Positions 1 to 64,000 of a stretch of DNA of 64,000 bases are shown one piece after another. The notes under the pieces were generated by a model, which searched no databases, was not told the DNA's origin, and worked only from the letters and a program-made list of their open reading frames with translations. How positions within the stretch are numbered: the stretch's first letter is position 1; every line of letters begins with the position of its first letter. Source of the DNA: Sneathia vaginalis (GTDB lineage: Bacteria > Fusobacteriota > Fusobacteriia > Fusobacteriales > Leptotrichiaceae). The position numbers and the translations under genes were made by a program. The stretch covers positions 1,045,287-1,109,286 of the forward strand of contig NZ_CP011280.1 in the NCBI RefSeq assembly GCF_000973085.1, in the 5' to 3' direction.

Positions 1-400
1 GCATTCACATTCGCTTTACCTTTTAGTGTTGCATTATTTGATAAATCTAAATCATTTACTAGCTTTTCTTTATTGAATGCTAATGTATATTTACTTTTAT
101 CATTTGTATCCTTAGTTGCTGTAATATATGTATCTCCTGCTACAGTTATATCTGATAATTTTTTGTTTAATTCGGTATATACTTTTCCTCCTGTAACTAA
201 TCCTGTATTACCATCAGCAATTTCTCCATTACCTAGTTTAGTTTGCCATGTAGTTATGTCTATATTATCCGCATTCGCATTCGCTTTACCTTTCAATGTT
301 GTATTATTTGATAAATCTAGATCTTTTGCCAACTCATCTTTATTGAATGTTAAGGTATATTTCTTACCTGTACCACTTACTGATATATAGTTATTTGCAC
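1..400 (-). repeat. About 270-bp tandem repeat inside the adhesin gene
   Basis: The segment beginning at position 1 reappears, diverged, at about 271 (the same GCATTC..TTCGCTTTACC start, then the same TTATTTGATAAATCTA core). The spacing of 270 bp equals 90 codons, so the repeat keeps the reading frame and encodes stalk modules (KANANADNID, NKEKLVNDLDLSNN versus NKDELAKDLDLSNN). The array probably continues beyond the left edge. Such repeats allow adhesin length variation by recombination. Confidence 0.7.
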
Positions 401-1448
401 TTTTTACATCTACATCTTCTGATTTTAAGTATTTGCTTAATTCTTCTTTTTTAGCATAATCATCTAATTGTTCAACATTAACTGCATCTGTTTTATCTGT
501 ACCTTTTGCAACAAATTTTAATTTTCTTTGTTTTTTATCATTACCAAATGATACAGCATCTTTTACTGCTGTACTTTTATCTCCAAACACTATTGCATTA
601 CTAATACCATCTATTGTTACATTACTACCTAAAACAATATTTTTTTCTACTTTTTTCTTGTCTGTACCTATTATATTGTTCGAACCAAATGATATATTTT
701 CATCTCCATATACCTTATTCTTATTTCCAAATATTTCATTTTCATTATATTTAGCTTTTGGAGTTTGAGGGACAAATTTTCCACTTCCATGTTCTGTTCC
801 ACTTGAAGTTAGTGTTTCTGAATATACCTTATTATCATTCCCAAACACTAAATTCCCCTTAATAGTTTTTTCTTCAGTCCCAACCTTATTATTATTTCCA
901 TGCACTTGATTTGAATCACCATACACTTCATTTTTATCACCTAATGAATAAGTTTTATCACCTTTTGTATATGACTTGTCACCTATTGTAAAGGTATTTT
1001 TTCCTAATGTTGTTGTTTCGTTACCTATAGCGTAGCTATTATTACCTCCATCTGGAACTATACCTAATAGTTTATTTTCTTCCTTTGTTATTTCTAATTC
1101 TTTTTCAGAAATTTTAATTCTTAATTCTGCTTGTTTTTCTGTATCAGTTGTATTTCTTAATTCTTTTTCTAAATCTTTTTTTTGGTCATTTAATTCCTTT
1201 AATTTTCCGAGAATTTCCTTTATTTTATCTACATCTTTTCCATCTTTACTTCCGACTATTGAATTATCACCAAATACATATCCATTTTTTGCAAAACTAT
1301 TTCTACCTAGTGCATTACTTTTAATAATATAGTCCCCTTGTGCGGACATTGAAAAACTCCCAGTAATCATAAACAAAATTATTAGTGCTCTATTTACTGT
1401 AATCTTCTTTTTCAAACTAGACTTGACATATTTTTCGATATTTTTCAT
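1..1448 (-). CDS. YadA-like trimeric autotransporter adhesin, N-terminal part (runs off the left edge)
   Basis: Surface adhesin of the type V secretion (trimeric autotransporter) class, partial: 482 codons are visible and the C-terminal anchor lies outside the window. It starts at ATG 1446-1448 behind an AGGGGG ribosome site. Residues 1-36 form an extended signal peptide (basic start, then hydrophobic core ALIILFMITGSFSMSAQ). A YadA-head-like region of short GNxN / GDxN repeats follows (for example GNNNKVG, GDSNQVHGNNNKV), interrupted at about residues 65-120 by a charged coiled coil. The left part is stalk sequence with KANANADNID-type repeats of about 90 residues. Family and secretion mode are clear; the ligand cannot be told. 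The promoter contains a G tract likely to switch expression (separate entry). Confidence 0.85.
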   Translation of the reverse strand, partial: MKNIEKYVKSSLKKKITVNRALIILFMITGSFSMSAQGDYIIKSNALGRNSFAKNGYVFGDNSIVGSKDGKDVDKIKEILGKLKELNDQKKDLEKELRNTTDTEKQAELRIKISEKELEITKEENKLLGIVPDGGNNSYAIGNETTTLGKNTFTIGDKSYTKGDKTYSLGDKNEVYGDSNQVHGNNNKVGTEEKTIKGNLVFGNDNKVYSETLTSSGTEHGSGKFVPQTPKAKYNENEIFGNKNKVYGDENISFGSNNIIGTDKKKVEKNIVLGSNVTIDGISNAIVFGDKSTAVKDAVSFGNDKKQRKLKFVAKGTDKTDAVNVEQLDDYAKKEELSKYLKSEDVDVKSANNYISVSGTGKKYTLTFNKDELAKDLDLSNNTTLKGKANANADNIDITTWQTKLGNGEIADGNTGLVTGGKVYTELNKKLSDITVAGDTYITATKDTNDKSKYTLAFNKEKLVNDLDLSNNATLKGKANVN

Positions 1449-1490
1449 TTTTTACCCCCTATTTTTTTAAACACATATTTACCGAGTCTA

Positions 1491-1526
1491 ATAGTATCCT
1501 ACCCCCCCCCCACAATGTTTTGTCAA
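1491..1526 (-). promoter_or_regulatory. Adhesin promoter with a 10-base poly-G (poly-C on +) tract in the -35/-10 spacer
   Basis: On the minus strand a consensus -35 TTGACA lies at 1526-1521. It is followed by A/T-rich spacer, ten consecutive G (1511-1502) and then TAGGATACTAT, which offers weak -10 hexamers (TAGGAT at 1501-1496, 19-bp spacer; GATACT at 1498-1493, 22-bp spacer). A tract of identical bases inside the spacer changes promoter geometry when it slips. The hexamers are read directly; which -10 is used and whether the tract varies are inference. Confidence 0.6.
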
Positions 1527-1536
1527 GTATTTTCGC

Positions 1537-1564
1537 AAAAAAAAAATGACCATTTTGGTCATTT
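1537..1564 (-). terminator. Rho-independent terminator of nrdFIE
   Basis: The stem AAATGACC/GGTCATTT (1544-1551 with 1557-1564) is followed on the minus strand by an unbroken T run (A run 1537-1546 on +). It lies 7 bases after the nrdE stop codon. Confidence 0.85.
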
Positions 1565-1570
1565 CCCTCT

Positions 1571-3700
1571 CTATATCACACAACTTGTGCAAGTGTGGTC
1601 TTCACTTCCTTCCAATATATCCTGTCTTATTCTCAAATAATATATTGATGGACACTTCTTACTAAACGCTCTAATATATGCCTTATTTAAATCTCTTGTT
1701 GTTGCCTTATCTGTCATGAATAGAGTTAATGAAATTGCTTGGTCAACATGTTTTGCTGCAGCTGCTGCTACATCTATTATCCATTCTGATCCTATTTCAT
1801 ACGCCCCTTTTTCATAGTACTTATAGTTCTTATCATCTATCATATATGCAGGTACATATACTCTTCCTAACTTACCTTCTTTTCTAACTTCTATTGGTGA
1901 TACAACTGGTTGTAAGCTTGGAGTACATGATGATACATAACTAATTGATCCTGTTGGTGCAACTGCTAATAGGTGGGCATTAGCAAGTCCAGATTCCTTA
2001 ATATCTTTTGCTAATTTTATCCAATCTTCTTTTGTTGGAAGTTTTAACATATATTTTTCTAATAAGTTCTTTACTTTTTCACTGCTTATTGTAAATTCAT
2101 GTTCTGTATACTTTTTGAAATATTCTCCTGTAGCATATTCACTATCCTCAAATCCTTCAAATACTCCTACATTTTTTGCCAGCTTATTTGACGCCTTAAA
2201 TGCATAATATGCTAGAGTATAGAAGAAAGCATCAGTAAAGTCTACTGCATCATTTGATGCATAATATATTTCATTTGTTGCTAAAAAGCCATGTAAATTC
2301 ATTGCACCTAGTCCAACAGCATGATTTTTTTCATTACCCTTACGTATACTTGGTGCACAGTCTATATCCGTTAATCTTGAAACACTATCAAGACTTACAA
2401 TACAAGTATCTATTATCTTCTCCATATCGCAAGCGTTTTCCATCATCTTAGCAATATTAATAGATCCTAAGTTACAACAAACATCTTCTCCAATATTTTC
2501 AAAACTCAAGTCTTGTTTAAAGGTACTAATCGTATTAACTTGTGCTATTTCAGAACACAAATTAGACATTACTATTCTTCCTTTTTTCTTTTGAGGATTT
2601 CTCATATTTACTGTGTCATCGAATAATATATATGGATATCCTGATTCAAAATGCAATTCTGCTATCGTTTGGAATAGCTTTCTTGCACTAATATATGTCT
2701 TTTTGATTCTATCATCTTTTAGTAGGTTATAGTACTCCTTAGTTATACTAATATCGCTCATAGGTACTCCATACACTCTTTGTATGTCATATGGTGAAAA
2801 AAGTGCCATATCTTCATTGTTTTTTGCTAAGGTAAATGTAATATCTGGTATAACTAAACCTAGGGCTAGTGACTTTATTCTAATCTTTTCATCTGCGTTT
2901 TCTCTCTTAGTATCAAGGAAAGTCATAACTTCTGGATGGTGTACATTAAGATATACAGCCCCTGCTCCTTGACGTTGACCTAATTGATTAGCGTATGAGA
3001 AGCTATCTTCTAATAACTTCATAACTGGCACTATACCTGTGCATTGATTTTGTATTTTCTTAATAGGAGCTCCAAATTCTCTTAAATTTGTTAAACATAA
3101 CGCAACTCCACCACCACGTTTTGATAATTGAAGGCTTGTTGATATTGCCCTTGAGATTGACTCCATATTATCTTCAACTCTTACTAGATAACAAGATACA
3201 TATTCACCACGTTTTTTCTTACCTGCATTTAAGAATGTAGGTGTTGCTGGTTGAAATATACCTTTTAGCATTGCATCTAATATATCATATGCACTTTTAA
3301 TATTACCTTTTGCTAATAATAGGGCGTTCATAGATACTCTATCAGTATATTCTTCAAGATAATATTTACCATCAAAGCTTTTTAAACAGTATGAGTTATA
3401 GAACTTATACGCACCCATAAAATTTAAAAATTTAAAGTTATACTCCTTAGCTTTTTTGAATAGATCTATTACATCTTTTCTATCATACTTATCTAATACT
3501 TCTTCATCATAGTAGTCATTTTCTATTAAATACCCTATTTTTTCTTCTATGCTAGAAAACTTTTTTGTATTAGGTTCTACGTGTTCTTTAAAATACATAT
3601 CAACTGCCTGTTTATCAGCATAAAAATTATGCGTATTATCTTGATTTTGTATCTTTGTAACTGCATTTAACGATATATACTCTTGTGACAAATCTTTCAT
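1571..3700 (-). CDS. nrdE: Class I ribonucleotide reductase, large (catalytic) subunit NrdE
   Basis: Reduces ribonucleoside diphosphates to deoxyribonucleotides in the cytoplasm, using a radical delivered by NrdF. The 709 residues are typical of NrdE, which lacks the long N-terminal ATP cone of NrdA. Catalytic features are visible: Cys170 (YVSCYLVRVEDN), the radical-site motif NLCSEI with Cys382 and Glu384, Cys409 before NLGSIN, and the C-terminal redox pair CTSC at 704-707 for re-reduction by a glutaredoxin-like protein or thioredoxin. It is the last gene of nrdF-nrdI-nrdE; its ATG shares one base with the nrdI TAA stop (TAATG), so the two are translationally coupled. Its partner NrdF is of the metal-free type (see nrdF), so this subunit presumably works with a DOPA-radical small subunit. 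Confidence 0.97.
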   Translation of the reverse strand: MKDLSQEYISLNAVTKIQNQDNTHNFYADKQAVDMYFKEHVEPNTKKFSSIEEKIGYLIENDYYDEEVLDKYDRKDVIDLFKKAKEYNFKFLNFMGAYKFYNSYCLKSFDGKYYLEEYTDRVSMNALLLAKGNIKSAYDILDAMLKGIFQPATPTFLNAGKKKRGEYVSCYLVRVEDNMESISRAISTSLQLSKRGGGVALCLTNLREFGAPIKKIQNQCTGIVPVMKLLEDSFSYANQLGQRQGAGAVYLNVHHPEVMTFLDTKRENADEKIRIKSLALGLVIPDITFTLAKNNEDMALFSPYDIQRVYGVPMSDISITKEYYNLLKDDRIKKTYISARKLFQTIAELHFESGYPYILFDDTVNMRNPQKKKGRIVMSNLCSEIAQVNTISTFKQDLSFENIGEDVCCNLGSINIAKMMENACDMEKIIDTCIVSLDSVSRLTDIDCAPSIRKGNEKNHAVGLGAMNLHGFLATNEIYYASNDAVDFTDAFFYTLAYYAFKASNKLAKNVGVFEGFEDSEYATGEYFKKYTEHEFTISSEKVKNLLEKYMLKLPTKEDWIKLAKDIKESGLANAHLLAVAPTGSISYVSSCTPSLQPVVSPIEVRKEGKLGRVYVPAYMIDDKNYKYYEKGAYEIGSEWIIDVAAAAAKHVDQAISLTLFMTDKATTRDLNKAYIRAFSKKCPSIYYLRIRQDILEGSEDHTCTSCVI

Positions 3701-4092
3701 TACTTCATCCCTTCTAATATTTTCTTTACTTCTTCTACATCCTTTGTAGTTCCTAAAAGCTCAAATTGGTATAGCAAAGGTACATTTATCTTCTTTGAGA
3801 TTATGGGTCCTGCTATACAATATGTATCTCCAAAGTTTGTATTACCCGAAGCTATTACACCACGGCACAACTTCCTATTATTCTCATCATTTAAAAAATG
3901 TATAACTTGTTTTGGTACAGCTCCTCTAGTATCACCATTACCTCCACTGTATGTTGGAACTATTAAAATATATTCTTCATCTACAGTTATACTTTCTTTT
4001 ATCTTAATAGGTATTCTAATTCCATCTACTCCCAATTTATCTACAAATCTTTTTGTATTATTTGATATTGAAGAAAAAAATACTACTCTCAT
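3700..4092 (-). CDS. nrdI: NrdI flavodoxin-like ribonucleotide reductase activator
   Basis: Small FMN protein that supplies superoxide or another oxidant to NrdF during radical generation. The 130-residue length and the flavodoxin fold signature fit: a beta strand and phosphate loop at the N terminus ([12 protein letters not shown]), a glycine-rich [12 protein letters not shown] segment at 50-61 and [12 protein letters not shown] near 83-94, which is diagnostic of NrdI. The ATG follows the nrdF stop codon directly, and the gene overlaps nrdE by one base. In class Ie systems NrdI is required to hydroxylate the NrdF tyrosine to DOPA, so its presence between nrdF and nrdE agrees with the unusual NrdF here. 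Confidence 0.95.
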
Positions 4093-5100
4093 TTAAAACT
4101 CCCAATCCTCATCTTCTGTTTCTTCTGTTACACCCATAACATATGATGAACCATTACCTGAGAAGAAATCATGATTTTCATCTGCTCTTGCAGATAATTG
4201 TGCAAATACTTCTGGCTTTATTTGTGTTTCTTCTTCAGTAAAAGGAGAATCATATCCTAAATTTTGCAAGAATTTTCCAGCATTATACACACTAAATTTA
4301 ATTGCATCTTCTGCTAGAGAAAAGCCTTCATACAACTCATTTAAGTAATCTTTTTCTAAGTCTATTAATTTATACAATAAATCAAAAACAAACTCTTTCA
4401 TTTCTTTTTGCTTTTCAACAGACAATTTCTTTACTTTTTGTTGGTATTTGTATCCACTATAGTAATTATGTATTACCTTATCACGTAGTATTAGACGTAT
4501 AATATCTGATGTATTAGGTAATTTTGCACGTGATGCTAAGTAGAAAGGTAAATAGAATCCTCCGTATAGCAAGAACCCTGGCATAAGTGCTGCTGCTACC
4601 TTTGATTTTAAAGGATCGTCTCCTGTGTAATATGGTATTAATATTTCTGCTCTTTTTTGTAAGCTTTTGGTATGTATAACCCACTCATGTGCTTCCTCTA
4701 TTTGTTCACTTGTACATAGTGTTGAAAATATTGTTCCATATGATCTTGCATGTACAGCAACCATAAATGCAAAGTTAGTATATATTACTTGTTCATGATC
4801 TGTAAGTGAATTTTTAACTTGGGCAACATCACCTATTGTTGCTTGAATTGTATCTAATAGTGTTAATCCTGTAAATGTTCTTGTTATTAACCTTTGCCAA
4901 TTTTCGTCCAATGTATTCCATGATGGTAAATCATTTGATACTGGTATTTTTTCTGGCAACCAGAAGTTTTGAACTACTCTATTCCAAACTTCTAAGTCTT
5001 TTTCATCATCTATTTTATTCCAGTTAACCGATCTCATCGGCTTATTCACACCTTTTGAAAATTCTAAAGGTGAAACTGACTCTTCAAAATATTTTGACAT
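4093..5100 (-). CDS. nrdF: Ribonucleotide reductase small subunit NrdF with V/P/K ligand substitutions (class Ie, metal-free type)
   Basis: Radical-carrying subunit of 335 residues, ferritin-like fold. The usual class Ib metal ligands are three Glu, one Asp and two His. Here Asp83 (LTLLDTIQ), His117 (VAVHARSY) and His211 (DKVIHNYY) are kept, but the three glutamates are replaced: Val114 (normally Glu in FMESVH), Pro174 (ALMPGFLLY, normally LESF) and Lys208 (RDKVIH, normally RDEAVH). The radical tyrosine is kept (Tyr121). Val/Pro/Lys is the signature described for NrdF of Mollicutes, where NrdI converts the tyrosine to a stable DOPA radical without any metal. No second small subunit is seen in the window. 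Own strong promoter at 5131-5159 and AAAGGAG ribosome site. Identity is certain; metal-free chemistry is inferred from the residues. Confidence 0.95.
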   Translation of the reverse strand: MSKYFEESVSPLEFSKGVNKPMRSVNWNKIDDEKDLEVWNRVVQNFWLPEKIPVSNDLPSWNTLDENWQRLITRTFTGLTLLDTIQATIGDVAQVKNSLTDHEQVIYTNFAFMVAVHARSYGTIFSTLCTSEQIEEAHEWVIHTKSLQKRAEILIPYYTGDDPLKSKVAAALMPGFLLYGGFYLPFYLASRAKLPNTSDIIRLILRDKVIHNYYSGYKYQQKVKKLSVEKQKEMKEFVFDLLYKLIDLEKDYLNELYEGFSLAEDAIKFSVYNAGKFLQNLGYDSPFTEEETQIKPEVFAQLSARADENHDFFSGNGSSYVMGVTEETEDEDWEF

Positions 5101-5130
5101 AGTTTTCTCCTTTTTTGTATATTATACTTT

Positions 5131-5159
5131 ACTATACCACAAAATATATGAAACGTCAA
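5131..5159 (-). promoter_or_regulatory. Promoter of nrdFIE
   Basis: Minus strand -35 TTGACG (5159-5154), 17-bp spacer, -10 TATAGT (5136-5131). The start codon lies about 30 bases downstream behind AAAGGAG. No NrdR-box pair was recognised by eye. Confidence 0.8.
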
Positions 5160-5166
5160 TTTGATT

Positions 5167-6309
5167 TTACACAATATATTGTTGTGTATTATCTATTAGA
5201 TATGCCCCTATAGGTGCTGTGAAAAGTATGGCAATAGCTGAGATTGTAAGCACAAGACTTCCACAATTAAGACCCATAGCTAAAGGTACTCCACCTATAG
5301 CTGCTTGAACTGTAGCTTTTGGTATGTATGCTAACATACAAAATACTCTTTCTTTTGTATTTAAATTTGTTCTTAATACACAAATATATACTGCTAACAT
5401 TCTGAATATTAGTATTAATAATATTAGTAGTATTCCTAATATGAAGTTTTCTTTTAAATACTCTACCTTTATACTTACTCCAACTAGGACGAAAAGTAAG
5501 ATTTCAAATACTTTCCATAAGTTCATATATGAAGTATTTAACTTTTGACATATGTCCTTACTTCTATTTATTGTCATACCCATAACCATTAAGCTAAGTA
5601 AAACAGCTATTGGTAAAAAATCTTGTATTTTAATAGCTAAAAACGATATTGATATTAGGGTAATTGTCATACTAACACTATTCATCTCTATTTTCTTGTA
5701 TATGTACAACATTACCTTACCTAAAATCACACCAAATACTATACCTAAAACTATTGATATTGGAAGTTTAACAAATTCCATATATGATAGGGTATTTTTG
5801 GATAATAGGGTTAAAAAGCTTGTGAAAAACACAATAACGTACACATCATCAACACTAGCACCTGCTAAAATCATTTCTGGTATTCCCTTTTTAATACCCA
5901 CCTTATTCTCTATCATTCTTATCATACGTGGTGAAACAACTGCTGGACTAACTGCTGCTAAAACTGAGCCTAATAAGGCACCTTCTAGATGTGAAATTTT
6001 AAATATCATAGGTGCTATTATACTACAAGCTATCATTTCAAATGTTGCTGGTAAAAAGCATAATAGCATTGCAGGTCTACCTACTTTTTTTAAATTATCT
6101 AAATTAAGTGAAAGACCTGATCTAGTAAGTATTACTATTAATGCAATTTGTCTTAAATCGCTGGATATATTAAATATTTTAGGGTGCATAAATTTAGATA
6201 TGCATATACCTACTATTATCATGCCAATAAGGCCTGGAATCTTAAATTTTTCTAATATTTTTGAAAAAACTAATCCTAATAAAAGGATTATTGCTAAACT
6301 TTGTAACAT
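5167..6309 (-). CDS. Cation:proton antiporter (CPA/Kef-type), under fluoride riboswitch control
   Basis: Polytopic inner-membrane protein of 380 residues, 11-12 hydrophobic helices, with the Na+/H+ exchanger domain layout (GLIGMIIVGICIS in the first third, GALLGSVLAAVSPAVVSP in the middle, resembling the crossed unwound helices of this superfamily). An upstream in-frame TTG exists, but the GGAGGTAA ribosome site lies inside that extension, so ATG 6309-6307 is the start. It sits directly downstream of a fluoride riboswitch. Antiporters of this superfamily are known members of fluoride-resistance regulons beside CrcB/Fluc and CLC-F, so the likely role is relief of fluoride or pH/ion stress. Transported ion is unproven. 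Confidence 0.85.
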   Translation of the reverse strand: MLQSLAIILLLGLVFSKILEKFKIPGLIGMIIVGICISKFMHPKIFNISSDLRQIALIVILTRSGLSLNLDNLKKVGRPAMLLCFLPATFEMIACSIIAPMIFKISHLEGALLGSVLAAVSPAVVSPRMIRMIENKVGIKKGIPEMILAGASVDDVYVIVFFTSFLTLLSKNTLSYMEFVKLPISIVLGIVFGVILGKVMLYIYKKIEMNSVSMTITLISISFLAIKIQDFLPIAVLLSLMVMGMTINRSKDICQKLNTSYMNLWKVFEILLFVLVGVSIKVEYLKENFILGILLILLILIFRMLAVYICVLRTNLNTKERVFCMLAYIPKATVQAAIGGVPLAMGLNCGSLVLTISAIAILFTAPIGAYLIDNTQQYIV

Positions 6310-6320
6310 ATTTACCTCCA

Positions 6321-6413
6321 AAAAAAAATGATTTCTAGCACTAAAAAAATCTTAGTGTAGAAGTCATTAGCATAAAGCAGTTTTGATATTTAATCATGGA
6401 GAACTTCATCTCC
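6321..6413 (-). promoter_or_regulatory. Fluoride riboswitch (crcB motif) with transcription-terminator platform
   Basis: On the minus strand the leader begins GGAGATGAAGTTCTCC, matching the crcB-motif 5' stem (consensus GGNGATGNNGTTCNCC), followed by CTGCTTTATGCTAATGACTTCTAC, which matches the conserved GCTNATGACTCCTAC pseudoknot/junction part. The final segment TGACTTCTACACTAAG can pair with the following CTTAGTG-like strand and TAGAAATCA to give a terminator hairpin ending in nine T. This is the standard fluoride OFF/ON layout: fluoride stabilises the aptamer and frees the terminator strand. A TATAAT -10 at 6425-6420 places the transcript start at about the first G. An A/U-rich insertion after CTCC is unusual. 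Confidence 0.88.
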
Positions 6414-6433
6414 AATTTCATTATATACCTTTT

Positions 6434-6463
6434 AAAAAAAAATAGCTAGCCCAAAGGCTAGCA
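6434..6463 (-). terminator. Terminator of the uracil permease gene
   Basis: Perfect stem GCTAGCC/GGCTAGC with a 4-base loop (6445-6462), then a T run on the minus strand (A run 6434-6442 on +), 11 bases after the stop codon of uraA. Confidence 0.9.
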
Positions 6464-6473
6464 TAATTTAATT

Positions 6474-7736
6474 TTAATTTCCATTTGTTAAGTTAAATTT
6501 GTTTAATACATAGAATATTAAGCTAATAATTACAGCTACAACACTTGCTAATACCATTCCTTTTAATTGGATACTGAAGAAGTTAACTTCTAGTCCACTT
6601 AATCCTGCGATAAATATTACTGAAGTTAATATTAGATTTTGTGTCTTTGAATAGTCTACTTTTTGGTCAACTAATAGTCTAATACCTGATGCACCTATCA
6701 TTCCGTAAAGTAGGAATGTTACTCCACCTATAACATCACCTGGTATAGTTTGAATTAACATATTAAGTGGTCCTATGAACGCCATACATATTGATATTAT
6801 TGCAGCTCCTGCTATTACATATACTGAATATACTTTAGTTACTGCCATTACCCCTATATTTTCTCCGTATGTTGTTGTTGGAACTCCACCAACTAATCCT
6901 GATAACATAGTAGAAAAGTTATCTGCAAATATACTTCTGTGTAATCCTGGATCTTCTAATAGATTTGTTCCTATTATATTACTTGTTACTACTTGGTGAC
7001 TAACATGTTCTGATGTTATTACCAACAACACTGGTAGCATTGTTAATGATGCACTTAATGAGAATGAAGGTAATTGGAATGCTGGCATTGTGAATAGTTT
7101 TGCTTGTACTACTGGTGTGAAATCTATCATACCAAAGTACATTGCTGCAATATATCCTACTATTATTGAAATTAATATAGGTATAGTAGCGAAAAATTTT
7201 CTAAATATTACTGAACCTATTATTGCTGTTCCTAAAGTAATTAGAAATACTATAGCATCTGCTCTTGTTGCAGTATCTGTTAAGATGTTAGCTCCTATCT
7301 TTCCACCTCTGATAGTTACTCCTGCTAATTCAAACCCTATTAGTGATACAACAGCCCCCATAGATGCTGGTGGCAATACTATATCTATCCAGTTAGTTTT
7401 AAACTTGTAAATTAATAGAGCAAGAATACACCCTAAAAATCCAGTTGTTGCAAATGCTCCTGTTGCATAAGAAAATCCCATGTTTTGTATAATTAGTGTT
7501 CCAACACCTATAAACGCAAAACTTGACCCTAAATATGCTGGTGCTTTAGCTTTTGTTATTAGAATGAATAATAGGGTACCTATACCATTCATCAATAAGA
7601 CTATACCTGGATTTACGTTAAATAATATAGGTACTAAAACTGATGCTCCAAACATTGCAAATGTATGTTGTAAACTAAGTGGTAATAATAGTGCTGCTGG
7701 CACTTTATCCCTAACTCCAATAATTCCTTTAACCAC
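6474..7736 (-). CDS. uraA: Uracil permease (NCS2 / UraA family)
   Basis: Inner-membrane uracil:H+ symporter of 420 residues with about 14 membrane segments. Typical UraA motifs: QHTFAMFGASVLVPIL at the N terminus, a helix-8 region TSEHVSHQ with the substrate-binding Glu, and PTTTYGENIGVMA with the second conserved Glu. Start is GTG at 7736 behind GGAGG; no upstream ATG has a ribosome site. It pairs functionally with upp at 42 kb (uracil to UMP). A 19-codon leader peptide and a terminator precede it, so expression is probably attenuated. Function is confident at family level; xanthine transport is a less likely alternative. Confidence 0.92.
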   Translation of the reverse strand: MVKGIIGVRDKVPAALLLPLSLQHTFAMFGASVLVPILFNVNPGIVLLMNGIGTLLFILITKAKAPAYLGSSFAFIGVGTLIIQNMGFSYATGAFATTGFLGCILALLIYKFKTNWIDIVLPPASMGAVVSLIGFELAGVTIRGGKIGANILTDTATRADAIVFLITLGTAIIGSVIFRKFFATIPILISIIVGYIAAMYFGMIDFTPVVQAKLFTMPAFQLPSFSLSASLTMLPVLLVITSEHVSHQVVTSNIIGTNLLEDPGLHRSIFADNFSTMLSGLVGGVPTTTYGENIGVMAVTKVYSVYVIAGAAIISICMAFIGPLNMLIQTIPGDVIGGVTFLLYGMIGASGIRLLVDQKVDYSKTQNLILTSVIFIAGLSGLEVNFFSIQLKGMVLASVVAVIISLIFYVLNKFNLTNGN

Positions 7737-7755
7737 GATTATCCTCCTTTATTTT

Positions 7756-7787
7756 AAAAAAAAAGAAATAACAAAATTGCTACTTCT
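7756..7787 (-). terminator. Attenuator-type terminator in the uraA leader
   Basis: On the minus strand AGAAGTAGC pairs with GTTATTTCT (several G-U pairs; 7787-7764), followed by nine T (A run 7756-7764 on +). It lies 7 bases after the leader-peptide stop codon and about 20 bases before the uraA start codon. A terminator placed before the gene in its own leader is expected only if read-through is regulated. Confidence 0.6.
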
Positions 7788-7793
7788 CAATGG

Positions 7794-7853
7794 TTAATTC
7801 CTGTAAAGTGTAAAGAATTCTAATAAGTTTTTATTTCTTTTCTTTTTTATCAT
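7794..7853 (-). CDS. Leader peptide of uraA (19 residues)
   Basis: A short reading frame encoding MIKKKRNKNLLEFFTLYRN, with ATG at 7853 preceded by TTGGAGG at an 8-base spacing, a better ribosome site than that of many real genes here. It begins about 30 bases after the promoter and ends 7 bases before a terminator hairpin. A ribosome finishing this frame would cover the hairpin's 5' arm. The arrangement resembles coupled transcription-translation attenuation (as in enterobacterial pyrBI), though no PyrR site was recognised. Function as an attenuator peptide is inference. Confidence 0.55.
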   Translation of the reverse strand: MIKKKRNKNLLEFFTLYRN

Positions 7854-7881
7854 TCCTAACACCTCCAACACTTCTTCAGAT

Positions 7882-7910
7882 ACTATACTACATTTTTTGG
7901 AAAATGTAAA
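7882..7910 (-). promoter_or_regulatory. Promoter of the uraA transcript
   Basis: Minus strand -35 TTTACA (7910-7905), 17-bp spacer, -10 TATAGT (7887-7882). The leader peptide follows. Confidence 0.8.
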
Positions 7911-7931
7911 GTTTTTTTTTAAATTTTTAAT

Positions 7932-7983
7932 ATAAAAATGCTAGCTTCTATGATTTATATATTTTATCATAAAAGATAGCATC
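7932..7983 (-). terminator. Terminator after the NTF2-like gene
   Basis: Long imperfect hairpin ATGCTA...TATGAT/ATCATA...TAGCAT (about 7938-7982) followed by T-rich sequence on the minus strand. The stretch between it and the uraA promoter holds nothing else recognisable. Confidence 0.75.
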
Positions 7984-8002
7984 ATTATTTAATATATTTT
8001 TC

Positions 8003-8359
8003 TCAATTTTTACTTTCACATCCAAATTCTTTTAAAAATTTAATTTTATTATCTTCTGTCCAGTAAATTAATGACATCCCATCAAATTCACTAACTACAT
8101 TATCATAAACACACTTAAATTTCCACTCTACAACAGTTTGATCTCCCTTATGAAAAAATTGTAATATGTCCCATAGAATAACTTCACCTTTCATATTCCA
8201 TTCATTAAACCACTTTTTTACACTTTTACAATCTTTGTACTTTGGTCCCCAACTTTCAATATATATTACATTATTTGTAAAAATATCTTCTATACCTAAA
8301 TCTTCTCGTTTAAGCCACATTGAAAACCACAAATAAATTATTTTTTCTCTTTTTTCCAT
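8003..8359 (-). CDS. NTF2/SnoaL-like small protein
   Basis: A 118-residue soluble protein with the length and pattern of the SnoaL-like NTF2 fold: N-terminal helix ending in the W/F-rich segment IIYLWFSMWLKRED, strand FTNNVIYIESWGPKY, the helix VKKWFNEW, then strands with alternating hydrophobics (VVEWKFKCVYD, FDGMSLIYWT, IKFLKEFGC). Such proteins bind small ligands or have minor enzymatic roles; none can be assigned. It ends the short transcript that begins with the YARHG-domain gene 16 bases upstream. Confidence 0.7.
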   Translation of the reverse strand: MEKREKIIYLWFSMWLKREDLGIEDIFTNNVIYIESWGPKYKDCKSVKKWFNEWNMKGEVILWDILQFFHKGDQTVVEWKFKCVYDNVVSEFDGMSLIYWTEDNKIKFLKEFGCESKN

Positions 8360-8374
8360 AATATTTTCCTTATT

Positions 8375-9295
8375 TTAATAGCTATTTTCATATTCCTTTA
8401 TTATTCTAACTATTTCCTTTTCCTTAGGAGGTAATATATCCATTATATATGTTGAAGGTTTGTACCAAGATTTTTTAGAAAAATATTCCTTGTATTTAAC
8501 GTCAGTAAAAATATATCCCCTTCTTGCATAGAAGGTATTACGTATTATTCCAAGTTCATCTTTATTAAAATTATTTAAATAATCATAGTTCCCCTTATTT
8601 ATTACTTCGTCATATACCGTATCTGCTGTTGTTAGATCATCATCTGTATAGTCTGTAGATTCTGTTGTAGATTCTGTATTTTGACTTGTATCTTCTGTAC
8701 TATTTTGTGTATTTTCTGAATAATTTTGTGTTTGTTCGTATGTTTGTGTTTCCATATCCTTACCCTTTAAATCACTAAAAATATTTGTTGCAAAAGGAAA
8801 AAATGATATTAAGACTGCGTATTCTATAATACTAATTATGCTAAATATTCCACCAATTATTTGGGTGATAATAAAGATAATAGCCTTTGTATTTTCTCCA
8901 CTATCTACTATCATTTTGTATTTTACTATATCTATAGTATTATCTATAGGTATATATCCATAAATCATAAGTAGTGCTTTTGAGTATTCATCTGCTGGAA
9001 CTAGTCCGTTTAAAAGCAATCTTCTTGTATATGCCTTATTATACCAAAAACCTAAATATATTCTGTATAAAAAAATACCAATGTACATTAAAGCATATAT
9101 CACAATACTACCACTAAAGGCCATTAAAACACATATTACAAATACAAGTATTTCTGATAAAAGCACTTCCAAGAACCCTATAATATCAAGTCTAAATAGT
9201 GGAACTAGCGACCCAAAATATACTGTAATATAGCTAAATCCTACAGCAGAATTCTTAATTTCTGTTTCACTTTTTAAAATTATTCTCTTTGCCAT
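8375..9295 (-). CDS. Membrane protein with C-terminal YARHG domain
   Basis: A 306-residue protein. Residues 1-170 contain several hydrophobic helices (FLEVLLSEILVFVICVLMAFS and others) and a GFWYNKAYTRRLLLNGLVPADEY segment resembling DUF2628-like membrane domains. A threonine/serine/glutamine/asparagine-rich linker follows (about 185-230: QTYEQTQNYSENTQNSTEDT and onward), then a C-terminal YARHG domain (IRNTFYARRGYIF ... YFSKKSWYKP), an extracytoplasmic domain of unknown role. ATG 9295 is preferred over an upstream ATG, because a consensus promoter lies within the upstream extension and GGGAG is placed correctly for 9295. Confidence 0.75.
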   Translation of the reverse strand: MAKRIILKSETEIKNSAVGFSYITVYFGSLVPLFRLDIIGFLEVLLSEILVFVICVLMAFSGSIVIYALMYIGIFLYRIYLGFWYNKAYTRRLLLNGLVPADEYSKALLMIYGYIPIDNTIDIVKYKMIVDSGENTKAIIFIITQIIGGIFSIISIIEYAVLISFFPFATNIFSDLKGKDMETQTYEQTQNYSENTQNSTEDTSQNTESTTESTDYTDDDLTTADTVYDEVINKGNYDYLNNFNKDELGIIRNTFYARRGYIFTDVKYKEYFSKKSWYKPSTYIMDILPPKEKEIVRIIKEYENSY

Positions 9296-9320
9296 ACATA
9301 ATACTCCCGTTTTTTCCTTT

Positions 9321-9349
9321 ATTATATACCAAAAAAACTTCAACTTCAA
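9321..9349 (-). promoter_or_regulatory. Promoter of the YARHG-protein gene
   Basis: Minus strand -35 TTGAAG (9349-9344), 17-bp spacer, -10 TATAAT (9326-9321). It is divergent from the deaminase gene at 9414. Confidence 0.7.
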
Positions 9350-9413
9350 TTTTTTATTACATTTTTTTTAATATTATGATAATATATGTAAAAGCAAAGG
9401 AGTGGAAAAATTT

Positions 9414-10697
9414 ATGAGTATATTAATTAAAAATATTTCCTATCTTGATATAGAGAATGAAAAGATAGTAGATAATATAGATATACTAATTGAAGGCAAT
9501 GTATTTAAAAAAATCGGAACAAATTTAAATATGTGTGCTGATAAAATAATAGACGGGAATAATATGCTAGCAACACCTGGATTTATTAATTCTCATACTC
9601 ATCTTGGAATGAGCTACTTTAGAAATTATGCAGATGATTTGAGTTTAATGGACTGGCTTCAGACTAAAATTTGGCCAATTGAAGACAAATTAAATGATGA
9701 CGATATTTACTGGTCATCTGTATTATCTTTAATTGAAAATATTAAAAGTGGTGTTACAACAGTTTGTGATATGTATTGTTCAATGGAAAAAGTTGCAGAT
9801 GCAACTATACTACTAGGAATACGTGGTGTTTTAACAAGAGGTCTAACAGATTTTGATGGTAAAGGCAAACAAAGGCTGTTAGAACTTGATGAATTGTATA
9901 ATAAATACAACAATGCAGGTAATGGTAGAATTAAAATAGTTCCTGGTCCTCATGCAATATATACTTGTAGTACAGAATACTTAAAAGAAATATCAAAATT
10001 AGCAAAAGAAAAATATGATAATATAATTAACATACATTTATCAGAAACTATTACCGAAATAGAAGATTCAAAAAAACAACATAACCTTACTCCTATTGAA
10101 TATATATCATCTATAGGTCTATTAGAAAATCATGTAATAGCAGCACACTGTGTACATATTACTGATGAAGAAATAGAGCTAATAAAAGGAAAAGACTTCT
10201 ATCCTGTGTATAATCCAAGCTCAAATTTAAAACTTGCAAGTGGATTTACACCTATTGATAAACTTTTAAAGAATAAGATAACTGTAGGTATAGGAACAGA
10301 TGGTGATTCTTCGAATAATAATCAGGATATCCTAGAAGAAATTCATATAGGTGGAATAGTTAATAAGGCTATTGAAATGAATGAAAAAGTTGTCCCAGCA
10401 ATAGAAATGCTTAAAATGGCAACGATTAATGGTGCTACTTCATTAGGACTTAAAAATCTTGGGGTAATAAAGGAAGGATTTTTAGCAGACTTAAATATAT
10501 TTAATTTAGATTCTAATTCTTTCACACCAAGAAACAACCTTATCTCAGCATTAGTATATTCAGCTAAATCATCTGATATACAAACTGTTATCTGTAATGG
10601 TAAGATAGTAATGGAAGATCAGAAAATTCTAAGTGTTAATGAAAAAGATATACGGAATATCATACAAACCAGATGGGAAGAAATACAAAAAAGATAA
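9414..10697 (+). CDS. mtaD: S-adenosylhomocysteine / 5'-methylthioadenosine deaminase (amidohydrolase)
   Basis: Zinc amidohydrolase of 427 residues. Metal and catalytic motifs in order: SHTHLGMSYFRNYADDLSLMDWL (HxH), a conserved His in PGPHAIYTCS, HLSET with the catalytic Glu-type segment, AAHCVHITDEE and GTDGDSSNNNQD (final Asp ligand). The DLSLMDWLQTKIWP region is typical of the MtaD/SAH deaminase group rather than guanine deaminase. The product would deaminate SAH or MTA to inosyl derivatives. ATG 9414 is chosen over GTG 9402 because GTG overlaps the AAAGGAG site. A methionine-type importer lies downstream, fitting a role in methyl-cycle salvage. Confidence 0.85.
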   Translation: MSILIKNISYLDIENEKIVDNIDILIEGNVFKKIGTNLNMCADKIIDGNNMLATPGFINSHTHLGMSYFRNYADDLSLMDWLQTKIWPIEDKLNDDDIYWSSVLSLIENIKSGVTTVCDMYCSMEKVADATILLGIRGVLTRGLTDFDGKGKQRLLELDELYNKYNNAGNGRIKIVPGPHAIYTCSTEYLKEISKLAKEKYDNIINIHLSETITEIEDSKKQHNLTPIEYISSIGLLENHVIAAHCVHITDEEIELIKGKDFYPVYNPSSNLKLASGFTPIDKLLKNKITVGIGTDGDSSNNNQDILEEIHIGGIVNKAIEMNEKVVPAIEMLKMATINGATSLGLKNLGVIKEGFLADLNIFNLDSNSFTPRNNLISALVYSAKSSDIQTVICNGKIVMEDQKILSVNEKDIRNIIQTRWEEIQKR

Positions 10698-10702
10698 AAT
10701 GG

Positions 10703-10725
10703 AATGCAGCTGTGCTGCATTTTTT
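10703..10725 (+). terminator. Terminator of the deaminase gene
   Basis: Perfect 8-bp stem AATGCAGC/GCTGCATT with a TGT loop, followed by TTTT, five bases after the stop codon. Confidence 0.92.
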
Positions 10726-10816
10726 CATTATACGAAATATTAAATTCAAATATTTTTACTTATCCCTTTAATTTCTTAATTGTTAAAAGAATATTTTTTT
10801 AATTTGTAAAATATAC

Positions 10817-10845
10817 TTGAAATTTGTTATTGTAAATAATACTAT
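10817..10845 (+). promoter_or_regulatory. Promoter of the metNIQ-like operon
   Basis: -35 TTGAAA (10817-10822), 17-bp spacer, -10 TACTAT (10840-10845). The transcript would start a few bases before the GGAGG ribosome site, leaving no room for a SAM riboswitch or T-box. Confidence 0.8.
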
Positions 10846-10862
10846 ACAATTAAGGAGGCAAA

Positions 10863-11465
10863 ATGATTAAAGTTACTAATTTAAAAAAACAATTGCCAGA
10901 ATTCTGTATTGACTTAAATTTCACTATACAAAAATCATGTATATTTGGAATAGTTGGTAGATCTGGTAGTGGTAAAACAACCACTTTAAAAATGCTACAA
11001 GGTCTTTTAAAGTATGATAGTGGCAATATACAACTAGATGGAAGTAGTAATTTAATATTCCAAGATTTTAATTTGTTAAATAATTTAAATGTATTTGACA
11101 ATGTTAATCTGGCTCTTAAATTAAAGGGTATAAAAGAAAAAGATACTGTAGTTGAAATTTTAAGTTTCGTAGGTTTAAAAGATTTTATGAATAAGTTTCC
11201 TAGTCAATTATCTGGTGGACAAAAACAAAGAGTCTGTATAGCAAGAGCCTTAGTTACAAGACCAGATATCATATTTTGTGATGAACCTACTGCATCACTA
11301 GATACAAAAACAAGTTTTGAAATTATACGCCTTTTCAAAAAAATACGAGAAGAGTACAAAACTACCATAGTTATTGTAAGTCATGATCTTGATGTTATTA
11401 AATACCTTTGTGATAAGGTTATGATAATGAAAGATGGTAAGGGGTTGATAAAAGATGGACTATGA
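10863..11465 (+). CDS. metN: Methionine-type ABC importer, ATPase subunit
   Basis: ABC ATPase of 200 residues with Walker A GRSGSGKTT (37-45), Q-loop NLIFQDFN, signature LSGGQKQR, Walker B IIFCDEPTAS and switch His (VIVSHD). It is shorter than usual MetN (about 340): the C-terminal regulatory NIL/ACT domain that senses methionine is absent, and the protein stops soon after the nucleotide-binding core. It overlaps the permease gene by 11 bases. Substrate assignment relies on the NlpA/MetQ-type binding protein in the same operon. Confidence 0.85.
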   Translation: MIKVTNLKKQLPEFCIDLNFTIQKSCIFGIVGRSGSGKTTTLKMLQGLLKYDSGNIQLDGSSNLIFQDFNLLNNLNVFDNVNLALKLKGIKEKDTVVEILSFVGLKDFMNKFPSQLSGGQKQRVCIARALVTRPDIIFCDEPTASLDTKTSFEIIRLFKKIREEYKTTIVIVSHDLDVIKYLCDKVMIMKDGKGLIKDGL

Positions 11466-12084
11466 ATTAATACAAGCATTGCGTGAAACACTTATCATGA
11501 TTACAATACCCACTGTAATATCAATATTATTTGGTATTCCCATAGGGGCTTGTATCTATTTAAAAAATAGATTCAGTATATTTTGTAATATATTCGTAAA
11601 TACAATAAGAAGTATACCATACTTGCTGTTTGTAATACTCCTAATACCACTTACAAGATTAATATTCTCAACAGCATTTGGTGTTTTACCTGCAACTTTA
11701 CCCTTATGTTTTGTAGGTATTGCTACTTTTTCAAGATTTGTAGAACAATCATTTTGTGATGTAAATACAGGTGTAATTGAATTAGCAAAATCTATGAAAG
11801 TTTCAAATTATCAATTAGTTAGATATTTTTTAATAGTTGAATCAAGACAAAGCTTAGTCCTAGGATTAACATCAAGCATGATAAGTATAATCTCATATTC
11901 AACTGTAATGGGTATTGTTGGTGGAGGTGGTATAGGTGACTATGCTATTCGCTACGGATACTATGAATTCAATATGCAAGTTGTATACAAAGCTATTCTT
12001 TGTATAGTAATTTTAGTGTTCACTATACAAATATTAGGTAAAAAAATATCAGAGATACTAGATAAGAAAGGAATAGATAAATGA
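11455..12084 (+). CDS. metI: Methionine-type ABC importer, permease subunit
   Basis: Inner-membrane permease of 209 residues with five or so helices. The opening LIQALRETLIMITIPTVIS, the RSIPYLLFVILLIPLTR segment and the EAA-like coupling loop (VIELAKSMKVSNYQLVRYFLIVESR) followed by GIVGGGGIGDYAIRYGYYEF are classic MetI. It lies between the ATPase gene and the binding-protein gene with overlaps on both sides. Confidence 0.9.
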   Translation: MDYELIQALRETLIMITIPTVISILFGIPIGACIYLKNRFSIFCNIFVNTIRSIPYLLFVILLIPLTRLIFSTAFGVLPATLPLCFVGIATFSRFVEQSFCDVNTGVIELAKSMKVSNYQLVRYFLIVESRQSLVLGLTSSMISIISYSTVMGIVGGGGIGDYAIRYGYYEFNMQVVYKAILCIVILVFTIQILGKKISEILDKKGIDK

Positions 12085-12857
12085 AGAAAATTTTAACAGT
12101 ATGTTTTAGTATGTTTTTAACAGTATTATCATTCTCAAATGATAAATTAATTAGAATTGCAGCTTCAGTATATCCAATGGAGAAAATTGTAAGAATTGCT
12201 GCAAAAGACTTAGAAAAAAAGGGATACAAAGTAGAAGTTAGAGTTTTAACTGACTACAAAACAGCAAATATTGGATTAAACGCTGGAGACTTAGATGCTA
12301 ACTTTCATCAACATGAACCTTTTATGAATTTTTTCAATAAGAAAGCTAATGCACATTTAGTGAAAGTAAGAGCAATATATGATGTGTATGTTGGATTTTA
12401 CTCAAAGAAACATAAATCAATTAACCAATTACCTAAAGGTAGTACAATAGCTATACCTAATGATCCAACTAATCAATCTCGTGCACTTTTAATACTACAA
12501 AAAGCTGGATTAATTAGACTAAACAAACATAATGGATTAGCTTCAGTAAATGATGTTATATGGACAAAAAATTCATACAAATTTATGCAAATACCTATAC
12601 CATCATTAGTACAAGCATACCAAGAAGCAGATCTTGTATTTAACTGGCCTTCACATATGAGAAAAATAGGGGTTAGTGTAAAAGATGCATTATTAAAAGA
12701 AAAAGATGGTAATAACACATATGCAATAATACTAGCTTCAAGAAGCGATAACAAGAACTCTAAGAAAATTAAGGACCTTGAAAAAGCAATGACAAGTAAA
12801 AGTGTTAAAGATTTCCTAAGAAAAGAGTATAAGGAAGAAGGATATCCTGTATTCTAG
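12081..12857 (+). CDS. metQ: MetQ/NlpA-family substrate-binding protein
   Basis: Periplasmic binding protein of 258 residues: signal peptide MKKILTVCFSMFLTVLSFS, then the NlpA core (IRIAASVYPMEKIVRIA, NAGDLDANFHQHEPFM, TIAIPNDPTNQSRALLILQKAGLI). Family members bind methionine. MetQ is normally a lipoprotein, but here no cysteine follows the signal peptide, so this one appears soluble in the periplasm. That makes sense for a diderm but is unusual. The ATG overlaps the metI stop codon. Methionine versus another D/L-amino acid is not resolved by sequence. Confidence 0.88.
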   Translation: MKKILTVCFSMFLTVLSFSNDKLIRIAASVYPMEKIVRIAAKDLEKKGYKVEVRVLTDYKTANIGLNAGDLDANFHQHEPFMNFFNKKANAHLVKVRAIYDVYVGFYSKKHKSINQLPKGSTIAIPNDPTNQSRALLILQKAGLIRLNKHNGLASVNDVIWTKNSYKFMQIPIPSLVQAYQEADLVFNWPSHMRKIGVSVKDALLKEKDGNNTYAIILASRSDNKNSKKIKDLEKAMTSKSVKDFLRKEYKEEGYPVF

Positions 12858-12875
12858 ATGTATATTAAAAATGGG

Positions 12876-12903
12876 GTTATGATTCAATTCATAACTCTTT
12901 TTC
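12876..12903 (+). terminator. Terminator of the metNIQ-like operon
   Basis: Stem GTTATGA/TCATAAC (12876-12895) followed by TCTTTTTC, 18 bases after the metQ stop codon. Confidence 0.85.
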
Positions 12904-12910
12904 TTTACAT

Positions 12911-12940
12911 AAAAAAATGCACTCCCATGAGAGTGCAAAA
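12911..12940 (-). terminator. Terminator of rpsT
   Basis: Stem GCACTC/GAGTGC (12919-12936) with a T run on the minus strand (A run 12911-12917 on +). It lies back to back with the metQ terminator between convergent genes. Confidence 0.85.
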
Positions 12941-12961
12941 TAATACATTTTTAAAAATTTA

Positions 12962-13225
12962 TTATCCTAGTGCTTTAACTTTTAGAGATAATCTAGACTT
13001 GTATCTTGAAGCAGTATTTTTCTTTAATACTCCTTTAGTAACTGATTTATCTAATTCTTTGAAAGCTAATGATAAAGTTGATTTTGCTTCTTCAACATTC
13101 TTAGCTTCAACAGCTACAAGAACTTTTTTAACGAAAGTCTTAACTCTGCTTTTTATTGCTTGATTTCTAAGTCTATTTCTTTCTCCTAAAACAACTCTTT
13201 TTTTAGATGATTTAGTATGTGCCAT
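12962..13225 (-). CDS. rpsT: 30S ribosomal protein S20
   Basis: An 87-residue basic protein with the S20 layout (MAHTKSSKKRV start, RLRNQAIKSRVKTFVKK, C-terminal KNTASRYKSRLSLKVKAL). It binds 16S rRNA during 30S assembly. Monocistronic with its own promoter and terminator; ribosome site GGAGG. Confidence 0.97.
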   Translation of the reverse strand: MAHTKSSKKRVVLGERNRLRNQAIKSRVKTFVKKVLVAVEAKNVEEAKSTLSLAFKELDKSVTKGVLKKNTASRYKSRLSLKVKALG

Positions 13226-13259
13226 TTTTCCTCCTTCATTAATTCAATAGTACCTTACA

Positions 13260-13288
13260 ATATTAACATTTTTTATACAAAAAATCAA
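13260..13288 (-). promoter_or_regulatory. Promoter of rpsT
   Basis: Minus strand -35 TTGATT (13288-13283), 17-bp spacer, -10 TAATAT (13265-13260), just beyond the end of the lipoprotein gene. Confidence 0.75.
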
Positions 13289-13292
13289 GTGT

Positions 13293-13553
13293 TTAATATC
13301 CCCCAATTTTACTATCTAAGATTTTACCTTCTTTGTCTATTCTAACCTCATATTGTTTACCATTTTGCATGGTAACAAAGTGGAAAATGCCGTTTTTTAC
13401 ATAAAATCCCACATCCTTATTATCCACTTTTTTTTGATTTTTTTGTTCTAAATATTCCTTATTCGTAGCATAAAGCTTTTTTCTAAGCCTTATACCATCT
13501 ACTTGTGTACAAGATAAAACAAAGAACAATAAAAGTATAATTATTTTCTTCAT
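13293..13553 (-). CDS. Small predicted lipoprotein, unknown function
   Basis: An 86-residue protein with a lipoprotein signal peptide (MKKIIILLLFFVLSC; the cysteine at 15 would be lipidated). The remainder is charged and ends in two predicted strands (KNGIFHFVTMQNGKQYEVRIDKEGKI), suggesting a small beta-sheet domain in the periplasm. The start overlaps the stop of nrnA by 4 bases (ATGA), so it is the last gene of that operon. No family recognised. Confidence 0.7.
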   Translation of the reverse strand: MKKIIILLLFFVLSCTQVDGIRLRKKLYATNKEYLEQKNQKKVDNKDVGFYVKNGIFHFVTMQNGKQYEVRIDKEGKILDSKIGGY

Positions 13554-14473
13554 TTTAATAACCTCTTTGTAACTTCTATTATTTCCTCTAACTTCTTATC
13601 TGTTTTAAAGCCTGATGCTAATATATGTCCACCACCATTAAATTTAGAAGCTATCATATTTACATCTGGTCCTTTAGATCTAAAGCTACCCTTAATTGTG
13701 TTATCACTTTCTTCTTGTAAGAATAATGATACATCAACATCGTCTATAGTCAACATATATTCTGATACACCATCTGTATCATCCTTTGTATATTCACTAT
13801 CCTTAGGTAAGAAAAAGTACATGAATTTTAAACTTTCATCGTATACACCATTTACTATACTCTTTGAAAAAAGACTCGCCTTCTTTCTTGTTTTAGAGAA
13901 TAGTACTTGATATATTTTATTCATATTTATACCAGATTCAGCTAATTTTGAAGCAACTAAAAATGTTTTATCTGTAACATTGTTATGCTTAAAATTACCA
14001 GTATCATTTATTATACCTAAATACATATATGTTGCTATTTTCTTATCTAGAGTAATATTAAATACATCTAAAAATCTATATATTAACTCTGATGCTGATG
14101 AAATATCTACAACGTAATTTATATCAAAATATTTTTTGTTACTTATGTGATGATCTATGGCTATAGTTTTTTTAGCCTTACTTATACTTTCAGTGTCTAT
14201 AGCAACCCTTTCAATATTAGCAACATCTAAAGAGATTAATAAGTCTATTTCATCATTTACTTTATCATATATTTTAGGTAAATAGTCTAGTTTTTCCAAA
14301 TACTTTGGCAATTCATCATTTATACAAACCTTTACTTGCTTAGTTGCATCCATTTTTTCTATCATATATTTAAACGCTACACAAGCACCTATACAATCTC
14401 CATCTGGTCTAACATGACCAACCAATACAATCTTATTAGCCTTTAATATTTCTTCCTTTATTTTTTCTAACAT
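13550..14473 (-). CDS. nrnA: DHH-family phosphoesterase, NrnA-type oligoribonuclease / pAp phosphatase
   Basis: Cytoplasmic enzyme of 307 residues. The DHH domain carries the motifs VGHVRPDGDCIG (near residue 20), LISLDVAN, and AIDHHISN (the DHH triad); the C-terminal DHHA1 domain ends with the substrate-binding GGGHILASGF. This set is typical of NrnA, which degrades nano-RNA and 3'-phosphoadenosine 5'-phosphate. ATG 14473 is chosen over 14503 because GAGG is correctly placed for it and the longer form would overlap the preceding gene. Confidence 0.88.
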   Translation of the reverse strand: MLEKIKEEILKANKIVLVGHVRPDGDCIGACVAFKYMIEKMDATKQVKVCINDELPKYLEKLDYLPKIYDKVNDEIDLLISLDVANIERVAIDTESISKAKKTIAIDHHISNKKYFDINYVVDISSASELIYRFLDVFNITLDKKIATYMYLGIINDTGNFKHNNVTDKTFLVASKLAESGINMNKIYQVLFSKTRKKASLFSKSIVNGVYDESLKFMYFFLPKDSEYTKDDTDGVSEYMLTIDDVDVSLFLQEESDNTIKGSFRSKGPDVNMIASKFNGGGHILASGFKTDKKLEEIIEVTKRLLK

Positions 14474-14483
14474 TCCATACACC

Positions 14484-15155
14484 TCATATATATTTAAATA
14501 CATCCTGTATCATTACTATTATAGTCAAAGTTATTAAGAATAAAAAGCCTATAACATATATCTTTTCTTCTAATTTTTTATCTATTTTAACACCCACCAT
14601 TTTTATTAATGTTAAATAGATTCTACTTCCATCAAGCCCTGGTATAGGTAGTAGGTTTATTATCCCAAGATTTATTGAGATGATAATAAGTAAAAAGGCA
14701 CTTCCTTTAAATATTCCTAGAGCCTTTGTAGTGCTTACAACAGCACTATGTATACCAATAGGACCTGATAAGTCTTTTAATCCTGTTATATGTAAAAATG
14801 CTTCTACCATCTTGTATATCACACCTGTTAAGGAAACAAATGCTTTTACCACATCAAACTTACTAAAGTATAGTATTAATATATACGCTAAAAGAAAGTT
14901 CATAAATATTCCTGCAAGCATTATTACAATTTGACGTGGTTTACTAGTATTTTCTAAGCTTTCCTCATCTAATTTTACATAACCACCTAGTGGTAATAGT
15001 CTTATAGAGAATTTATTATACCCAAATATTTTAGGCCCCATACCTATTGAAAATTCTAGAACCTTAGTCTTAAAAAATACTGCTGTTAAAAAATGCCCTA
15101 ATTCATGAACTACTATAACTATGCTTATTATCACTATCGTTAAAACTACTAACAT
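14484..15155 (-). CDS. Membrane zinc metalloprotease, M50 (site-2 protease / RseP-like), PDZ-less
   Basis: A 223-residue membrane protein. The HELGH zinc motif sits in the first helix (VVHELGHFLTA), the MGPKIFGY and RLLPLGGYVKLDEE segments are typical of RseP, and the third ligand motif appears as LLPIPGLDGSR. RseP proteins are usually 330-450 residues because of one or two PDZ domains between the catalytic halves; here that insert is absent and the halves are joined through the segment around residues 90-130. It could process a membrane-bound regulator or clear signal peptides. It overlaps the TrmB-type gene by 7 bases. Confidence 0.85.
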   Translation of the reverse strand: MLVVLTIVIISIVIVVHELGHFLTAVFFKTKVLEFSIGMGPKIFGYNKFSIRLLPLGGYVKLDEESLENTSKPRQIVIMLAGIFMNFLLAYILILYFSKFDVVKAFVSLTGVIYKMVEAFLHITGLKDLSGPIGIHSAVVSTTKALGIFKGSAFLLIIISINLGIINLLPIPGLDGSRIYLTLIKMVGVKIDKKLEEKIYVIGFLFLITLTIIVMIQDVFKYI

Positions 15156-15736
15156 TTAATTCCTTTCACAATCAAGCTATTTCTTGTGTATACAGCATTT
15201 GCATATACATCATTAATATTTGCAATTAACGCTATTTCATCATCAACTATGCAAATTAATTTTTCAGTATCATCTGTATTAATATGCTCTATTTTGCTAG
15301 TATCTTCAAAATATATATCTGTATATCCAGAAATTACTACCTTATTCTTAGCCTCCATAACCATATCTTTTATCTTTTCCTTTATATTCTCAAGGCCTTC
15401 AATATTGAATACTCTTTCATATTTTTCTTTGTTGTACATTTTATCTAAGTCTTGACCTATAGTTTCTAGGATATAGCTATATTCCCTTTTTAGTCTTTTT
15501 ACTAAGTCTTGGGGATATATGGGGTTATAGTTTTTCTTGTCTGTTTGTGTTGGTATTAGGTATATTATATTCTTTTTAAGTAAGCTTTCTAGACCCATAT
15601 ACACTGTACTTCTAGGTTGATTCATAGCCTTTGATAACTGTGTACCATTTTGACCTTGTTTTTCTAATAACTCTATATATATTAAAGCTTCTATTTCACT
15701 AAAACCTATACACATTAATTTTTCTTTTACACTCAT
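15149..15736 (-). CDS. TrmB-family transcriptional regulator
   Basis: A 195-residue protein with an N-terminal winged helix (VKEKLMCIGFSEIEALIYIELL, then QNGTQLSKAMNQPRSTVYMGLESLLKKNII) typical of TrmB/Sugar-Fermentation-type regulators, followed by a coiled-coil linker and a C-terminal regulatory domain (VVISGYTDIYFED ... KLICIVDDEIALI) like those that bind sugars in TrmB. Ligand unknown. The ATG at 15736 overlaps the MATE gene stop (ATGA); an alternative ATG at 15754 lacks a proper ribosome site. Coexpression with a MATE exporter suggests it may regulate that pump. Confidence 0.75.
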   Translation of the reverse strand: MSVKEKLMCIGFSEIEALIYIELLEKQGQNGTQLSKAMNQPRSTVYMGLESLLKKNIIYLIPTQTDKKNYNPIYPQDLVKRLKREYSYILETIGQDLDKMYNKEKYERVFNIEGLENIKEKIKDMVMEAKNKVVISGYTDIYFEDTSKIEHINTDDTEKLICIVDDEIALIANINDVYANAVYTRNSLIVKGIKC

Positions 15737-17046
15737 ATTTTTCTCTTTATCCATTCCTTACTAACATATCTTCTTATACAAGGATATAGCTTTATCAAAT
15801 CATCAATTCTTGCAACTATATACACGTAGTATACTGATAAGTGAAATACATTAATTGATATATATGTTAAAGGTATTCCGACTATCCACATTATTAATAG
15901 TTCAACTACCATACAGAACATTACATCTCCACCTGCACGTAATATACCAGATAAGTACAACATACTATATGAATAGAATACCATGCTTATTGATTGTGAA
16001 TATACTAATTTTCTAGTAATACTATACATATTGCTATCCAAATTCATAAATCTTAATACTATAGGTGAGAATATATTCAATGCAATTACAACTATTATAG
16101 TAAAGATGGTATATAGCTTAAGACAATCATTAGCATATCTATACACTTTTTCTCTATCACTTTTACCTATTTCATTACCAATAATTATTGAACTTGCATT
16201 TGATAGACCTATGAATAGTGTGAATAAAAGTCCATTTATCCCTATTACTATCTGTATTCCAGAAAATGCTTCCGTCCCAAGACTACCAAACATCATTACT
16301 TTCATTGCATCAGCTATTACCCATAAAAGTTCATGTACAAATGTTAAAACAGATATGGCTAAAAGTTTTTTTGTAAATTCTATGTCTATATCCTTAAACT
16401 CTCTAACTTTAGGTAGTATAGGTATTCTTTTTATGATAAGGATAATGTATAGGTATATTGTAGTTACAATTCTTGCTATTAATGTCGCAATAGCTGCCCC
16501 TTGTACACCATATCTTGGTATAAGTATCATATTTAAAACTACGTTTATAACAAGGGCTGACATTGAAGAATACAGCGAATACTTTGGCTTATTAATCGCT
16601 CTTAATTGCATCGCAAATGAAAAACCTATGGAAAATAGAGGGAAAGTATATATTGAATACTTTAAATATTGTTTTGCATATTCAATAACCATACTATCTT
16701 TTGTATAAAATGTTATTACATTTTCTGGGCTATGATTTATTAGTATAAAAAAAGGAAGTGACATTAATAGTCCTAGTCCTATTGTTAATGCCATTATTTT
16801 CCTAAGATTCTTATAGTTTTTAACTCCATAATATTGTGCTGCTAGTACATTAGCCCCACTTAGTAAACCATAAACACTGCAAGTGAATATGAAAAATACT
16901 TGATTTGCTATTCCTAGTGCACTAATAGCTGATGTCCCTATCTTACCTATCATAAATATATCAACAAAATTTATTAAACTAAATATCATATTTTCAAATG
17001 CTATGGGTAGTGCCATTATTAGGATTCTTTTATATATCTTTTTCAT
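15733..17046 (-). CDS. MATE-family multidrug efflux transporter
   Basis: Inner-membrane exporter of 437 residues with 12 hydrophobic helices in two halves (MatE x2). Typical features: FENMIFSLINFVDIFMIGKIG near the N terminus and the matching second half (VLTFVHELLWVIADAMKVMMFGSLG). Such pumps expel cationic drugs or metabolites using Na+ or H+. ATG 17046 is preferred, with AAAGGG six bases before it. It overlaps the upstream nuclease gene slightly. Confidence 0.88.
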   Translation of the reverse strand: MKKIYKRILIMALPIAFENMIFSLINFVDIFMIGKIGTSAISALGIANQVFFIFTCSVYGLLSGANVLAAQYYGVKNYKNLRKIMALTIGLGLLMSLPFFILINHSPENVITFYTKDSMVIEYAKQYLKYSIYTFPLFSIGFSFAMQLRAINKPKYSLYSSMSALVINVVLNMILIPRYGVQGAAIATLIARIVTTIYLYIILIIKRIPILPKVREFKDIDIEFTKKLLAISVLTFVHELLWVIADAMKVMMFGSLGTEAFSGIQIVIGINGLLFTLFIGLSNASSIIIGNEIGKSDREKVYRYANDCLKLYTIFTIIVVIALNIFSPIVLRFMNLDSNMYSITRKLVYSQSISMVFYSYSMLYLSGILRAGGDVMFCMVVELLIMWIVGIPLTYISINVFHLSVYYVYIVARIDDLIKLYPCIRRYVSKEWIKRKI

Positions 17047-17047
17047 G

Positions 17048-17842
17048 CTAATCCCTTTCATTATTTAACTCAATAAATATTAAAAGATGGTCTGATATAT
17101 ATTTCCTTACTTGTTCATAATTAGACTTTGTAAAATTATACACACCATATCTTTTAGTAAATGCTTTTAAATTTTTTAAATTTAGGAATATGTTGTCATA
17201 AGAATTAGCTAAACCTTTTTTAGATAAAGTCGTTTTATCTTCAATTGGATTTAATATATTTACCAGATTAAAATCCTTCTTTAGAATAGAAAAAGCCTTA
17301 TCATTAGCTGGTAAATTAAAATCTCCTAGTATTATTATATCATCCTGATGTGTTTTATTAAAAAAATACTTATACACTTTTTTGTATTGGCTTGCCTCAT
17401 AGGCCCTTTGTTTTTCATTTTTACCAAATACTGAATGAACTGGTATTAATACCATATCTAACTTATTAGATTTAATGTAAAAGCCTGATGGTTCTCTTAT
17501 GAAGTCATCATCTTTGTCTATATAGCTTCCTAAATCTTTAATAATATCTACACTATCTTTTCTGTAAATTACTGCATAATGTTCTTTGTACTTCTTAGTT
17601 CCAACAGCTTTTGTCATTATATAATTATAATTATTAAGCCTTTGTTTCAACTCTTCTAAACCTTTATTATTCATAACCTCTTCTAGGGCTATAATATCGA
17701 ATTTTGAGATTATCTTGCAAAATGCATCATAATCTTTTTTTGATTCTCCTAATCTTTCTGCATTAAATGATGCTAGAGTTATATTTTTAGAAAATGATAT
17801 TAATTGTATGAATAATATTAAGGCTATTAATATTTTTTTCAT
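17048..17842 (-). CDS. Secreted endonuclease/exonuclease/phosphatase-family protein (DNase I-like)
   Basis: A 264-residue protein with signal peptide MKKILIALILFIQLISFS. The EEP fold motifs occur in order: LASFNAERLG (metal-binding Asn), IIALEEVMN (catalytic Glu), HYAVIYRKDSV, IPVHSVFGKN (His), IILGDFNLPAND and the C-terminal SDHLLIFIEL (Asp-His). All catalytic residues are present, so it should be an active periplasmic or secreted nuclease or phosphatase. A nuclease releasing nucleotides or cleaving extracellular DNA is most likely; related bacterial sphingomyelinases are less similar. Confidence 0.8.
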   Translation of the reverse strand: MKKILIALILFIQLISFSKNITLASFNAERLGESKKDYDAFCKIISKFDIIALEEVMNNKGLEELKQRLNNYNYIMTKAVGTKKYKEHYAVIYRKDSVDIIKDLGSYIDKDDDFIREPSGFYIKSNKLDMVLIPVHSVFGKNEKQRAYEASQYKKVYKYFFNKTHQDDIIILGDFNLPANDKAFSILKKDFNLVNILNPIEDKTTLSKKGLANSYDNIFLNLKNLKAFTKRYGVYNFTKSNYEQVRKYISDHLLIFIELNNERD

Positions 17843-17854
17843 AATCTCCTTTTT

Positions 17855-17879
17855 AAAAAAGACCTCATAGAGATCTTTT
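17855..17879 (-). terminator. Terminator after efp
   Basis: Imperfect stem AAAAGA-CTC/GAG-TCTTTT with T run on the minus strand (A run 17855-17860 on +), located between efp and the nuclease gene. Confidence 0.7.
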
Positions 17880-17883
17880 ATTA

Positions 17884-18456
17884 TTAATTTGCTCTTTCTA
17901 TATATTCTCCTGTACGAGTATCTATTTTAATTTTATCTCCTATTTTACAGAATAATGGAACTTGTAATTGGTAACCTGTATTTATTGTTGCAGGTTTAGT
18001 TGCTCTACCTATAGTATCTCCCTTTAAACCTGGTTCAGTATAAGTTATTTCTCTTATAACTGTATTAGGTAATTCAACACCTACTGGAGTACCTTCATAC
18101 ATTAATACTTGTATTATCATTTCTTCTACTAAATAGTTTACAGCATCTCCTAAATCTTCTTCACGCATACTTATTTGTTCAAAAGTTTCTTGATTCATAA
18201 AATTGTATTCATGGTCCATTGCGTATAGAAATTGCATTTGATATCTATCTAGCATAATATCATCCATAATATCTGTAGTTAATACTATTATTTCTTGAGT
18301 CTTACCACTAATTAAATCTCTTATTTTAAATTTCATTTCAGCAGCTCTTTGTCTTTTACCTGATGTTGATTGATGTCTTTCTGCTTTTAAAATTATGTAT
18401 GGAACACCATCCTTTCTATATGTGCTTCCTTGTCTTAATTCCATTGCTGGTTTCAT
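17884..18456 (-). CDS. efp: Elongation factor P
   Basis: Translation factor of 190 residues that rescues ribosomes stalled at polyproline. Three-domain layout with the KOW-like start (LRQGSTYRKDGVPYIILKAERH) and C-terminal OB-fold ending KIDTRTGEYIERAN. The tip of the domain I loop reads S30-T-S-G-K34-R-Q, so the modifiable lysine 34 is present, but the surrounding loop differs from the PGKG-type loop of E. coli. No epmA/epmB genes are in the window, and the modification, if any, is unknown. Confidence 0.95.
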   Translation of the reverse strand: MKPAMELRQGSTYRKDGVPYIILKAERHQSTSGKRQRAAEMKFKIRDLISGKTQEIIVLTTDIMDDIMLDRYQMQFLYAMDHEYNFMNQETFEQISMREEDLGDAVNYLVEEMIIQVLMYEGTPVGVELPNTVIREITYTEPGLKGDTIGRATKPATINTGYQLQVPLFCKIGDKIKIDTRTGEYIERAN

Positions 18457-18474
18457 ATTTTCCTCCTAAAATTA

Positions 18475-19110
18475 TTAATTTATTTCATATGTTGCTGTAA
18501 CAGTTACAGAAACATTTTTATCGTTTATAACTAATCTTTCTTGCTTTATTTTAACTATTGAACCTAAGCCTTTAGAATTTTCTTTAGCTAGGTTATATGC
18601 CTTATTCTTTGCATCTTTTGAAGCTTTTTCTATTAGAGAATTCGCATTAATTTCTCCATATTTTACATCTATATCTGACAATGATATGTCTGGATATTGT
18701 GCACTGAACTTATTAACATCCTCTCTAATCTTCTTTATATCATCTAAATTTTTAGCTGTAAATGTATATACAGATGTTAGATCATATCCTATTACAGTCT
18801 TATCATCTTTTTTTGTAATAGGTGTTAAGTCTACCTTATCTTTTGTGTACTTATACTGTATATTATTAGAAATCTTATCTTCCTTATCGTACATTGCTTC
18901 ATATACACTATCTATTTCTTTTGATGTAGTATCCAATGTCATTGTAAAACTATACTCATCTATGGGTCTTTCCATAGTAGCTGTACCTTTGACTATAACT
19001 ACCTCACTTTTTTTGTTTATTCTATCTATTGCATTAGAAAATATCGCAACTGATATTATTGCACCCAAAGCTAATATTATTGCAATAACTATATCATACA
19101 TTTTTTTCAT
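18475..19110 (-). CDS. SIMPL-domain (DUF541) membrane-anchored protein
   Basis: A 211-residue protein with one N-terminal membrane anchor (YDIVIAIILALGAIISVAIF) and a SIMPL domain outside the membrane (VVIVKGTATMERPIDEYSFTMTLD at the start, a conserved YDLTSVYTFTAKNLDDI centre and a C-terminal SVTVTATYEI strand). SIMPL proteins form periplasmic oligomers linked to oxidative stress in other bacteria; the exact role is unknown. The stop is 18 bases before efp. Confidence 0.85.
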   Translation of the reverse strand: MKKMYDIVIAIILALGAIISVAIFSNAIDRINKKSEVVIVKGTATMERPIDEYSFTMTLDTTSKEIDSVYEAMYDKEDKISNNIQYKYTKDKVDLTPITKKDDKTVIGYDLTSVYTFTAKNLDDIKKIREDVNKFSAQYPDISLSDIDVKYGEINANSLIEKASKDAKNKAYNLAKENSKGLGSIVKIKQERLVINDKNVSVTVTATYEIN

Positions 19111-19122
19111 ATCTACACATCC

Positions 19123-19743
19123 TTAATATGATCCATAATAATTTTGATATTCTTCACCTATGGTAGTCGAATCTCCATGCCCAGGATAAACTATGATATC
19201 ACTATCTAATTTTAATAATCTATTTAAACTATCACGCATCTTGTAGCTATCTCCTGTTGGAAAGTCTACTCTTCCATAAGCCATTTTAAATAAGGTATCA
19301 CCTGTAAATATTATTTTATCCGATTCAATATAGTAACAAACACTACCAGATGTATGACCTGGTGTATGTAAGACTGTAATATCATCAAATATCACATCAT
19401 TATCATTTAATTCTACTATTTTAGCATCCTTATTTATCACATACTCTGTACCATTAAATATTCTAGCTAATGAAATACTTGGGTCATATAGCTTTTCCTT
19501 ATCTTCTTTCCCTATGTAGATAGGAACATCAAAGTTATCTAATAGCTCATTAATACTCAAAATATGGTCAAAATGTCCATGTGTTACAAGTATAGCCAAA
19601 AGATTTAACTTATTTTCTTTGATATAACTAACAACTTCACTAATATTATCCCCTCCAGGATCTATTAATAAGCAATCTTGTTTTTTTGATAATAAGTAGA
19701 TGTTTTCATCTAGCACCGTACTTATGAATCTTTTAATTTCCAT
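19123..19743 (-). CDS. Metallo-beta-lactamase-fold hydrolase (glyoxalase II-like)
   Basis: Soluble 206-residue enzyme with the complete zinc ligand set: THGHFDHI (HxHxDH), HTPGHTSGS (third His), GDTLF (bridging Asp) and YPGHGDST (last His). The length matches short glyoxalase II-like proteins (YcbL type) that lack the C-terminal glutathione domain, so a thioester hydrolase function is plausible. Substrate unproven. Confidence 0.85.
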   Translation of the reverse strand: MEIKRFISTVLDENIYLLSKKQDCLLIDPGGDNISEVVSYIKENKLNLLAILVTHGHFDHILSINELLDNFDVPIYIGKEDKEKLYDPSISLARIFNGTEYVINKDAKIVELNDNDVIFDDITVLHTPGHTSGSVCYYIESDKIIFTGDTLFKMAYGRVDFPTGDSYKMRDSLNRLLKLDSDIIVYPGHGDSTTIGEEYQNYYGSY

Positions 19744-19756
19744 AAAAAATCCTTCC

Positions 19757-20581
19757 TTACTTCATATATACATCTAATTTATTATATGGTATTTCAATAT
19801 TATTTTCATCAAAAACTTTCTTTATATTTTCTAAAATATAGTATCGGGCTTCTTGGTATTTACCTTTTTTTACATATACTTTAATATCAAAGTCTATTGA
19901 TGAAGAATTTAAATCTACTACCCCTATTATAGGCTCACTTATAGTATAATCAAATAATTTTTCTTTTTCCCTATTAATTATAGATAATATCAGATTTTTT
20001 ACTTTTTGTATATCACTTTCGTATGAAACACCAACTTTTAAGTCTAATCTTCGTATATTATTAATATCAATATTCTTTATTTCATTATTTATCAAATTCC
20101 CATTAGGTATTATCAAATACTCATTTTGTAGAGTTAAAATAGTTGTATAGAATATTTCAATTTTTTTAATTGTCCCTATATTTGAATTATAACTTATTAA
20201 ATCTCCAACTTTAAATGGCTTAAATGTTAGTAAAATAACTCCACCACAAATATTACTTATTGTTTCCTTAAATGCAAACCCTAAAACTAGTCCTAATGCA
20301 CCTACTAAGGCAAAGATACTACTTAAATTTATACCCACTAACTGTAGTATTATTGTTAATAGCACTAACTTTATTACTATATTACTAAGTGAATTAAAAA
20401 ATGTTCTAACAGCTTTTTCTTTTAAAATCTTGCTATTTACCTTACATAATATTTTATGAAATATACTAGCTATTTGATTAAAAAATATTACTAGTAATAT
20501 TGCTAATATGACATTAAAAAAATGTAACTTTACATATTTTAATAAATTATCTAAAGATAATAGACTACATACCTCTTTCAT
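19757..20581 (-). CDS. mscS: Small-conductance mechanosensitive channel (MscS family)
   Basis: Inner-membrane channel of 274 residues with three N-terminal helices. The pore helix is LVGALGLVLGFAFKETISNICGG, followed by the beta domain (FKPFKVGDLISYNSNIGTIKKI, IPNGNLINNEIKNI) and the C-terminal alpha/beta domain. It protects from hypoosmotic shock. ATG 20581 is chosen (AGGAG six bases before); a longer in-frame start at 20599 would overlap the ychF gene. Confidence 0.9.
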   Translation of the reverse strand: MKEVCSLLSLDNLLKYVKLHFFNVILAILLVIFFNQIASIFHKILCKVNSKILKEKAVRTFFNSLSNIVIKLVLLTIILQLVGINLSSIFALVGALGLVLGFAFKETISNICGGVILLTFKPFKVGDLISYNSNIGTIKKIEIFYTTILTLQNEYLIIPNGNLINNEIKNIDINNIRRLDLKVGVSYESDIQKVKNLILSIINREKEKLFDYTISEPIIGVVDLNSSSIDFDIKVYVKKGKYQEARYYILENIKKVFDENNIEIPYNKLDVYMK

Positions 20582-20591
20582 GAATATCTCC

Positions 20592-21695
20592 TTATACATT
20601 AAATCTAAAGAACATTACATCTCCATCTTTAACTATATATTCTTTACCTTCTAATCTCATTGCTGCATTTGTCTTAGCACCATTCCATCCTGAATATTCA
20701 ATAAATTTATCAAAGTCTACTACTTCTGCTCTAATAAATCCTCTTTGTATATCTGTGTGTATTTCACCTGCTGCATTTTGTGCATTTGTTCCTTGCTTTA
20801 TAGTCCATGCACGTACTTCTTTTTCTCCTGCTGTAAAGAATGTAATTAATCCAAGTAGTTCATAACCCTTAGAAATTAGTCTATTTAAACTAGGTTCTTT
20901 TATTCCTAATGATTCTATAAATTCTTTTCTTAATTCTTCATCTTCAATTTCAATTAATTCTGACTCAACTTTTGCAGAAAATACTACTGCTTCACTCATA
21001 TTTTCCTTTGCATACTCTTTAACTATTTTTACATACTTATTCTTATCAGGATCTGCTAAGTCATCTTCTGAAACATTTAGAGCATACATCATTTGCTTTA
21101 TTGTTAAAAATTGATATTGTTTAATTAATTCTAATTCATCTTCATCTAAATCTAAACTTTTTAGTAACTTCCCTTTTTCTAGGTGTTCTTTACACTTAAT
21201 TAGTGTGTCTACTAAAAATTTAATATCTTTATTCCCACCTCTTAACATCTTTTGATTCTTAGTTAGATTTCTTTCAACTGTTTCAAGGTCTGAGAATATT
21301 AATTCATAGTTAATAATTTCTATGTCTCTTATAGGGTCTATACTACCTTCCACATGTATTATATCATTATTTTCAAAACATCTAACAACTTGACATATTG
21401 CTTGAGTATTACGTATATTACTTAAAAATTGATTTCCAAGTCCTTCACCCTTAGATGCTCCTTTTACTAACCCTGCTATATCAACAAATTCTACTGTCGC
21501 ATTAACAACTGATTTAGGATTAATTAAATCTACTAATTTTTGTATTCTTTCATCTGGAACTGCTACTGTACCTACATTTGGTTCTATAGTTGCAAACGGA
21601 TAATTTGCTGCCAGTGCGTTTTGTGTTTTTGTTATTGCATTAAATAATGTTGATTTACCTACATTAGGTAATCCTACTATTCCTATTGCTATCAT
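20592..21695 (-). CDS. ychF: Redox-regulated ATPase YchF (OLA1 family)
   Basis: A 367-residue P-loop protein: G1 GLPNVGKST, G3 DIAGLV, and the C-terminal TGS-like domain with ITFFTAGEKEVRAWTI and DIQRGFIRAEVVDFD. YchF binds ATP in preference to GTP and associates with ribosomes. Overlaps the upstream gene by 4 bases. Confidence 0.96.
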   Translation of the reverse strand: MIAIGIVGLPNVGKSTLFNAITKTQNALAANYPFATIEPNVGTVAVPDERIQKLVDLINPKSVVNATVEFVDIAGLVKGASKGEGLGNQFLSNIRNTQAICQVVRCFENNDIIHVEGSIDPIRDIEIINYELIFSDLETVERNLTKNQKMLRGGNKDIKFLVDTLIKCKEHLEKGKLLKSLDLDEDELELIKQYQFLTIKQMMYALNVSEDDLADPDKNKYVKIVKEYAKENMSEAVVFSAKVESELIEIEDEELRKEFIESLGIKEPSLNRLISKGYELLGLITFFTAGEKEVRAWTIKQGTNAQNAAGEIHTDIQRGFIRAEVVDFDKFIEYSGWNGAKTNAAMRLEGKEYIVKDGDVMFFRFNV

Positions 21696-22210
21696 TTATT
21701 TACTCCTCTTAATATATCTGCCATTTTCTTCTTTTCGTTATATGTCAAACTTTTAACTTTAAACATATCGTATATAGGGATTAAACCTATTCCGTAAAAA
21801 TCATATACATTCCCTACACACTTTGAAATATCTATTACTAACTTTTCATTTTTTGTATTTGTATAGTATTTGTATAAGTAGTTAAAGACTTCTTCCCCTA
21901 TACATACTATATATTTAGGTTTAACTAAGTATATTTCTTGTAATAGATATATCATGCTCTCTTTTCTTTCACTTTCTTCCACCAAATTTAGTGGTTCATA
22001 CTTAACTAAGTATGTAAAATAGCAATTGTTTAAGTCTATTTTCACAAAATTAAATATATTACTTAAAACCTTAAAGTTCTCACTTCCAACAAGTTGCTTT
22101 TCAAAAGGATGGTCAAATACTACCAATATATCTGCATCCTTATTACCCTCTCCAAAGTATGGAGTATTTTTAGCATATATTTTTATTCCTGTTTCTAATT
22201 CTTCCCACAT
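21692..22210 (-). CDS. Uracil-DNA glycosylase superfamily-like protein
   Basis: A 172-residue protein with the pattern of family 4/5 uracil-DNA glycosylases: an early strand ADILVVFDHPFEKQLVGS (matching the GEAPG..EDxxGxPFVG motif in position, though key residues are changed), then NCYFTYLVKYEPLN (compare the TNVVKCRP motif) and KPKYIVCIGEEVFNYLY (compare the P..I..LG motif). The iron-sulfur cysteines of family 4 enzymes are absent and the catalytic motif is altered, so it may be a divergent or inactive relative. It overlaps ychF and follows walJ by 5 bases. Confidence 0.65.
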   Translation of the reverse strand: MWEELETGIKIYAKNTPYFGEGNKDADILVVFDHPFEKQLVGSENFKVLSNIFNFVKIDLNNCYFTYLVKYEPLNLVEESERKESMIYLLQEIYLVKPKYIVCIGEEVFNYLYKYYTNTKNEKLVIDISKCVGNVYDFYGIGLIPIYDMFKVKSLTYNEKKKMADILRGVNK

Positions 22211-22215
22211 AATAC

Positions 22216-22983
22216 CTACTTTTTAAAATCAAATAGCTTAGTCGCTACTTGCCCTGTTATATTAATTTTAATTCTTTTATCAATTTTTTCTTCAAGTGTC
22301 TTATACGCTATATTCGGTGTATTATTCTCTTCGCTAAGATGTAGCAAAAAAATTTCCTTTAATCTGTTATTTGATATATTTTCTAAAAAAGTTGATGCTT
22401 CATCATTTGAAATATGACCAACATTACTTTTTACTCTATTTTTTAAATCCCATGAATACCTACCATTTAAAAGCATTCCTAAATCATAGTTGCTTTCAAA
22501 TGCAATATAGTCACTATCCATACAATTTTGTCTTACAATATTTGTAATCTTCCCTATATCTGTAACATATGATAGTTTTTCATTTTGATAATTAAATGTA
22601 TAGCCCAAATTATGTTTTGAATCATGCATAACATCAAAATTTTCAACTAATACATTATCTAAAAAAACTTTTCTATCTTCTAGTACTACTATATTATCAG
22701 TATTAACATTACCTAATTTTCTTTGTATTTGTCTTAGTGACTCTTTATGAATGTATATAGGAATATTTTGTCTTCTTGATAGAGTACTAACAGACTTCAT
22801 ATGATCACCATGATCATGGGTGATAAAGATAGCATCTATATCCTCTAAATTTTGGTCTATAGTCAAAAGCTTTTCACGTATTTTTTTTACGCTATACCCT
22901 ACATCAACTAAAATTTTCTTGCCACCTATTTCAATATAGCTACAATTACCTTTACTTCCACTACCTAATACTGCTAATTTCAA
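22216..22983 (-). CDS. walJ: Metallo-beta-lactamase-fold hydrolase, WalJ/YycJ type
   Basis: A 255-residue MBL-fold protein: GSGSKGNCSYIEIGGKKILVDVGYS at the start is diagnostic for YycJ, then THDHGDHMKSV (HxHxDH), VMHDSKHNLG, FESNYD and LHLSEEN. Members act as 5'-3' DNA exonuclease-like or MBL nucleases in mismatch repair and cell-wall stress contexts. The start is TTG at 22983; no ATG is available, and translation is probably coupled to the short frame that overlaps it. The weak start may keep expression low. Confidence 0.85.
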   Translation of the reverse strand: MKLAVLGSGSKGNCSYIEIGGKKILVDVGYSVKKIREKLLTIDQNLEDIDAIFITHDHGDHMKSVSTLSRRQNIPIYIHKESLRQIQRKLGNVNTDNIVVLEDRKVFLDNVLVENFDVMHDSKHNLGYTFNYQNEKLSYVTDIGKITNIVRQNCMDSDYIAFESNYDLGMLLNGRYSWDLKNRVKSNVGHISNDEASTFLENISNNRLKEIFLLHLSEENNTPNIAYKTLEEKIDKRIKINITGQVATKLFDFKK

Positions 22984-23071
22984 TTTTATTAAATTCCTTT
23001 TCTATTGTGTTTATAGATATATTGTATATTATACCTAATATGATTAATATGAATATTATTTTTTTTATCAT
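22961..23071 (-). CDS. Possible 36-residue single-helix membrane peptide
   Basis: A short frame begins with ATG overlapping the yqeH stop (ATGA) and ends inside the start of walJ. The product starts MIKKIIFILIILGIIYNI, an uninterrupted hydrophobic helix, then NTIEKEFNKIEISSIR. An internal AAAAGGA serves as the walJ ribosome site. It may be a true membrane microprotein or simply a frame that carries ribosomes to the TTG start of walJ. Similarity cannot be judged at this length. Confidence 0.4.
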   Translation of the reverse strand: MIKKIIFILIILGIIYNISINTIEKEFNKIEISSIR

Positions 23072-24186
23072 AACATTTCATCTTGCCTTTTATTTGCGTA
23101 CTTTATTTTCTCTCTAACAATTACCTTAACTTCTTCTGGGTGCTTTATACTTAAAGTTACACTACTATTAGCTTCAACATACCCTAGACCTAATATATCT
23201 AGTGCATCATCTCTTGTTAGTGATATTTTATCTATTACAAATTTGTGGTTATAGTACTCATCAGTTTCTTCTTTACTTAACAACGTAAAGAAACCATTGG
23301 TCATAAGCTCATCTACCTTTTGCTTATTTGTCACATGAAATTGTATATTTTTAGAAGCATAACAGTCTAATTCACATTTATTCTCTACCATAATATATAT
23401 TAAATTAGAAAATGTTAAGTACTGTCCTTCATTTAATCTCACCTTATTTTTCTGAACAGATTTACTATTTAAAAGTAGTACTGCTTTATCCTTAGGAAGC
23501 ATCTCATTCATTCTACCTTCTGGAACTATACCAGGTGTATCTATGAATGTTATCTTTATATCCTTGTATTTTACAGTAGTCTTTATACTTCTTTTTGTAG
23601 TTCCAGAATATTTTGATGTAGTTAACTTATTAGACCCTATTAATCTATTAAGTAAACTTGACTTACCTACATTTGAGACACCTAGTACACAAACTTTAAC
23701 TTGTTTTTTACCACATATGTCCTTTATTTTATGTAATATCCCATTTATACCCTCATTTGTTTTAGATGAAACAAAGCAAAAACTTTGAGGAAATATATTG
23801 TTTTCTATTATCTTTTTTCTAAACCATGAAGATATTTCTGGCATAGTGTAATTTTTTTCTAGTAAGTCTATCTTGTTTAATACTACTATTGATTCTTTTT
23901 CATCTAATAAGTCTAAAATTTCAGTTACCATAGAAGATTCAATATCAACAGCATCAAATATACCAAGCACTATATCTGCTTCTTTTATGCTTGCTATAGC
24001 TACATCTTTATACTCTTTTTTACTCATTGTTTCTTCAGGTATCTTACCATAATTTTTTAATCTAAAACAATTTTGACATATTAAATTATCTTGTAATAGA
24101 AGCTTTTCAAAGGGTACATATCCTTTTAAATTTTTATCTTCACTTTGTAATTTTTCTCCACAACCTTTACATTGTTTATCACTCAT
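23068..24186 (-). CDS. yqeH: Ribosome biogenesis GTPase YqeH
   Basis: A 372-residue circularly permuted GTPase. The N-terminal treble-clef zinc finger has CKGCGE and CQNCFR; the G motifs occur in permuted order: NKIDLL (G4), SSKTNEG (G5), GVSNVGKSSLLN (G1), then DTPGI (G3). The C-terminal domain is of the YqeH type. It acts in 30S subunit maturation. It overlaps the xer gene by 8 bases. Confidence 0.94.
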   Translation of the reverse strand: MSDKQCKGCGEKLQSEDKNLKGYVPFEKLLLQDNLICQNCFRLKNYGKIPEETMSKKEYKDVAIASIKEADIVLGIFDAVDIESSMVTEILDLLDEKESIVVLNKIDLLEKNYTMPEISSWFRKKIIENNIFPQSFCFVSSKTNEGINGILHKIKDICGKKQVKVCVLGVSNVGKSSLLNRLIGSNKLTTSKYSGTTKRSIKTTVKYKDIKITFIDTPGIVPEGRMNEMLPKDKAVLLLNSKSVQKNKVRLNEGQYLTFSNLIYIMVENKCELDCYASKNIQFHVTNKQKVDELMTNGFFTLLSKEETDEYYNHKFVIDKISLTRDDALDILGLGYVEANSSVTLSIKHPEEVKVIVREKIKYANKRQDEML

Positions 24187-25087
24187 CTACTTCTTCTCCT
24201 TTTGAAAATGGCCTTGTTTTTAAATACATCTCTCTTAACTTATTTTTGCTTATATGAGTATAGAATTGAGTGGTTGCAATAGTTGAATGTCCTAATAGTT
24301 CTTGAACATAACGTATATCTACACCACTATTTAATAGTTCTGTTGCAAATGTATGTCTAAATACATGGGGTGTAATTTCCTTATCTATACCACTTTTCTT
24401 AGCATAGAACTCTATTATTCTTCTTAGTGATCTTGTTGTAAGTCTTCCACCTTTAGAATTACAAAAAACTATATCTTTATCATATATATATTTTTGCTTT
24501 TTAGCTTCTATATATTCTTTCAAATATTTTTTTGCTGTATTGCTAAAAAAAGTTATTCTTTCCTTATCACCCTTACCAATTACACGCAATTCTCTTTTAT
24601 CAATATCTATCATACTTTCAGATAATTCTAATAATTCCATAGATCTTAGTCCACTTGAATAAAGTACCTCTAAAATTGTTCTATCACGAAGACCTAGTAT
24701 GTTATTTGTATCTATACACTCTCTTAGCTTTGCTATATCATCTTTCAATAAAAAATTAGGCAATTTATTCTCAAACTTAGGTGTACTTACATATATTGCC
24801 TTATTTTCTTCTATTACATTGTTTCTTACCAAGTAATCAAAAAAACTTCTAACTGCTGAAACTTTTCTATTAATACTTCTTTTAGAAGACTTTTTTTCTA
24901 CACTAAGGTAAGCTATAAAGGACCTAAGCGTTATTATCTCAACCTTACTAAAGTCCTTTATCCCCTCATTTTCTTCTAAGTATTCTATTAGTTGCGTTAT
25001 ATCATTTCTATATGATCTTATGGTATTATAGCTTTTACCTAGTATTACCTCGTTATAATAAAGGTATGCATCTAACTGTTTTCTCAT
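24179..25087 (-). CDS. Tyrosine recombinase XerC/XerD type
   Basis: A 302-residue recombinase with the SAM-like N-terminal domain (YLYYNEVILGKSYNTIRSYRNDITQLIEYL) and a C-terminal catalytic domain holding all active residues: Arg in SSGLRSMELLEL, Lys in GKGDKERITFF, HVFRHTFATELL (HxxR), GHSTIATTQFYTH (His and nucleophilic Tyr). It sits in a housekeeping operon, not next to mobile genes, so chromosome-dimer resolution is the likely role. Whether it is XerC, XerD or a single XerH-like enzyme cannot be decided. Its ATG shares a base with the topA stop codon. Confidence 0.9.
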   Translation of the reverse strand: MRKQLDAYLYYNEVILGKSYNTIRSYRNDITQLIEYLEENEGIKDFSKVEIITLRSFIAYLSVEKKSSKRSINRKVSAVRSFFDYLVRNNVIEENKAIYVSTPKFENKLPNFLLKDDIAKLRECIDTNNILGLRDRTILEVLYSSGLRSMELLELSESMIDIDKRELRVIGKGDKERITFFSNTAKKYLKEYIEAKKQKYIYDKDIVFCNSKGGRLTTRSLRRIIEFYAKKSGIDKEITPHVFRHTFATELLNSGVDIRYVQELLGHSTIATTQFYTHISKNKLREMYLKTRPFSKGEEVDE

Positions 25088-27309
25088 TATTTACTCTTCT
25101 TTTTTAAGTTTTTAATGTTTTTACAATCTGGATATCCACTACAAGCTAGAAACTTTCCAAATCTTCCTTTCTTTATTGTAAATGGTTTTCCACATTTTTC
25201 ACATTTACCTGCTTGTTTTATTAACTTTTCATTTTCTTCTTTTTCTTTTAAGATGTATTCGTTAAGTTCTAATACACCTTCATTTTCTTTTATTTCACCC
25301 TTTTTTAGCTTTGCTCTAATAAGGGGTGTAAGTGTAATTCTTTTGTTATCTTCACTAAAGTTTTCACTTTCAAGATAAGGTCCGAATCTTCCTATTTTTA
25401 AATAGAATTTAACACCTTGTTCTGTGTAGTCTGTAAGTTTACCTTGTTTTTCTTTTAATATCTTTTCTACTTTATCCTTAACTGCTACCTTACCACTTTT
25501 TATTTCTTCTTTAGGAACATCTATTCCCTTTAGAGAAATTTTTTCTTCTTCATTAGTTTCACTTATTAAGTATTTACCATATATACCTGTTTTAAGTATC
25601 ATAGGAAGGCCCTTACTGTCCATTACATCACTAACTACTTTAAGACTTTGCATCTTATTTATATCTTCTTCATATTTTATTACATCTTGGTTTATAGTAT
25701 TGTAGTATCTAGATAAAATATCGTGCCATTCTTTATGACCTTCTGCTATTTCATCTAACTCACTTTCCATATTAGCTGTAAACTTAATATCCATGATGTT
25801 TTTAAAATGTTCTTCTAATTCTTCTTTAACGCTATAACCTTGAACAGTTGGTATTAATTTTTTTTCTTCTATTACTACATACTCTCTTGTAATTAATGTG
25901 TCTATTATACTAGCATATGTAGATGGTCTACCTATACCTTCAGATTCAAGTTTCTTTATTATACTAGCTTCTGTAAATCTTGCAGGTGGCTTAGTTACAC
26001 CTTCTTTTGTATTAACTTTTTCTATTTCTAATTTGTCATTTTCATGTATGTCTGGTAAGTCTTCTGTTAAGATATCTTCTTCTGATTTTTGATATTTATA
26101 GTACCCATCAAATGTTATCTTATTTGCTGTCCCTGTAAATTCTAAATTATCTTTTATAGATGTTATTTGCATTTGATCATATTTAACTGCAGCGATTTGT
26201 GATGTAATAAATCGTCTAAATATTAGGCTATATAGCTTGTTTTGATCTTTTGATAAGTATCCACTTATTTTATCTGGTTCAAGCTCTATATATGATGGTC
26301 TAATACCTTCGTGGGCATCTTGTGCATCACTCTTATTCTTTGATATGTATTTACCAACATACTCTTGTCCTAAATTTTTAACAATATATTCTTTTGCTTT
26401 TTCTTGTGCTTCTTTAGAAATTCTTGTAGAATCTGTTCTCATGTATGTTATTAAACCTTTTGTTTGCCCCGCTATATCTAATCCTTCATATAGCTGTTGA
26501 GCTATTCTCATAGTTTTAGATGCTGAAAAACCTAAATATGACGCTGCCAATTGTTGCAACGTACTAGTTTTAAATACTAATGGAGGTCTTTGTGTTTTCT
26601 TTTTAATTTCCACCTTATTAGCAATTAAATACTTATCAAGTTCTAATTTAAAGTCTTCATCAAAAACTTTATCTACTTTTTTACCATCTATTTTTGATAA
26701 TTTTAATTCTACACCATTTTTTAATAAGACACTAAATTCCCTATAATTCTTAGGAACAAAATTTTTAATTTCATCTTCTAAATCACAAATTATCTTAAGT
26801 GCAACAGATTGTACCCTCCCTGCACTTGCATTTCTATTTACTGTCTTCCATAATAGGGGGCTTATCTTGTATCCCACTATTCTGTCTAATAACCGACGTG
26901 TTTGTTGAGCATCAACTAAGTTTAAATCTATTTCTCTAGGTGATTTTATAGCGTGCTTAACGGCTGTTGCTGTTATTTCATTAAATACTATTCTCTTAGT
27001 CTTTTCTGGGAATTTTATATAATTAGATATGTGCCACGCTATAGCTTCTCCTTCTCTATCTAAGTCGGACGCAAGATATACAATGTCTGCATTCTTAGAT
27101 CTAGATTTCAAGTCTTTTAATATCTCACCTTTTCCCTTTATTGTCTTATACTTCGGTATAAATCCATTTTCAATATCTATACCTAATGTTGTTGTTGGTA
27201 AGTCTATTACATGACCGTATGAAGCTTTTACTTCATAATTTTTACCTAATATTTTTTCAATAGTTTTCGCTTTAGACGGTGATTCAACTATTACTAGATA
27301 TTTTTTCAC
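25087..27309 (-). CDS. topA: DNA topoisomerase I
   Basis: A 740-residue type IA topoisomerase that relaxes negative supercoils. The Toprim domain opens KKYLVIVESPSKAKTI and includes DLDREGEAIAWH; the catalytic tyrosine lies in GLITYMRTDSTR. A single C-terminal zinc ribbon is present (CEKCGKPF ... CSGYPDC), fewer than the three of E. coli. The start is GTG 27309, with GGAGG seven bases before; a longer frame upstream contains this ribosome site inside it. It overlaps the end of dprA by 26 bases. Confidence 0.96.
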   Translation of the reverse strand: MKKYLVIVESPSKAKTIEKILGKNYEVKASYGHVIDLPTTTLGIDIENGFIPKYKTIKGKGEILKDLKSRSKNADIVYLASDLDREGEAIAWHISNYIKFPEKTKRIVFNEITATAVKHAIKSPREIDLNLVDAQQTRRLLDRIVGYKISPLLWKTVNRNASAGRVQSVALKIICDLEDEIKNFVPKNYREFSVLLKNGVELKLSKIDGKKVDKVFDEDFKLELDKYLIANKVEIKKKTQRPPLVFKTSTLQQLAASYLGFSASKTMRIAQQLYEGLDIAGQTKGLITYMRTDSTRISKEAQEKAKEYIVKNLGQEYVGKYISKNKSDAQDAHEGIRPSYIELEPDKISGYLSKDQNKLYSLIFRRFITSQIAAVKYDQMQITSIKDNLEFTGTANKITFDGYYKYQKSEEDILTEDLPDIHENDKLEIEKVNTKEGVTKPPARFTEASIIKKLESEGIGRPSTYASIIDTLITREYVVIEEKKLIPTVQGYSVKEELEEHFKNIMDIKFTANMESELDEIAEGHKEWHDILSRYYNTINQDVIKYEEDINKMQSLKVVSDVMDSKGLPMILKTGIYGKYLISETNEEEKISLKGIDVPKEEIKSGKVAVKDKVEKILKEKQGKLTDYTEQGVKFYLKIGRFGPYLESENFSEDNKRITLTPLIRAKLKKGEIKENEGVLELNEYILKEKEENEKLIKQAGKCEKCGKPFTIKKGRFGKFLACSGYPDCKNIKNLKKKSK

Positions 27310-28123
27310 TTTTTTTCCTCCAACCATACTCATAAGCTATGTCATCAGAACTCCTAACAAGTTTTGCAATATTTTTAGCTATTAATTCATTACAACCTTC
27401 AAACGACTTGTTAAATATATCAGCTGGGCTAGTATATATTTCTTTGTTGTACATATTAGCAAATTTTGCAGTTATTAATGAACCTCCACTAATATATGAC
27501 TCTGGTATATACACAAGTCTAGATAAACCTGCTATCAACCGATTTCTAATAACAAAATTGGCTTTTGTTAATTTAGTGTTAGGTTTAAATTCTGATACAA
27601 CAGTACCATTACAAGATATATATTCTTTTAATTTCATATTTTCAATTGGATAACAACTAAATATATCCGTTGGCAATATTGCTATGGTATTCATACCATA
27701 TTCTATTGCACTTTTATGTGCTATAGAATCTATACCTCTTGCCATACCACTAACTATTGTTATATCATAATCAGATAACCCCTTTATTATCTTCTTACAA
27801 GTAAGTTCCCCTAGTTTTGTATTTTTTCTTGTGCCCACTACAGCTACTTTAAGACTCTCATCAAGTCTTTTACCTTTAAGAAACAAAAATGTTGGAAAAT
27901 CCTTTAAATTCCTCAAATATTCAGGATATTCATCATCAAAATACGAGATTACTCTAACATCTTCGTCTATAGTATAACTTTTACAATTTTCTATCTCTCT
28001 TTTCATATCATCACTTAATTTAGAAAAGTTGGATAATAGTAGGTCCATACTACTGTATTTTTTCATAAGTCTACGTATATCACAATTTCTAATGTTTGTA
28101 TTAAGTAAATCAATCCATTTCAT
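27284..28123 (-). CDS. dprA: DNA-processing protein DprA
   Basis: A 279-residue protein with the DprA Rossmann core: VAVVGTRKNT, IVSGMARGIDSIAHKSAIE, TIAILPTDIFSCYPIEN and the ARFxxRNRLIAGLS-like NFVIRNRLIAGLSRLVYI. It loads RecA on incoming single-stranded DNA during natural transformation. The C-terminal winged-helix domain of some homologues is missing or short. Presence is consistent with, but does not prove, competence. Confidence 0.93.
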   Translation of the reverse strand: MKWIDLLNTNIRNCDIRRLMKKYSSMDLLLSNFSKLSDDMKREIENCKSYTIDEDVRVISYFDDEYPEYLRNLKDFPTFLFLKGKRLDESLKVAVVGTRKNTKLGELTCKKIIKGLSDYDITIVSGMARGIDSIAHKSAIEYGMNTIAILPTDIFSCYPIENMKLKEYISCNGTVVSEFKPNTKLTKANFVIRNRLIAGLSRLVYIPESYISGGSLITAKFANMYNKEIYTSPADIFNKSFEGCNELIAKNIAKLVRSSDDIAYEYGWRKKSEKISSNS

Positions 28124-28131
28124 AACTCTCC

Positions 28132-28857
28132 TTAATGTGAGCTTAAAACATTGATGTCTTGTTGTATTCTTCTTGAATTATCATGACTTTGATATGTTCT
28201 TAAGTAAGATAGGGCTTGTTTGTAATTACCCTTACCCTTGTATGCCATCGCTAAACCTAAATATGTCTTAGGGTGACCAGAATCTCTTTTTAATAATTCA
28301 TTGTACAATTGTATTGATTTATCAAATCTTCCTATCATTCTTGCTGCTGTTGCTGCTAAATATACATTTCTTGTACTTCTTGACTTATCACGTAATGCCA
28401 AATTCATGGCACTTTCATAAAGACCTTCTCTAACATACATCATTGCTAATGAGTGTATTGCTTCTGAATTACCTGTTGCAACTACTTGATTTTCATACTT
28501 TTTGTATCTTGCAAAAGTTGCACTATCAAATGTTTTTTCACTTGGTAAACTAGGTAGAGTACCTGTATCTGTTGCTGATAATTCATCATTGTTTTCTGTA
28601 TCAATACTTTCACCAAGATTATTAATCACATTAGTTGCTGCATCTTTAATTTTTTTCTGTACATCATTTAATACTGACTCAATAGCACGTCTATCATCTT
28701 CTGAAGTTACCTTTTTTAGTGCTTCTTTCCCTTTATTTATTGCACTATCATATTTTTTGTTTTGTACATCTTTATCTATATTTTGTAAATCACCAATAAT
28801 ATCAGCAAAAACTAGTGTTGCAATTGAAATATATATTACAACTAATAATCTTTTCAT
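28132..28857 (-). CDS. Secreted tetratricopeptide-repeat protein
   Basis: A 241-residue protein with signal peptide MKRLLVVIYISIATLVFA, a helical middle segment, an acidic/serine linker near 85-110, and a C-terminal TPR array (RYKKYENQVVATGN, IHSLAMMYVREGLYESAMNLAL, NVYLAATAARMIGRFDKSIQLYNELL, TYLGLAMAYKGKGNYKQALSYL). Likely periplasmic scaffold. The ribosome site GGAGG precedes it; 9 bases follow asnS. Confidence 0.75.
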   Translation of the reverse strand: MKRLLVVIYISIATLVFADIIGDLQNIDKDVQNKKYDSAINKGKEALKKVTSEDDRRAIESVLNDVQKKIKDAATNVINNLGESIDTENNDELSATDTGTLPSLPSEKTFDSATFARYKKYENQVVATGNSEAIHSLAMMYVREGLYESAMNLALRDKSRSTRNVYLAATAARMIGRFDKSIQLYNELLKRDSGHPKTYLGLAMAYKGKGNYKQALSYLRTYQSHDNSRRIQQDINVLSSH

Positions 28858-28865
28858 ATTCCCTC

Positions 28866-30233
28866 CTAATATTCAAGAGATTTGTTTGTTCTTGGGAATG
28901 GTAATACATCTCTAATATTTTCTACTCCTGTAACATACATTAACATTCTTTCAAATCCTAATCCAAATCCAGAATGTGGAACAGAACCATATTTTCTTAA
29001 GTCTAAATACCATTCATAATTATCTATGTTTAAGCCTTTTTCTTTCATTATTTTAACTAATTTATCATAATCTTCTTCTCTTTGGCTTCCACCTACTATT
29101 TCACCTATACCTGGTGCTAGAAGATCAACTGCTCTTACTGTTTTAGCATCTTCATTTAATTTCATATAAAATGCCTTAATGTCTTTAGGATAATCTGTTA
29201 CAAATACTGGACGTTTAAATATTTGTTCTGCAAGGTATCTTTCATGTTCTGTCCCTAAATCCATACCCCAAACTACTTTTTCTTCAAATGTATGTTTTGA
29301 AGCTATTAATTTTTCTATAGCTTCTGTGTATGTAACTCTTGCAAAACCATTTTCTAGTATATTATTTAATCTATCTAATAGTCCTTTATGAACAAAGGTA
29401 TTGAAAAATTCCATTTCATCTTTTGCATTTTCCAAAACATACCCTATTATATACTTCATCATATCTTCAATTACTTCTAGTAAAACATTTAAATCTGCAA
29501 ATGCTATTTCAGGTTCTACCATCCAGAATTCTGCAGCATGTTTTTTAGTATTTGATTCTTCAGCTCTAAATGTTGGACCAAATGTATATGTATTTTTGAA
29601 TGCACTAGCAAATGCTTCAACATGTAATTGACCTGTAACTGTTAAGTATGCGGGCTTACCAAAGAAATCATCTTTGTAATCTAATTTTTTTAAATTTTCT
29701 AAATCTAATGTTGTAACTTGGAACATTTCTCCAGCACCTTCAGCATCTGTACCTGTTATTAGAGGTGTTTGGACATATACAAAGCCTCTTTCTTGGAAAA
29801 ATTTATGGATTGCATATGAAAGTAATGATCTTACTTTGAATACTGCGTTAAATGTGTTTGTTCTTGGACGTAGATGAGCTATAGTACGTAAAAACTCAAC
29901 ACTATGTCTCTTATTTTGCAATGGATAATTTTCATCACATGCATTATATACACTAATATTACTTGCTGATATTTCATAAGCTTGACCTTTACCTATAGAT
30001 TTAACAACCTTACCAGTAACTTTTATTGATGAGTAAATGTTTAATTTAGCTATTTCATCAAAATTACTTATGTTTTCATCATAAACTACTTGTATTCCTT
30101 TAAATGAAGTCCCGTCATTAAATTCAATAAATCCAAAGTTCTTTTGATCACGATTCTTCTTTATCCATCCTGATAATGTAACTTCCTTATCTAAATATTT
30201 ATCTATATCTTTTAACAATATTCTTAACTCCAT
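28866..30233 (-). CDS. asnS: Asparaginyl-tRNA synthetase
   Basis: A 455-residue class IIb synthetase. N-terminal OB-fold ([33 protein letters not shown]), class II motif 2 ([21 protein letters not shown]), motif 3 [15 protein letters not shown]. The Asn-specific features (rather than Asp) include the short N-terminal domain and [10 protein letters not shown] ending. ATG 30233 is chosen over the upstream TTG because GGAG is spaced correctly for it. Confidence 0.96.
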
Positions 30234-30295
30234 AATCAATCTCCTTCTTATTCTTTATAGGGAATTATACCATTTTTTAGTATAAAAAAACAAGG

Positions 30296-30325
30296 TAAAA
30301 GAAAATAGCTAGTGAATCTAGCTAT
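30296..30325 (-). terminator. Terminator of the AlbA_2-domain gene
   Basis: Stem ATAGCTAG/CTAGCTAT (30305-30325) overlapping the stop codon, followed on the minus strand by TTTTCTTTT. Confidence 0.75.
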
Positions 30326-31743
30326 AAATTTAGTGTATAGTATTGCGTCTTATCTCTAGTTGATGACCCATGCCATAAAAGTATTTTTTTATCTTCTAAT
30401 TTCTTTAAAAGTTTATAACAATATGAAGTACTTTTATCTATTATTCCTGTAGATATTTTAGTATTTACATGAGCCCCTGTATTGAACATATATTGTAAAA
30501 TTCTTTTTTCGTCTTCTGTTAAACTACTAAAATTATTTTTCATTACACCTGATTGCCTATTTGCAATATTATTTTCTAAAGTTAATATTACGTTATATCC
30601 TATTTCGCTATATTTAGGTTTATTTAAAAACATATCATACATCTCACTATATATTCTTCTTACACCTTCATTCATTTCCTTAACATACCCAAATTCTGTT
30701 AATATCCTAGCTATCTTAGGATTTCTTGAATATCTTTGATTTAATATATTTTCTACTGTTACTATATTAGGTAGTAATCCTGGACTCATTATTTCTAATC
30801 TATCTTCAAATATGATGACTTTAATGTAATCGCCTCTTATAGAGTAATTTCTATGAACTAGTGAATTAACTATACCTTCAATCCAAGCAAATTCTGGATA
30901 CTCTGGTACAGTCTTAAACATTCCATCATCATCTAGATACTGAAAATCTCTTAATAATGTACCTACAAACTCTTTAGATTTTTCTATAGTATCCAATATT
31001 GAACCATAAAATGTTTTTTCCTTTATTATATTTATACTTTTACCAAATAAGGCCTTAACTCCATTATACTTCACTACCTTTAACTTGGCTTGTGGTAAAA
31101 ATCTTGTAGGATCATTACCAAAAAGCAGGATACAAGCATTAGTTAATTTGCCATTTTTCATTAAATTTCTAGCTTTTAACAAATCGTATGTAGATATATT
31201 CTCTACTTCCATTTTCTGCTTATACTTTTTTATTAAGCCCTCATCCAAATCTTCTAAAGTTGCATCTTCTACTATTTCATCTTCAAAATATCTTTGACCT
31301 CTATCGTATTGTAGCTGTATTATTTGTTCAGAATTCAATTTTACTGTTTTATCAAATTGTCTTAAATAAACATTATTATCATTACATTTAATAACTCTAT
31401 TATTAGAAATTGGTACATTTATGATTAAAATCTCATCATCTTGTCCCTTAGAATTTTTAACCTCAACTCTATCAAACATAGGTAAAATAGGTGTTTCTTT
31501 TAATTCAGTAATTGATATATTAATATATTCTTCAATATTATGACTACCATCAGATTTGAATCCTGTTATTTCTCCATCATCCTCTATTCCAATAACTAAT
31601 TCACCACCTTCAGCATTAGAAAATGCTACTAAATGTCTTAAAATATCAATTGGTCTTATTTTAGCACTTTTCCTTTCAAAATATTGACCTTCCTTAGAAT
31701 TAACATAATATGAAATTGATTTTATATTTATTTTTTCACACAT
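30322..31743 (-). CDS. AlbA_2 / Schlafen-like domain, ATP-binding regulator-type protein
   Basis: A 473-residue protein. The N-terminal AlbA_2 domain is clear: EGQYFERKSAKIRPIDILRHLVAFSNAEGGELVIGIEDDGEITGF. Then come a helical region, an HATPase_c_4-like ATP-binding part (PEFAWIEGIVNSLVHRNYSIRGDYIKVIIFEDRLEIMSPGLLP) and a C-terminal winged helix (ILQYMFNTGAHVNTKISTGIIDKSTSYCYKLLKKLEDKKIL). Proteins with this layout are annotated as transcriptional regulators or defence-associated; the target is unknown. Downstream of a -10 TATAAT at 31777-31772; the 89-bp repeat array lies just upstream. Confidence 0.8.
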   Translation of the reverse strand: MCEKINIKSISYYVNSKEGQYFERKSAKIRPIDILRHLVAFSNAEGGELVIGIEDDGEITGFKSDGSHNIEEYINISITELKETPILPMFDRVEVKNSKGQDDEILIINVPISNNRVIKCNDNNVYLRQFDKTVKLNSEQIIQLQYDRGQRYFEDEIVEDATLEDLDEGLIKKYKQKMEVENISTYDLLKARNLMKNGKLTNACILLFGNDPTRFLPQAKLKVVKYNGVKALFGKSINIIKEKTFYGSILDTIEKSKEFVGTLLRDFQYLDDDGMFKTVPEYPEFAWIEGIVNSLVHRNYSIRGDYIKVIIFEDRLEIMSPGLLPNIVTVENILNQRYSRNPKIARILTEFGYVKEMNEGVRRIYSEMYDMFLNKPKYSEIGYNVILTLENNIANRQSGVMKNNFSSLTEDEKRILQYMFNTGAHVNTKISTGIIDKSTSYCYKLLKKLEDKKILLWHGSSTRDKTQYYTLNL

Positions 31744-31909
31744 AAGACTACACCTATCCTCATTTTTTTATATTATATCATATTAAAATTCCTTTTATCT
31801 ACTATTTTCTTAGTTTTCTTAACACCCCTTACAACACTAGTATTTACTAGGTATATAGCTATTGCCATCCTATCTCATTCGTTTTCTTAACACTTATCAT
31901 ACTTTTCTT

Positions 31910-32628
31910 AACACCACTTATAACACTAGTATTTACTGAGTTTACTTCATTTCATTTAACTTCTTAACCTAACTTCTTCGTTTTCTCTTAATTTTCTTTG
32001 TTTTTGTTCTATACCTCATATTTACTAGATTTACTTCATTTTATACAACTTCTTAACCTAACTTCTTCGTTTTTTCTTCGTTTTTGTTCTATACCTCATA
32101 TTTACTAGCTTTGTTCCATTTTATACAACTTCTTAACACAACTTCTTCGTTTTTTCTTCATTTTCTTCGTTTCTGCTCTATACCTCATATTTACTGGCTT
32201 TACTTCATTTTATCCAACTTCTTAACATAACTTCTTCGTTTTTTCTTCATTTTCTTCGTTTTTGTTCTATGCTTAATATTTACTAGCTTTACTTCATTTT
32301 ATCCAACTTTTTAACACAACTTCTTCGTTTTTTCTTCATTTTCTTCGTTTTTGTTCTATACCTCATATTTACTAGCTTTGTTCCATTTTATACAACTTCT
32401 TAACACAACTTCTTCGTTTTTTCTTCATTTTCTTCGTTTTTGTTCTATACCTCATATTTACTAGCTTTATTTCATTTTATCCAACTTCTTAACCTAACTT
32501 CTTCGTTTTTTCTTCATTTTCTTCGTTTCTGTTCTATACCTAATATTTACTAGCTTTATTCCATTTTATTCAACTTCTTAACGTAACTTCTTCGTTTTTT
32601 CTTCATTTTCTTCGTTTTTTCTTACCAT
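31910..32628. repeat. Noncoding 89-bp tandem repeat array (about eight copies)
   Basis: The block ACTTCTTAAC..AACTTCTTCGTTTT recurs with TTCTTAAC starts at 31961, 32050, 32130, 32219, 32308, 32397, 32486 and 32575: spacing 89 bp except one 80-bp unit that lost 9 bases. Degenerate copies extend back to about 31800. Each unit has a polypyrimidine part (CTTCGTTTTTTCTTCATTTTCTTCG) and a variable A/T part (CTATACCTCATATTTACTAG). 89 is not divisible by three and stops occur in all frames, so it is noncoding. It fills the gap between gltX and the AlbA_2 gene. It contains no spacers and no hairpin common to every unit. Confidence 0.9.
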
Positions 32629-32652
32629 AAAAAAAAATGCCCTAAGGCATTT
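32629..32652 (-). terminator. Terminator of gltX
   Basis: Stem AAATGCC/GGCATTT (32635-32651) followed by a T run on the minus strand (A run 32629-32637 on +). Located right at the stop codon. Confidence 0.88.
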
Positions 32653-32654
32653 TC

Positions 32655-34133
32655 TTAAAATTGATTTATTCTATCTAAACATCTCTTCTTACCTATTACT
32701 GCAATTACTGTGTATAAGTCTGCTCCTCTTGACTTACCTGTTAATACAGCACGAAGTGGCATTAACACTGCTGATGGACCTTCATTTAGTTCATCTTGTA
32801 ATTCTTGTAATATATTCTTAGCTTCTTCTTCACTAATTTCTTCATCATGTTTTTCTAATTTTTGTTTAAATAGTTCTATAGCTTTTTTACCTACTTCACT
32901 ATTTAATGCATCTAATATTCTAGTAACTGATTTTCTTTCTTTTTTGTTCATACCTTCCTTTATTTCAGGTAAAGTATATTTATCTTCAAAGTATATATCA
33001 CTGTTTTGTGCTAGTTCTTTTAGTGTATGTGAACCTTCACGTATTATTTCAACTATTCTTTCATATTTTTCATTAGATATTGTTGATAGATCGTATAGTT
33101 CTTCATAGAAAGGACGAGCTAATTCTGCTAATTCTTTAACTGGTTTTAGTCTCATATGTTGGTTATTAACCCAAGCTAATTTAACTAAATCAAATACTGG
33201 ACCCCCTAATGAGATTCTATCAAATGTAAACTCTTTAACCATTTCATCTAGAGTGAAGATTTCCTTTTCACCTTCCATGCTCCATCCCATTAATGCTAAG
33301 AAGTTTAACATTCCTTCTTTTAAATATCCTTCTTGTCTATAGTAATTTAATGACACTGGATTTTTTCTCTTTGAGATCTTAGTTTTATCTGCATTTCTAA
33401 GAAGAGGCATATGATACCAATTAGGTTCTTGCCATCCAAATGCTTTATACAATTGTACGTGCTTAGGTGTTGAAGCTATCCATTCTTCTGCACGTATTAC
33501 ATCAGTTATTCCCATCAAGTGATCATCTACAATATTTGCTAAGTGATATGTAGGGAATCCATCTGATTTTAATAGTACTTGATCATCAATACCACTATTA
33601 TCAAATGCAATATCTCCTCTTAATTTATCTTTTACTATTGTTTGACCATCATATGGCATCTTTAATCTTATTGTATACGGTGTATTTTTCTTTTTTAAGT
33701 CTTCTACTTCTTCTTTTGTTAATTTTCTACAATGTCCATCATACCCTGGTGCTTGATGCATTGCTTCTTGTCTTTCTCTTAAAGCTTTTAATCTTTCTTG
33801 AGTACAAAAACAGTAATATGCTTCTCCTTTTTCAACTAATTGTTCAGCATATTTAGCATACATTCCCATTCTTTCAGATTGTCTATATGGACCACAAGGC
33901 CCTCCTACATCTGGACCTTCCTCATAATTTAGACCTAACCATTTCATTGCATCAAATATTTGTTGTTCAGATGTTTCTGAATATCTTGTTCTATCTGTGT
34001 CTTCTATACGGAGTATGAATTTACCTCCGTTGTGTTTTGCAAATGCGTAATTGAATAATCCAATATACGCTGTACCTACATGTGGATCTCCTGTTGGTGA
34101 GGGAGCTATTCTTACTTTAACTTTTCTATCCAT
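32655..34133 (-). CDS. gltX: Glutamyl-tRNA synthetase
   Basis: A 492-residue class Ic synthetase: [20 protein letters not shown] (HIGH-like) at the N terminus and [10 protein letters not shown] (KMSKS-like). Start ATG 34133 is preferred; an upstream ATG at 34157 has no ribosome site, whereas GGAG precedes 34133 at an 11-base distance. Aminoacylates tRNA-Glu, possibly tRNA-Gln as well if the organism uses GatCAB; that is not seen here. Confidence 0.96.
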
Positions 34134-34166
34134 TAAATTAGGTTCTCCTTTTTTCATATATGTTTT

Positions 34167-34195
34167 ATGATATCATTAATATTTTTACTTGTCAA
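34167..34195 (-). promoter_or_regulatory. Promoter of gltX
   Basis: Minus strand -35 TTGACA (34195-34190), 17-bp spacer, -10 TATCAT (34172-34167). Confidence 0.8.
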
Positions 34196-34207
34196 TTTAT
34201 GCTTCTT

Positions 34208-34422
34208 TCACACAAAAACTGTATAATCCCATTTTGGATAATTATCATTAACTTTTTGGTATCCACCAAATTCTCTATTTCTAGTTTCTTCTGTTTCTAA
34301 TAAATATGAGACTTGATAATATTCTTTCAATATTTTTTTCATTTGTGCCTACAACATCTTTTTTATCTTTTAGTAAAGGGCTTTATTTTATCAATATATT
34401 CTTTTCTTTCAACAAAATCCAT
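34208..34422 (-). pseudogene. Relic of an AAA-family ATPase (DUF4143-type) gene
   Basis: Behind a good ribosome site (GAGGTGATGCT) a frame encodes MDFVERKEYIDKIKPFTKR, then stops at 34363. This resembles the N-terminus of AAA ATPases with the DUF4143 domain. Further on, shifted frames give SEKNIERI-like pieces and finally NREFGGYQKVNDNYPKWDY, which resembles the C-terminal end of the same family (REFG.Y..I.DNYPK). The Walker region and most of the gene are missing. An inverted repeat AAAATCCATAG/CTATGGATTTT encloses the start region. Confidence 0.65.
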
Positions 34423-34480
34423 AGCATCACCTCATGTAGATTATACTATGGATTTTTCTGTATTTTAATATTTTTGTAGA

Positions 34481-36031
34481 CTATACTCGACAAATTATTT
34501 TCTTAATTTCTTCCTTGTATTCTTTTGCTTTTTCTTCACCTATAGCATAAATATATACCTTTAATTTAGGTTCTGTTCCTGAAGGTCTAATTAGAATTCT
34601 TGTTTTATCAGGATAGTCAAATTGTAATACATTAGATTTTGGTAAGTTAGTATCATCATTTAAGTAGTCTATCTTCTTAATATCTAACTTTCTAAATTCT
34701 TCCATAATCTTTTTAATTTTTTCCTTACCCTTTTCACCATCAATAGTTAGATTTATTCTTTCTTCCCTATAATCCCCGTATTTATTACGTATACTTTCTA
34801 ATTGTTCTATTAGATTACTTCCATTATTCTTGTAATATGCTGCCATTTCAGCAACCATCATAGTAGCACTAACTCCATCTTTATCCCTTGTTGTTGTTCC
34901 ATAAAGGAATCCAAAGCTTTCTTCAAAACCAAATAAGTAGTCCTCTTCACTCTTCTTTATTATCTCACCTATATACTTAAATCCTGTCAAAGTCTTTTTA
35001 ACCCGTATACCTTTAACATTATCAACCATAGGTGTAGATACTATTGTAGTAGCAACAACATTTCTTTTTGATGTATCTCTTGTTTTTAGGATATAGTCTA
35101 GGACCAACATTCCTATTTCATTTCCAGTTAAATATACAAATTTACCTTTATTAGGTACTACAACTCCTATTCTGTCTGAATCTGGATCATTACCTATTAA
35201 TATATCACTATCTTTATCTACATATTTTAAAGCTTCATCAAACGCTTCCTTATACTCTGGATTTGGACTTTTTACAGTAGGAAAGTTCCCATCTGGTTTA
35301 AATTGTGTATCAACTATTTTAACTGTATATCCCATTTCTTTTAATATTTTTGTTACAGGTATACCTGCTGTACCATGTAGTGGTGTATATACAATATTTA
35401 CATTACCTTGCTTTATACTAAGTTTTTTTATATCGGTTATAAAGCAATCGTCTATTGTTTTATCTAGTACAAAAATATTCTCTTTAACTTCATCTAGTTT
35501 AACGTCTTCTAGACCAACTTTCTTTATTTCCTCTATTATCCCATCAACATATGGAGGTACAACTTGCCCACCATCTTGTAAATATACCTTGTACCCATTA
35601 TACTCCTTAGTATTATGGCTAGCAGTTATTGCTATACCTGCATTTGTTTTTAATTTACGTATAGCATATGTCATTTCAGGTGTACTTCTAACTCCATCGT
35701 AAATATATACCTTTATTCCATTGGAAGATAGGACTTTTGCTGCCTCATTTTGAAATAGTTCTGAATTAATTCTACAATCTCTTGCAATTACTACACTAAG
35801 TTCTCCTGTATATTCTTTTTTGATATAGTTTGCTAGACCTTGTGTTGCAAGGCGAATAATATACTTATTTAATTTATTAGACCCTAGCCCCATCTTAGCC
35901 CTTATACCTCCTGTACCAAAGCTAATATACTTGCAAAAGTTTTCATCAATCTCATCTTTATTCATTTTTCTCATTATCTTCTTATCTTCTTCGTCTATAT
36001 ATGGGCTATTTAGCCATTCATCATATATCAT
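34481..36031 (-). CDS. pgcA: Phosphoglucomutase / phosphomannomutase family (PgcA-like)
   Basis: A 516-residue alpha-D-phosphohexomutase. The substrate loops are present: FGTGGIRAKMG, the phosphoserine loop TASHNTKEYNGYK, the metal-binding loop GNDPDSDRIG, GFEESFGFLYG and the phosphate-binding RPSGTEPKLKVY. Interconverts glucose 1- and 6-phosphate for glycogen or cell-surface sugar synthesis. ATG 36031 with GGAGG nine bases before is preferred to an earlier ATG. Overlaps the FAD gene by 11 bases. Confidence 0.92.
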   Translation of the reverse strand: MIYDEWLNSPYIDEEDKKIMRKMNKDEIDENFCKYISFGTGGIRAKMGLGSNKLNKYIIRLATQGLANYIKKEYTGELSVVIARDCRINSELFQNEAAKVLSSNGIKVYIYDGVRSTPEMTYAIRKLKTNAGIAITASHNTKEYNGYKVYLQDGGQVVPPYVDGIIEEIKKVGLEDVKLDEVKENIFVLDKTIDDCFITDIKKLSIKQGNVNIVYTPLHGTAGIPVTKILKEMGYTVKIVDTQFKPDGNFPTVKSPNPEYKEAFDEALKYVDKDSDILIGNDPDSDRIGVVVPNKGKFVYLTGNEIGMLVLDYILKTRDTSKRNVVATTIVSTPMVDNVKGIRVKKTLTGFKYIGEIIKKSEEDYLFGFEESFGFLYGTTTRDKDGVSATMMVAEMAAYYKNNGSNLIEQLESIRNKYGDYREERINLTIDGEKGKEKIKKIMEEFRKLDIKKIDYLNDDTNLPKSNVLQFDYPDKTRILIRPSGTEPKLKVYIYAIGEEKAKEYKEEIKKIICRV

Positions 36032-37610
36032 TTTGTATTTCCTCCAATATTTTTTCACTGCATTTAATTCCATCAACAGCAGCTGTCATTATACCACCTG
36101 CATAACCTGCACCCTCACCACAAGGTATTAAGCCTAAAACATTACAATACATTGTATCTTTATCCCTATTAATTCTAACTGGGGATGAACTTCTACTTTC
36201 TACACCTGTTAATACACTAGACTTATTAGAAAAATCTTTTAATTTTCTATTAAGTCCAACAAGTCCTTCTTTTAGTGCATCATTTAAGTATTTTGGTAAT
36301 ATTTCATTTAAATCTGCTAGTGTATACCCTATACTATAGCTTGGCTTAACATCTAATAATTTAGTTGTCTTAACTCCTGCGATATAGTCTTTAGCTAGTT
36401 GTACAGGTGCTTTGTAATTAGAACCACCTAGTAAGAATGCCTTATGTTCTATTTCTCTTTGAAACTCTATACCACTCATAACATCTTCTGGTAAATCACT
36501 AGGTTCTACATTAACTAAAACTGCGGAATTTGCATTTTCTAAATTTCTTTTATTGTAACTCATACCATTTATTGCAAGATAACCTTGTTCACTAGAAGCT
36601 GGTACAACTACACCACCTGGGCACATACAAAAGGTGTATACACCTCTACCTGTTTTTGTTCTAACATTTATCTTGTACTCAGCTGGTGGTAATTTTTTGG
36701 AATAGTTTTTACCATATTGACATTCGTTTATATACCCTTGCTTATGTTCTATTCTAAATCCTACAGCAAAAGATTTCTTTGTTAAGTAAACTCCACGATT
36801 TTTTAGCATATATATTGTATCTCTTGCACTATGCCCTATTGCTAAAATACAATAATCTGTCTCTATTTCATAGGTGCTTCCATCAGCTTTTTTTACAACT
36901 AAAGCCTTAAGTCTATCATTAGTATACTTAATATCTACTAACTGATTTAAAAATCTATACTCTCCACCTAATTTTTCTATCTTTTCTCTAACTTTTTTCA
37001 CTACATTTACAAGTACATCTGTTCCAATATGTGGTTTTGCAATGTATGATATATTCTCATCTGCTCCAGCATTAATTAATTCGTCTATAACTATTCTTAT
37101 TCTACTATTATGGCTATTAGTAGTTAACTTACCATCAGAAAATGTTCCAGCACCACCTTCACCAAATTGTACGTTAGATGTAACATCTAACTTACCTGTA
37201 TTAAAAAAATTATACACATCAGTTATTCTATCATCTACTGCCTTACCACGTTCTAAGATTATGGGATTAAGTCCTGCTTTTGCTAGAATTAACCCTGCAA
37301 ATATTCCTCCTGGTCCACTACCTACTATTACAGGTCTTAAACCCTTATACTCACTTAAGTTTGGTATAACGTACTTTTCATTTACTAACTTTTTAATTGT
37401 ATTACCATCTACATATTTATCTTCGTTATCAACTTCAATATCTACTGAATATACTATATATATATTAGGCTTTTTTCTTGCATCTATTGCCTTATTTGAA
37501 ATCTTAAATTCCTTTATTTTAACTTTTTCTCCCAATTTATCGTATATTGCTGTATATATATCACTTTTTTCATGATCTACGCTTAATTTTAATCCTGTTA
37601 ATCTTATCAT
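36021..37610 (-). CDS. FAD-dependent oxidoreductase (COG2509 type)
   Basis: A 529-residue flavoprotein. An N-terminal domain rich in lysine precedes the Rossmann motif LRPVIVGSGPGGIFAGLILAKAGLNPIILERG, then GGAGTFSDGKLTT and a C-terminal GAGYAGGIMTAAVDG. This layout is typical of uncharacterised NAD(P)/FAD proteins found across Firmicutes and Fusobacteria. Substrate unknown. It overlaps baiN-like gene stop and the pgcA start, so all are in one operon. Confidence 0.88.
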   Translation of the reverse strand: MIRLTGLKLSVDHEKSDIYTAIYDKLGEKVKIKEFKISNKAIDARKKPNIYIVYSVDIEVDNEDKYVDGNTIKKLVNEKYVIPNLSEYKGLRPVIVGSGPGGIFAGLILAKAGLNPIILERGKAVDDRITDVYNFFNTGKLDVTSNVQFGEGGAGTFSDGKLTTNSHNSRIRIVIDELINAGADENISYIAKPHIGTDVLVNVVKKVREKIEKLGGEYRFLNQLVDIKYTNDRLKALVVKKADGSTYEIETDYCILAIGHSARDTIYMLKNRGVYLTKKSFAVGFRIEHKQGYINECQYGKNYSKKLPPAEYKINVRTKTGRGVYTFCMCPGGVVVPASSEQGYLAINGMSYNKRNLENANSAVLVNVEPSDLPEDVMSGIEFQREIEHKAFLLGGSNYKAPVQLAKDYIAGVKTTKLLDVKPSYSIGYTLADLNEILPKYLNDALKEGLVGLNRKLKDFSNKSSVLTGVESRSSSPVRINRDKDTMYCNVLGLIPCGEGAGYAGGIMTAAVDGIKCSEKILEEIQNDI

Positions 37611-38806
37611 ATACTATCTCCTACTAATAGACCTGTTGCAAAGGCAAATTGCAGATTATACCCTCCGCATTCTCCATAAATATCAAGAATTTCACCAGTA
37701 AAGTAAAGATTTTCTACTTTTTTAGACTCTAATGTTGTATCTACATCATTTGTATCTACTCCACCTGCTGTAACTTGAGCATTATTAAATCCCATAGTAT
37801 CATTTGCTTTTATACTATACCCTTTTAAAAGTGTAGCTAATCTTTCTATACTCTCATACTCTATATCCCTTATTAAGATATTTAATTTTTCAAGTCCAGA
37901 TTTTTTTAATAAGAACATACCTAATTTTTTAGGCAAAAATCCATTTAAAAATTCAGTTGTTTCTAAGTCTTTTAACATATTTTTTCTTTTGTATAAGTAA
38001 GGTAATAGGTCTTTTTTTGATATTTCTGGGACAAAGTCTACTACATATTCCATCTTAAACTTATACTTCGGTAAAAGATATGTTAAATTAAAAATAGTAG
38101 GCCCTGATATACCATAAGTTGTGAATAGCAATTCACCTTTTTCTTGCCTTACAATCTCACCTTTATACACTGCACTAACTATACAATCTACCTTTATGCC
38201 TTCTAACCCCTTTATATATTCTTTTTCTGTTTTAAGTTGCACTAAAATTGGTGTAAGTTCTGTTATCTTATGACCTAATTTTTTAGAAATTTCATATCCT
38301 GAACCATCAGAACCTAAATTAGGATAACTATACCCACCTGTTGCAAGTACTAATGACTTAGCAAAAAACTCATTATTAATACAAAAAACGCCATCTCTTT
38401 TTTTTACACTTTTTACTTCATATCCTAACTTTATATCTACTCCTAAAACTTCTAACTTTAAACGTATGCTATCAACCATAGAAGCTGCTTGAAGAGATCT
38501 TGGATAAGTTTTACCATTAGTTTCTGTATAAGGATAAATACCCATATTCTCAAAAAATTGTATAATCTTATCTGGTCCATAACTAGTTAATACATTTACA
38601 ATATCTTTTGTATTGTTTCCAGTATAATTCTTGTATGTTGCATTAATATTAGTGAAATTACATCTACCATTACCTGTGACTAATAGTTTTTTCAAAATTC
38701 TATCTTTATGTTCTAAAAGCAAAACTTTTTTGTGATTCATTGCAGCTTTTATCGCACAAACCGTCCCCGATGCTCCTGCACCTATTATTATACAATCAAA
38801 AACCAT
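37607..38806 (-). CDS. BaiN/RdsA-type (HI0933-like) NAD(P)/FAD-dependent oxidoreductase
   Basis: A 399-residue flavoprotein with the HI0933 signature: DCIIIGAGASGTVCAIKAAM, LVTGNGRCNFTN, GFFENMG-like FFENMGIYPYTETNGKTYPRS, ATGGYSYPNLGSDGSGYEI and the C-terminal GECGGYNLQFAFATGLLVG. The start ATG 38806 overlaps the queH stop codon; a longer frame to 38902 duplicates queH sequence. Substrate unknown. Confidence 0.88.
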   Translation of the reverse strand: MVFDCIIIGAGASGTVCAIKAAMNHKKVLLLEHKDRILKKLLVTGNGRCNFTNINATYKNYTGNNTKDIVNVLTSYGPDKIIQFFENMGIYPYTETNGKTYPRSLQAASMVDSIRLKLEVLGVDIKLGYEVKSVKKRDGVFCINNEFFAKSLVLATGGYSYPNLGSDGSGYEISKKLGHKITELTPILVQLKTEKEYIKGLEGIKVDCIVSAVYKGEIVRQEKGELLFTTYGISGPTIFNLTYLLPKYKFKMEYVVDFVPEISKKDLLPYLYKRKNMLKDLETTEFLNGFLPKKLGMFLLKKSGLEKLNILIRDIEYESIERLATLLKGYSIKANDTMGFNNAQVTAGGVDTNDVDTTLESKKVENLYFTGEILDIYGECGGYNLQFAFATGLLVGDSI

Positions 38807-39497
38807 GTTCTTTCCCTTCTTTAATAGTCTGTCTGAATTTATCCCTATCTGCTGCAAAAATACAACCACAGTAACATTGTCTATATACATTATATATCTC
38901 ACATAATTCTATAGATCTTTTATACCCATTATTCTTTTTAAAATCTGATGGCAAGTACTTTGTCTTATATATACTTTGTATAGAAAACCCTATCTTATTA
39001 ATCAACTGAGAATTTTTCATGGGGCTTATTGTAAGTGCTGAACCAAAATAGTCATAATTTAATTCTACTGCCTTTTTTGCAACTATATCTAACCTATATG
39101 CAAAACAAGCACTGCAACGAAGTCCTCCTTCTGGTTCTTTTTCCAAACCACGCATAATCTTAAAGAATTCTAGTGGCTTATATGGCTCTTCTATATACTT
39201 AACATTATTCCCAGTTTGCTTATTAAATTTTTCTATAAACGCTCTTTGTTCACTACTTCTTTTTCTATACTCATATTCTGGATGTATGTTTGAATTTGCA
39301 AAAAGTATGGTAATATCTGCATAATTACACATAAATTCTAATGTATATGTACTACAAGGTGCACAACAACTATGTAATATTACTTTTGGTTTTTCATCAT
39401 GCTTCTTCCATTCTTCTATTACCTGCATAAGCATCTTTTGATAATTTATTACTTCATTAGGTCTCATTAGTTTTAATAGATCACTTGCATCAAACAT
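38796..39497 (-). CDS. queH: Epoxyqueuosine reductase QueH
   Basis: A 233-residue member of the QueH (DUF208) family, which reduces epoxyqueuosine to queuosine in tRNA. Cysteine pairs are conserved: HSCCAPCSTYTLEFM, RCSACFAYRL and CYCGCIF, which hold an iron-sulfur cluster and a mononuclear iron. First gene of the queH, flavoprotein, flavoprotein, pgcA operon. Confidence 0.92.
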   Translation of the reverse strand: MFDASDLLKLMRPNEVINYQKMLMQVIEEWKKHDEKPKVILHSCCAPCSTYTLEFMCNYADITILFANSNIHPEYEYRKRSSEQRAFIEKFNKQTGNNVKYIEEPYKPLEFFKIMRGLEKEPEGGLRCSACFAYRLDIVAKKAVELNYDYFGSALTISPMKNSQLINKIGFSIQSIYKTKYLPSDFKKNNGYKRSIELCEIYNVYRQCYCGCIFAADRDKFRQTIKEGKEHGF

Positions 39498-39537
39498 ATT
39501 ATCCGCTCCTTTTTTCTTATGTCAATTATATTATTTT

Positions 39538-39577
39538 TTTAAAAAAAATGCTACTATTATGGGAATAATAGTAACAT
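39538..39577 (-). terminator. Terminator of the TPR-protein gene
   Basis: Long stem TGCTACTATTAT/ATAATAGTAACA (one G-T/mismatch position) with loop GGGA (39549-39576) followed on the minus strand by a T run (A run 39538-39548 on +). Confidence 0.88.
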
Positions 39578-39595
39578 CTTTAATTAATTAATATT

Positions 39596-40714
39596 TTATT
39601 TAGCTTGTTTCTTTATTGCTTCTAATTGTTTTAATATATTATCTGCACCTGTAAGCTTATTTGCTACAGCTTTTTTAGCGTGTGTAATAGCTAGATCTAT
39701 TTTACCTGTATTACCATATATTAGTGATAGTAAAAGGTCTGCATCTTTAGATTTATCTTTAAGTGCTAATTTTGCATATTTTTCTGCTGATTCATTTATT
39801 CCATTATTGTATAGTAAGACTGCTAATGTAATATTTTTAGCTCCTTTTTTCTTTAATAGATTTGCATATTTTGCTTCACCTTTGCTATCTTTAGTTATTG
39901 TTGATAATACAAATACATAATTTAAGTATTCATTAACAGCTGGTGAATTGTTGTAAGCTTTTTCTGCATATGAATAAGCTGTTTTAACATCTCCTATATA
40001 ATTTAAAAATCTATTAGAAATTAAATAATAATTATCTTTATCTACTGATGCTCCATTTAAATATCTAGTTGCATTTTTAACGTCTTTTTTTGCTAAATAG
40101 TAATCTGCATAAGCTAAATATACACCAGACTTAATATTAACAAATTTTGAATTTGCTGCCTTATTTAAATATGATATACCATCTGATTCTTTATTTTCAC
40201 CTAATAAAGCTCTTCCAAGTAATAGGTTAAAGTTATCTATTGTATCTTGTCTTTTTGTATTTTCAATTAATTTTACAATATCATTGAATTTAGATGTTTC
40301 ATTTTCTACTTTGTATAGTGCTGCTAAAACTGATAAAGTATCTAAGTCATTTTTATTTAATCTTTCGTTTAATATTTCTAAATATTTAATTTTTTCTTTA
40401 GTTGTCTTAGCACTGTTTGCTAAATATATATTAGCTTGTACTGCTACTTGACTATTTGATTTTGGATTTTCAGCTGCCTTTTTTAAGTATTCAATAGCTT
40501 CTTCATTTGTTTTTGCATTTTGTGCTAAAAAATAATTAATTCTTTCATATTCTGCTTCTTCACCTTTTACATTTTTTGATTCTTTTAAAATTTTAATTGC
40601 TTCTTCATTTTTTCCTTTTTTAAATAAATCTTCAGCCTTATTTATATCTTCTTTTGGCCCAGCTATTGCTAATAGGCTTGTTAATAAAGCTGAAATTGCT
40701 ATAATTTTTTTCAT
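39596..40714 (-). CDS. Periplasmic tetratricopeptide-repeat protein
   Basis: A 372-residue protein with signal peptide MKKIIAISALLTSLLAIAG and about nine TPR-like helix pairs (for example INKAEDLFKKGKNEEAIKILKES, YEKAYNNSPAVNEYL, LLLSLIYGNTGKIDLAITHAKKAV). Likely a scaffold in the periplasm; no enzymatic motif. ATG 40714 is preferred (AGGAG seven bases before); a longer frame to 40747 would have no ribosome site. Confidence 0.8.
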   Translation of the reverse strand: MKKIIAISALLTSLLAIAGPKEDINKAEDLFKKGKNEEAIKILKESKNVKGEEAEYERINYFLAQNAKTNEEAIEYLKKAAENPKSNSQVAVQANIYLANSAKTTKEKIKYLEILNERLNKNDLDTLSVLAALYKVENETSKFNDIVKLIENTKRQDTIDNFNLLLGRALLGENKESDGISYLNKAANSKFVNIKSGVYLAYADYYLAKKDVKNATRYLNGASVDKDNYYLISNRFLNYIGDVKTAYSYAEKAYNNSPAVNEYLNYVFVLSTITKDSKGEAKYANLLKKKGAKNITLAVLLYNNGINESAEKYAKLALKDKSKDADLLLSLIYGNTGKIDLAITHAKKAVANKLTGADNILKQLEAIKKQAK

Positions 40715-40767
40715 TTTATATCTCCTTTTTTTGTTTAAATTATACACTATTTTTTAAATTGTGTCTA

Positions 40768-41541
40768 TTATTTTTGATTTTCATTCAAAAATTGTCTTAT
40801 ACTGCTCTCGTATTTGTCTTTACAATACATATCCATTTCTGAATGTTTAATGCCATTAAACTTAATGTATTCTTTCTTCCCATTATACTTATCATATATC
40901 TTTTTACTTTGATTTGGAGTTACAAAAGTATCAGCTGTGCCATGTAAGAATAAGATGGGTACATTTGTGTTGTTTATATTCTTACTTGCATTTATCCCCT
41001 TTATATCCACACCTAATTGTAAGAAGGCAACAATTCTTGCAAGTGGTAATACAGGATATTCAGGTAAATTAAATCTTTTCTTCAACTCTTGTTTAAATAC
41101 TGAGTATATGTCATCGTATGGGGAATCGACTATAAGGACTTTAACATTTTTAGGAAAATCTTTTTCACCTGCAGCTTGAAGAACAGTTGCTGCACCCATA
41201 GACATACCATATAGTGTGATATCTTTATCTTTGTACTGTTTTAATATGTCTATTAATACTCTTTTTTCATTTTTACCAAATGTATAGTACTTACTTTGGT
41301 TATCGATTAATAGGACAGAATAATTCATTTTTAGGAATATGTCTTTTTCTCTTTCCATTCTTTTTGCATCCGTCTTATACCCATGTAGTATTACAGCCAA
41401 TTTCTTATCATCCCGTTTTATATACTCCACATTAATTCCACGTGGATTAGGATTTTTCATTGCATATCGAACGAAATACTCACCTATTCCTGCACAAAGT
41501 ATCACAATTATTGCTAAAATACTTAAAACTTTCTTCCTCAT
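40768..41541 (-). CDS. Membrane-anchored alpha/beta hydrolase
   Basis: A 257-residue serine hydrolase. One N-terminal anchor (VLSILAIIVILCAGIGEYFV), oxyanion-type segment AVILHGYKTDAKRM, nucleophile elbow YGMSMGAAT, acid residue in LFLHGTADTFVTP and His in KFNGIKHSEMDMY complete the catalytic triad. Related to extracellular BEM46-like hydrolases; substrate unknown. Confidence 0.85.
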   Translation of the reverse strand: MRKKVLSILAIIVILCAGIGEYFVRYAMKNPNPRGINVEYIKRDDKKLAVILHGYKTDAKRMEREKDIFLKMNYSVLLIDNQSKYYTFGKNEKRVLIDILKQYKDKDITLYGMSMGAATVLQAAGEKDFPKNVKVLIVDSPYDDIYSVFKQELKKRFNLPEYPVLPLARIVAFLQLGVDIKGINASKNINNTNVPILFLHGTADTFVTPNQSKKIYDKYNGKKEYIKFNGIKHSEMDMYCKDKYESSIRQFLNENQK

Positions 41542-41606
41542 AATGTAGCTCCTTTCTGCAATTTACCTTATTATACTTTATGACAAATAATTTTACAATA
41601 TTTTAC

Positions 41607-41635
41607 TTTACTTTCATATGAATATATGATAATAT
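41607..41635 (+). promoter_or_regulatory. Promoter of the L31 gene
   Basis: -35 TTTACT (41607-41612), 17-bp spacer, -10 TAATAT (41630-41635); AAAGGAG follows. Confidence 0.7.
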
Positions 41636-41671
41636 AGTTTGAAGAAATAAACATGAAAGGAGTTTCCACAA

Positions 41672-41911
41672 ATGAAAAAAGGTTTACACCCTGAATACAG
41701 ATTAGTTGTATTTGAAGACACAAGCAATGGGTATATGTTTTTAGGAAAATCTACTAAAGAAACTAAAGATACTGCTACTTTTGAAGGTAAAGAATACCCT
41801 GTTATTAAAGTGGCTATAAGCTCAACTTCACATCCGTTCTACACAGGAAAATCAAAATTTGTTGATGAAACTGGAAGAGTTGATAAATTTAAGAAAAAAT
41901 ATAATTTATAA
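41672..41911 (+). CDS. rpmE2: 50S ribosomal protein L31, type B
   Basis: A 79-residue protein: [20 protein letters not shown], then [29 protein letters not shown], the diagnostic L31 core. The zinc-binding cysteines of type A L31 are absent, as is usual for the zinc-independent type B form. Monocistronic. Confidence 0.95.
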
Positions 41912-41914
41912 TTT

Positions 41915-41943
41915 TTGCAGAGTACGTGCTCTGCTTTTTTTTG
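41915..41943 (+). terminator. Terminator of the L31 gene
   Basis: Stem GCAGAG/CTCTGC (41917-41934) followed by eight or nine T. Confidence 0.92.
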
Positions 41944-41966
41944 AAATAATTTAGGAGGTATATTTA

Positions 41967-42596
41967 ATGGCAATTTTTGAATTTAATCACCCACTTATTG
42001 AACATAAGTTGACTAATTTAAGAAACAAGGATACTGACACAAAGTTGTTTAGAGAAAGTCTTTATGAAATAGCAGCACTTATGGTTTATGAAGCAACAAA
42101 AGACTTCAAGGTTAAGGACACTGAAACTACTACACCTATAATGACAACAACTACTAAAGTATTATCTCAACCAGTTACAATTGTTCCTATCCTAAGAGCA
42201 GGACTTGGTATGGTTGACGCTCTACTTGACTTAATACCTAATGCTAAAGTAGGACATTTAGGGGTTTACCGTAATGAAGAAACATTCAAGCCTACATACT
42301 ACTATGCAAAAATGCCTACAAACATTCTTGAAAGTAAGGTAATAATAACTGACCCTATGTTAGCAACTGGTGGATCTATAATTTACACATTAGATTATCT
42401 TGTAAATCTAGGTGTTGATATTAAGAATATTACTGTAATGTGTATAATAGCCGCACCAGAAGGTATAAAGGCAATTATTGAAAAATATCCAAAGATAAAT
42501 CTTTATGTTGCTGCTATTGATCAAGGTTTAAATGAACACGCATACATTTACCCTGGTTTAGGTGACGCTGGAGACAGAATTTTTGGTACAAAATAG
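41967..42596 (+). CDS. upp: Uracil phosphoribosyltransferase
   Basis: A 209-residue enzyme converting uracil and PRPP to UMP. The family motifs are intact: [41 protein letters not shown], the PRPP loop DPMLATGGS and the uracil-binding ending [23 protein letters not shown]. Ribosome site TTAGGAGG. Works with the uracil permease at 7 kb. Confidence 0.97.
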
Positions 42597-42613
42597 GAAA
42601 AAAGTGGTATAAT

Positions 42614-43099
42614 ATGACTGGTATAAAACATACAAAATTAAATTTTAATGAAATAAATAATATCATTGATCACATTGCTAGTAAGATATCAGAAAATAAG
42701 GAAAAAAGTATTTGTATCGCCTTAATAGGTGATTTAGGTACAGGAAAAACTGCATTCGCCAAGAGACTTTTAAAGGACCTTGGCGTTTGTGTGCCTGTAA
42801 AGAGTCCAACTTTTACATTCTTAATTGAATATACTACCCCTAGCATTGACATCGCACATTTTGATGTATATAGAATTAGTAACGAAGATAGCCTTTATGA
42901 AATTGGCTACTTTGACTATATTGATGCTCCTGGTTTAGTTTTAATAGAATGGGCTGATTTAATACCTCATTCACTACCAGATAACTGTCTTTTCTTTAAA
43001 ATAGAACATGATAGTTTAGACACAAGATATATATCAATATATACTATGAAAGATGGTGAAAAAAATTATGTTGACATTTACAATTACAACTTCAACTAA
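42614..43099 (+). CDS. tsaE: tRNA threonylcarbamoyladenosine biosynthesis ATPase TsaE
   Basis: A 161-residue P-loop ATPase: Walker A GDLGTGKTAFAKRL, SPTFTFLIEYT, HFDVYRI, and LIEWADLIPH. Part of the TsaBDE complex that makes t6A37 in ANN-decoding tRNAs. Its 3' end overlaps tsaB by about 30 bases. Confidence 0.94.
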   Translation: MTGIKHTKLNFNEINNIIDHIASKISENKEKSICIALIGDLGTGKTAFAKRLLKDLGVCVPVKSPTFTFLIEYTTPSIDIAHFDVYRISNEDSLYEIGYFDYIDAPGLVLIEWADLIPHSLPDNCLFFKIEHDSLDTRYISIYTMKDGEKNYVDIYNYNFN

Positions 43100-43739
43100 A
43101 CTTGCTAGCATGAGTCTTTTTCAAGATGATCTTTTACTAGGATCTATTGACGTTAATGTTAAAAAGACCCATTCGGTTAATATATTAAATCAAGTAAAAA
43201 GTCTTTTTGAATGGACTGGTGAAAGTATACAAGATGTTAAACGTGTAATAATTTCTAAAGGACCTGGATCTTTTACAGGTATTAGAATAGCTATGTCTTT
43301 AATTAAAGGTATCTTTGCTTTAGAAAAAGATGTTGAAATTTTTAGCGTGTCTGAATTGGATGCTATATTCTATCCTGCAAAAGACTTAGCTAGTATTGTT
43401 GTATCTGGAATTGATTCAAGAAAAGGTAAAATATATTACAACATTCACGAAAATGGCGTAAAAATTAAAGATGATACTATAGGAAACATATATACTCTAG
43501 TTGAAGAATTAAAAAATACAAAGAAAAGTATTGTATTTGCTGGAGATATAGCATATAACTATAGAGAAGTGATTGAAACTTTAGATACTGTTAAAATAAG
43601 TTACCACAAACTCCTAGTTGATTCTAAAGTATTTTATGATATGTTTAAAGATAATCTTGCACAAAAAGAAGATATTGCAAGTATTCATCCATATTATCTT
43701 GAACAATCACAAGCTGAGCGTGAGTATAAAGGAGTGTAG
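43068..43739 (+). CDS. tsaB: tRNA threonylcarbamoyladenosine biosynthesis protein TsaB
   Basis: A 223-residue ASKHA-fold protein: N-terminal MLTFTITTSTKLASMSLF, the conserved GPGSFTGIRIAMSLIKG. It lacks the catalytic metal site of TsaD and acts as its partner. ATG 43068 gives the typical N-terminus; an in-frame ATG at 43053 is an alternative. The gene overlaps tsaE and is 3 bases from ftsY. Confidence 0.93.
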   Translation: MLTFTITTSTKLASMSLFQDDLLLGSIDVNVKKTHSVNILNQVKSLFEWTGESIQDVKRVIISKGPGSFTGIRIAMSLIKGIFALEKDVEIFSVSELDAIFYPAKDLASIVVSGIDSRKGKIYYNIHENGVKIKDDTIGNIYTLVEELKNTKKSIVFAGDIAYNYREVIETLDTVKISYHKLLVDSKVFYDMFKDNLAQKEDIASIHPYYLEQSQAEREYKGV

Positions 43740-43742
43740 AAT

Positions 43743-44621
43743 ATGTCATTACTTAAACCTAAAAAAGGATTTTTCACAAAATTAAAAGAATTTTTTGTAG
43801 GTCAAAGCATAACAGATGAACTATACGAAGAATTAGAAGAACTTTTAATCCAATCTGATATGGGTATAAAGACTACCAGCAGTATAATAGAAGAGTTAAT
43901 GAAGAATAATTTTTCTACTACTGATGAAGTCTATGCTAAGCTAGAAGAAATATTAATAGGTAAGATAAATAAGTTTAGTGATAACTCACTAAGATTAGAT
44001 AAGTCTAAAAAGAATGTAATACTACTTGTAGGTGTTAATGGAGTTGGTAAGACTACATCTGTTGGTAAAATAGCTAATATTATTAAAAACAGTGGCTATA
44101 CATTAGTAATAGGTGCAGCTGATACTTTCCGTGCTGCAGCTATTGAACAACTAGAAGAATGGGGTAAGAGAGTTTCAGTTAAAGTAATATCACAAAAAAA
44201 AGGAACTGATCCTGCTGCTGTTGTTTTTGATACATTAAACTATTTAAACAGCGAAAACATACAGGTTAGTATAATAGATACTGCTGGAAGATTACATAAC
44301 AAAAAAGATTTAATGGATGAATTGGGTAAAATTAAAAAGATAATAACCAATAAAATTGATTCTGCAAATATTGAAACTTTGCTTGTAATAGATGCTACAA
44401 CTGGTCAAAATGGTTTAGAACAAGCTAAAATATTTAATGAAATAACCTCTATTACTGGTGTAATACTTACAAAATATGATGGAACAGCTAAGGGAGGTAT
44501 AATATTCCCAATAATAGAAGAATTACAAAAACCTGTAAAATTCTTAGGTGTTGGTGAAGGTATCAATGACTTAAAAGTCTTTGATCCAAAAAGTTTTGTA
44601 AAAGAAATTTTTAATAAATAA
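43743..44621 (+). CDS. ftsY: Signal recognition particle receptor FtsY
   Basis: A 292-residue SRP GTPase with the NG domain only: helical N domain (FFVGQSITDELYEELEELLIQSDMGIKTTSSII), G1 GVNGVGKTTSVGKIA, GAADTFRAAAIEQLEEW, DTAGRLHNKKDLMDEL, TKYDGTAKGG and GVGEGINDL. The acidic A domain of E. coli FtsY is absent, so membrane binding uses the N-terminal helix. Docks ribosome-SRP complexes at the inner membrane. Confidence 0.96.
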   Translation: MSLLKPKKGFFTKLKEFFVGQSITDELYEELEELLIQSDMGIKTTSSIIEELMKNNFSTTDEVYAKLEEILIGKINKFSDNSLRLDKSKKNVILLVGVNGVGKTTSVGKIANIIKNSGYTLVIGAADTFRAAAIEQLEEWGKRVSVKVISQKKGTDPAAVVFDTLNYLNSENIQVSIIDTAGRLHNKKDLMDELGKIKKIITNKIDSANIETLLVIDATTGQNGLEQAKIFNEITSITGVILTKYDGTAKGGIIFPIIEELQKPVKFLGVGEGINDLKVFDPKSFVKEIFNK

Positions 44622-44633
44622 GGGGGACATAAT

Positions 44634-45638
44634 ATGTCTAGAAATTTAATTGAAGAAATAAAGGAAGAAGTGCAATCTAACAAAAAGTGTATAGTGCTTC
44701 CTGAAACTGAAGATGAAAGAGTTATTAGAGCTGCGGCTAAAATTCTTAAACAAGGTTTTGCTAATCTTATCCTTATAGGTTCTAAAGATAAGGTTGAAAG
44801 CGATGCAAAAAAATACGGTGTTGATATAGCTGGTGTTAAAATAATAGACCAAACTAATTTTGACAAAATAGATGATTTTGCTAATGAATACGCAAAATTA
44901 AGAGCAAAAAAAGGTATGACTTTTGAACAAGCTAAGACTATCATGACTACTGACCCTAGATTCTTTGGAGCTATGTTGGTTAGAATGAAAATGGCTGATG
45001 GTATGGTAGCAGGTTCATTATCTCCTACTGCTAGTGTTTTAAGAGCAGCTATACAAGTAATAGGTCCTAAAAAAGGATTAAAAACAGTATCAAGTTCTTT
45101 CGTTATGCTTTTAAAGGATAATACTTATGGTGAAAATGGTACTATGGTATTCTCTGACTGTGGTGTTATACCAGAACCAACAGCAGAACAAATAGCTGAT
45201 ATTACTATCTCAGCTGTAGAAAAAGCAAGATTAGTTGCAAGAATTAAAGAACCTAAGGTTGCCCTACTTACTTACTCAACTAAGGGTAGTGCAGAAGGTG
45301 AAACAGTAACTAAGATGAGAGAAGCTAAAAAGATACTTGATGAAAAGAATGTAGATTTTGCCTATGATGGTGAATTACAATTTGATGCTGCTGTAGTTCC
45401 TAAGGTTGCTCAATTAAAAGCTAAAGGTTCTACTGTTGCAGGTAGTGCAAATGTATTCATTTTCCCTAATTTATCAGCTGGAAACATTGGTTACAAACTA
45501 GTACAAAGATTAGCAGGTGCTACTGCATTAGGTCCACTTATCCAAGGTCTTGCAAGTCCAGTTCATGATTTATCAAGAGGATGTAGTGATGATGATATAG
45601 TAAGTATAGTAGCAATTGCATGTTGTGAAGCAAAATAA
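44634..45638 (+). CDS. pta: Phosphate acetyltransferase
   Basis: A 334-residue enzyme converting acetyl-CoA and phosphate to acetyl phosphate. It has only the catalytic PTA_PTB domain (short form): DPRFFGAMLVRMKMADGMVAGS, TVSSSFVMLL, STKGSAEGETVTKMREA and IFPNLSAGNIGYKLVQRLAGATALGPLIQGL. Ribosome site AGGGGG. Forms the acetate-producing ATP pathway with ackA, 13 bases downstream. Confidence 0.97.
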   Translation: MSRNLIEEIKEEVQSNKKCIVLPETEDERVIRAAAKILKQGFANLILIGSKDKVESDAKKYGVDIAGVKIIDQTNFDKIDDFANEYAKLRAKKGMTFEQAKTIMTTDPRFFGAMLVRMKMADGMVAGSLSPTASVLRAAIQVIGPKKGLKTVSSSFVMLLKDNTYGENGTMVFSDCGVIPEPTAEQIADITISAVEKARLVARIKEPKVALLTYSTKGSAEGETVTKMREAKKILDEKNVDFAYDGELQFDAAVVPKVAQLKAKGSTVAGSANVFIFPNLSAGNIGYKLVQRLAGATALGPLIQGLASPVHDLSRGCSDDDIVSIVAIACCEAK

Positions 45639-45651
45639 GGAGAGAATATAT

Positions 45652-46848
45652 ATGAAAATATTAGTAATTAACAGTGGTAGTTCATCACTTAAATTTGAAC
45701 TTATAGACACAGAAACTAAAAAAACTCTAGCCAAAGGAATTTGTGAAAGAATAGGTATTAGTAACCAAATATTCACTTACAAAAACAAGGTTACTGGTTA
45801 CAATGAAATTGAAAAACCTACTCCTATGCAAGACCACAAAGTTGCAATACAAGTTGTACTAGAAAAATTACAAGATAAAACTAATGGTGTAATTTCTTCT
45901 ATGGATGATGTAGATGCAATAGGTCATAGAGTTGTTCATGGTGGTGAATACTTCGATGATGCAGTACTAGTAAATGATGACGTTATTAAAAAAATAGAAG
46001 AATTGGCTGACTTAGCTCCACTACATAATCCTGCTAACTTAATGGGTATAAAGGTTATACAAAAACTATTACCTAATACACCACAAGTTGTAGTATTCGA
46101 TACAGCTTTCCACCAAACTATGCCAGATTATGCATATAGATACCCTGTACCTGAAGAAGACTATACTGAATTAAAGGTAAGAAAATATGGATTCCATGGT
46201 ACATCACATAAATTTGTAAGTAACAGAGCAAGTGAACTATTAGGTAAAAAAGATTCTAAAATTATTGTTTGCCATCTTGGTAATGGTGCCTCTATATCTG
46301 CCGTTAAAGACGGTAAGGTAATTGATACTTCTATGGGATTAACTCCATTAGCTGGTGTTATGATGGGTACACGTTGTGGTGATATAGACCCTGCTGTTCC
46401 TTTATACATCATGCAAAAGAGAAATTTAAGTGCTAGTGAAACTGATACTAGATTGAATAAGAAATCAGGATTATTAGGTATATTCGGTAAGAGTTCTGAC
46501 TTTAGAGATGTACAAGATGCTATGATAAATGGTGATAAACGTGCTAAATTAGCATATGAAATGTTCTGTTACAGAGTAAGAAGTTACATAGGATCATACA
46601 TAGTAGCACTTGGTGGTGTAGATGCAATAGCATTCACTGGTGGTATAGGTGAAAATGCATTTAGAGCTCGTGAAGGTATATGCCGTGGTCTTGAATTTTT
46701 AGGAATAGAATTAGACTATGAAAAGAATAAAGAAATGATTTCTGGAGATGTTGAATATTCAAAACCTACTTCAAAAGTTAAAATTTACAAGATAGAAACT
46801 GCTGAAGAATTAATGATAGCAAATGATGCAGCTAGATTGGTTAAATAG
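45652..46848 (+). CDS. ackA: Acetate kinase
   Basis: A 398-residue ASKHA kinase making ATP and acetate from acetyl phosphate. Motifs: MKILVINSGSSSLKFELID, GHRVVHGGEYF, VFDTAFHQTMP, KYGFHGTSHKFVS, CHLGNGASISAVKDGK, GLTPLAGVMMGTRCGDIDP and FTGGIGENAFRAREG. ATG 45652 with AAGGAGAG is the start; earlier in-frame TTG would overlap pta. Confidence 0.97.
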   Translation: MKILVINSGSSSLKFELIDTETKKTLAKGICERIGISNQIFTYKNKVTGYNEIEKPTPMQDHKVAIQVVLEKLQDKTNGVISSMDDVDAIGHRVVHGGEYFDDAVLVNDDVIKKIEELADLAPLHNPANLMGIKVIQKLLPNTPQVVVFDTAFHQTMPDYAYRYPVPEEDYTELKVRKYGFHGTSHKFVSNRASELLGKKDSKIIVCHLGNGASISAVKDGKVIDTSMGLTPLAGVMMGTRCGDIDPAVPLYIMQKRNLSASETDTRLNKKSGLLGIFGKSSDFRDVQDAMINGDKRAKLAYEMFCYRVRSYIGSYIVALGGVDAIAFTGGIGENAFRAREGICRGLEFLGIELDYEKNKEMISGDVEYSKPTSKVKIYKIETAEELMIANDAARLVK

Positions 46849-46849
46849 T

Positions 46850-47482
46850 ATGCATATGTTTAATAAGGAATATATTTATGCTCTAAGTTTTGCGACTATA
46901 GTGCTTTTAGTACTTTTCTCTATGGGCTTTGTTGTAAGGAATAAGTATAAGTATGCTAAGTTTTTAGGTATAGTATTAGTAATATTTAAAGCTTTAGATA
47001 TCTCATATATAATCTTTAAAAAATGGTCAATATTTACTAATTTTTCTTTAGTAAGTACTGTCGTTCTAATTAGTTGCATAATATTCTTAATTACAAATAA
47101 CAGGATGTGCTTTAACCTATCATATCACTTTATGTATGTGATACTCTTAATACTACTATTTATCCCTATTAAATGTGATAATCTACTACACCTGTTTTTA
47201 ATAACTACCAACTATTTCTTAATAATCTTAGCCATACTTTATGGTTCTTACTTCTTAAGACAAAAGGTGGTATTTGCAGGTTTAGTTTGTAGTATCATAT
47301 CCCTATTTATCCTAATATCTTTTGCATATGTAGGAAATAAGGGATTAGGAACAAATATGTTTTTCATACAAAATAGCATAGTGCCATACTTTAATACATT
47401 ATCACAACATATATACTTAGCTATTTTGATGATATTAAATTTATTAGGAATTTGTTTTATGTATGTTATAAAGAAAAATTAA
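46850..47482 (+). CDS. Hypothetical membrane protein, seven helices
   Basis: About 210 residues, almost entirely hydrophobic, with seven probable membrane helices. The centre (NLLHLFLITTNYFLIILAILYGSYFL) and the C-terminal GLGTNMFFIQNSIVPYFNTLSQHIYLAILMILNLLG are reminiscent in spacing of TIGR02206/YwaF-type membrane proteins, but this is tentative. The start codon is one base after the ackA stop, so it relies on translational coupling. Confidence 0.65.
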   Translation: MHMFNKEYIYALSFATIVLLVLFSMGFVVRNKYKYAKFLGIVLVIFKALDISYIIFKKWSIFTNFSLVSTVVLISCIIFLITNNRMCFNLSYHFMYVILLILLFIPIKCDNLLHLFLITTNYFLIILAILYGSYFLRQKVVFAGLVCSIISLFILISFAYVGNKGLGTNMFFIQNSIVPYFNTLSQHIYLAILMILNLLGICFMYVIKKN

Positions 47483-47507
47483 TCGAGGGTGTTTGCCCTC
47501 GATTTTT
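47481..47507 (+). terminator. Terminator between convergent genes
   Basis: Stem AATCGAGGG/CCCTCGATT (47481-47503) followed by TTTT on the plus strand. The symmetrical sequence with TTAATTTTTC on the other side may also serve the 2-hydroxyacid dehydrogenase gene. Confidence 0.88.
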
Positions 47508-47514
47508 ATACTAT

Positions 47515-48387
47515 TCAGTTCACTCTATTTTGTATATTTCCATCAATATACTGTATAACATTATCAATGCATATTTTTAATCTTCTAACCATAGATTCAT
47601 GAGTCAGATATGCAATATGATCTGTTACAAATACATTATCATATTCTTTTAGCAAGTCATAATCATTAAACACGTCTAAAGCTACAGCATAAATTCTTTT
47701 TTCTTTTAATATTCTAGCTAGATCATTTGTATTTAATACACTAGGACGTGCTGTATTTATTAAAATAGCAGTAGGTTTTAAAAGACTTAATTTATCATAA
47801 TTCATGAAATTTTCTGTTTCTTTATTTAAAGGTATATGCAGAGTTAATATATCCGAACTTCTTAAAACTTCTTCTAGTGTGCTAGTACCTACCTGATGGG
47901 GATCATAGTATATGGTACTTGCTCCAAAACTACTAAATAATTTAGAAACTCTTTGCCCTATATTCCCATAGCCAATGATGCCAACTGTTTTTCCATGTAT
48001 TTCATATCCAGAATGTACGCCTCTTTTATTCAACTCTCTATAAATATTCAATACTTGTCCTATAACAAGTTCAGCTACACATATATCTGAATATCCTCTA
48101 GAATTTGAAACAACTATTCCCATGCTTTTAGCTTTCTCTACATCTATATGATCAAAGCCTGTAAAAGCTATAGAAATATACTTTGTTTTTTCTAATTTTT
48201 CTAGAACTTCATTAGGAAATTTTGTATTAGCAATTACAAGTACATCACTGTCTTTTGCTCTTTCATACAATTCATTAGCATCTTTAGCTTTTGTTTCATA
48301 AACTACAAAATCAATTCCTTTTTCTTTAAACATATTCTTGACTTCTGTCATATCAACATTTAAAGGTTCTATCACTGTTACTTTCAT
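47515..48387 (-). CDS. D-isomer-specific 2-hydroxyacid dehydrogenase
   Basis: A 290-residue NAD-dependent enzyme: Rossmann motif VGIIGYGNIGQRVSKLFSSFGASTIYYDP, INTARPSVLNTNDL with the substrate-binding Arg region, and the catalytic pair His in TDHIAYLTHESMVRR. Shorter than most family members (about 315-330). The substrate (for example glycerate, lactate or phosphoglycerate) cannot be assigned. Its ATG shares a base with the stop of the upstream gene. Confidence 0.85.
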   Translation of the reverse strand: MKVTVIEPLNVDMTEVKNMFKEKGIDFVVYETKAKDANELYERAKDSDVLVIANTKFPNEVLEKLEKTKYISIAFTGFDHIDVEKAKSMGIVVSNSRGYSDICVAELVIGQVLNIYRELNKRGVHSGYEIHGKTVGIIGYGNIGQRVSKLFSSFGASTIYYDPHQVGTSTLEEVLRSSDILTLHIPLNKETENFMNYDKLSLLKPTAILINTARPSVLNTNDLARILKEKRIYAVALDVFNDYDLLKEYDNVFVTDHIAYLTHESMVRRLKICIDNVIQYIDGNIQNRVN

Positions 48388-50369
48388 TATTGGTTAGCTC
48401 TTTTCTTTTCTATGATCTTTACAGCAATTTCTTGTGGTACTTCTTCATAGTTTAAAAATACCATTTCAAATTTACCCTTTCCTTGAGTCATAGATTTTAA
48501 ATCATTAATATATTTAAAAGTTTCCGCCATAGGTGCTACTGCTTTTAAGGTTTGCTTACCGTTGTATAAGCTTTCCATTCCTAGTACCTTACCACGTCTT
48601 TTACTAATATCTCCCATAATATCACCAACATAATCTTCTGGTATAGTTATGCTTAATTGCATTATGGGTTCTAACAATACTGGATTAGCTTCTTGCATAC
48701 CTTTTTTGAATGCTAGTGAAGCTGCAACTTTGAATGCCATTTCTGATGAGTCTACTTCATGGTATGAACCATCATAAAGCACTGCCTTTATACCAGTAAC
48801 TGGATAACCTGCTAATACTCCTTCTTTCATGGCTTCTATTAACCCTTTTTCAACGGCTGGGATATATGATTTAGGTACAGCTCCTCCTACTATTTCTTCA
48901 CTAAATTCAAAGTGTTCCTTAGTATGTGAGAATCTAATTTTTACATCTCCATATTGCCCGTGACCACCAGATTGTTTTTTGTATTTACCTTGCACATCTG
49001 ATGTTCCCTTTATTGTTTCCCTATATGGAACTTTAAGTTCTGTTACAATGACCTTAACTCCATAACGTTTTAGTAACTTTTCTATTATCCTATTAGCATG
49101 AATTTCTCCTTGAACACCTAATACTGTTTGTCCTGTTTCTTGATCACGTCTCCAATAGAATGATGAGTCTTCATCTCTTAATTTATGCAATGCATTAGAT
49201 ATCTTTTCTTCATCGGCTTTCTTTTCTGGAACTATGGCAATTAGCATTTGTTCTTTAGGAAATTCTATTGCAGGTATAGGTTCCATATTAGGATTAGTAC
49301 TTAAAGTATCTGAGTTTTTGGTGTATAAAAGTTTTGTAAATACAACAATATCTCCAACTATTGCCTTAGGTAATTCTACTAAATTGTCATGTACCCAAGT
49401 ATATATCTTACCTATTTTTTCTGTTTCCTTTTTGTTGATATTATACACTTCGGTATCGCTCTTTATTTCCCCTGAAACAACTTTAGCATATGACAAAACT
49501 CCTAAAAATGGATCTATTACTGTCTTAAATATTTGTGCACTAAAGTCTTTTACATGGCTTTTTACACTTACATTATCAATAGGTGATGGCATATATTCTC
49601 TTATCATGTTAAATGTAGTATGTAGTCCAATATTCTTGTAACTAGATCCGCATATTACAGGCACTAATGTTCCATCTAAAACACCTTTTCTTAATCCTTC
49701 ATGCATTTGTTCTGTTGTAAATTCTTCACCTGCAAAGTATTTATCCATTAATTCTTCACTAGTTTCAGCTACAGCTTCTAATAACATGTCCCTTATTTCT
49801 GTATAATATATGTCTTTAGGCATAGGTGCATCATTACAAGATTTTCCGTCATATATTCTGGCATATAGGTCTACAACATTAATATGACCTTTAAAGTCTT
49901 TACCTGTTCCCCAAGGTATGTGGAAAGGTGCTATTCTTTTACCAAATTTTTGTTTTAATTCACGTATTATCTTGTCAAAATCTGCTTTTTCGCTGTCTAT
50001 TTTGTTAATAAAGATTATCTTAGGAAGTTTTTTTTCATCTACCGCTTCAAAAGCTAATTCTGTACCTATTGATACGTCAGTTGTTGCATCCACTACAATA
50101 ATTGCACCAGCAGCTGCTGCTAATCCTGATTTTACTTCTCCTACAAAGTCTGAATAACCTGGTATATCCAAAAAATTATACTTAATATTTTGATATTCCA
50201 TTGTATTTAACATAGTTGTATTAGTCATTTTAAATATATCATTAGGATTTGAAATTTTATCTACTAACCCAACTGTATATTCTAAAGATTCAATGAAATT
50301 GCTTTTACCAGCACCAGTCTGACCCAACACTGCTATATTTCTAATATTTTTAATATCATAAATTCTCAT
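48387..50369 (-). CDS. Elongation factor G-like GTPase (EF-G paralogue)
   Basis: A 660-residue translational GTPase: G1 GQTGAGKSNFIESLEY, G3 DIPGYSDFVGEV, G4 NKIDSEKADFD, and domains II to V (PSPIDNVSV, then domain IV QSGGHGQYGDVKIRF and SITIPEDYVGDIMGDISKRRGKVLGME). The switch I region and P-loop differ from canonical FusA, and it is shorter (about 690-700 usual), so this is probably the fusA2-type paralogue with a role in ribosome recycling or stress rather than elongation. ATG 50369 with GGAGG seven bases before. Confidence 0.88.
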   Translation of the reverse strand: MRIYDIKNIRNIAVLGQTGAGKSNFIESLEYTVGLVDKISNPNDIFKMTNTTMLNTMEYQNIKYNFLDIPGYSDFVGEVKSGLAAAAGAIIVVDATTDVSIGTELAFEAVDEKKLPKIIFINKIDSEKADFDKIIRELKQKFGKRIAPFHIPWGTGKDFKGHINVVDLYARIYDGKSCNDAPMPKDIYYTEIRDMLLEAVAETSEELMDKYFAGEEFTTEQMHEGLRKGVLDGTLVPVICGSSYKNIGLHTTFNMIREYMPSPIDNVSVKSHVKDFSAQIFKTVIDPFLGVLSYAKVVSGEIKSDTEVYNINKKETEKIGKIYTWVHDNLVELPKAIVGDIVVFTKLLYTKNSDTLSTNPNMEPIPAIEFPKEQMLIAIVPEKKADEEKISNALHKLRDEDSSFYWRRDQETGQTVLGVQGEIHANRIIEKLLKRYGVKVIVTELKVPYRETIKGTSDVQGKYKKQSGGHGQYGDVKIRFSHTKEHFEFSEEIVGGAVPKSYIPAVEKGLIEAMKEGVLAGYPVTGIKAVLYDGSYHEVDSSEMAFKVAASLAFKKGMQEANPVLLEPIMQLSITIPEDYVGDIMGDISKRRGKVLGMESLYNGKQTLKAVAPMAETFKYINDLKSMTQGKGKFEMVFLNYEEVPQEIAVKIIEKKRANQ

Positions 50370-50521
50370 ATCTAACCTCCACAATCTTTATATACTATAT
50401 TATATCCCTGTTTTTGTATTTGTGTATAACTGAAAAAAAATATTTTAGTTAAAAAACAAGAAGTGCGTATAAGTAAGGATATTGTGAAAGATAAGCATGT
50501 GTTCTATATTAAGTTAAATTA

Positions 50522-50578
50522 TTGACAAATTTTTGTTTGAATTACACTTTTTTTTTTTTTTTTTTTTAAGAGTAAAAT
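50522..50578 (+). promoter_or_regulatory. Upstream region of the YadA-anchor gene with a T20 tract
   Basis: TTGACA (50522-50527) is followed by TTGAAT/TTACAC hexamers, then exactly 20 T (50548-50567), AAGAG and TAAAAT (50573-50578), a plausible -10. The T tract lies just upstream of the -10, similar to the elements at 55.58 and 63.86 kb. The remaining 50385-50520 stretch between the divergent genes shows nothing else recognisable. Confidence 0.5.
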
Positions 50579-50608
50579 AGTATTTATCATGCCAAAAAAG
50601 GAGTATAT

Positions 50609-51400
50609 ATGAAAAAAGCAACAATAAGTTTAATATTTTTAATTGCAAGTAGTTTGACATTCACTAATCAATTACTTAATCCCAAACATCAATCAGGTAG
50701 TTATATAATAAATAATGATGTAGATACAAATAATCCTGCAAAATGGTCTCCATACCCTAGCAAAGCTGGACCACAACGACCAGTTACTATTGATACAACA
50801 GAAGCAGATAAAATAAGAAATGAAATAAAAAATAAAATTGAAAGTCTTGTAAAAAATGATAATGATAAGAGAGATATTGAAAATGCTCTTGAAATTGATA
50901 GCACAGATAATTTAAATAAATTAAAAAAAGCAAAAGAATATGCAGATATTCTATTTGAAGATTATGATAACAACATTCATTATCTTCGTAATATCTCTTT
51001 TCAACTTGATAATGATGATTTTGTGTATTTCATTAATCGTAAAAAAAGCATTGACCAAAAAATCGACACATTATCTAAAACTGCCAATCACGCTTTAGAT
51101 GGTGTTTCATTAGCTGTTGCTATGGCTAATTTACCTACAGTATCAAGTGAATACAATCATAATATTTCTGCTTCATATGGTACTTATGCTGGTTCTCATT
51201 CATTTGCTTTAGGTCTTAGTGGACATATTGCTAATGATAGATTAAGTTACAAGCTATCTGGTGCTGTTAATACTAAAGGTAATCTTGCATTCGGTGTTGG
51301 AGTTGGTGTTAATCTTGGTAAGAAGAATCAATCTAATAAAGAATTACTTGATAGAATAGAAAAATTAGAAAATTTAGTTAAACAATTACAAAACAAATAA
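50609..51400 (+). CDS. Small YadA-anchor trimeric autotransporter protein
   Basis: A 263-residue outer-membrane protein. Signal peptide MKKATISLIFLIASSLTFTN, a short proline/asparagine linker, a charged coiled coil (about 65-155: EADKIRNEIKNKIESLVKN and onward), then a YadA-type membrane anchor (ALDGVSLAVAMANLPT, SASYGTYAGSHSFALGLSG, LSYKLSGAVNTKGNLAFGVGVGVNL). With no head, it is a minimal passenger. Unusually, the barrel is followed by a 25-residue coiled-coil tail (KELLDRIEKLENLVKQLQNK) rather than ending at the last strand. Ribosome site AAAAGGAG. Confidence 0.85.
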   Translation: MKKATISLIFLIASSLTFTNQLLNPKHQSGSYIINNDVDTNNPAKWSPYPSKAGPQRPVTIDTTEADKIRNEIKNKIESLVKNDNDKRDIENALEIDSTDNLNKLKKAKEYADILFEDYDNNIHYLRNISFQLDNDDFVYFINRKKSIDQKIDTLSKTANHALDGVSLAVAMANLPTVSSEYNHNISASYGTYAGSHSFALGLSGHIANDRLSYKLSGAVNTKGNLAFGVGVGVNLGKKNQSNKELLDRIEKLENLVKQLQNK

Positions 51401-51407
51401 AATATGG

Positions 51408-51433
51408 TGCACCCGTTATGGGTGTATTTTTTT
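51408..51433 (+). terminator. Terminator of the YadA-anchor gene
   Basis: Stem TGCACCC/GGGTGTA (51408-51426, one G-T pair) followed by seven T. Confidence 0.85.
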
Positions 51434-51452
51434 GTGAAAAAAATATTGATTC

Positions 51453-51480
51453 TTTACAATAAAATATCTTTTGATATAAT
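51453..51480 (+). promoter_or_regulatory. Promoter of the pst operon
   Basis: -35 TTTACA (51453-51458), 16-bp spacer, -10 TATAAT (51475-51480). No Pho-box was recognised. Confidence 0.75.
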
Positions 51481-51501
51481 ACGGTTGAAGAAGGTGATAT
51501 A

Positions 51502-52368
51502 ATGCTAAGGAAAATTATTTTTCTATTCAGTATAAGTTTATTCCTCGCGTGTTGTATGCAGGATAAATTTAATCCTACTAAAGACATAAATGTCATCACA
51601 AGAGAGCAAGGCTCAGGTACTAGGGGTGCATTTATGGATATTTTCAAACTAGAATTGAAAGGTAAAAATCTTAAAAAAGATTTAATTACCAAACAAGCAA
51701 GTGTTGAGAATAATGCCAACACTATTATTCAGACTGTAAAGAACGACAAACATGCCATAGGATATGTTTCTTTAGGGTCAGCTAATAAGGATATTAAAAT
51801 TTTGAAAGTCGATAATATTTACCCAGATATTGAGAATATTCAAAACGGTAAATATACTGTCGTCAGAAATTTTTCAGTGATCGTTAATAAAAGCGAGCAC
51901 GATAATCCTTTATTCAATCATTTTATTTCATTCATTTTTTCAAATCAAGGACAAGAAATTATCAAAAAAAATTCATACATTCCTATTCCAAATCAATTTT
52001 TTTCAAATTATCCAACCCAGAAAGTAAAAGGAAAGTTAATTATCGGTGGATCAAGTTCAGTCTCACCACTTATGGAGAAAATAATAGAAGAGTACTGTAA
52101 GGTTAATAAAGATGTAAAAATCGAACTACAAATTAGTGATAGTACAATTGGTATAACAAAAACAGCAGAAAAGGTATATAACCTAGGTTTAGCTAGTAGA
52201 AGTTTAAAAGATGAAGAAAAAGCAAACCTAGAGGAAATAAGGATAGCGTTAGACCCTATTGTTTTAATTGTAAATAAGGAAAATACTACAGAAAGTCTCA
52301 CTAAAAATGAAATAAAAAATATTTATTTAGGAAATATTAAAAAATGGATAGAGGTGACTGAAAAATGA
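51502..52368 (+). CDS. pstS: Phosphate-binding lipoprotein PstS with permuted lobes
   Basis: Lipoprotein of 288 residues (signal MLRKIIFLFSISLFLACC; a cysteine at 17 or 18). It binds phosphate outside the inner membrane. The order of segments is permuted: VITREQGSGTRGAFMDIF, normally in the second half of PstS, comes first; then FSNQGQEIIKK (the usual C-terminal end); then KLIIGGSSSVSPLMEKIIEEY, the normal N terminus; and the protein ends with LTKNEIKNIYLGNIKKW, normally mid-protein. The same permuted order is known from clostridial homologues. The two crossings between the lobes are simply cut at a different place, so it should fold normally. Confidence 0.88.
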   Translation: MLRKIIFLFSISLFLACCMQDKFNPTKDINVITREQGSGTRGAFMDIFKLELKGKNLKKDLITKQASVENNANTIIQTVKNDKHAIGYVSLGSANKDIKILKVDNIYPDIENIQNGKYTVVRNFSVIVNKSEHDNPLFNHFISFIFSNQGQEIIKKNSYIPIPNQFFSNYPTQKVKGKLIIGGSSSVSPLMEKIIEEYCKVNKDVKIELQISDSTIGITKTAEKVYNLGLASRSLKDEEKANLEEIRIALDPIVLIVNKENTTESLTKNEIKNIYLGNIKKWIEVTEK

Positions 52369-53216
52369 ACAAAGAAAAGGTAATGTCCTACGTTTTTTTA
52401 GCTATTTCAACTACAACAATATTATGCGTTGTATTAATTTGTTCTTTTCTACTAATTAATGGTTTCCCCGTGATAAAACAATTAGGTCTTAGAAATTTCA
52501 TTTTCAATATTGATTGGGCTCCTACGGATATACCTGCAAGTTACGGTATATTACCAATGATACTAGGAAGTGTTGTAATAACAATAGGTGCTATTATCAT
52601 CGGTGTACCTATAGGTATTATGACTGCAATATATCTTGCAAATTACTGTCCTAAAAAGATATATCCTTTTTTAAAAAACACCGTTGATTTATTAGCTGGA
52701 ATACCATCAATAGTATTTGGTTTTTTCGGATTGGTAATGATAGTCCCATTTGTTAGAACAGTATTTGGATATACTGGTAAAGGAATATTAAGTGCATCAA
52801 TACTATTAGGTTTAATGATTTTACCTACAATAATTTACATAACAGAAACTTCTATAACCACAGTACCCAAATTCTATTATGAAGGAGCATTAGCCCTTGG
52901 TGCTAGCCATGAAAGAGCGATATACAGTATAGTATTACCTGCAGCCAAGAGAGGTATATTCTCAAGTATAATCTTAGGTATAGGTAGAGCTATAGGTGAA
53001 ACTATGGCTGTTGTAATGGTTGCTGGTAACCAAACTATTCTACCTACAAATATATTAAAAGGAGCTAGAACTCTAACAACTAATATAGTTATAGAAATGG
53101 GATATGCAACAGGATTCCACAGACAAACACTTATCGCAACAGGATTAATTCTATTTATTTTCATACTATTAATCAATTGTACTTTTGTATATTTAAACAG
53201 AAAGGATAACAAATGA
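52365..53216 (+). CDS. pstC: Phosphate ABC transporter permease PstC
   Basis: A 283-residue permease with six helices. Typical motifs: [65 protein letters not shown] and the EAA loop YEGALALGASHERAIYSIVLPAAKRG. It pairs with PstA. The start overlaps the pstS stop by 4 bases. Confidence 0.95.
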   Translation: MNKEKVMSYVFLAISTTTILCVVLICSFLLINGFPVIKQLGLRNFIFNIDWAPTDIPASYGILPMILGSVVITIGAIIIGVPIGIMTAIYLANYCPKKIYPFLKNTVDLLAGIPSIVFGFFGLVMIVPFVRTVFGYTGKGILSASILLGLMILPTIIYITETSITTVPKFYYEGALALGASHERAIYSIVLPAAKRGIFSSIILGIGRAIGETMAVVMVAGNQTILPTNILKGARTLTTNIVIEMGYATGFHRQTLIATGLILFIFILLINCTFVYLNRKDNK

Positions 53217-54028
53217 AGATAAAAGACTATTTATTTAAATTTTTTGTGTATTCTTCTGCACTTTTAGCCTTTGGTATGTTTGTGTTTTTAATTATGTACA
53301 TAGTGATAAACGGAATAAAGAATATAGATCTCTCTATTTTCTCAATAAACTATACTAGTGAAAATAGCTCTATTTTCCCATCATTTGTATCTACTATAGC
53401 CATAATCATACTAACATTAATGTTTTCAATACCATTTGGAATAGGTAGTGCAATATATCTAACTGAATATGCAAATAAAAGAAATAGGATTATTCAACTA
53501 ATCTCTATTACTACTCAAACATTAGCTGGTATACCCTCTATTGTTTACGGTCTATTTGGAATGCTTTTTTTCGTTACAAAGCTTAAACTAGGCTTTTCAA
53601 TAATATCAGGATCATTAACACTTGCGATAATGATTTTACCAATTATCATGGAAACAACAGAAAACGCATTAAACTCTGTTCCTGATAGCTATAGACAAGG
53701 TGCTTTTGGTTTAGGTGCTGGAAAATTAAGAACTGTATTTTCCATAGTATTACCTGCAAGTATGCCTGGTATACTTTCTGGAATAATACTTTCAATAGGT
53801 AGAATAATTGGAGAAAGTGCTGCCCTAATTTATACTGCAGGAACAGTAGCACAATTACCTAAAAGTATTTTTTCATCATCAAGAACATTAGCTGTACATG
53901 TATATAGTTTATCTAGTGAAGGCTTACATACCGATAAAGCATATGCAACAGCATTTATACTTTTAATACTAATACTAGGTATTAACTTACTTGCCAAAAA
54001 AATTACTAATAATTTGAAAAAGGGGTAA
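53213..54028 (+). CDS. pstA: Phosphate ABC transporter permease PstA
   Basis: A 271-residue permease with six helices: [50 protein letters not shown] and EAA loop [26 protein letters not shown]. Partner of PstC; overlapping genes. Confidence 0.95.
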
Positions 54029-54030
54029 AT

Positions 54031-54777
54031 ATGGACAAAATACAAGTAAAAAATTTAAATCTCTATTACAACAAATTTCAAGCATTAAAAGACATTAATA
54101 TCACAATAAAAGAGAATAAAATAATGTCCTTTATAGGACCATCTGGATGTGGTAAATCTACTCTTTTAAAATCTATCAATAGAATGAATGATTTAGTAGA
54201 AGATTGTAGAATTGAAGGTGAAATTTTATTAGATTCTAAAAATGTTAATGATATACAAGTTAATCAACTAAGAAAAAGAGTTGGTATGGTTTTTCAAAAA
54301 CCAAATCCTTTTCCCATGAGTATATATGACAATATTGCTTTTGGTCCTAGAACTCATGGTATAACAAAAAAATCTGAGTTAGACTTTATTGTAGAAAGCT
54401 CTCTTAAAAAAGCTGCTCTTTATGATGATGTTAAAGATAGAATATACAAGTCAGCACTTGCATTATCTGGAGGTCAACAACAAAGATTATGTATAGCAAG
54501 AGCATTAGCTGTCGAACCTGAAGTTTTACTTATGGACGAACCTACAAGTGCATTAGATCCAATTTCTACTGGGAAAATAGAGGATTTAGTTAGAGTTTTA
54601 AAAGAAAAATATACAATAATTATGGTAACCCATAATATGCAACAGGCTATAAGAATAAGTGATGATACTGCATTTTTCTTACTAGGTAGAATAATAGAAG
54701 TCGGAAAAACTGATGATATTTTTAGTAACCCTCGTGATAAAAGAACAGAAGACTATATCACAGGAAGATTTGGATAG
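54031..54777 (+). CDS. pstB: Phosphate ABC transporter ATPase PstB
   Basis: A 248-residue ABC ATPase: Walker [11 protein letters not shown]-loop [14 protein letters not shown] (PstB-specific), signature LSGGQQQR, Walker [12 protein letters not shown] and switch His VTHNMQQA. Powers the PstCA channel. Confidence 0.97.
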
Positions 54778-54788
54778 GAGTGAATAAA

Positions 54789-55448
54789 ATGAGAGAAAAA
54801 TATGATGAAAAATTAAACTTACTAAATGATAACCTTGTTAAAATGGGTGAAATGGTAAAAGAACAAATAGCCAATACTATACGTATCCTTGAGAATCAAG
54901 ACAAAGAAATTGCTAAAGAAATTTTGCAAAATGAAAACGATATTAACTCAATGGAAAAAAATATAGAACGTTTATGCCTTAATTTAATATTACACGAACA
55001 ACCCGTTGCCAAAGATTTAAGAACAATATCTTCAGCATTTAAAATGATAATAGACTTAGAACGTATAGGTGATCATGCAACAGATATTTCAGAAATAATA
55101 CTTGAAACTAAAAAGACATTGAAAAATATTGAAAACTTTAAAAACTTCATTGCTATGTCTAATAAGACGACTGAAATGATAACTAACAGTATTAATGCAT
55201 ATATTAATAAGGATATTAACCTTGCTAATTTAGTTATTAAATCTGATGATGTAGTAGATGACTTATTCGAAAAAATAAAGAAAGAAATGATACATTTAAT
55301 AAAAGATACTGATGAAGATGGAGAAAAAATAATAGAAGACCTATTAATAGCGAAATATTTTGAAAGAATAGGTGATCACTCAGTAAATATTGCAGAATGG
55401 GCGATATTTTCAATAACTGGAGAACATAAGAATTCAAAAATACTCTAA
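54789..55448 (+). CDS. phoU: Phosphate signalling complex protein PhoU
   Basis: A 219-residue all-helical protein with two PhoU domains (RTISSAFKMIIDLERIGDHATDISE and AKYFERIGDHSVNIAEWA, each with the metal-binding E..GDH motif). Controls Pst transport and polyphosphate signalling. ATG 54789 is chosen; an upstream GTG at 54780 overlaps the ribosome site. Last gene of the operon. Confidence 0.95.
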   Translation: MREKYDEKLNLLNDNLVKMGEMVKEQIANTIRILENQDKEIAKEILQNENDINSMEKNIERLCLNLILHEQPVAKDLRTISSAFKMIIDLERIGDHATDISEIILETKKTLKNIENFKNFIAMSNKTTEMITNSINAYINKDINLANLVIKSDDVVDDLFEKIKKEMIHLIKDTDEDGEKIIEDLLIAKYFERIGDHSVNIAEWAIFSITGEHKNSKIL

Positions 55449-55485
55449 TTCATGTTTTCAATTAAAAATTTTTCTTCAAAGTTAA
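55449..55485 (+). pseudogene. Relic of the 3' end of a Rep_3-type initiator gene
   Basis: In one frame the sequence directly after phoU reads N-S-C-F-Q-L-K-I-F-L-Q-S-stop. The intact rep gene at 62.5 kb ends N-S-N-F-C-I-L-L-K-I-Y-S-Q-S-stop, and the DNA downstream of both stops is near-identical. Thus the end of a second rep gene was left behind here when the rest was lost. Too short for certainty; the shared downstream repeat supports it. Confidence 0.5.
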
Positions 55486-55720
55486 AAAAGTACTTAATTC
55501 GATTTTTAAATATATAATGCATTAAACACGCTAAGTTCGATTGTGGTTAAAAAATAAACTTTTATTTATTTTCAAACCACTTTTTTTTTTTTTTTTTTAG
55601 ACTAAAATATACTTGACTACTATAGAAATAATTAAAAAATTACTTTTTAAAAAGGAAGAAAAATTATAGAAAAAAACAATATTATTAGCAAGCGTGATTG
55701 CATCAATGACTACATTAGCA
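55470..55720 (+). repeat. Direct repeat, copy A (rep 3' end to OMP signal peptide)
   Basis: From about TTCAAAGTTAAAAAAGT through AACCAC, an 18-T tract, TAAAATATACTTGACTACTATAG and AAAAAGG to the coding start of the beta-barrel gene, the sequence matches copy B at about 63745-63990, in the same orientation 8.3 kb apart. Differences are scattered substitutions plus T-tract length (18 versus 15). The repeat includes a terminator hairpin, promoter-like elements and the signal-peptide codons. Confidence 0.85.
55543..55598 (+). terminator. Terminator-like hairpin with T18 tract, upstream of the OMP gene
   Basis: Outer stem GTGGTT/AACCAC with inner stem AAAATAAA/TTTATTTT (55543-55580), then 18 T (55581-55598). 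In copy B the inner stem is GAAATAAA/TTTATTTC, a compensatory A-T to G-C change, which supports a real RNA hairpin. It probably terminates phoU/rep transcription. The following TAAAAT (55603-55608) and TTGACT are candidate promoter parts of the OMP gene. Confidence 0.75.
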
Positions 55721-57820
55721 GTAGAATCACCAAAAGGATTTGTTGAAGGTACTGCTAAAGGTGGAGTAACATTTAGACAAAATGTAAGTAATGAAACTAA
55801 AATATCTGGTGATGTAGAAGAATTATCAGTTAAAGGTGAAGTAAAAGTTAATAGATTTACTTTAGGTGCTGTATTAGCTAACAAGGATCTTAAAGGTATA
55901 TCAAAAGAAAATCCAATAACAACTGAAAAATATACTGATAATCTATTAGATCATTCAAGTGTATATGCTAAATATGAATTACCAGAATTTTCTGGAATTA
56001 AATCATATGTAAAAGGAACATTAAATCCTAAAGCTCCAACTGAAGATGGAAAACATAACTTCAAAAAAGGTAATGTTGAATTAGAAGGACAATTAGCTCA
56101 CAGCTTCAGTAATGGTGCAGAAGTATCATTAACTTCAAAGACTAAATTCCCATTTGAAAAGAAAGATGGAGAATATGGTAAAGGTGTAGAATCAGAACAC
56201 GTATTAAAAGTAGCTGCTAAAAAATTAAATAAATTTGAAGACTTAGAAGCAAGCTTAAAATTAAATCATACATACGCAAAAGAAGAAGCATTTAAGTTTG
56301 TTGATCTTTCAGCAAAAGGAACATATGCAGGATTAAAAGATACTAAGTTAACAGGTAAAGCAAACTTCAGATACCAAGTAAATGGAACATCAGATGTTAA
56401 AGACCTATTAACAGATGGACAAATCAAATTAAATAAAGATGCATATGCACACTCTTATGAATTAGATGGTAAATACACAGGAGTAAAAGACCTAGAATTA
56501 ACAGCAGGAGCATTCGTACAACACGTACACTATGCAAATGCAGAATTAGGAGACTATGTTGCAAATCCATTTGAATACCTATATGCTCAAAGCTTAATTT
56601 CAAATGATAAAGACTTCTTCAAACACCATGCTGAAAAAATAGAAGCAGCTAAAAAAGAATTTGAAAAAGCTCAAGAAACTATAAAGAATACATCTAAAGA
56701 AGTTAAAGATGAATATCAAAAAAATGTGGATCTTTACGAAAAATTAGTAAGTGTAGAAACTAATTATTTAGATAATGTAGTTAAAAAAGCTACTGATGAA
56801 AAAAACAAATTAACAGGTGCTGAAAAAACTACTGCAGACCAATCATACAATGATCAAAAGAAGTTATATGAACTAGAAGATAAAATTGCTAAATTAAAAA
56901 ATTTAAAAGATAATTATGAAAAAATTTATAATAATGCAAAGGCAGAAGTTAAGAATTCAGAATTTAAAAACTCTAAATTTAAAGAATTTACTGACGAAAT
57001 TAGTAAATTAACTGATGAATATAATAAATTAGATGAAAAATTAAGTAATTTAGAAAATGCTGGAACAATTTTAGCAGATGCTGAATCTGATAAAAAAGAT
57101 TTTGATACTGCAAAAAAAGAAAACGATAAAAACGATATGAAAAACGTACTTGGTGATTTAGCTTTTGTTAAACAAGCTGATGGAACATATTTAGATGTTA
57201 GTGACGATTCTTATGATGGCGAATATGGTGATAATGTAATATATGCAAATGAGCTATTTGATAAAATTAAAAATTCAGAATATGGTAATGCGCTAAAAAT
57301 TGTAAATGCAGTTAATGATTTCTCAATCAGAGAAAAAGCATATAAACTTGAACTTGAAAGATACAAAGGTTTAAAAGCAAAATTAGACCTAGTTAACTTT
57401 GGATTCAAATTAGGAGCTAAATATACTGGTGTTAAGAACTTAACATTAACTGCTGATGGTGTATTTGGTGGAAGACATCACTCTGCATATGATCAATTAC
57501 TTAAATTCCCTGCATACACAACTGGATATGTTAAATTACATGCTGGTGCTAAATATGACTTCAAGTTATTAAATGATAAATTAGTTGTAAGCCCAGAAGG
57601 TAATGTAACTGCTAAATTTACTGATATATATGCTGGAATATGCAATCCAAGCTTAGTATTAGCACCAAAGGTTTCTGTATCATACAAACCAATGGATGCA
57701 TTAAAAGTTGCAGGATCAGTTGAATTACCAATTAACTTTGGATTAAATACATTAGGTGATTTCGGTTACCAAAGCACAAGCATTAAAGGTGCTTTAAACA
57801 TGAAATATGAATGGAAATAA
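55694..57820 (+). CDS. Large outer-membrane beta-barrel protein with helical insertion; start codon damaged
   Basis: The frame encodes 708 residues from GTG 55694. By comparison with the paralogue at 63939, the true start should be ATG near 55666, giving MKKTILLASVIASMTTLAVE, but an extra A makes it ATAG and puts an in-frame TAG at 55667. Either the gene is switched off or recently inactivated, GTG or a rare ATA start is used, or there is a sequencing error. The rest is intact: strands with alternating hydrophobics (about 25-300), a charged coiled-coil block (about 305-565; KKEFEKAQETIKNTSKEV, LYELEDKIAKLKNLK), then more strands ending in the aromatic ALNMKYEWK typical of outer-membrane barrels. 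Family not recognised beyond a porin-like architecture. Confidence 0.75.
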   Translation: MIASMTTLAVESPKGFVEGTAKGGVTFRQNVSNETKISGDVEELSVKGEVKVNRFTLGAVLANKDLKGISKENPITTEKYTDNLLDHSSVYAKYELPEFSGIKSYVKGTLNPKAPTEDGKHNFKKGNVELEGQLAHSFSNGAEVSLTSKTKFPFEKKDGEYGKGVESEHVLKVAAKKLNKFEDLEASLKLNHTYAKEEAFKFVDLSAKGTYAGLKDTKLTGKANFRYQVNGTSDVKDLLTDGQIKLNKDAYAHSYELDGKYTGVKDLELTAGAFVQHVHYANAELGDYVANPFEYLYAQSLISNDKDFFKHHAEKIEAAKKEFEKAQETIKNTSKEVKDEYQKNVDLYEKLVSVETNYLDNVVKKATDEKNKLTGAEKTTADQSYNDQKKLYELEDKIAKLKNLKDNYEKIYNNAKAEVKNSEFKNSKFKEFTDEISKLTDEYNKLDEKLSNLENAGTILADAESDKKDFDTAKKENDKNDMKNVLGDLAFVKQADGTYLDVSDDSYDGEYGDNVIYANELFDKIKNSEYGNALKIVNAVNDFSIREKAYKLELERYKGLKAKLDLVNFGFKLGAKYTGVKNLTLTADGVFGGRHHSAYDQLLKFPAYTTGYVKLHAGAKYDFKLLNDKLVVSPEGNVTAKFTDIYAGICNPSLVLAPKVSVSYKPMDALKVAGSVELPINFGLNTLGDFGYQSTSIKGALNMKYEWK

Positions 57821-57822
57821 GT

Positions 57823-57892
57823 TATCAAACAAGTTTGATATATAATTGTTTTTTCTACCCCCTGGATTAGTCACCAGGGGGTTAAATTTTTA
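57823..57892 (+). terminator. Two hairpins terminating the OMP gene
   Basis: First, TATCAAAC/GTTTGATA (57823-57840), followed by TTGTTTTTTC. Second, a strong stem ACCCCCTGG/CCAGGGGGT (57857-57882) followed by TTAAATTTTT. The gene in the opposite strand ends at 57893. Confidence 0.85.
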
Positions 57893-58888
57893 TTAATAAT
57901 CTAATCTTCTATAATATCTTCTGATTTCCATAGGGTGTCTTGTTTCTCTTTCCATATAGGCATCTATTCGATTTGTAACACCATGCATAACTAGATGAGA
58001 TATATGTTTTCTAAATTTTTCTTTTATTCCTTTTAATTCATAGTTTTTAGTATCAATTATTGTATAATTTTCACATATTCTTGGTAAAAATTTAGCTACT
58101 CTTTCTGATAAATATCTATGATTATCCTCACCTATAAATACTGTAACTGGCGTTTCTTTAGTAACAATTTCAAACATTCCATGGAAAAATTCACTAGATC
58201 TTATTGATTTTGTTTTTATCCATAGTTGTTCTTCCCAGTAACACATTGCATATGAATATGTAGCACCCCATTGATTACCACTACCTATGAAATAGTGTAT
58301 GGGATCATTACAATGTTTTTTAGCAAATTCTTTTGCAAATTCATCTGCTTCTTTTTCAACGTCAACTAGAACTTGTGGTAAATAGTTTTCTAGATTTTCA
58401 TACAATTCTTCATATTCATTAAACTCATTATTGTTATACATAAATCTATCTGCAATCATGAAAAATTTTAATTGTTCGTTTGCCTTATATGTAATTACAC
58501 TACTACATAATTTGTGAAGTTGTGTATTTTCATTATCAATAAATCCAATTATATTTGATCCAATTTCTTTTATTCTTTTAATTGCTTTTACTAGTTCTTC
58601 TGTACTTCCTGTTACTGAAGAAAAAATAACTATGGTTTTATCTGTAATTCTTTTATTAGGTGCAGCTAAGTATTCAGCAGCATTTTCAACAATTACCTCA
58701 ATACTTGAATACTCTTTCATATGTTCAAATGCTTGCATACTAGATGCCCAAGTACCACCTATACCTATAAAGCAAATATTGTCGTAGCCTTTTTCACAAG
58801 CATTATCCACTATTTTATTTATATCGTTTCTTAATTTTAGTGCTCCTTTAACACTTTCTATTTGTTTTTCTTCATTAAATTTTAGCAA
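57893..58888 (-). CDS. gfrF: Fructoselysine-6-phosphate deglycase-like SIS protein (FrlB/GfrF type)
   Basis: A 331-residue sugar isomerase-fold protein. The first SIS domain has CFIGIGGTWASSMQAFEHM and VIFSSVTGSTEELVKAI; the second has YFIGSGNQWGATYSYAMCYWEEQ, then SSEFFHGMFEIVTKETPVTVFIGEDNHRYLSER and the C-terminal HPMEIRRYYRRLDY. These two last segments align in position with E. coli FrlB (SGEFRHGPLEIVEPG..., ...PDERRYYGGLVEY). It would split fructoselysine 6-phosphate to glucose 6-phosphate and lysine. Last gene of the operon. Confidence 0.8.
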   Translation of the reverse strand: MLKFNEEKQIESVKGALKLRNDINKIVDNACEKGYDNICFIGIGGTWASSMQAFEHMKEYSSIEVIVENAAEYLAAPNKRITDKTIVIFSSVTGSTEELVKAIKRIKEIGSNIIGFIDNENTQLHKLCSSVITYKANEQLKFFMIADRFMYNNNEFNEYEELYENLENYLPQVLVDVEKEADEFAKEFAKKHCNDPIHYFIGSGNQWGATYSYAMCYWEEQLWIKTKSIRSSEFFHGMFEIVTKETPVTVFIGEDNHRYLSERVAKFLPRICENYTIIDTKNYELKGIKEKFRKHISHLVMHGVTNRIDAYMERETRHPMEIRRYYRRLDY

Positions 58889-58899
58889 TTTTACCCTCC

Positions 58900-59877
58900 T
58901 TATATTTTGCTTTTTAATACTTTATCGAAATCGTCAAATATTCTTTTTCCAAGATCTATTGATTTTAATTGTGAAATTCTATAACTTAAAACTTGTATTA
59001 TTGTTGCCATATATATGCTTACAAACACAGTATTTTTTTCAAAACTAAATGTTTTCATAACATATTTTTCCATATATTCTTGTAACATCTTGCTTCTTAT
59101 TTCATTACTATCTTTAATATTTAAAAACAATAATATGTGATCTTTATTAGCTTCTAAATATGGTCCATGCATAAATTGTTCTAATTCATAACCAATTGAT
59201 GGAACTCTTACTGTTTCAGTGAATTTAGTTTCAAATTCTTTAGAAATACCATACAAGTCCCCATATGCAATACAACTAAATCTAGAACATTTTTTTAATT
59301 TTTCTCTTTCTTTATCACATAATGAATTAGCTATTTGAATAGCATTTGGTAAATCGTTAATTATATCACTTAGTTCCTTCTTATATGCAATTTTATCCAC
59401 ACTATTTGAATTTTCAATTGCCAATAGGTATAGATTTAAGACTGTTGAACTAAATCCTTTTGTAACAAAACCAACTGTTTCTTCTCCCATATTTAAATTC
59501 AAAAAATATTCACTTTCTTTTGCTAATTTACAGTTATCATTGCTTGTAATAGTTAAAATTTCTATATTTGTATTAGCTCTAATATATTCATATGCTTCTA
59601 CGATAGAAGCACTTTTACCACTTTGTGTTATTAAAATTACTAAATCTATTTTTTTATCAATTTTTGAATAATGTACATAATTAAATGGTTCAACAATTGT
59701 AATAATAGCATCTAAAGTATTTTGCATAAAATATTTTGTTGCTAGTGCTGCATTTTTTGATGATCCTGTAGCTATTATTAATATATTCTTTTTGTTTCGT
59801 ATATCAATATTTTTAAATTCTTCTAAAATTTTTGATAATACATTTTTTTCTTCTAAGATGTAATCGTACATTGTCAT
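58900..59877 (-). CDS. gfrE: Glucoselysine-6-phosphate deglycase-like SIS protein (GfrE type)
   Basis: A 325-residue SIS protein, GlmS-isomerase-like: LIIATGSSKNAALATKYFM, ITQSGKSASIVEAYEYIR, and the second-domain signature YELEQFMHGPYLEANKDHILLFL. Its place directly between a mannose-type PTS EIID gene and a FrlB-type gene is exactly the Salmonella gfrABCDEF order, so glucoselysine 6-phosphate deglycase is the best guess. Adjacent genes overlap or lie within a dozen bases. Confidence 0.75.
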   Translation of the reverse strand: MTMYDYILEEKNVLSKILEEFKNIDIRNKKNILIIATGSSKNAALATKYFMQNTLDAIITIVEPFNYVHYSKIDKKIDLVILITQSGKSASIVEAYEYIRANTNIEILTITSNDNCKLAKESEYFLNLNMGEETVGFVTKGFSSTVLNLYLLAIENSNSVDKIAYKKELSDIINDLPNAIQIANSLCDKEREKLKKCSRFSCIAYGDLYGISKEFETKFTETVRVPSIGYELEQFMHGPYLEANKDHILLFLNIKDSNEIRSKMLQEYMEKYVMKTFSFEKNTVFVSIYMATIIQVLSYRISQLKSIDLGKRIFDDFDKVLKSKI

Positions 59878-59878
59878 A

Positions 59879-60700
59879 TTATAGCACCCCTAAAAATGCC
59901 ATTATTATTCCAAAAATTGCAATTCCTAAAATAATAGATACTGGCTTGAATTTTTTACCTAGTAAGTAATATATTACTCCAAATGCTAATACTTGTGGAA
60001 TACCTGGCATAATATCATTTAATATATCTTGTAACACAAATGGATTTGTCTTCCCTATTGTTAAAGGTATATTAATATCTATTAAACTTGCAGCCATACT
60101 TCCAACTACAAATACACCTAATATTGATGCTCCATAAGTTAATTTTGATAAATTACCTGATTTTTCAATATTTTTTAAACTACCTATACCAAATTTGTAT
60201 CCTACAAAAGTTAATAAGTATCTTACAATTATATGTGGTATATTGAAGATTAATAGGAATAATATAGGTCCTAATATATTACCTTTAAGTGCTAGTGATG
60301 TTCCTATACCTGTAGCTACTAATCTTAATGTTCCCCAAAAGAATGAATCTCCTATACCAGATAAAGGTCCCATAAGTGCTGTTTTTATATTATTTACTGA
60401 ATTTTCATCTAAGTTATTTTCCTTCTTATTTTCTTCTTCCATAGCTGCACTTATACCTAACATAAATGTACAAATATGTGGTGTAATATTGAAAAATTCT
60501 AGATGTCTTTTTAATGCTTTACTTAATTCTTCTTTTTTTGTATATATTTTTTCTAATACAGGTATTAATGCATATACATATGCTAAGCTCATTTGTCTTT
60601 CATAATTCCATGAAAATTCCATTTGAAATGATCTCCAAAATACTCTTTTAAGCTCTTTGTCTGTAATAACTTTATTTTCATTTTCGTTAAAAGTCTTCAT
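59879..60700 (-). CDS. PTS mannose-family transporter subunit IID
   Basis: A 273-residue EIID subunit of the mannose/fructose/sorbose family: RVFWRSFQMEFSWNYERQMSLAYVYALIPVL, LMGPLSGIGDSFFWGTLRLVATGIGTSLA and a C-terminal helix pair. With EIIC it forms the sugar channel. It overlaps the EIIC gene by 14 bases. Confidence 0.93.
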   Translation of the reverse strand: MKTFNENENKVITDKELKRVFWRSFQMEFSWNYERQMSLAYVYALIPVLEKIYTKKEELSKALKRHLEFFNITPHICTFMLGISAAMEEENKKENNLDENSVNNIKTALMGPLSGIGDSFFWGTLRLVATGIGTSLALKGNILGPILFLLIFNIPHIIVRYLLTFVGYKFGIGSLKNIEKSGNLSKLTYGASILGVFVVGSMAASLIDINIPLTIGKTNPFVLQDILNDIMPGIPQVLAFGVIYYLLGKKFKPVSIILGIAIFGIIMAFLGVL

Positions 60701-61451
60701 CTGCTACACCTCCATTATTTGTTGCAATTCCATTTTTATTAATATTTACCATTACAACTGCTATAATAGCCCCTAAAATTGCCATACCTGTTAATGGTAT
60801 CTTTAAGTACACAGTTATTACAAATCCTAAGAATAGGAATGGTGTTATTTCTTTGTTTAATAGTAATCTTGCAAGCATTGCAAATCCTAATGCAGGCATT
60901 ATACCTGTTGCTACTGCTAATCCGTGTTTTATAAACTCAGGTATTGCATTAACTAATCCTGATACAGCTTCACTTCCAACTAAATATGATATAGTAACTA
61001 TTAAACCTAACATTAATGATAGACCAAACCCTGCAAGAAGTTGCATTCTTTCTATACCTCTTACATTTGCTTCTTTTGCATAATCATCTGCCTTATGGTT
61101 TAATATTGGTATAAATAATCCTAAATAAACATTTTTCAAAATTAGTGTAAATGTAGCTATAGGTAATGCAAGAAGTAATGCTGTTTCAACACCTGCTCCT
61201 GATGATATCGCAAACGCAACACCTAATATACCTCCAGTTACTGGATCTGGTGGAATAGATGCTCCAACTGAAAATGAACCTATAAACGCTAATTCTAATG
61301 TTGCTCCCATAATAATACCCATCTTTATATCACCTAGTATTAGTCCTGTAATCATTCCAGTTACTAATGGACGTGATATTAGTGATGTTCCTAATGCATA
61401 TTCGCATTGTGCAACAAAGGCAACTAAGCCTAGTAAAACTGCTGTCATCAT
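60687..61451 (-). CDS. PTS mannose-family transporter subunit IIC
   Basis: A 254-residue EIIC subunit: GTSLISRPLVTGMITGLILGDIKMGIIMGATLELAFIGSFSVGASIPPDPVTGGILGVAFAI, the signature of the Man-family EIIC, then helices to the C terminus. Start ATGATG overlaps the EIIB stop. Confidence 0.94.
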   Translation of the reverse strand: MMTAVLLGLVAFVAQCEYALGTSLISRPLVTGMITGLILGDIKMGIIMGATLELAFIGSFSVGASIPPDPVTGGILGVAFAISSGAGVETALLLALPIATFTLILKNVYLGLFIPILNHKADDYAKEANVRGIERMQLLAGFGLSLMLGLIVTISYLVGSEAVSGLVNAIPEFIKHGLAVATGIMPALGFAMLARLLLNKEITPFLFLGFVITVYLKIPLTGMAILGAIIAVVMVNINKNGIATNNGGVADEDF

Positions 61452-61921
61452 ATACTTTTATCCTTTCTATATATTTGTTTTTTATCTAATGGTAATTGTC
61501 GTATTTCAACTTCTATAGATTTTTCACATAATTTATCTAATAACTCTATTTCCTCTTCTGTTACATTTACAGCTTTAGAGATATTCTGTGTATTTTCAGT
61601 TGCTTTCGTACCACCTAAATTTATACTTTTCAAATTACAATTAACTGCAAGTTCATATGCATCCTTTATATTACTTACGATTATAATCAAATCATATTTA
61701 GAGGTTACTCCACTATTTATAGCATTAATAGAATCTGTTATGTTCTTTATAACCAACTTACAGCCTTCTGGTTTCGCTAATTTTAATGTAGTCTTATACA
61801 CCTCATCATTAACTACTTTATCGTTTGCAATTAAAATACAATTACTTTGTAAATTTTTAACCCATGAAAACGCTACTTGACCATGTAATAACCTATGATC
61901 TACTCTTAGTAGTTGTATCAT
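61448..61921 (-). CDS. PTS mannose-family transporter subunit IIB
   Basis: A 157-residue EIIB subunit with the phosphorylatable histidine loop RVDHRLLHGQVAFSWVK and NDKVVNDEVYKTTLKLAKPEG. It transfers phosphate from EIIA to sugar. ATG 61921 with AGGAGG seven bases before; the frame extends three bases further to a TTG. Confidence 0.94.
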   Translation of the reverse strand: MIQLLRVDHRLLHGQVAFSWVKNLQSNCILIANDKVVNDEVYKTTLKLAKPEGCKLVIKNITDSINAINSGVTSKYDLIIIVSNIKDAYELAVNCNLKSINLGGTKATENTQNISKAVNVTEEEIELLDKLCEKSIEVEIRQLPLDKKQIYRKDKSI

Positions 61922-62334
61922 CAAAAATCCTCCTCACTTTCTTCTAATAATATTTTCTTACATTGTTTTAACTGATTTCTAGCTTCCATTACAGATAACT
62001 CTAATAATTCATTACAATTATCATTTTCTTGATCTGATACTAGTTCTATTAATAGTGAAAGATTTATACCTGTTACTAAAAATTTATCAACATCATTTAC
62101 AAGACTAGACAAGTAATTGTTAACACTGCCACCAAAAATATCTGTACAAAATACTATTTTCTTATCCTTATACTCTTCAATAATATTTTTAACTGTTTTT
62201 TCTAAATTAAATTTTTCATCAACATAACAAGATACTGCAATTAAATTTTCTTGCTTACCTATAAGCATTTCAAGGCTATTCTTTATACCTTCTGCAAATT
62301 TACCATGTGTAATTACTACAAATTGTTTATCCAT
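61921..62334 (-). CDS. PTS mannose-family transporter subunit IIA
   Basis: A 137-residue EIIA subunit: FVVITHGKFAEGIKNSLEMLIG with the phosphorylated His10-type residue (ITHGKFAEG) and FCTDIFGGSVNNYL. First gene of the operon. ATG 62334 follows AAAGGAGG; a longer frame to 62439 contains the promoter and is discounted. Confidence 0.92.
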   Translation of the reverse strand: MDKQFVVITHGKFAEGIKNSLEMLIGKQENLIAVSCYVDEKFNLEKTVKNIIEEYKDKKIVFCTDIFGGSVNNYLSSLVNDVDKFLVTGINLSLLIELVSDQENDNCNELLELSVMEARNQLKQCKKILLEESEEDF

Positions 62335-62353
62335 ATACGCCTCCTTTACTAGT

Positions 62354-62381
62354 ATCATACTTGATATAAAAATGAAGTCAA
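62354..62381 (-). promoter_or_regulatory. Promoter of the PTS/deglycase operon
   Basis: Minus strand -35 TTGACT (62381-62376), 16-bp spacer, -10 TATGAT (62359-62354), just ahead of AAAGGAGG. No -24/-12 (sigma-54) promoter, typical of LevR-controlled mannose-family operons, was seen. No regulator gene adjoins. Confidence 0.7.
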
Positions 62382-62433
62382 ATATACTGTTTTTTTCGTT
62401 AATTAATTTTTTTAATATCTTCTTTTTACCAAT

Positions 62434-62453
62434 ATTCATGGTATACTATGAAT
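62434..62453. promoter_or_regulatory. Near-perfect 20-bp palindrome, candidate operator
   Basis: ATTCATGGTATACTATGAAT is symmetric at 9 of 10 base pairs. It lies between the PTS operon promoter (minus) and the rep gene (plus) and overlaps a possible TATACT -10 for rep. TTTTTTCGTT occurs on both sides (about 62391-62400 and 62477-62496) with an AACGAA between. It could be a regulator site for either gene or a Rep binding/iteron element. Inference only. Confidence 0.45.
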
Positions 62454-62517
62454 AACAAACGAATTTACATATATATTTTTTTCGTTTTATTCAACTAAAT
62501 TTTGAGGTGTTTTAATT

Positions 62518-63765
62518 ATGAATAATGCAAATTACAAAATATTTTTTCCATTTTCTTACATAAAACTTTTTTACAACAGAAAATTTTCTAAAAATGATAT
62601 TATCCTAAAAAACTATATCATAAAACAAATAATTACGAATCAAGAAAAAGAAATAACTCTTACACAAAAAGAAATAAATAAAATTCTAAAGCTAAATACA
62701 TATGAAACTGTCGATGAATTTATGGATAAATTTAAAATTAAGCACTACACATTTCACATAGAAACTGATAATACCTATGATGGTTTCTTTAACATTTTAG
62801 ATGGATTCATAAAAACTAACGATGTTTACAAGCTAATAATTTCTTCTACTTTTTTTGATATATTTACAAACCCAACTACAGAATTAAAAGAATACAAGCT
62901 AGATACATTATTAAAGTTTTCTAATACAAATATTTCTAGCCTTTACAGCTTTCTACAAAATTTTACAAAAGATGGTAAAGTTAGAGTGAACTTACAACAA
63001 TTAAAATATATTATGGATATTGAAGAAAACAAATATACACGATTTTTTGATTTTGAAAAATTAATTTTAAAACCTTGCATAAATGAAATTGAAAAATATA
63101 CAAATTTAAAGATTACATATTCTAAATTAAAGCAAAATAACAAAAGAAATGAAAAGGTAATGGGAATACTCTTTAACATTAAAGATTTAACTTCTGAAAT
63201 TCTAGATAGAAGAATAAATAAAATTGGTGAGTTAATAAAAGTACACTGCAAAAATTATGATATAATTCTAAAATTCATAAAAAAGGAATTAGAAGAAAAA
63301 ACGTTCAGCTATATTTTTGAAAACACTCAATACGCACTAATGCACCCTAAAAATAATTTTGAGCTTTCTTTAATATCAGCTATAAAATACAATTCCTACA
63401 AAAATGAATTCAATAAAAAAGTTCAAAGCTATTTGAATACATATAAAATAATTACATATGAAACATTACTATTAAACAATAAAACAGATTTCTATAATCT
63501 CTTCATTAAAGAACTAGGTAAATATGATATAAAGCAACTATCTAAAATTATACCCTTTTTGAAGCAATTATTTGATCTATATGACTATTCTATTACTCTT
63601 CCTTCTAGCATAAAGGAAAATAGATTCTATAACGAAATATTTTTAAGTTTAGATAAAAAAAATGAGTTCATATTTAAAGAAGGTGATGTGATAATTTTAG
63701 GAGAATATAACGGAATATTAAATAGCAATTTTTGTATATTACTAAAAATTTACTCTCAAAGTTAA
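62518..63765 (+). CDS. Rep_3-family replication initiator-like protein
   Basis: A 415-residue protein. Residues 140-210 match the second winged helix of plasmid Rep_3 initiators (SLYSFLQNFTKDGKVRVNLQQLKYIMDI, ENKYTRFFDFEKLILKPCINEIEKYTNLKI). An N-terminal part of about 60 residues with LTQKEINKILKLN resembles the first winged helix, and the rest is lysine- and tyrosine-rich with no known motif. Rep_3 proteins normally start plasmid replication at iterons; a copy in a chromosome region is unusual. GAGGTG ribosome site. It is longer than typical Rep_3 (250-350), with an extra C-terminal part. Confidence 0.7.
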   Translation: MNNANYKIFFPFSYIKLFYNRKFSKNDIILKNYIIKQIITNQEKEITLTQKEINKILKLNTYETVDEFMDKFKIKHYTFHIETDNTYDGFFNILDGFIKTNDVYKLIISSTFFDIFTNPTTELKEYKLDTLLKFSNTNISSLYSFLQNFTKDGKVRVNLQQLKYIMDIEENKYTRFFDFEKLILKPCINEIEKYTNLKITYSKLKQNNKRNEKVMGILFNIKDLTSEILDRRINKIGELIKVHCKNYDIILKFIKKELEEKTFSYIFENTQYALMHPKNNFELSLISAIKYNSYKNEFNKKVQSYLNTYKIITYETLLLNNKTDFYNLFIKELGKYDIKQLSKIIPFLKQLFDLYDYSITLPSSIKENRFYNEIFLSLDKKNEFIFKEGDVIILGEYNGILNSNFCILLKIYSQS

Positions 63766-63990
63766 AAAAGTGCTTAATTCGATTTGTGAATATATAATAC
63801 ATTAAATTCGTTAAGTTTGATTGTGGTTAAGAAATAAACTTTTATTTATTTCCAAACCACTTTTTTTTTTTTTTTAGCTAAAATATACTTGACTACTATA
63901 GAAATATTAAAAAAATCTTTTTAAAAAGGAGAAAAATTATGAAAAAGACATTATTACTAACTAGCTTAGTTGCATCAATGGTTGCAATAG
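63745..63990 (+). repeat. Direct repeat, copy B (rep 3' end to OMP signal peptide)
   Basis: Partner of the repeat at 55470-55720, in the same orientation. It contains the last codons and stop of rep, the hairpin, the 15-T tract, TAAAATATACTTGACTACTATAG, AAAAAGGAG and the start of the next beta-barrel gene. In this copy the ATG is intact. Confidence 0.85.
63823..63875 (+). terminator. Terminator of rep with T15 tract
   Basis: Outer stem GTGGTT/AACCAC with inner stem GAAATAAA/TTTATTTC (63823-63860), followed by 15 T (63861-63875). See the covarying copy at 55543. Confidence 0.8.
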
Positions 63991-64000
63991 CTGGAACAAC
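63939..64000 (+). CDS. Outer-membrane protein, 5' end (runs off the right edge)
   Basis: ATG 63939 with AAAAAGGAG upstream; the visible 20 codons read MKKTLLLTSLVASMVAIAGT, a signal peptide. The upstream 250 bp are duplicated from the 55.7-kb beta-barrel gene, whose predicted ancestral start MKKTILLASVIASMTTLA is similar, so it should be a paralogue of that protein. Confidence 0.75.
   Translation, partial: MKKTLLLTSLVASMVAIAGT

Follow-up and report, generated by a model that had tools for sequence, protein, structure and literature searches.

Does the run of ten G residues in the promoter of a large adhesin gene of Sneathia vaginalis serve as a switch of that gene, and does it stand alone in the genome? 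The run was located in a stretch of 64,000 nucleotides, referred to here as the window, which covers positions 1045287-1109286 of a single-contig genome of 1,330,224 bases. Features of the window are given in window coordinates, and the loci of the genome-wide census are given in contig positions.

The G10 promoter and the adhesin gene

The following features were assigned at the locus.

1521-1526, minus strand: -35 element TTGACA, 6/6 to the consensus
1512-1520, minus strand: AAACATTGT, nine bases between the -35 element and the G tract, by sequence reading
1502-1511, minus strand: G10 tract in the promoter spacer, by sequence reading and run census
1496-1501, minus strand: -10 element TAGGAT abutting the G tract, spacer 19, weak (4/6 to the consensus)
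1491-1496, minus strand: alternative weak -10 element TACTAT, spacer 24, overlapping TAGGAT by one base
1454-1460, minus strand: ribosome-binding-like AGGGGGT 5' of the start codon, read by eye
1446-1448, minus strand: start codon of the adhesin, by sequence reading
3-1448, minus strand: 5' part (482 codons) of the gene of a YadA-type trimeric autotransporter adhesin (TAA), continuing past the window start
1537-1571, minus strand: intrinsic terminator-like hairpin and T run ending nrd (fold -15.2 kcal/mol, z -4.3)
1571-3700, minus strand: large subunit of ribonucleotide reductase (nrd), the upstream neighbour, from the ORF list and a profile search

The earlier note on this DNA had described a perfect TTGACA, ten G residues and weak -10 hexamers at a spacing of 19 or more. 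This description was confirmed on the minus strand, where the spacers were 19 and 24. Hence, a homopolymer was present between the -35 and -10 elements of a surface protein gene, as in promoters of the porA type. The promoter was not listed by a simple promoter scan because its spacer of 19 exceeded the limit of 18 used by that scan. The G10 tract was the sole G or C run of at least eight residues in the 64-kb window; three overlapping 8-mer matches were seen against 0.03 expected, and none of 100 shuffles of the window reached three. A search for the exact promoter sequence in viral contigs gave no matches.

The gene behind the promoter encodes a YadA-type trimeric autotransporter. When it was followed beyond the window, the full-length protein was found to be 1020 aa, and the C-terminal YadA_anchor domain (PF03895) was matched at residues 920-975 with 34.6 bits (cut-off 22.7). 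The YadA_stalk matches of 24.6-25.8 bits stayed under the cut-off of 28.4, and a hydrophobic N-terminal stretch was seen by eye only. Since the nrd gene upstream is ended by the terminator-like hairpin, which a simple terminator scan did not list, the adhesin gene is probably transcribed from a promoter of its own, most likely the G10 promoter. When the same locus was compared in the other genome of the genus (G001), the adhesin gene was missing behind nrd; therefore, the G10 tract had no orthologue for comparison.

Poly-G and poly-T promoters across the genome

The whole S. vaginalis genome (1.33 Mb) contained 13 G-runs of at least eight residues, namely eight G9, four G10 and one G11, with none of exactly eight. 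Two further runs were G7. Twelve of the 13 long runs were followed directly by the -10-like hexamer of a gene for a surface protein, and 11 of these 12 genes encoded TAAs. The probability of finding at least 12 of 13 runs in non-coding DNA was 3e-11 when a non-coding fraction of 10.8% was assumed. The remaining run (G9, 576604-576612) lay in frame inside a 689-aa ORF, was not part of a promoter and was left out of the supporting count.

The -35 elements of the 12 poly-G promoters were of the TTG type (once TTC) and began 12-15 nt before the run, and the start codon usually followed 17-74 nt after it, with one farther away. The ORFs behind these promoters mostly began with signal-peptide-like stretches; the product behind the promoter at 833622 was a protein of 170 aa that matched no Pfam family. 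An exact TTGACA was found at promoter distance before four G-runs of at least seven residues, including the G7 at 74221, and the reversed pattern was found in no case. The best-scoring -35/-10 pairs had spacers of 15, 15, 16, 16, 17, 18, 18, 18, 19, 19, 19 and 20 (mean 17.5). The values thus straddled 17, the pattern to be expected if the promoters had been sampled in various switch states.

Further, the YadA_anchor profile gave 20 matches in the whole genome, a large TAA repertoire for 1.33 Mb. Eleven of the 20 were in genes with a poly-G promoter, and six were in genes with a T14-T20 promoter (17973, 877170, 1018758, 1096429, 1158287 and 1200980). The other three were found at 822189, where the promoter was not located, at 818453, in a 124-aa ORF without a tract, and at 833860, in a remnant with a stop. 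A long homopolymer was therefore present in the promoter of all 17 TAA genes whose promoter was located, the 124-aa ORF excepted.

The poly-T promoters of the window and the elements associated with them were as follows.

50548-50567, plus strand: T20 5' of TAAAAT in the promoter of another TAA gene
50609-51400, plus strand: 263-aa trimeric autotransporter (YadA_anchor), by profile match
55546-55559, plus strand: shared upstream element GTTAAAAAATAAAC at the T18 promoter
55581-55598, plus strand: T18 before TAAAAT, upstream of an outer-membrane-type ORF at 55706-57820
63826-63839, plus strand: shared upstream element GTTAAGAAATAAAC at the T15 promoter
63861-63875, plus strand: T15 before TAAAAT; the outer-membrane-type gene that follows is a paralogue and is truncated by the window end

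T-runs of at least 13 residues were counted 19 times in the S. vaginalis genome and were found in none of the genomes G002, G020, G030 and G032. Twelve of the 19 were in promoters, six of them before TAA genes and six before one paralogous outer-membrane-type family; most of the others were terminator-like by eye (one, at 882281, lay outside this inspection). No good -35 element was visible in this class, and the tract occupied its place. The six paralogous promoters carried six different tract lengths (T13, 15, 16, 17, 18 and 19), and their flanks were 88-100% identical downstream and 59-95% identical upstream. The proteins of the family, five of the six of which were aligned, started with MKKTLLLTSLVASMVAMAGTTGSV or a near variant. 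They were labelled as putatively of the outer-membrane type on account of a signal-like N-terminus and an apparently beta-rich sequence. Pfam gave a sub-threshold TonB-barrel match in one member as the sole match of the family, and a structure prediction was too poor to be used (mean pLDDT 38.6).

The two tract classes were found to share a motif upstream. In the poly-T class, 11 of 12 promoters had GTTAA (consensus GTTAAaAAATAAAC) at 31-36 nt 5' of the tract, and shuffled upstream sequences gave a mean of 0.36. For the poly-G class the figures were 8 of 12 promoters, a distance of 46-48 nt and a shuffle mean of 0.16. These windows were picked after the data had been viewed, and the six paralogues do not count as independent cases. 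For the six TAA poly-T promoters alone, the motif was found in five against 0.17 in shuffles. Relative to the -10 element, its position was about 50-60 bp upstream in both classes. It was not present at the promoter at 1491-1526 or at the TTGACA-class promoter at 880588. The longer element with at most one mismatch had two matches in the window, both at poly-T promoters of the paralogous family, a count not unusual by chance.

Tract lengths in related genomes

The family also includes Caviibacter, Streptobacillus, Oceanivirga, Leptotrichia and Sebaldella, according to excerpts of two papers (PMC5093955, PMC3535699). Four genomes of a same-family genus (g11), which is probably Streptobacillus, contained 2, 40, 27 and 20 G-runs of at least eight residues (total 89). 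After two double rows had been removed from the count, TTG was found at promoter distance before 2, 36, 25 and 19 of them (82 of 89), and the reversed pattern was recorded 0, 2, 0 and 2 times (total 4). Nearly all -35 elements of these promoters were TTGACA, and most -10 elements were TATAAT or close to it. Ten of the products were scanned; five had YadA head or stalk repeats above the cut-off, one had a classical autotransporter domain and four had no match.

The spacers were analyzed for 81 distinct rows of the 82, of which 76 had an exact TTGACA. In these 76 promoters the G number ranged from 8 to 12 and the spacer to the tract end from 15 to 21, and the remainder of the spacer did not compensate for the G number (Spearman -0.06, p 0.59). 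Spacers of 18-19 were the commonest (46 of 76), so a spacer of 19 need not mark a low state. The earlier note had supposed that a loss of about two G residues would raise expression and, on that ground, that the isolate may be in a low state; since the best tract length or spacing differs among porA, tp0126 and uspA1 (see below), this is a guess.

The tract lengths were compared between orthologous promoters of g11. Ten cross-genome pairs had matching flanks and downstream proteins whose N-terminal 120 residues were 95-100% identical, with 68 of the 89 tracts entering the comparison. Seven of the ten pairs differed in G number (11/10, 10/9, 10/11, 10/11, 8/11, 10/9 and 9/11) and three were equal, although length differences between species are no proof of switching within a population. 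Eight promoter groups underlie the ten pairs, and six of the eight varied. Among all pairs with similar flanks, 28 of 39 differed in G number; homopolymer lengths in draft genomes can be assembly errors. Between S. vaginalis and G001, the related tracts before similar proteins (874080 and L083; 876947 and L092) were both G9, a sign of conservation and not of variation.

In the G001 draft, all ten T-runs of at least 13 residues were located at contig ends (L284-L302) and were not counted in the poly-T class. This position indicates that such tracts break assemblies, and surface-gene loci are therefore probably missing from drafts.

At least one TTGACA-polyG-TANNAT promoter was found in 11 of 98 genomes of the phylum, with a concentration in g11. 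Across the genome collection, TTGACA-N-polyG-TANNAT was matched in at least 116 stretches, and the titles among the matches listed (80) included Clostridia, Bacilli, Saccharibacteria, Spirochaetes, Proteobacteria and others. As a sequence pattern, a single promoter of this kind is widespread, which argues against a claim of something categorically new.

Mechanism, alternatives and known systems

Based on the sequence features above, the G10 tract is very probably a contingency locus within a genome-wide set of phase-variable promoters. The earlier note had put forward promoter phase variation of the adhesin. This proposal gained strong support from the common promoter position of 12 of the 13 runs, its repetition in g11 and the length differences between orthologous promoters. 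We propose that slipped-strand mispairing at replication would add G residues to the G10 tract or remove them from it. A change in G number would alter the distance between TTGACA and the -10 element together with their helical phase, and transcription of the TAA gene would step up or down in a heritable and reversible manner. About 12 poly-G and 12 poly-T promoters would in this way switch most TAAs and the paralogous outer-membrane family independently. Slippage as the cause, the effect on transcription and the variation within an S. vaginalis population are what we infer.

It was considered whether the G tract might instead be mainly structural or regulator-binding, acting by axial alignment, as a DNA-shape rheostat or as a protein site, with the -35/-10 spacing being irrelevant. 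Such a role would agree with the GTTAA motif, found in 8 of the 12 promoters of the poly-G class and in 11 of the 12 of the poly-T class, and with the lack of a visible good -35 element in the poly-T class, where the tract stands in its place. Helicobacter sabA also works by alignment of UP-like elements, as described in an excerpt of PMC4081817. However, GTTAA is lacking at 1491-1526 itself and at 880588, the G10 tract is placed between a perfect -35 and a -10 element, and TTGACA is nearly universal in the g11 promoters, the majority of which have -10 elements at or near TATAAT. This explanation was therefore judged unlikely.

A tract that is hypermutable but neutral, with G-runs piling up in non-coding DNA by mutation bias, is far less probable still. 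Against it, 12 of 13 tracts occupy one place, between the two core elements of surface-gene promoters; in its favour, long homopolymers are generally known to be unstable and to be tolerated mainly outside genes. In the same genome the reversed control gave none against four TTGACA tracts (one of them G7). Additionally, tracts were kept at related promoters of the S. vaginalis genome and G001; an excerpt of PMC13393775 gives an average protein identity of 71% for the two Sneathia species, a value that applies if G001 is the second species. Marginally the least probable of all is that the count of ten G is an assembly or sequencing artefact, the real tract being shorter, longer or mixed. The S. 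vaginalis genome was assembled in one contig, its 13 tracts were confined to 9-11 residues, and the same architecture was found in many separately sequenced genomes. Homopolymers are error-prone, and the ten T-runs at contig ends of G001 speak for such an artefact, but a mixed tract would itself count as evidence of phase variation.

Beyond a contingency locus at G10, a wider proposal can be made, for and against which we find the balance even. A Sneathia-like phasome would be derived from one ancestral promoter type, in which a conserved GTTAAAAAATAAAC located about 50-60 bp 5' of the -10 element is combined with an exchangeable poly-G tract in the spacer or a poly-T tract in the -35 place. 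Nearly every intact TAA and the outer-membrane family would switch independently, resulting in combinatorial surface variation, and the Streptobacillus-like relatives would use poly-G only, with up to 36 promoters per genome.

UspA1 of Moraxella catarrhalis is a trimeric autotransporter. Its gene resembles the present locus in that a poly-G tract of G8-G12 lies upstream of a YadA-type adhesin and controls transcription; according to an excerpt of PMC7302503, the high state was at G10 or at G11-12 depending on the strain, which its authors ascribed to one flanking base. One gene is concerned there, in contrast to at least 11 TAA genes in S. vaginalis. In Neisseria meningitidis porA, a G-run of 9-11 residues likewise lies between the -35 and -10 elements that drive a surface protein, and one-base steps change the level, with expression in the order 11G > 10G > 9G (excerpt of PMC3639595). 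porA is a single porin gene, whereas S. vaginalis, of another phylum, has a set of promoters, mostly of TAAs. Treponema pallidum tp0126, an OmpW homologue, also has poly-G between -35 and -10, with a spacing of 17 nt being the best as quoted in an excerpt of PMC7864442, but it belongs to a spirochaete and to another gene class.

In Helicobacter pylori sabA, a T-tract adjoins the core promoter and an A-rich element lies upstream (excerpt of PMC4081817). The T13-T20 tracts of S. vaginalis, placed 5' of TAAAAT in promoters of adhesin and outer-membrane-type genes, are putatively of a similar kind. The tract stands beside the -35 element in sabA, whereas in S. vaginalis it seems to replace that element, with the conserved GTTAAAAAATAAAC 31-36 nt upstream. 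By analogy, the poly-T class fits a sabA-like model, and slippage of the G tract probably alters the -35/-10 distance as in porA and tp0126, and as it probably does in uspA1. The switch mechanism is already known from porA, tp0126, uspA1 and sabA.

The literature search covered titles and abstract starts of openly available papers. Phase variation was not found there for Sneathia or Streptobacillus moniliformis, nor was anything relevant on switching by promoter homopolymers in Fusobacteria. Two broader searches likewise gave no paper on these genera among the best 20 and 12 matches. Text searches of the Sneathia genome papers PMC3535699 and PMC13393775 found no mention of phase variation, and that of PMC13393775 none of homopolymers or promoters. 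What appears to be unreported in the literature searched is the occurrence in this phylum, the number of promoters involved and the upstream element common to both tract classes.

If the proposed switching takes place, gene presence alone would not tell which adhesins a vaginal or invasive isolate carries, and cells within a single strain could differ from each other in more than 20 surface proteins. Typing, the choice of antigens and adhesion experiments would be affected in organisms associated with preterm birth or, for the sister genus, with rat-bite fever (the names of the organisms were inferred). Tract length would be a readable state, directly measurable in existing deep-sequencing data.

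Several minor observations were made on genes behind or around the tracts. In the Streptobacillus-like genomes, proteins of about 165-220 aa with GPRYR or GP(R/K)YR and signal-like N-termini were repeatedly found behind poly-G promoters, for example L036, L040, L064, L243, L251 and others in G030; the two that were tested, L036 and L251, had no Pfam match. The 689-aa ORF with the in-frame G9 weakly matched a family of phage proteins of unknown function, and a coding-sequence switch in a prophage-like gene is possible. Three TAA genes with poly-G promoters had interrupted frames. At 410635 (410635-413248) and 1018419 (1018419-1015941) the N-terminal frame differed from the frame bearing the anchor, and at 198499 a short first frame followed the start-like ATG; decay or a second layer of switching are suggested as alternatives.

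What the first reader, a model, noticed from the sequence alone, without database searches (positions are those of the whole stretch)
4093..5100. NrdF with the Val/Pro/Lys triad of metal-free class Ie ribonucleotide reductases, in a fusobacterium-like genome
Seen: of six class Ib metal ligands, Asp83, His117 and His211 are kept, while the three Glu are replaced by Val114, Pro174 and Lys208; the radical Tyr121 is kept and nrdI lies between nrdF and nrdE. Known: the same VPK pattern defines the Mollicutes NrdF2 that carries a DOPA radical and no metal; the other known variant is QSK. Inference: this organism can make DNA precursors without iron or manganese at the small subunit, an advantage under host metal starvation, and may have received the operon from Mollicutes or a common donor. 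No other small subunit is in this window.
Basis: partly seen in the sequence, partly recalled or inferred. Interest (0 to 1): 0.85.

Follow-up and report, generated by a model that had tools for sequence, protein, structure and literature searches.

The report
Metal-free ribonucleotide reductase in a fusobacterium
This small anaerobic, Sneathia-like bacterium carries the known 'metal-free' type of the enzyme that makes DNA building blocks in oxygen, and in its lineage that type has replaced the usual metal-containing one, which raises the testable question of why an anaerobe keeps it.

Summary
The gene lies on the minus strand, 5100 to 4093. It encodes a 335-aa NrdF with D83, H117, H211 and Y121 kept and V114, P174 and K208 in place of the three ligand glutamates. 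It heads an nrdF-nrdI-nrdE operon (5100-1571). It is a class Ie (R2e, VPK) small subunit: best solved matches are R2e structures (6gp2 family, E 3e-191), it has the VPK state at 51 of 51 columns separating VPK from class Ib, and it falls in a fully supported VPK clade. It is the genome's only class I small subunit and only class I/II large subunit. The genome also encodes nrdDG, the oxygen-sensitive, iron-sulfur-dependent class III enzyme, so this is the oxygen-proof half of a pair. Among 98 genomes of the phylum only four, in two related genera, carry VPK; 28 of the other 29 of the family have a distant small subunit, full-ligand in all 24 read. The metal-free operon therefore replaced it here. 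The donor is unresolved; direct transfer from TGA=Trp Mollicutes is unlikely. VPK R2e is a known kind, already surveyed across GTDB: this is a new member. Most notable is the replacement in an organism that, if Sneathia vaginalis, is reported to grow only anaerobically.

The parts
4093..5100 (-). nrdF: class Ie (VPK) ribonucleotide reductase small subunit, 335 aa; D83 V114 H117 Y121 P174 K208 H211; W47 and Y320 of the radical path kept
3700..4092 (-). nrdI: activating flavodoxin, 130 aa, with SISNNT, PTYSGG and GNTNFG motifs
   Evidence: TIGR00333, 1.8e-57; PF07972, 1.7e-47
1571..3700 (-). nrdE: class Ib/Ie-type large subunit, 709 aa; C170, NLCSE (C382), CCNLGS, IYYLR tyrosine pair and C-terminal CTSC present
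   Evidence: (TIGR04170, 1.7e-298); only PF02867 gene of the genome
5131..5159 (-). candidate promoter of nrdF: TTGACG (5159-5154), 17-base spacer, TATAGT (5136-5131); same layout in G001
   Evidence: read from the upstream sequences printed; consensus match only
5169..5184 (-). candidate NrdR box 1 (CAACAATATATTGTGT, 2 mismatches)
   Evidence: single matches of this kind are at chance level, the tandem pair at the promoter is not
5137..5152 (-). candidate NrdR box 2 (TTCATATATTTTGTGG, 5 mismatches), 32 bases from box 1, inside the promoter spacer; tandem pairs at 31-32 bases also upstream of nrdF in G001 and G013
   Evidence: no pair as good in 3000 random 300-base stretches for each of the three

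Best explanation
The window holds a complete, selected class Ie (VPK) ribonucleotide reductase operon, nrdFIE, acquired horizontally. In this lineage it took the place of the metal-dependent class I enzyme kept by the rest of the family. Inferred mechanism, by homology to the characterised enzymes: reduced NrdI turns O2 into superoxide (HO2), which is channelled into NrdF and hydroxylates and oxidises Y121 to a DOPA radical held by D83. K208 stands in for the metal-bound water as proton donor. The radical leaves through W47/Y320 to the NrdE tyrosine pair and the active-site cysteine C382, so no Fe or Mn is needed in NrdF. Inferred role: with NrdD/NrdG as the anaerobic, oxygen-sensitive iron-sulfur enzyme, NrdEF supplies dNTPs for replication or repair during oxygen exposure. 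Shown here: sequence, residues, operon, family placement, genome content, replacement pattern. Inferred: metal-free state, DOPA, role.
For: Residues. Closest solved chains are R2e structures including radical-state 8bt3 and ground-state 8bt4 (PMC7615503, PMC11846895). The functional residues W52, D88, Q91, Y126, Y163, L183, F187, K213 and Y325 of M. florum R2e are all present at the expected positions, offset 5 (residues). 51 of 51 VPK-versus-Ib diagnostic columns. nrdFIE order, which PMC11846895 found in virtually all VPK genomes and no QSK genome. VPK clade 100/100 with QSK branching outside. Sole PF00268 and sole PF02867 gene. NrdD plus adjacent NrdG. VPK genera form a 100* rpoB clade, with one genome lacking any R2, nested among metal-type R2 genomes. 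Purifying selection.
Against: No metal analysis, mass spectrum, EPR or activity exists for this protein; all chemistry is transferred from homologs at about 80% identity. PMC3535699 reports that S. amnii grew only anaerobically, so an O2-dependent activation is hard to place in its normal growth. The identity of the organism is itself inferred.
Confidence: 0.92

Rival explanations
1. An ordinary metal-dependent class Ib NrdF whose three ligand changes are errors or tolerated variants.
For: The protein is homologous to class Ib NrdF (about 55% identity) and NCBIfam names it class 1b.
Against: The same three residues occur in three related genomes and throughout a set of 47 VPK sequences; 51 of 51 diagnostic columns are VPK, not Ib. 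Three of the six metal ligands, including both bridging carboxylates, are lost (ligand roles from general knowledge of class I R2).
Confidence: 0.03
2. A decaying or non-functional relic, with dNTPs made by class III NrdD alone or salvaged.
For: The organism probably grows only anaerobically (PMC3535699); the related genome G007 has NrdD and no R2 at all, so the class I enzyme can be lost.
Against: All three genes intact, dN/dS about 0.05 for nrdF against G001, all catalytic and radical-path residues kept, promoter and tandem NrdR-type boxes conserved in the sister species.
Confidence: 0.04
3. The operon came directly from Mollicutes, as the first reader suggested as one option.
For: 99 of 298 Mycoplasmatales-order genomes searched carry it, with up to 84% NrdF identity; g4 (G004, G013) joins Mollicutes in the NrdE tree (96*).
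Against: The Mollicute nrdF genes found read 2-8 in-frame TGA as Trp; the window gene has 7 Trp, all TGG, so a direct transfer would arrive full of stops. The window pair is not inside the Mollicutes in the NrdE or concatenated trees, and NrdE outside the family is nearest a Lactobacillales sequence (72%).
Confidence: 0.12
4. The two VPK genera of this family acquired the operon independently, rather than once with a later loss in G007.
For: NrdE and concatenated trees separate g1 from g4 (0% of 200 bootstrap trees keep them together); flanking genes are different.
Against: NrdF alone unites them (83, not starred) and the AU test does not reject one clade (p 0.22).
Confidence: 0.45

Closest known systems
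Mesoplasma florum class Ie R2 (PDB 6gp2, 8bt3, 8bt4)
   Same: Same length class, V/P/K triad, Y126/D88/K213/W52/Y325 equivalents, nrdFIE operon; best structural-database match (E 2.8e-191)
   Different: Different phylum; the Mollicute relatives searched use TGA for Trp; the window's genome also has class III NrdDG
Other solved VPK-type R2e chains (6ebo, 7mmp, 7mmr; Aerococcus urinae by my recollection) and the Streptococcus pyogenes R2e
   Same: V/P/K triad, standard genetic code, nrdFIE
   Different: In S. pyogenes the Ie operon sits beside a second, metal-dependent class I enzyme (PMC8463856); here it is the only class I enzyme
QSK class Ie R2 (Gardnerella vaginalis; 8rag/8rah by best match)
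   Same: Same DOPA chemistry reported (PMC11846895), vaginal habitat and pairing with class III
   Different: Q/S/K instead of V/P/K, 54% identity, other gene orders; branches outside the VPK clade
Class I R2 of the other Leptotrichiaceae-like genomes (L005-L028)
   Same: Same protein family and slot in metabolism
   Different: About 30% identity, all six metal ligands kept (DEHYEEH), nearest solved relatives are Bacillus-type NrdF chains (chain origin from general knowledge)

Membership tests
Class Ie ribonucleotide reductase, VPK type | Three ligand Glu replaced by Val, Pro, Lys with Asp and two His kept | tested here: met
Class Ie ribonucleotide reductase, VPK type | Radical Tyr with Asp and Lys partners and W/Y radical path | tested here: met
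   Y121, D83, K208, W47, Y320
Class Ie ribonucleotide reductase, VPK type | Gene order nrdFIE with NrdI | tested here: met
   rule from PMC11846895
Class Ie ribonucleotide reductase, VPK type | Placement inside the VPK clade, derived relative to QSK and Ib | tested here: met
   100/100 branch; 51/51 diagnostic columns
Class Ie ribonucleotide reductase, VPK type | No metal in the active protein | not testable with these tools
   needs ICP-MS or a structure
Class Ie ribonucleotide reductase, VPK type | NrdI- and O2-dependent DOPA on the Tyr, radical by EPR, activity with NrdE | not testable with these tools
   needs expression, MS, EPR, assay
Class Ib ribonucleotide reductase | Six intact metal ligands (Asp, 3 Glu, 2 His) | tested here: not met
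   three of six replaced
Class Ie ribonucleotide reductase, QSK type | Gln, Ser, Lys at the three positions | tested here: not met

The most novel reading that the evidence does not exclude
In a bacterium that grows only without oxygen, the DOPA enzyme is a stored device: Y121 is hydroxylated during rare oxygen exposure, and the lasting modification then lets NrdI re-make the radical from traces of oxygen (or another oxidant), giving dNTP synthesis exactly when NrdD is destroyed and host metals are withheld.
Probability: 0.15. Interest if true: 0.65.

Novelty: new member of a known kind. Interest (0 to 1): 0.4.

Why it matters
It places the metal-free ribonucleotide reductase in a further bacterial setting: a Leptotrichiaceae-like lineage of a reduced, probably urogenital fusobacterium. 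There it appears to have replaced, not supplemented, a metal-dependent class I enzyme. With only class Ie and class III enzymes present, the organism gives a clean two-enzyme test of what an O2-activated, metal-free RNR does for an anaerobe. It also makes NrdEF/NrdI a candidate point of weakness under oxygen in a bacterium linked to vaginal disease.

Tried and rejected
The 2018 discovery papers are not held, so their claims are taken from later papers. The published supplementary table of VPK species could not be read, so I cannot say whether this very species is listed among the roughly 11 VPK genomes outside Mycoplasmatales and Lactobacillales. A glutaredoxin/NrdH search gave only sub-threshold matches; no nrdH adjoins the operon. 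The donor and the number of acquisitions stay open after three trees and an AU test. Structure prediction was not run because solved structures of about 80% identity exist.

Full report
Observation. The stretch 4093-5100 encodes, on the minus strand, a 335-aa NrdF; the plus strand there is closed. nrdI (3700-4092) and nrdE (1571-3700) follow on the same strand with no gap or a one-base overlap. Family models confirm all three.

Family. The best solved matches are the class Ie chains 6gp2/6gp3/8bt3/8bt4 (E 2.8e-191) and 9r5l, then 7mmr, 7mmp and 6ebo; 8rag/8rah (the QSK type, by their place in the list and PMC11846895) and class Ib chains score far lower. PMC7615503 names the residues that work in M. 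florum R2e: W52, D88, Q91, Y126, Y163, L183, F187, K213 and Y325. All have identical counterparts in the window protein at minus five. Across 47 VPK, 7 QSK and 65 class Ib sequences, 51 columns separate VPK from Ib at 95% or better; the window has the VPK letter in all 51, with its own family left out of the definition. Only three ligand states occur in the set: DEHYEEH, DVHYPKH and DQHYSKH. NrdE keeps the thiyl-cysteine motif NLCSE, the partner cysteines, the tyrosine pair and the C-terminal CTSC; NrdI keeps its flavin loops. The order nrdFIE is the one that PMC11846895 found in virtually all VPK genomes and in no QSK genome, and all VPK loci with enough flank examined here show it.

Genome. 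The window lies in a single contig of 1,330,224 bp, 99.9% complete. It has one PF00268 gene and one PF02867 gene, both in this operon, and one NrdD followed directly by a radical-SAM NrdG. So the organism has one oxygen-requiring and one oxygen-sensitive RNR. Size and G+C (28.6% in the window) fit Sneathia amnii/vaginalis (about 1.34 Mbp, 28.3%; PMC3535699). The name is an inference, since genome handles bear none.

Distribution and replacement. In 98 genomes of the phylum only G000, G001 (same genus), G004 and G013 (a second genus) carry VPK NrdF (86-93% identity to the window), each as its only PF00268 gene. The other 28 genomes of the family with an R2 have a distant one (about 30% identity); all 24 that were read have complete ligands, and the one compared with solved chains is nearest Bacillus-type NrdF. 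G007 has no R2. All 33 family genomes have a match to NrdD, in one of them only a weak one. In an rpoB tree, g1, g4 and G007 form a 100* clade nested among the metal-type genomes. The simplest reading is loss of the metal-type enzyme at the base of this clade and gain of nrdFIE once or twice.

Origin. The VPK clade is 100/100 with QSK outside. Within it, NrdF alone unites the four family sequences (83), while NrdE and the concatenation separate the two genera; one clade is not rejected (p 0.22). Mollicute genes carry several TGA=Trp codons, whereas the window's nine Trp codons in nrdF and nrdE are all TGG, which argues against direct transfer from them. Flanking genes differ between the genera, and within the genus only the adjacent antiporter is shared.

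Regulation. A candidate promoter (TTGACG-17-TATAGT) precedes nrdF, with two NrdR-like boxes 32 bases apart, one in the spacer; the sister species has the same layout and G013 has a pair at 31 bases. Single boxes are at chance level in such A+T-rich DNA; pairs as good were not seen in 3000 random stretches. No pair was seen at G004 or at nrdD. This suggests ordinary NrdR control rather than metal control, but the nrdR gene was not sought, and the NrdR consensus is from general knowledge.

Mechanism. By homology to experimentally studied VPK enzymes (PMC8463856, PMC7615503, PMC8902622), NrdI supplies a reduced oxygen species that converts Y121 to a DOPA radical without metal, and K208 is the proton donor. 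For the role, PMC12288474 proposes for Fusobacterium nucleatum that its class I enzyme covers for oxygen-killed NrdD. The same role with a metal-free enzyme fits here. PMC3535699 reports growth only without oxygen, tolerance of brief air, and no recognisable superoxide dismutase gene. None of these steps is shown for this protein.

Novelty. VPK R2e is a known kind. PMC11846895 counted 128 VPK genomes in GTDB, 93 Mycoplasmatales and 24 Lactobacillales, leaving about 11 elsewhere whose names the main text does not give; this species may be among them. Text searches found no paper that discusses it in Sneathia or other Fusobacteriota. I file it as a new member of a known kind; the replacement pattern and the anaerobic setting are the interesting parts.

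Noticed in passing
window 5167-6321 (-): A Na+/H+ exchanger-type antiporter gene ends 66 bases upstream of nrdF; a 56% identical gene sits in the same place in the sister species G001 but not in G004/G013.
   Followed up: partly
G007 (C36 and whole genome; L187): A 99% complete, 1.2-Mb relative inside the same rpoB clade has NrdD but no class I small subunit at all: a possible class III-only organism.
   Followed up: partly
L034 and L038 (Streptococcus ictaluri, Lactobacillus kitasatonis genomes): These genomes carry a second PF00268 gene besides the VPK one, unlike the Mollicutes and the window's genome.
   Followed up: no
L037 (Atopobium sp. Marseille-P4126): A VPK nrdFIE operon in an Actinomycetota genome that groups with Lactobacillales sequences; the only one found in 300 genomes of its class.
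   Followed up: no
window 8375-9349 (-): Membrane-type protein of 324 aa with a C-terminal YARHG domain, function unknown.
   Followed up: no
window 6474-7736 (-): Uracil permease gene two genes upstream of nrdF: another pyrimidine-supply gene near the operon.
   Followed up: no
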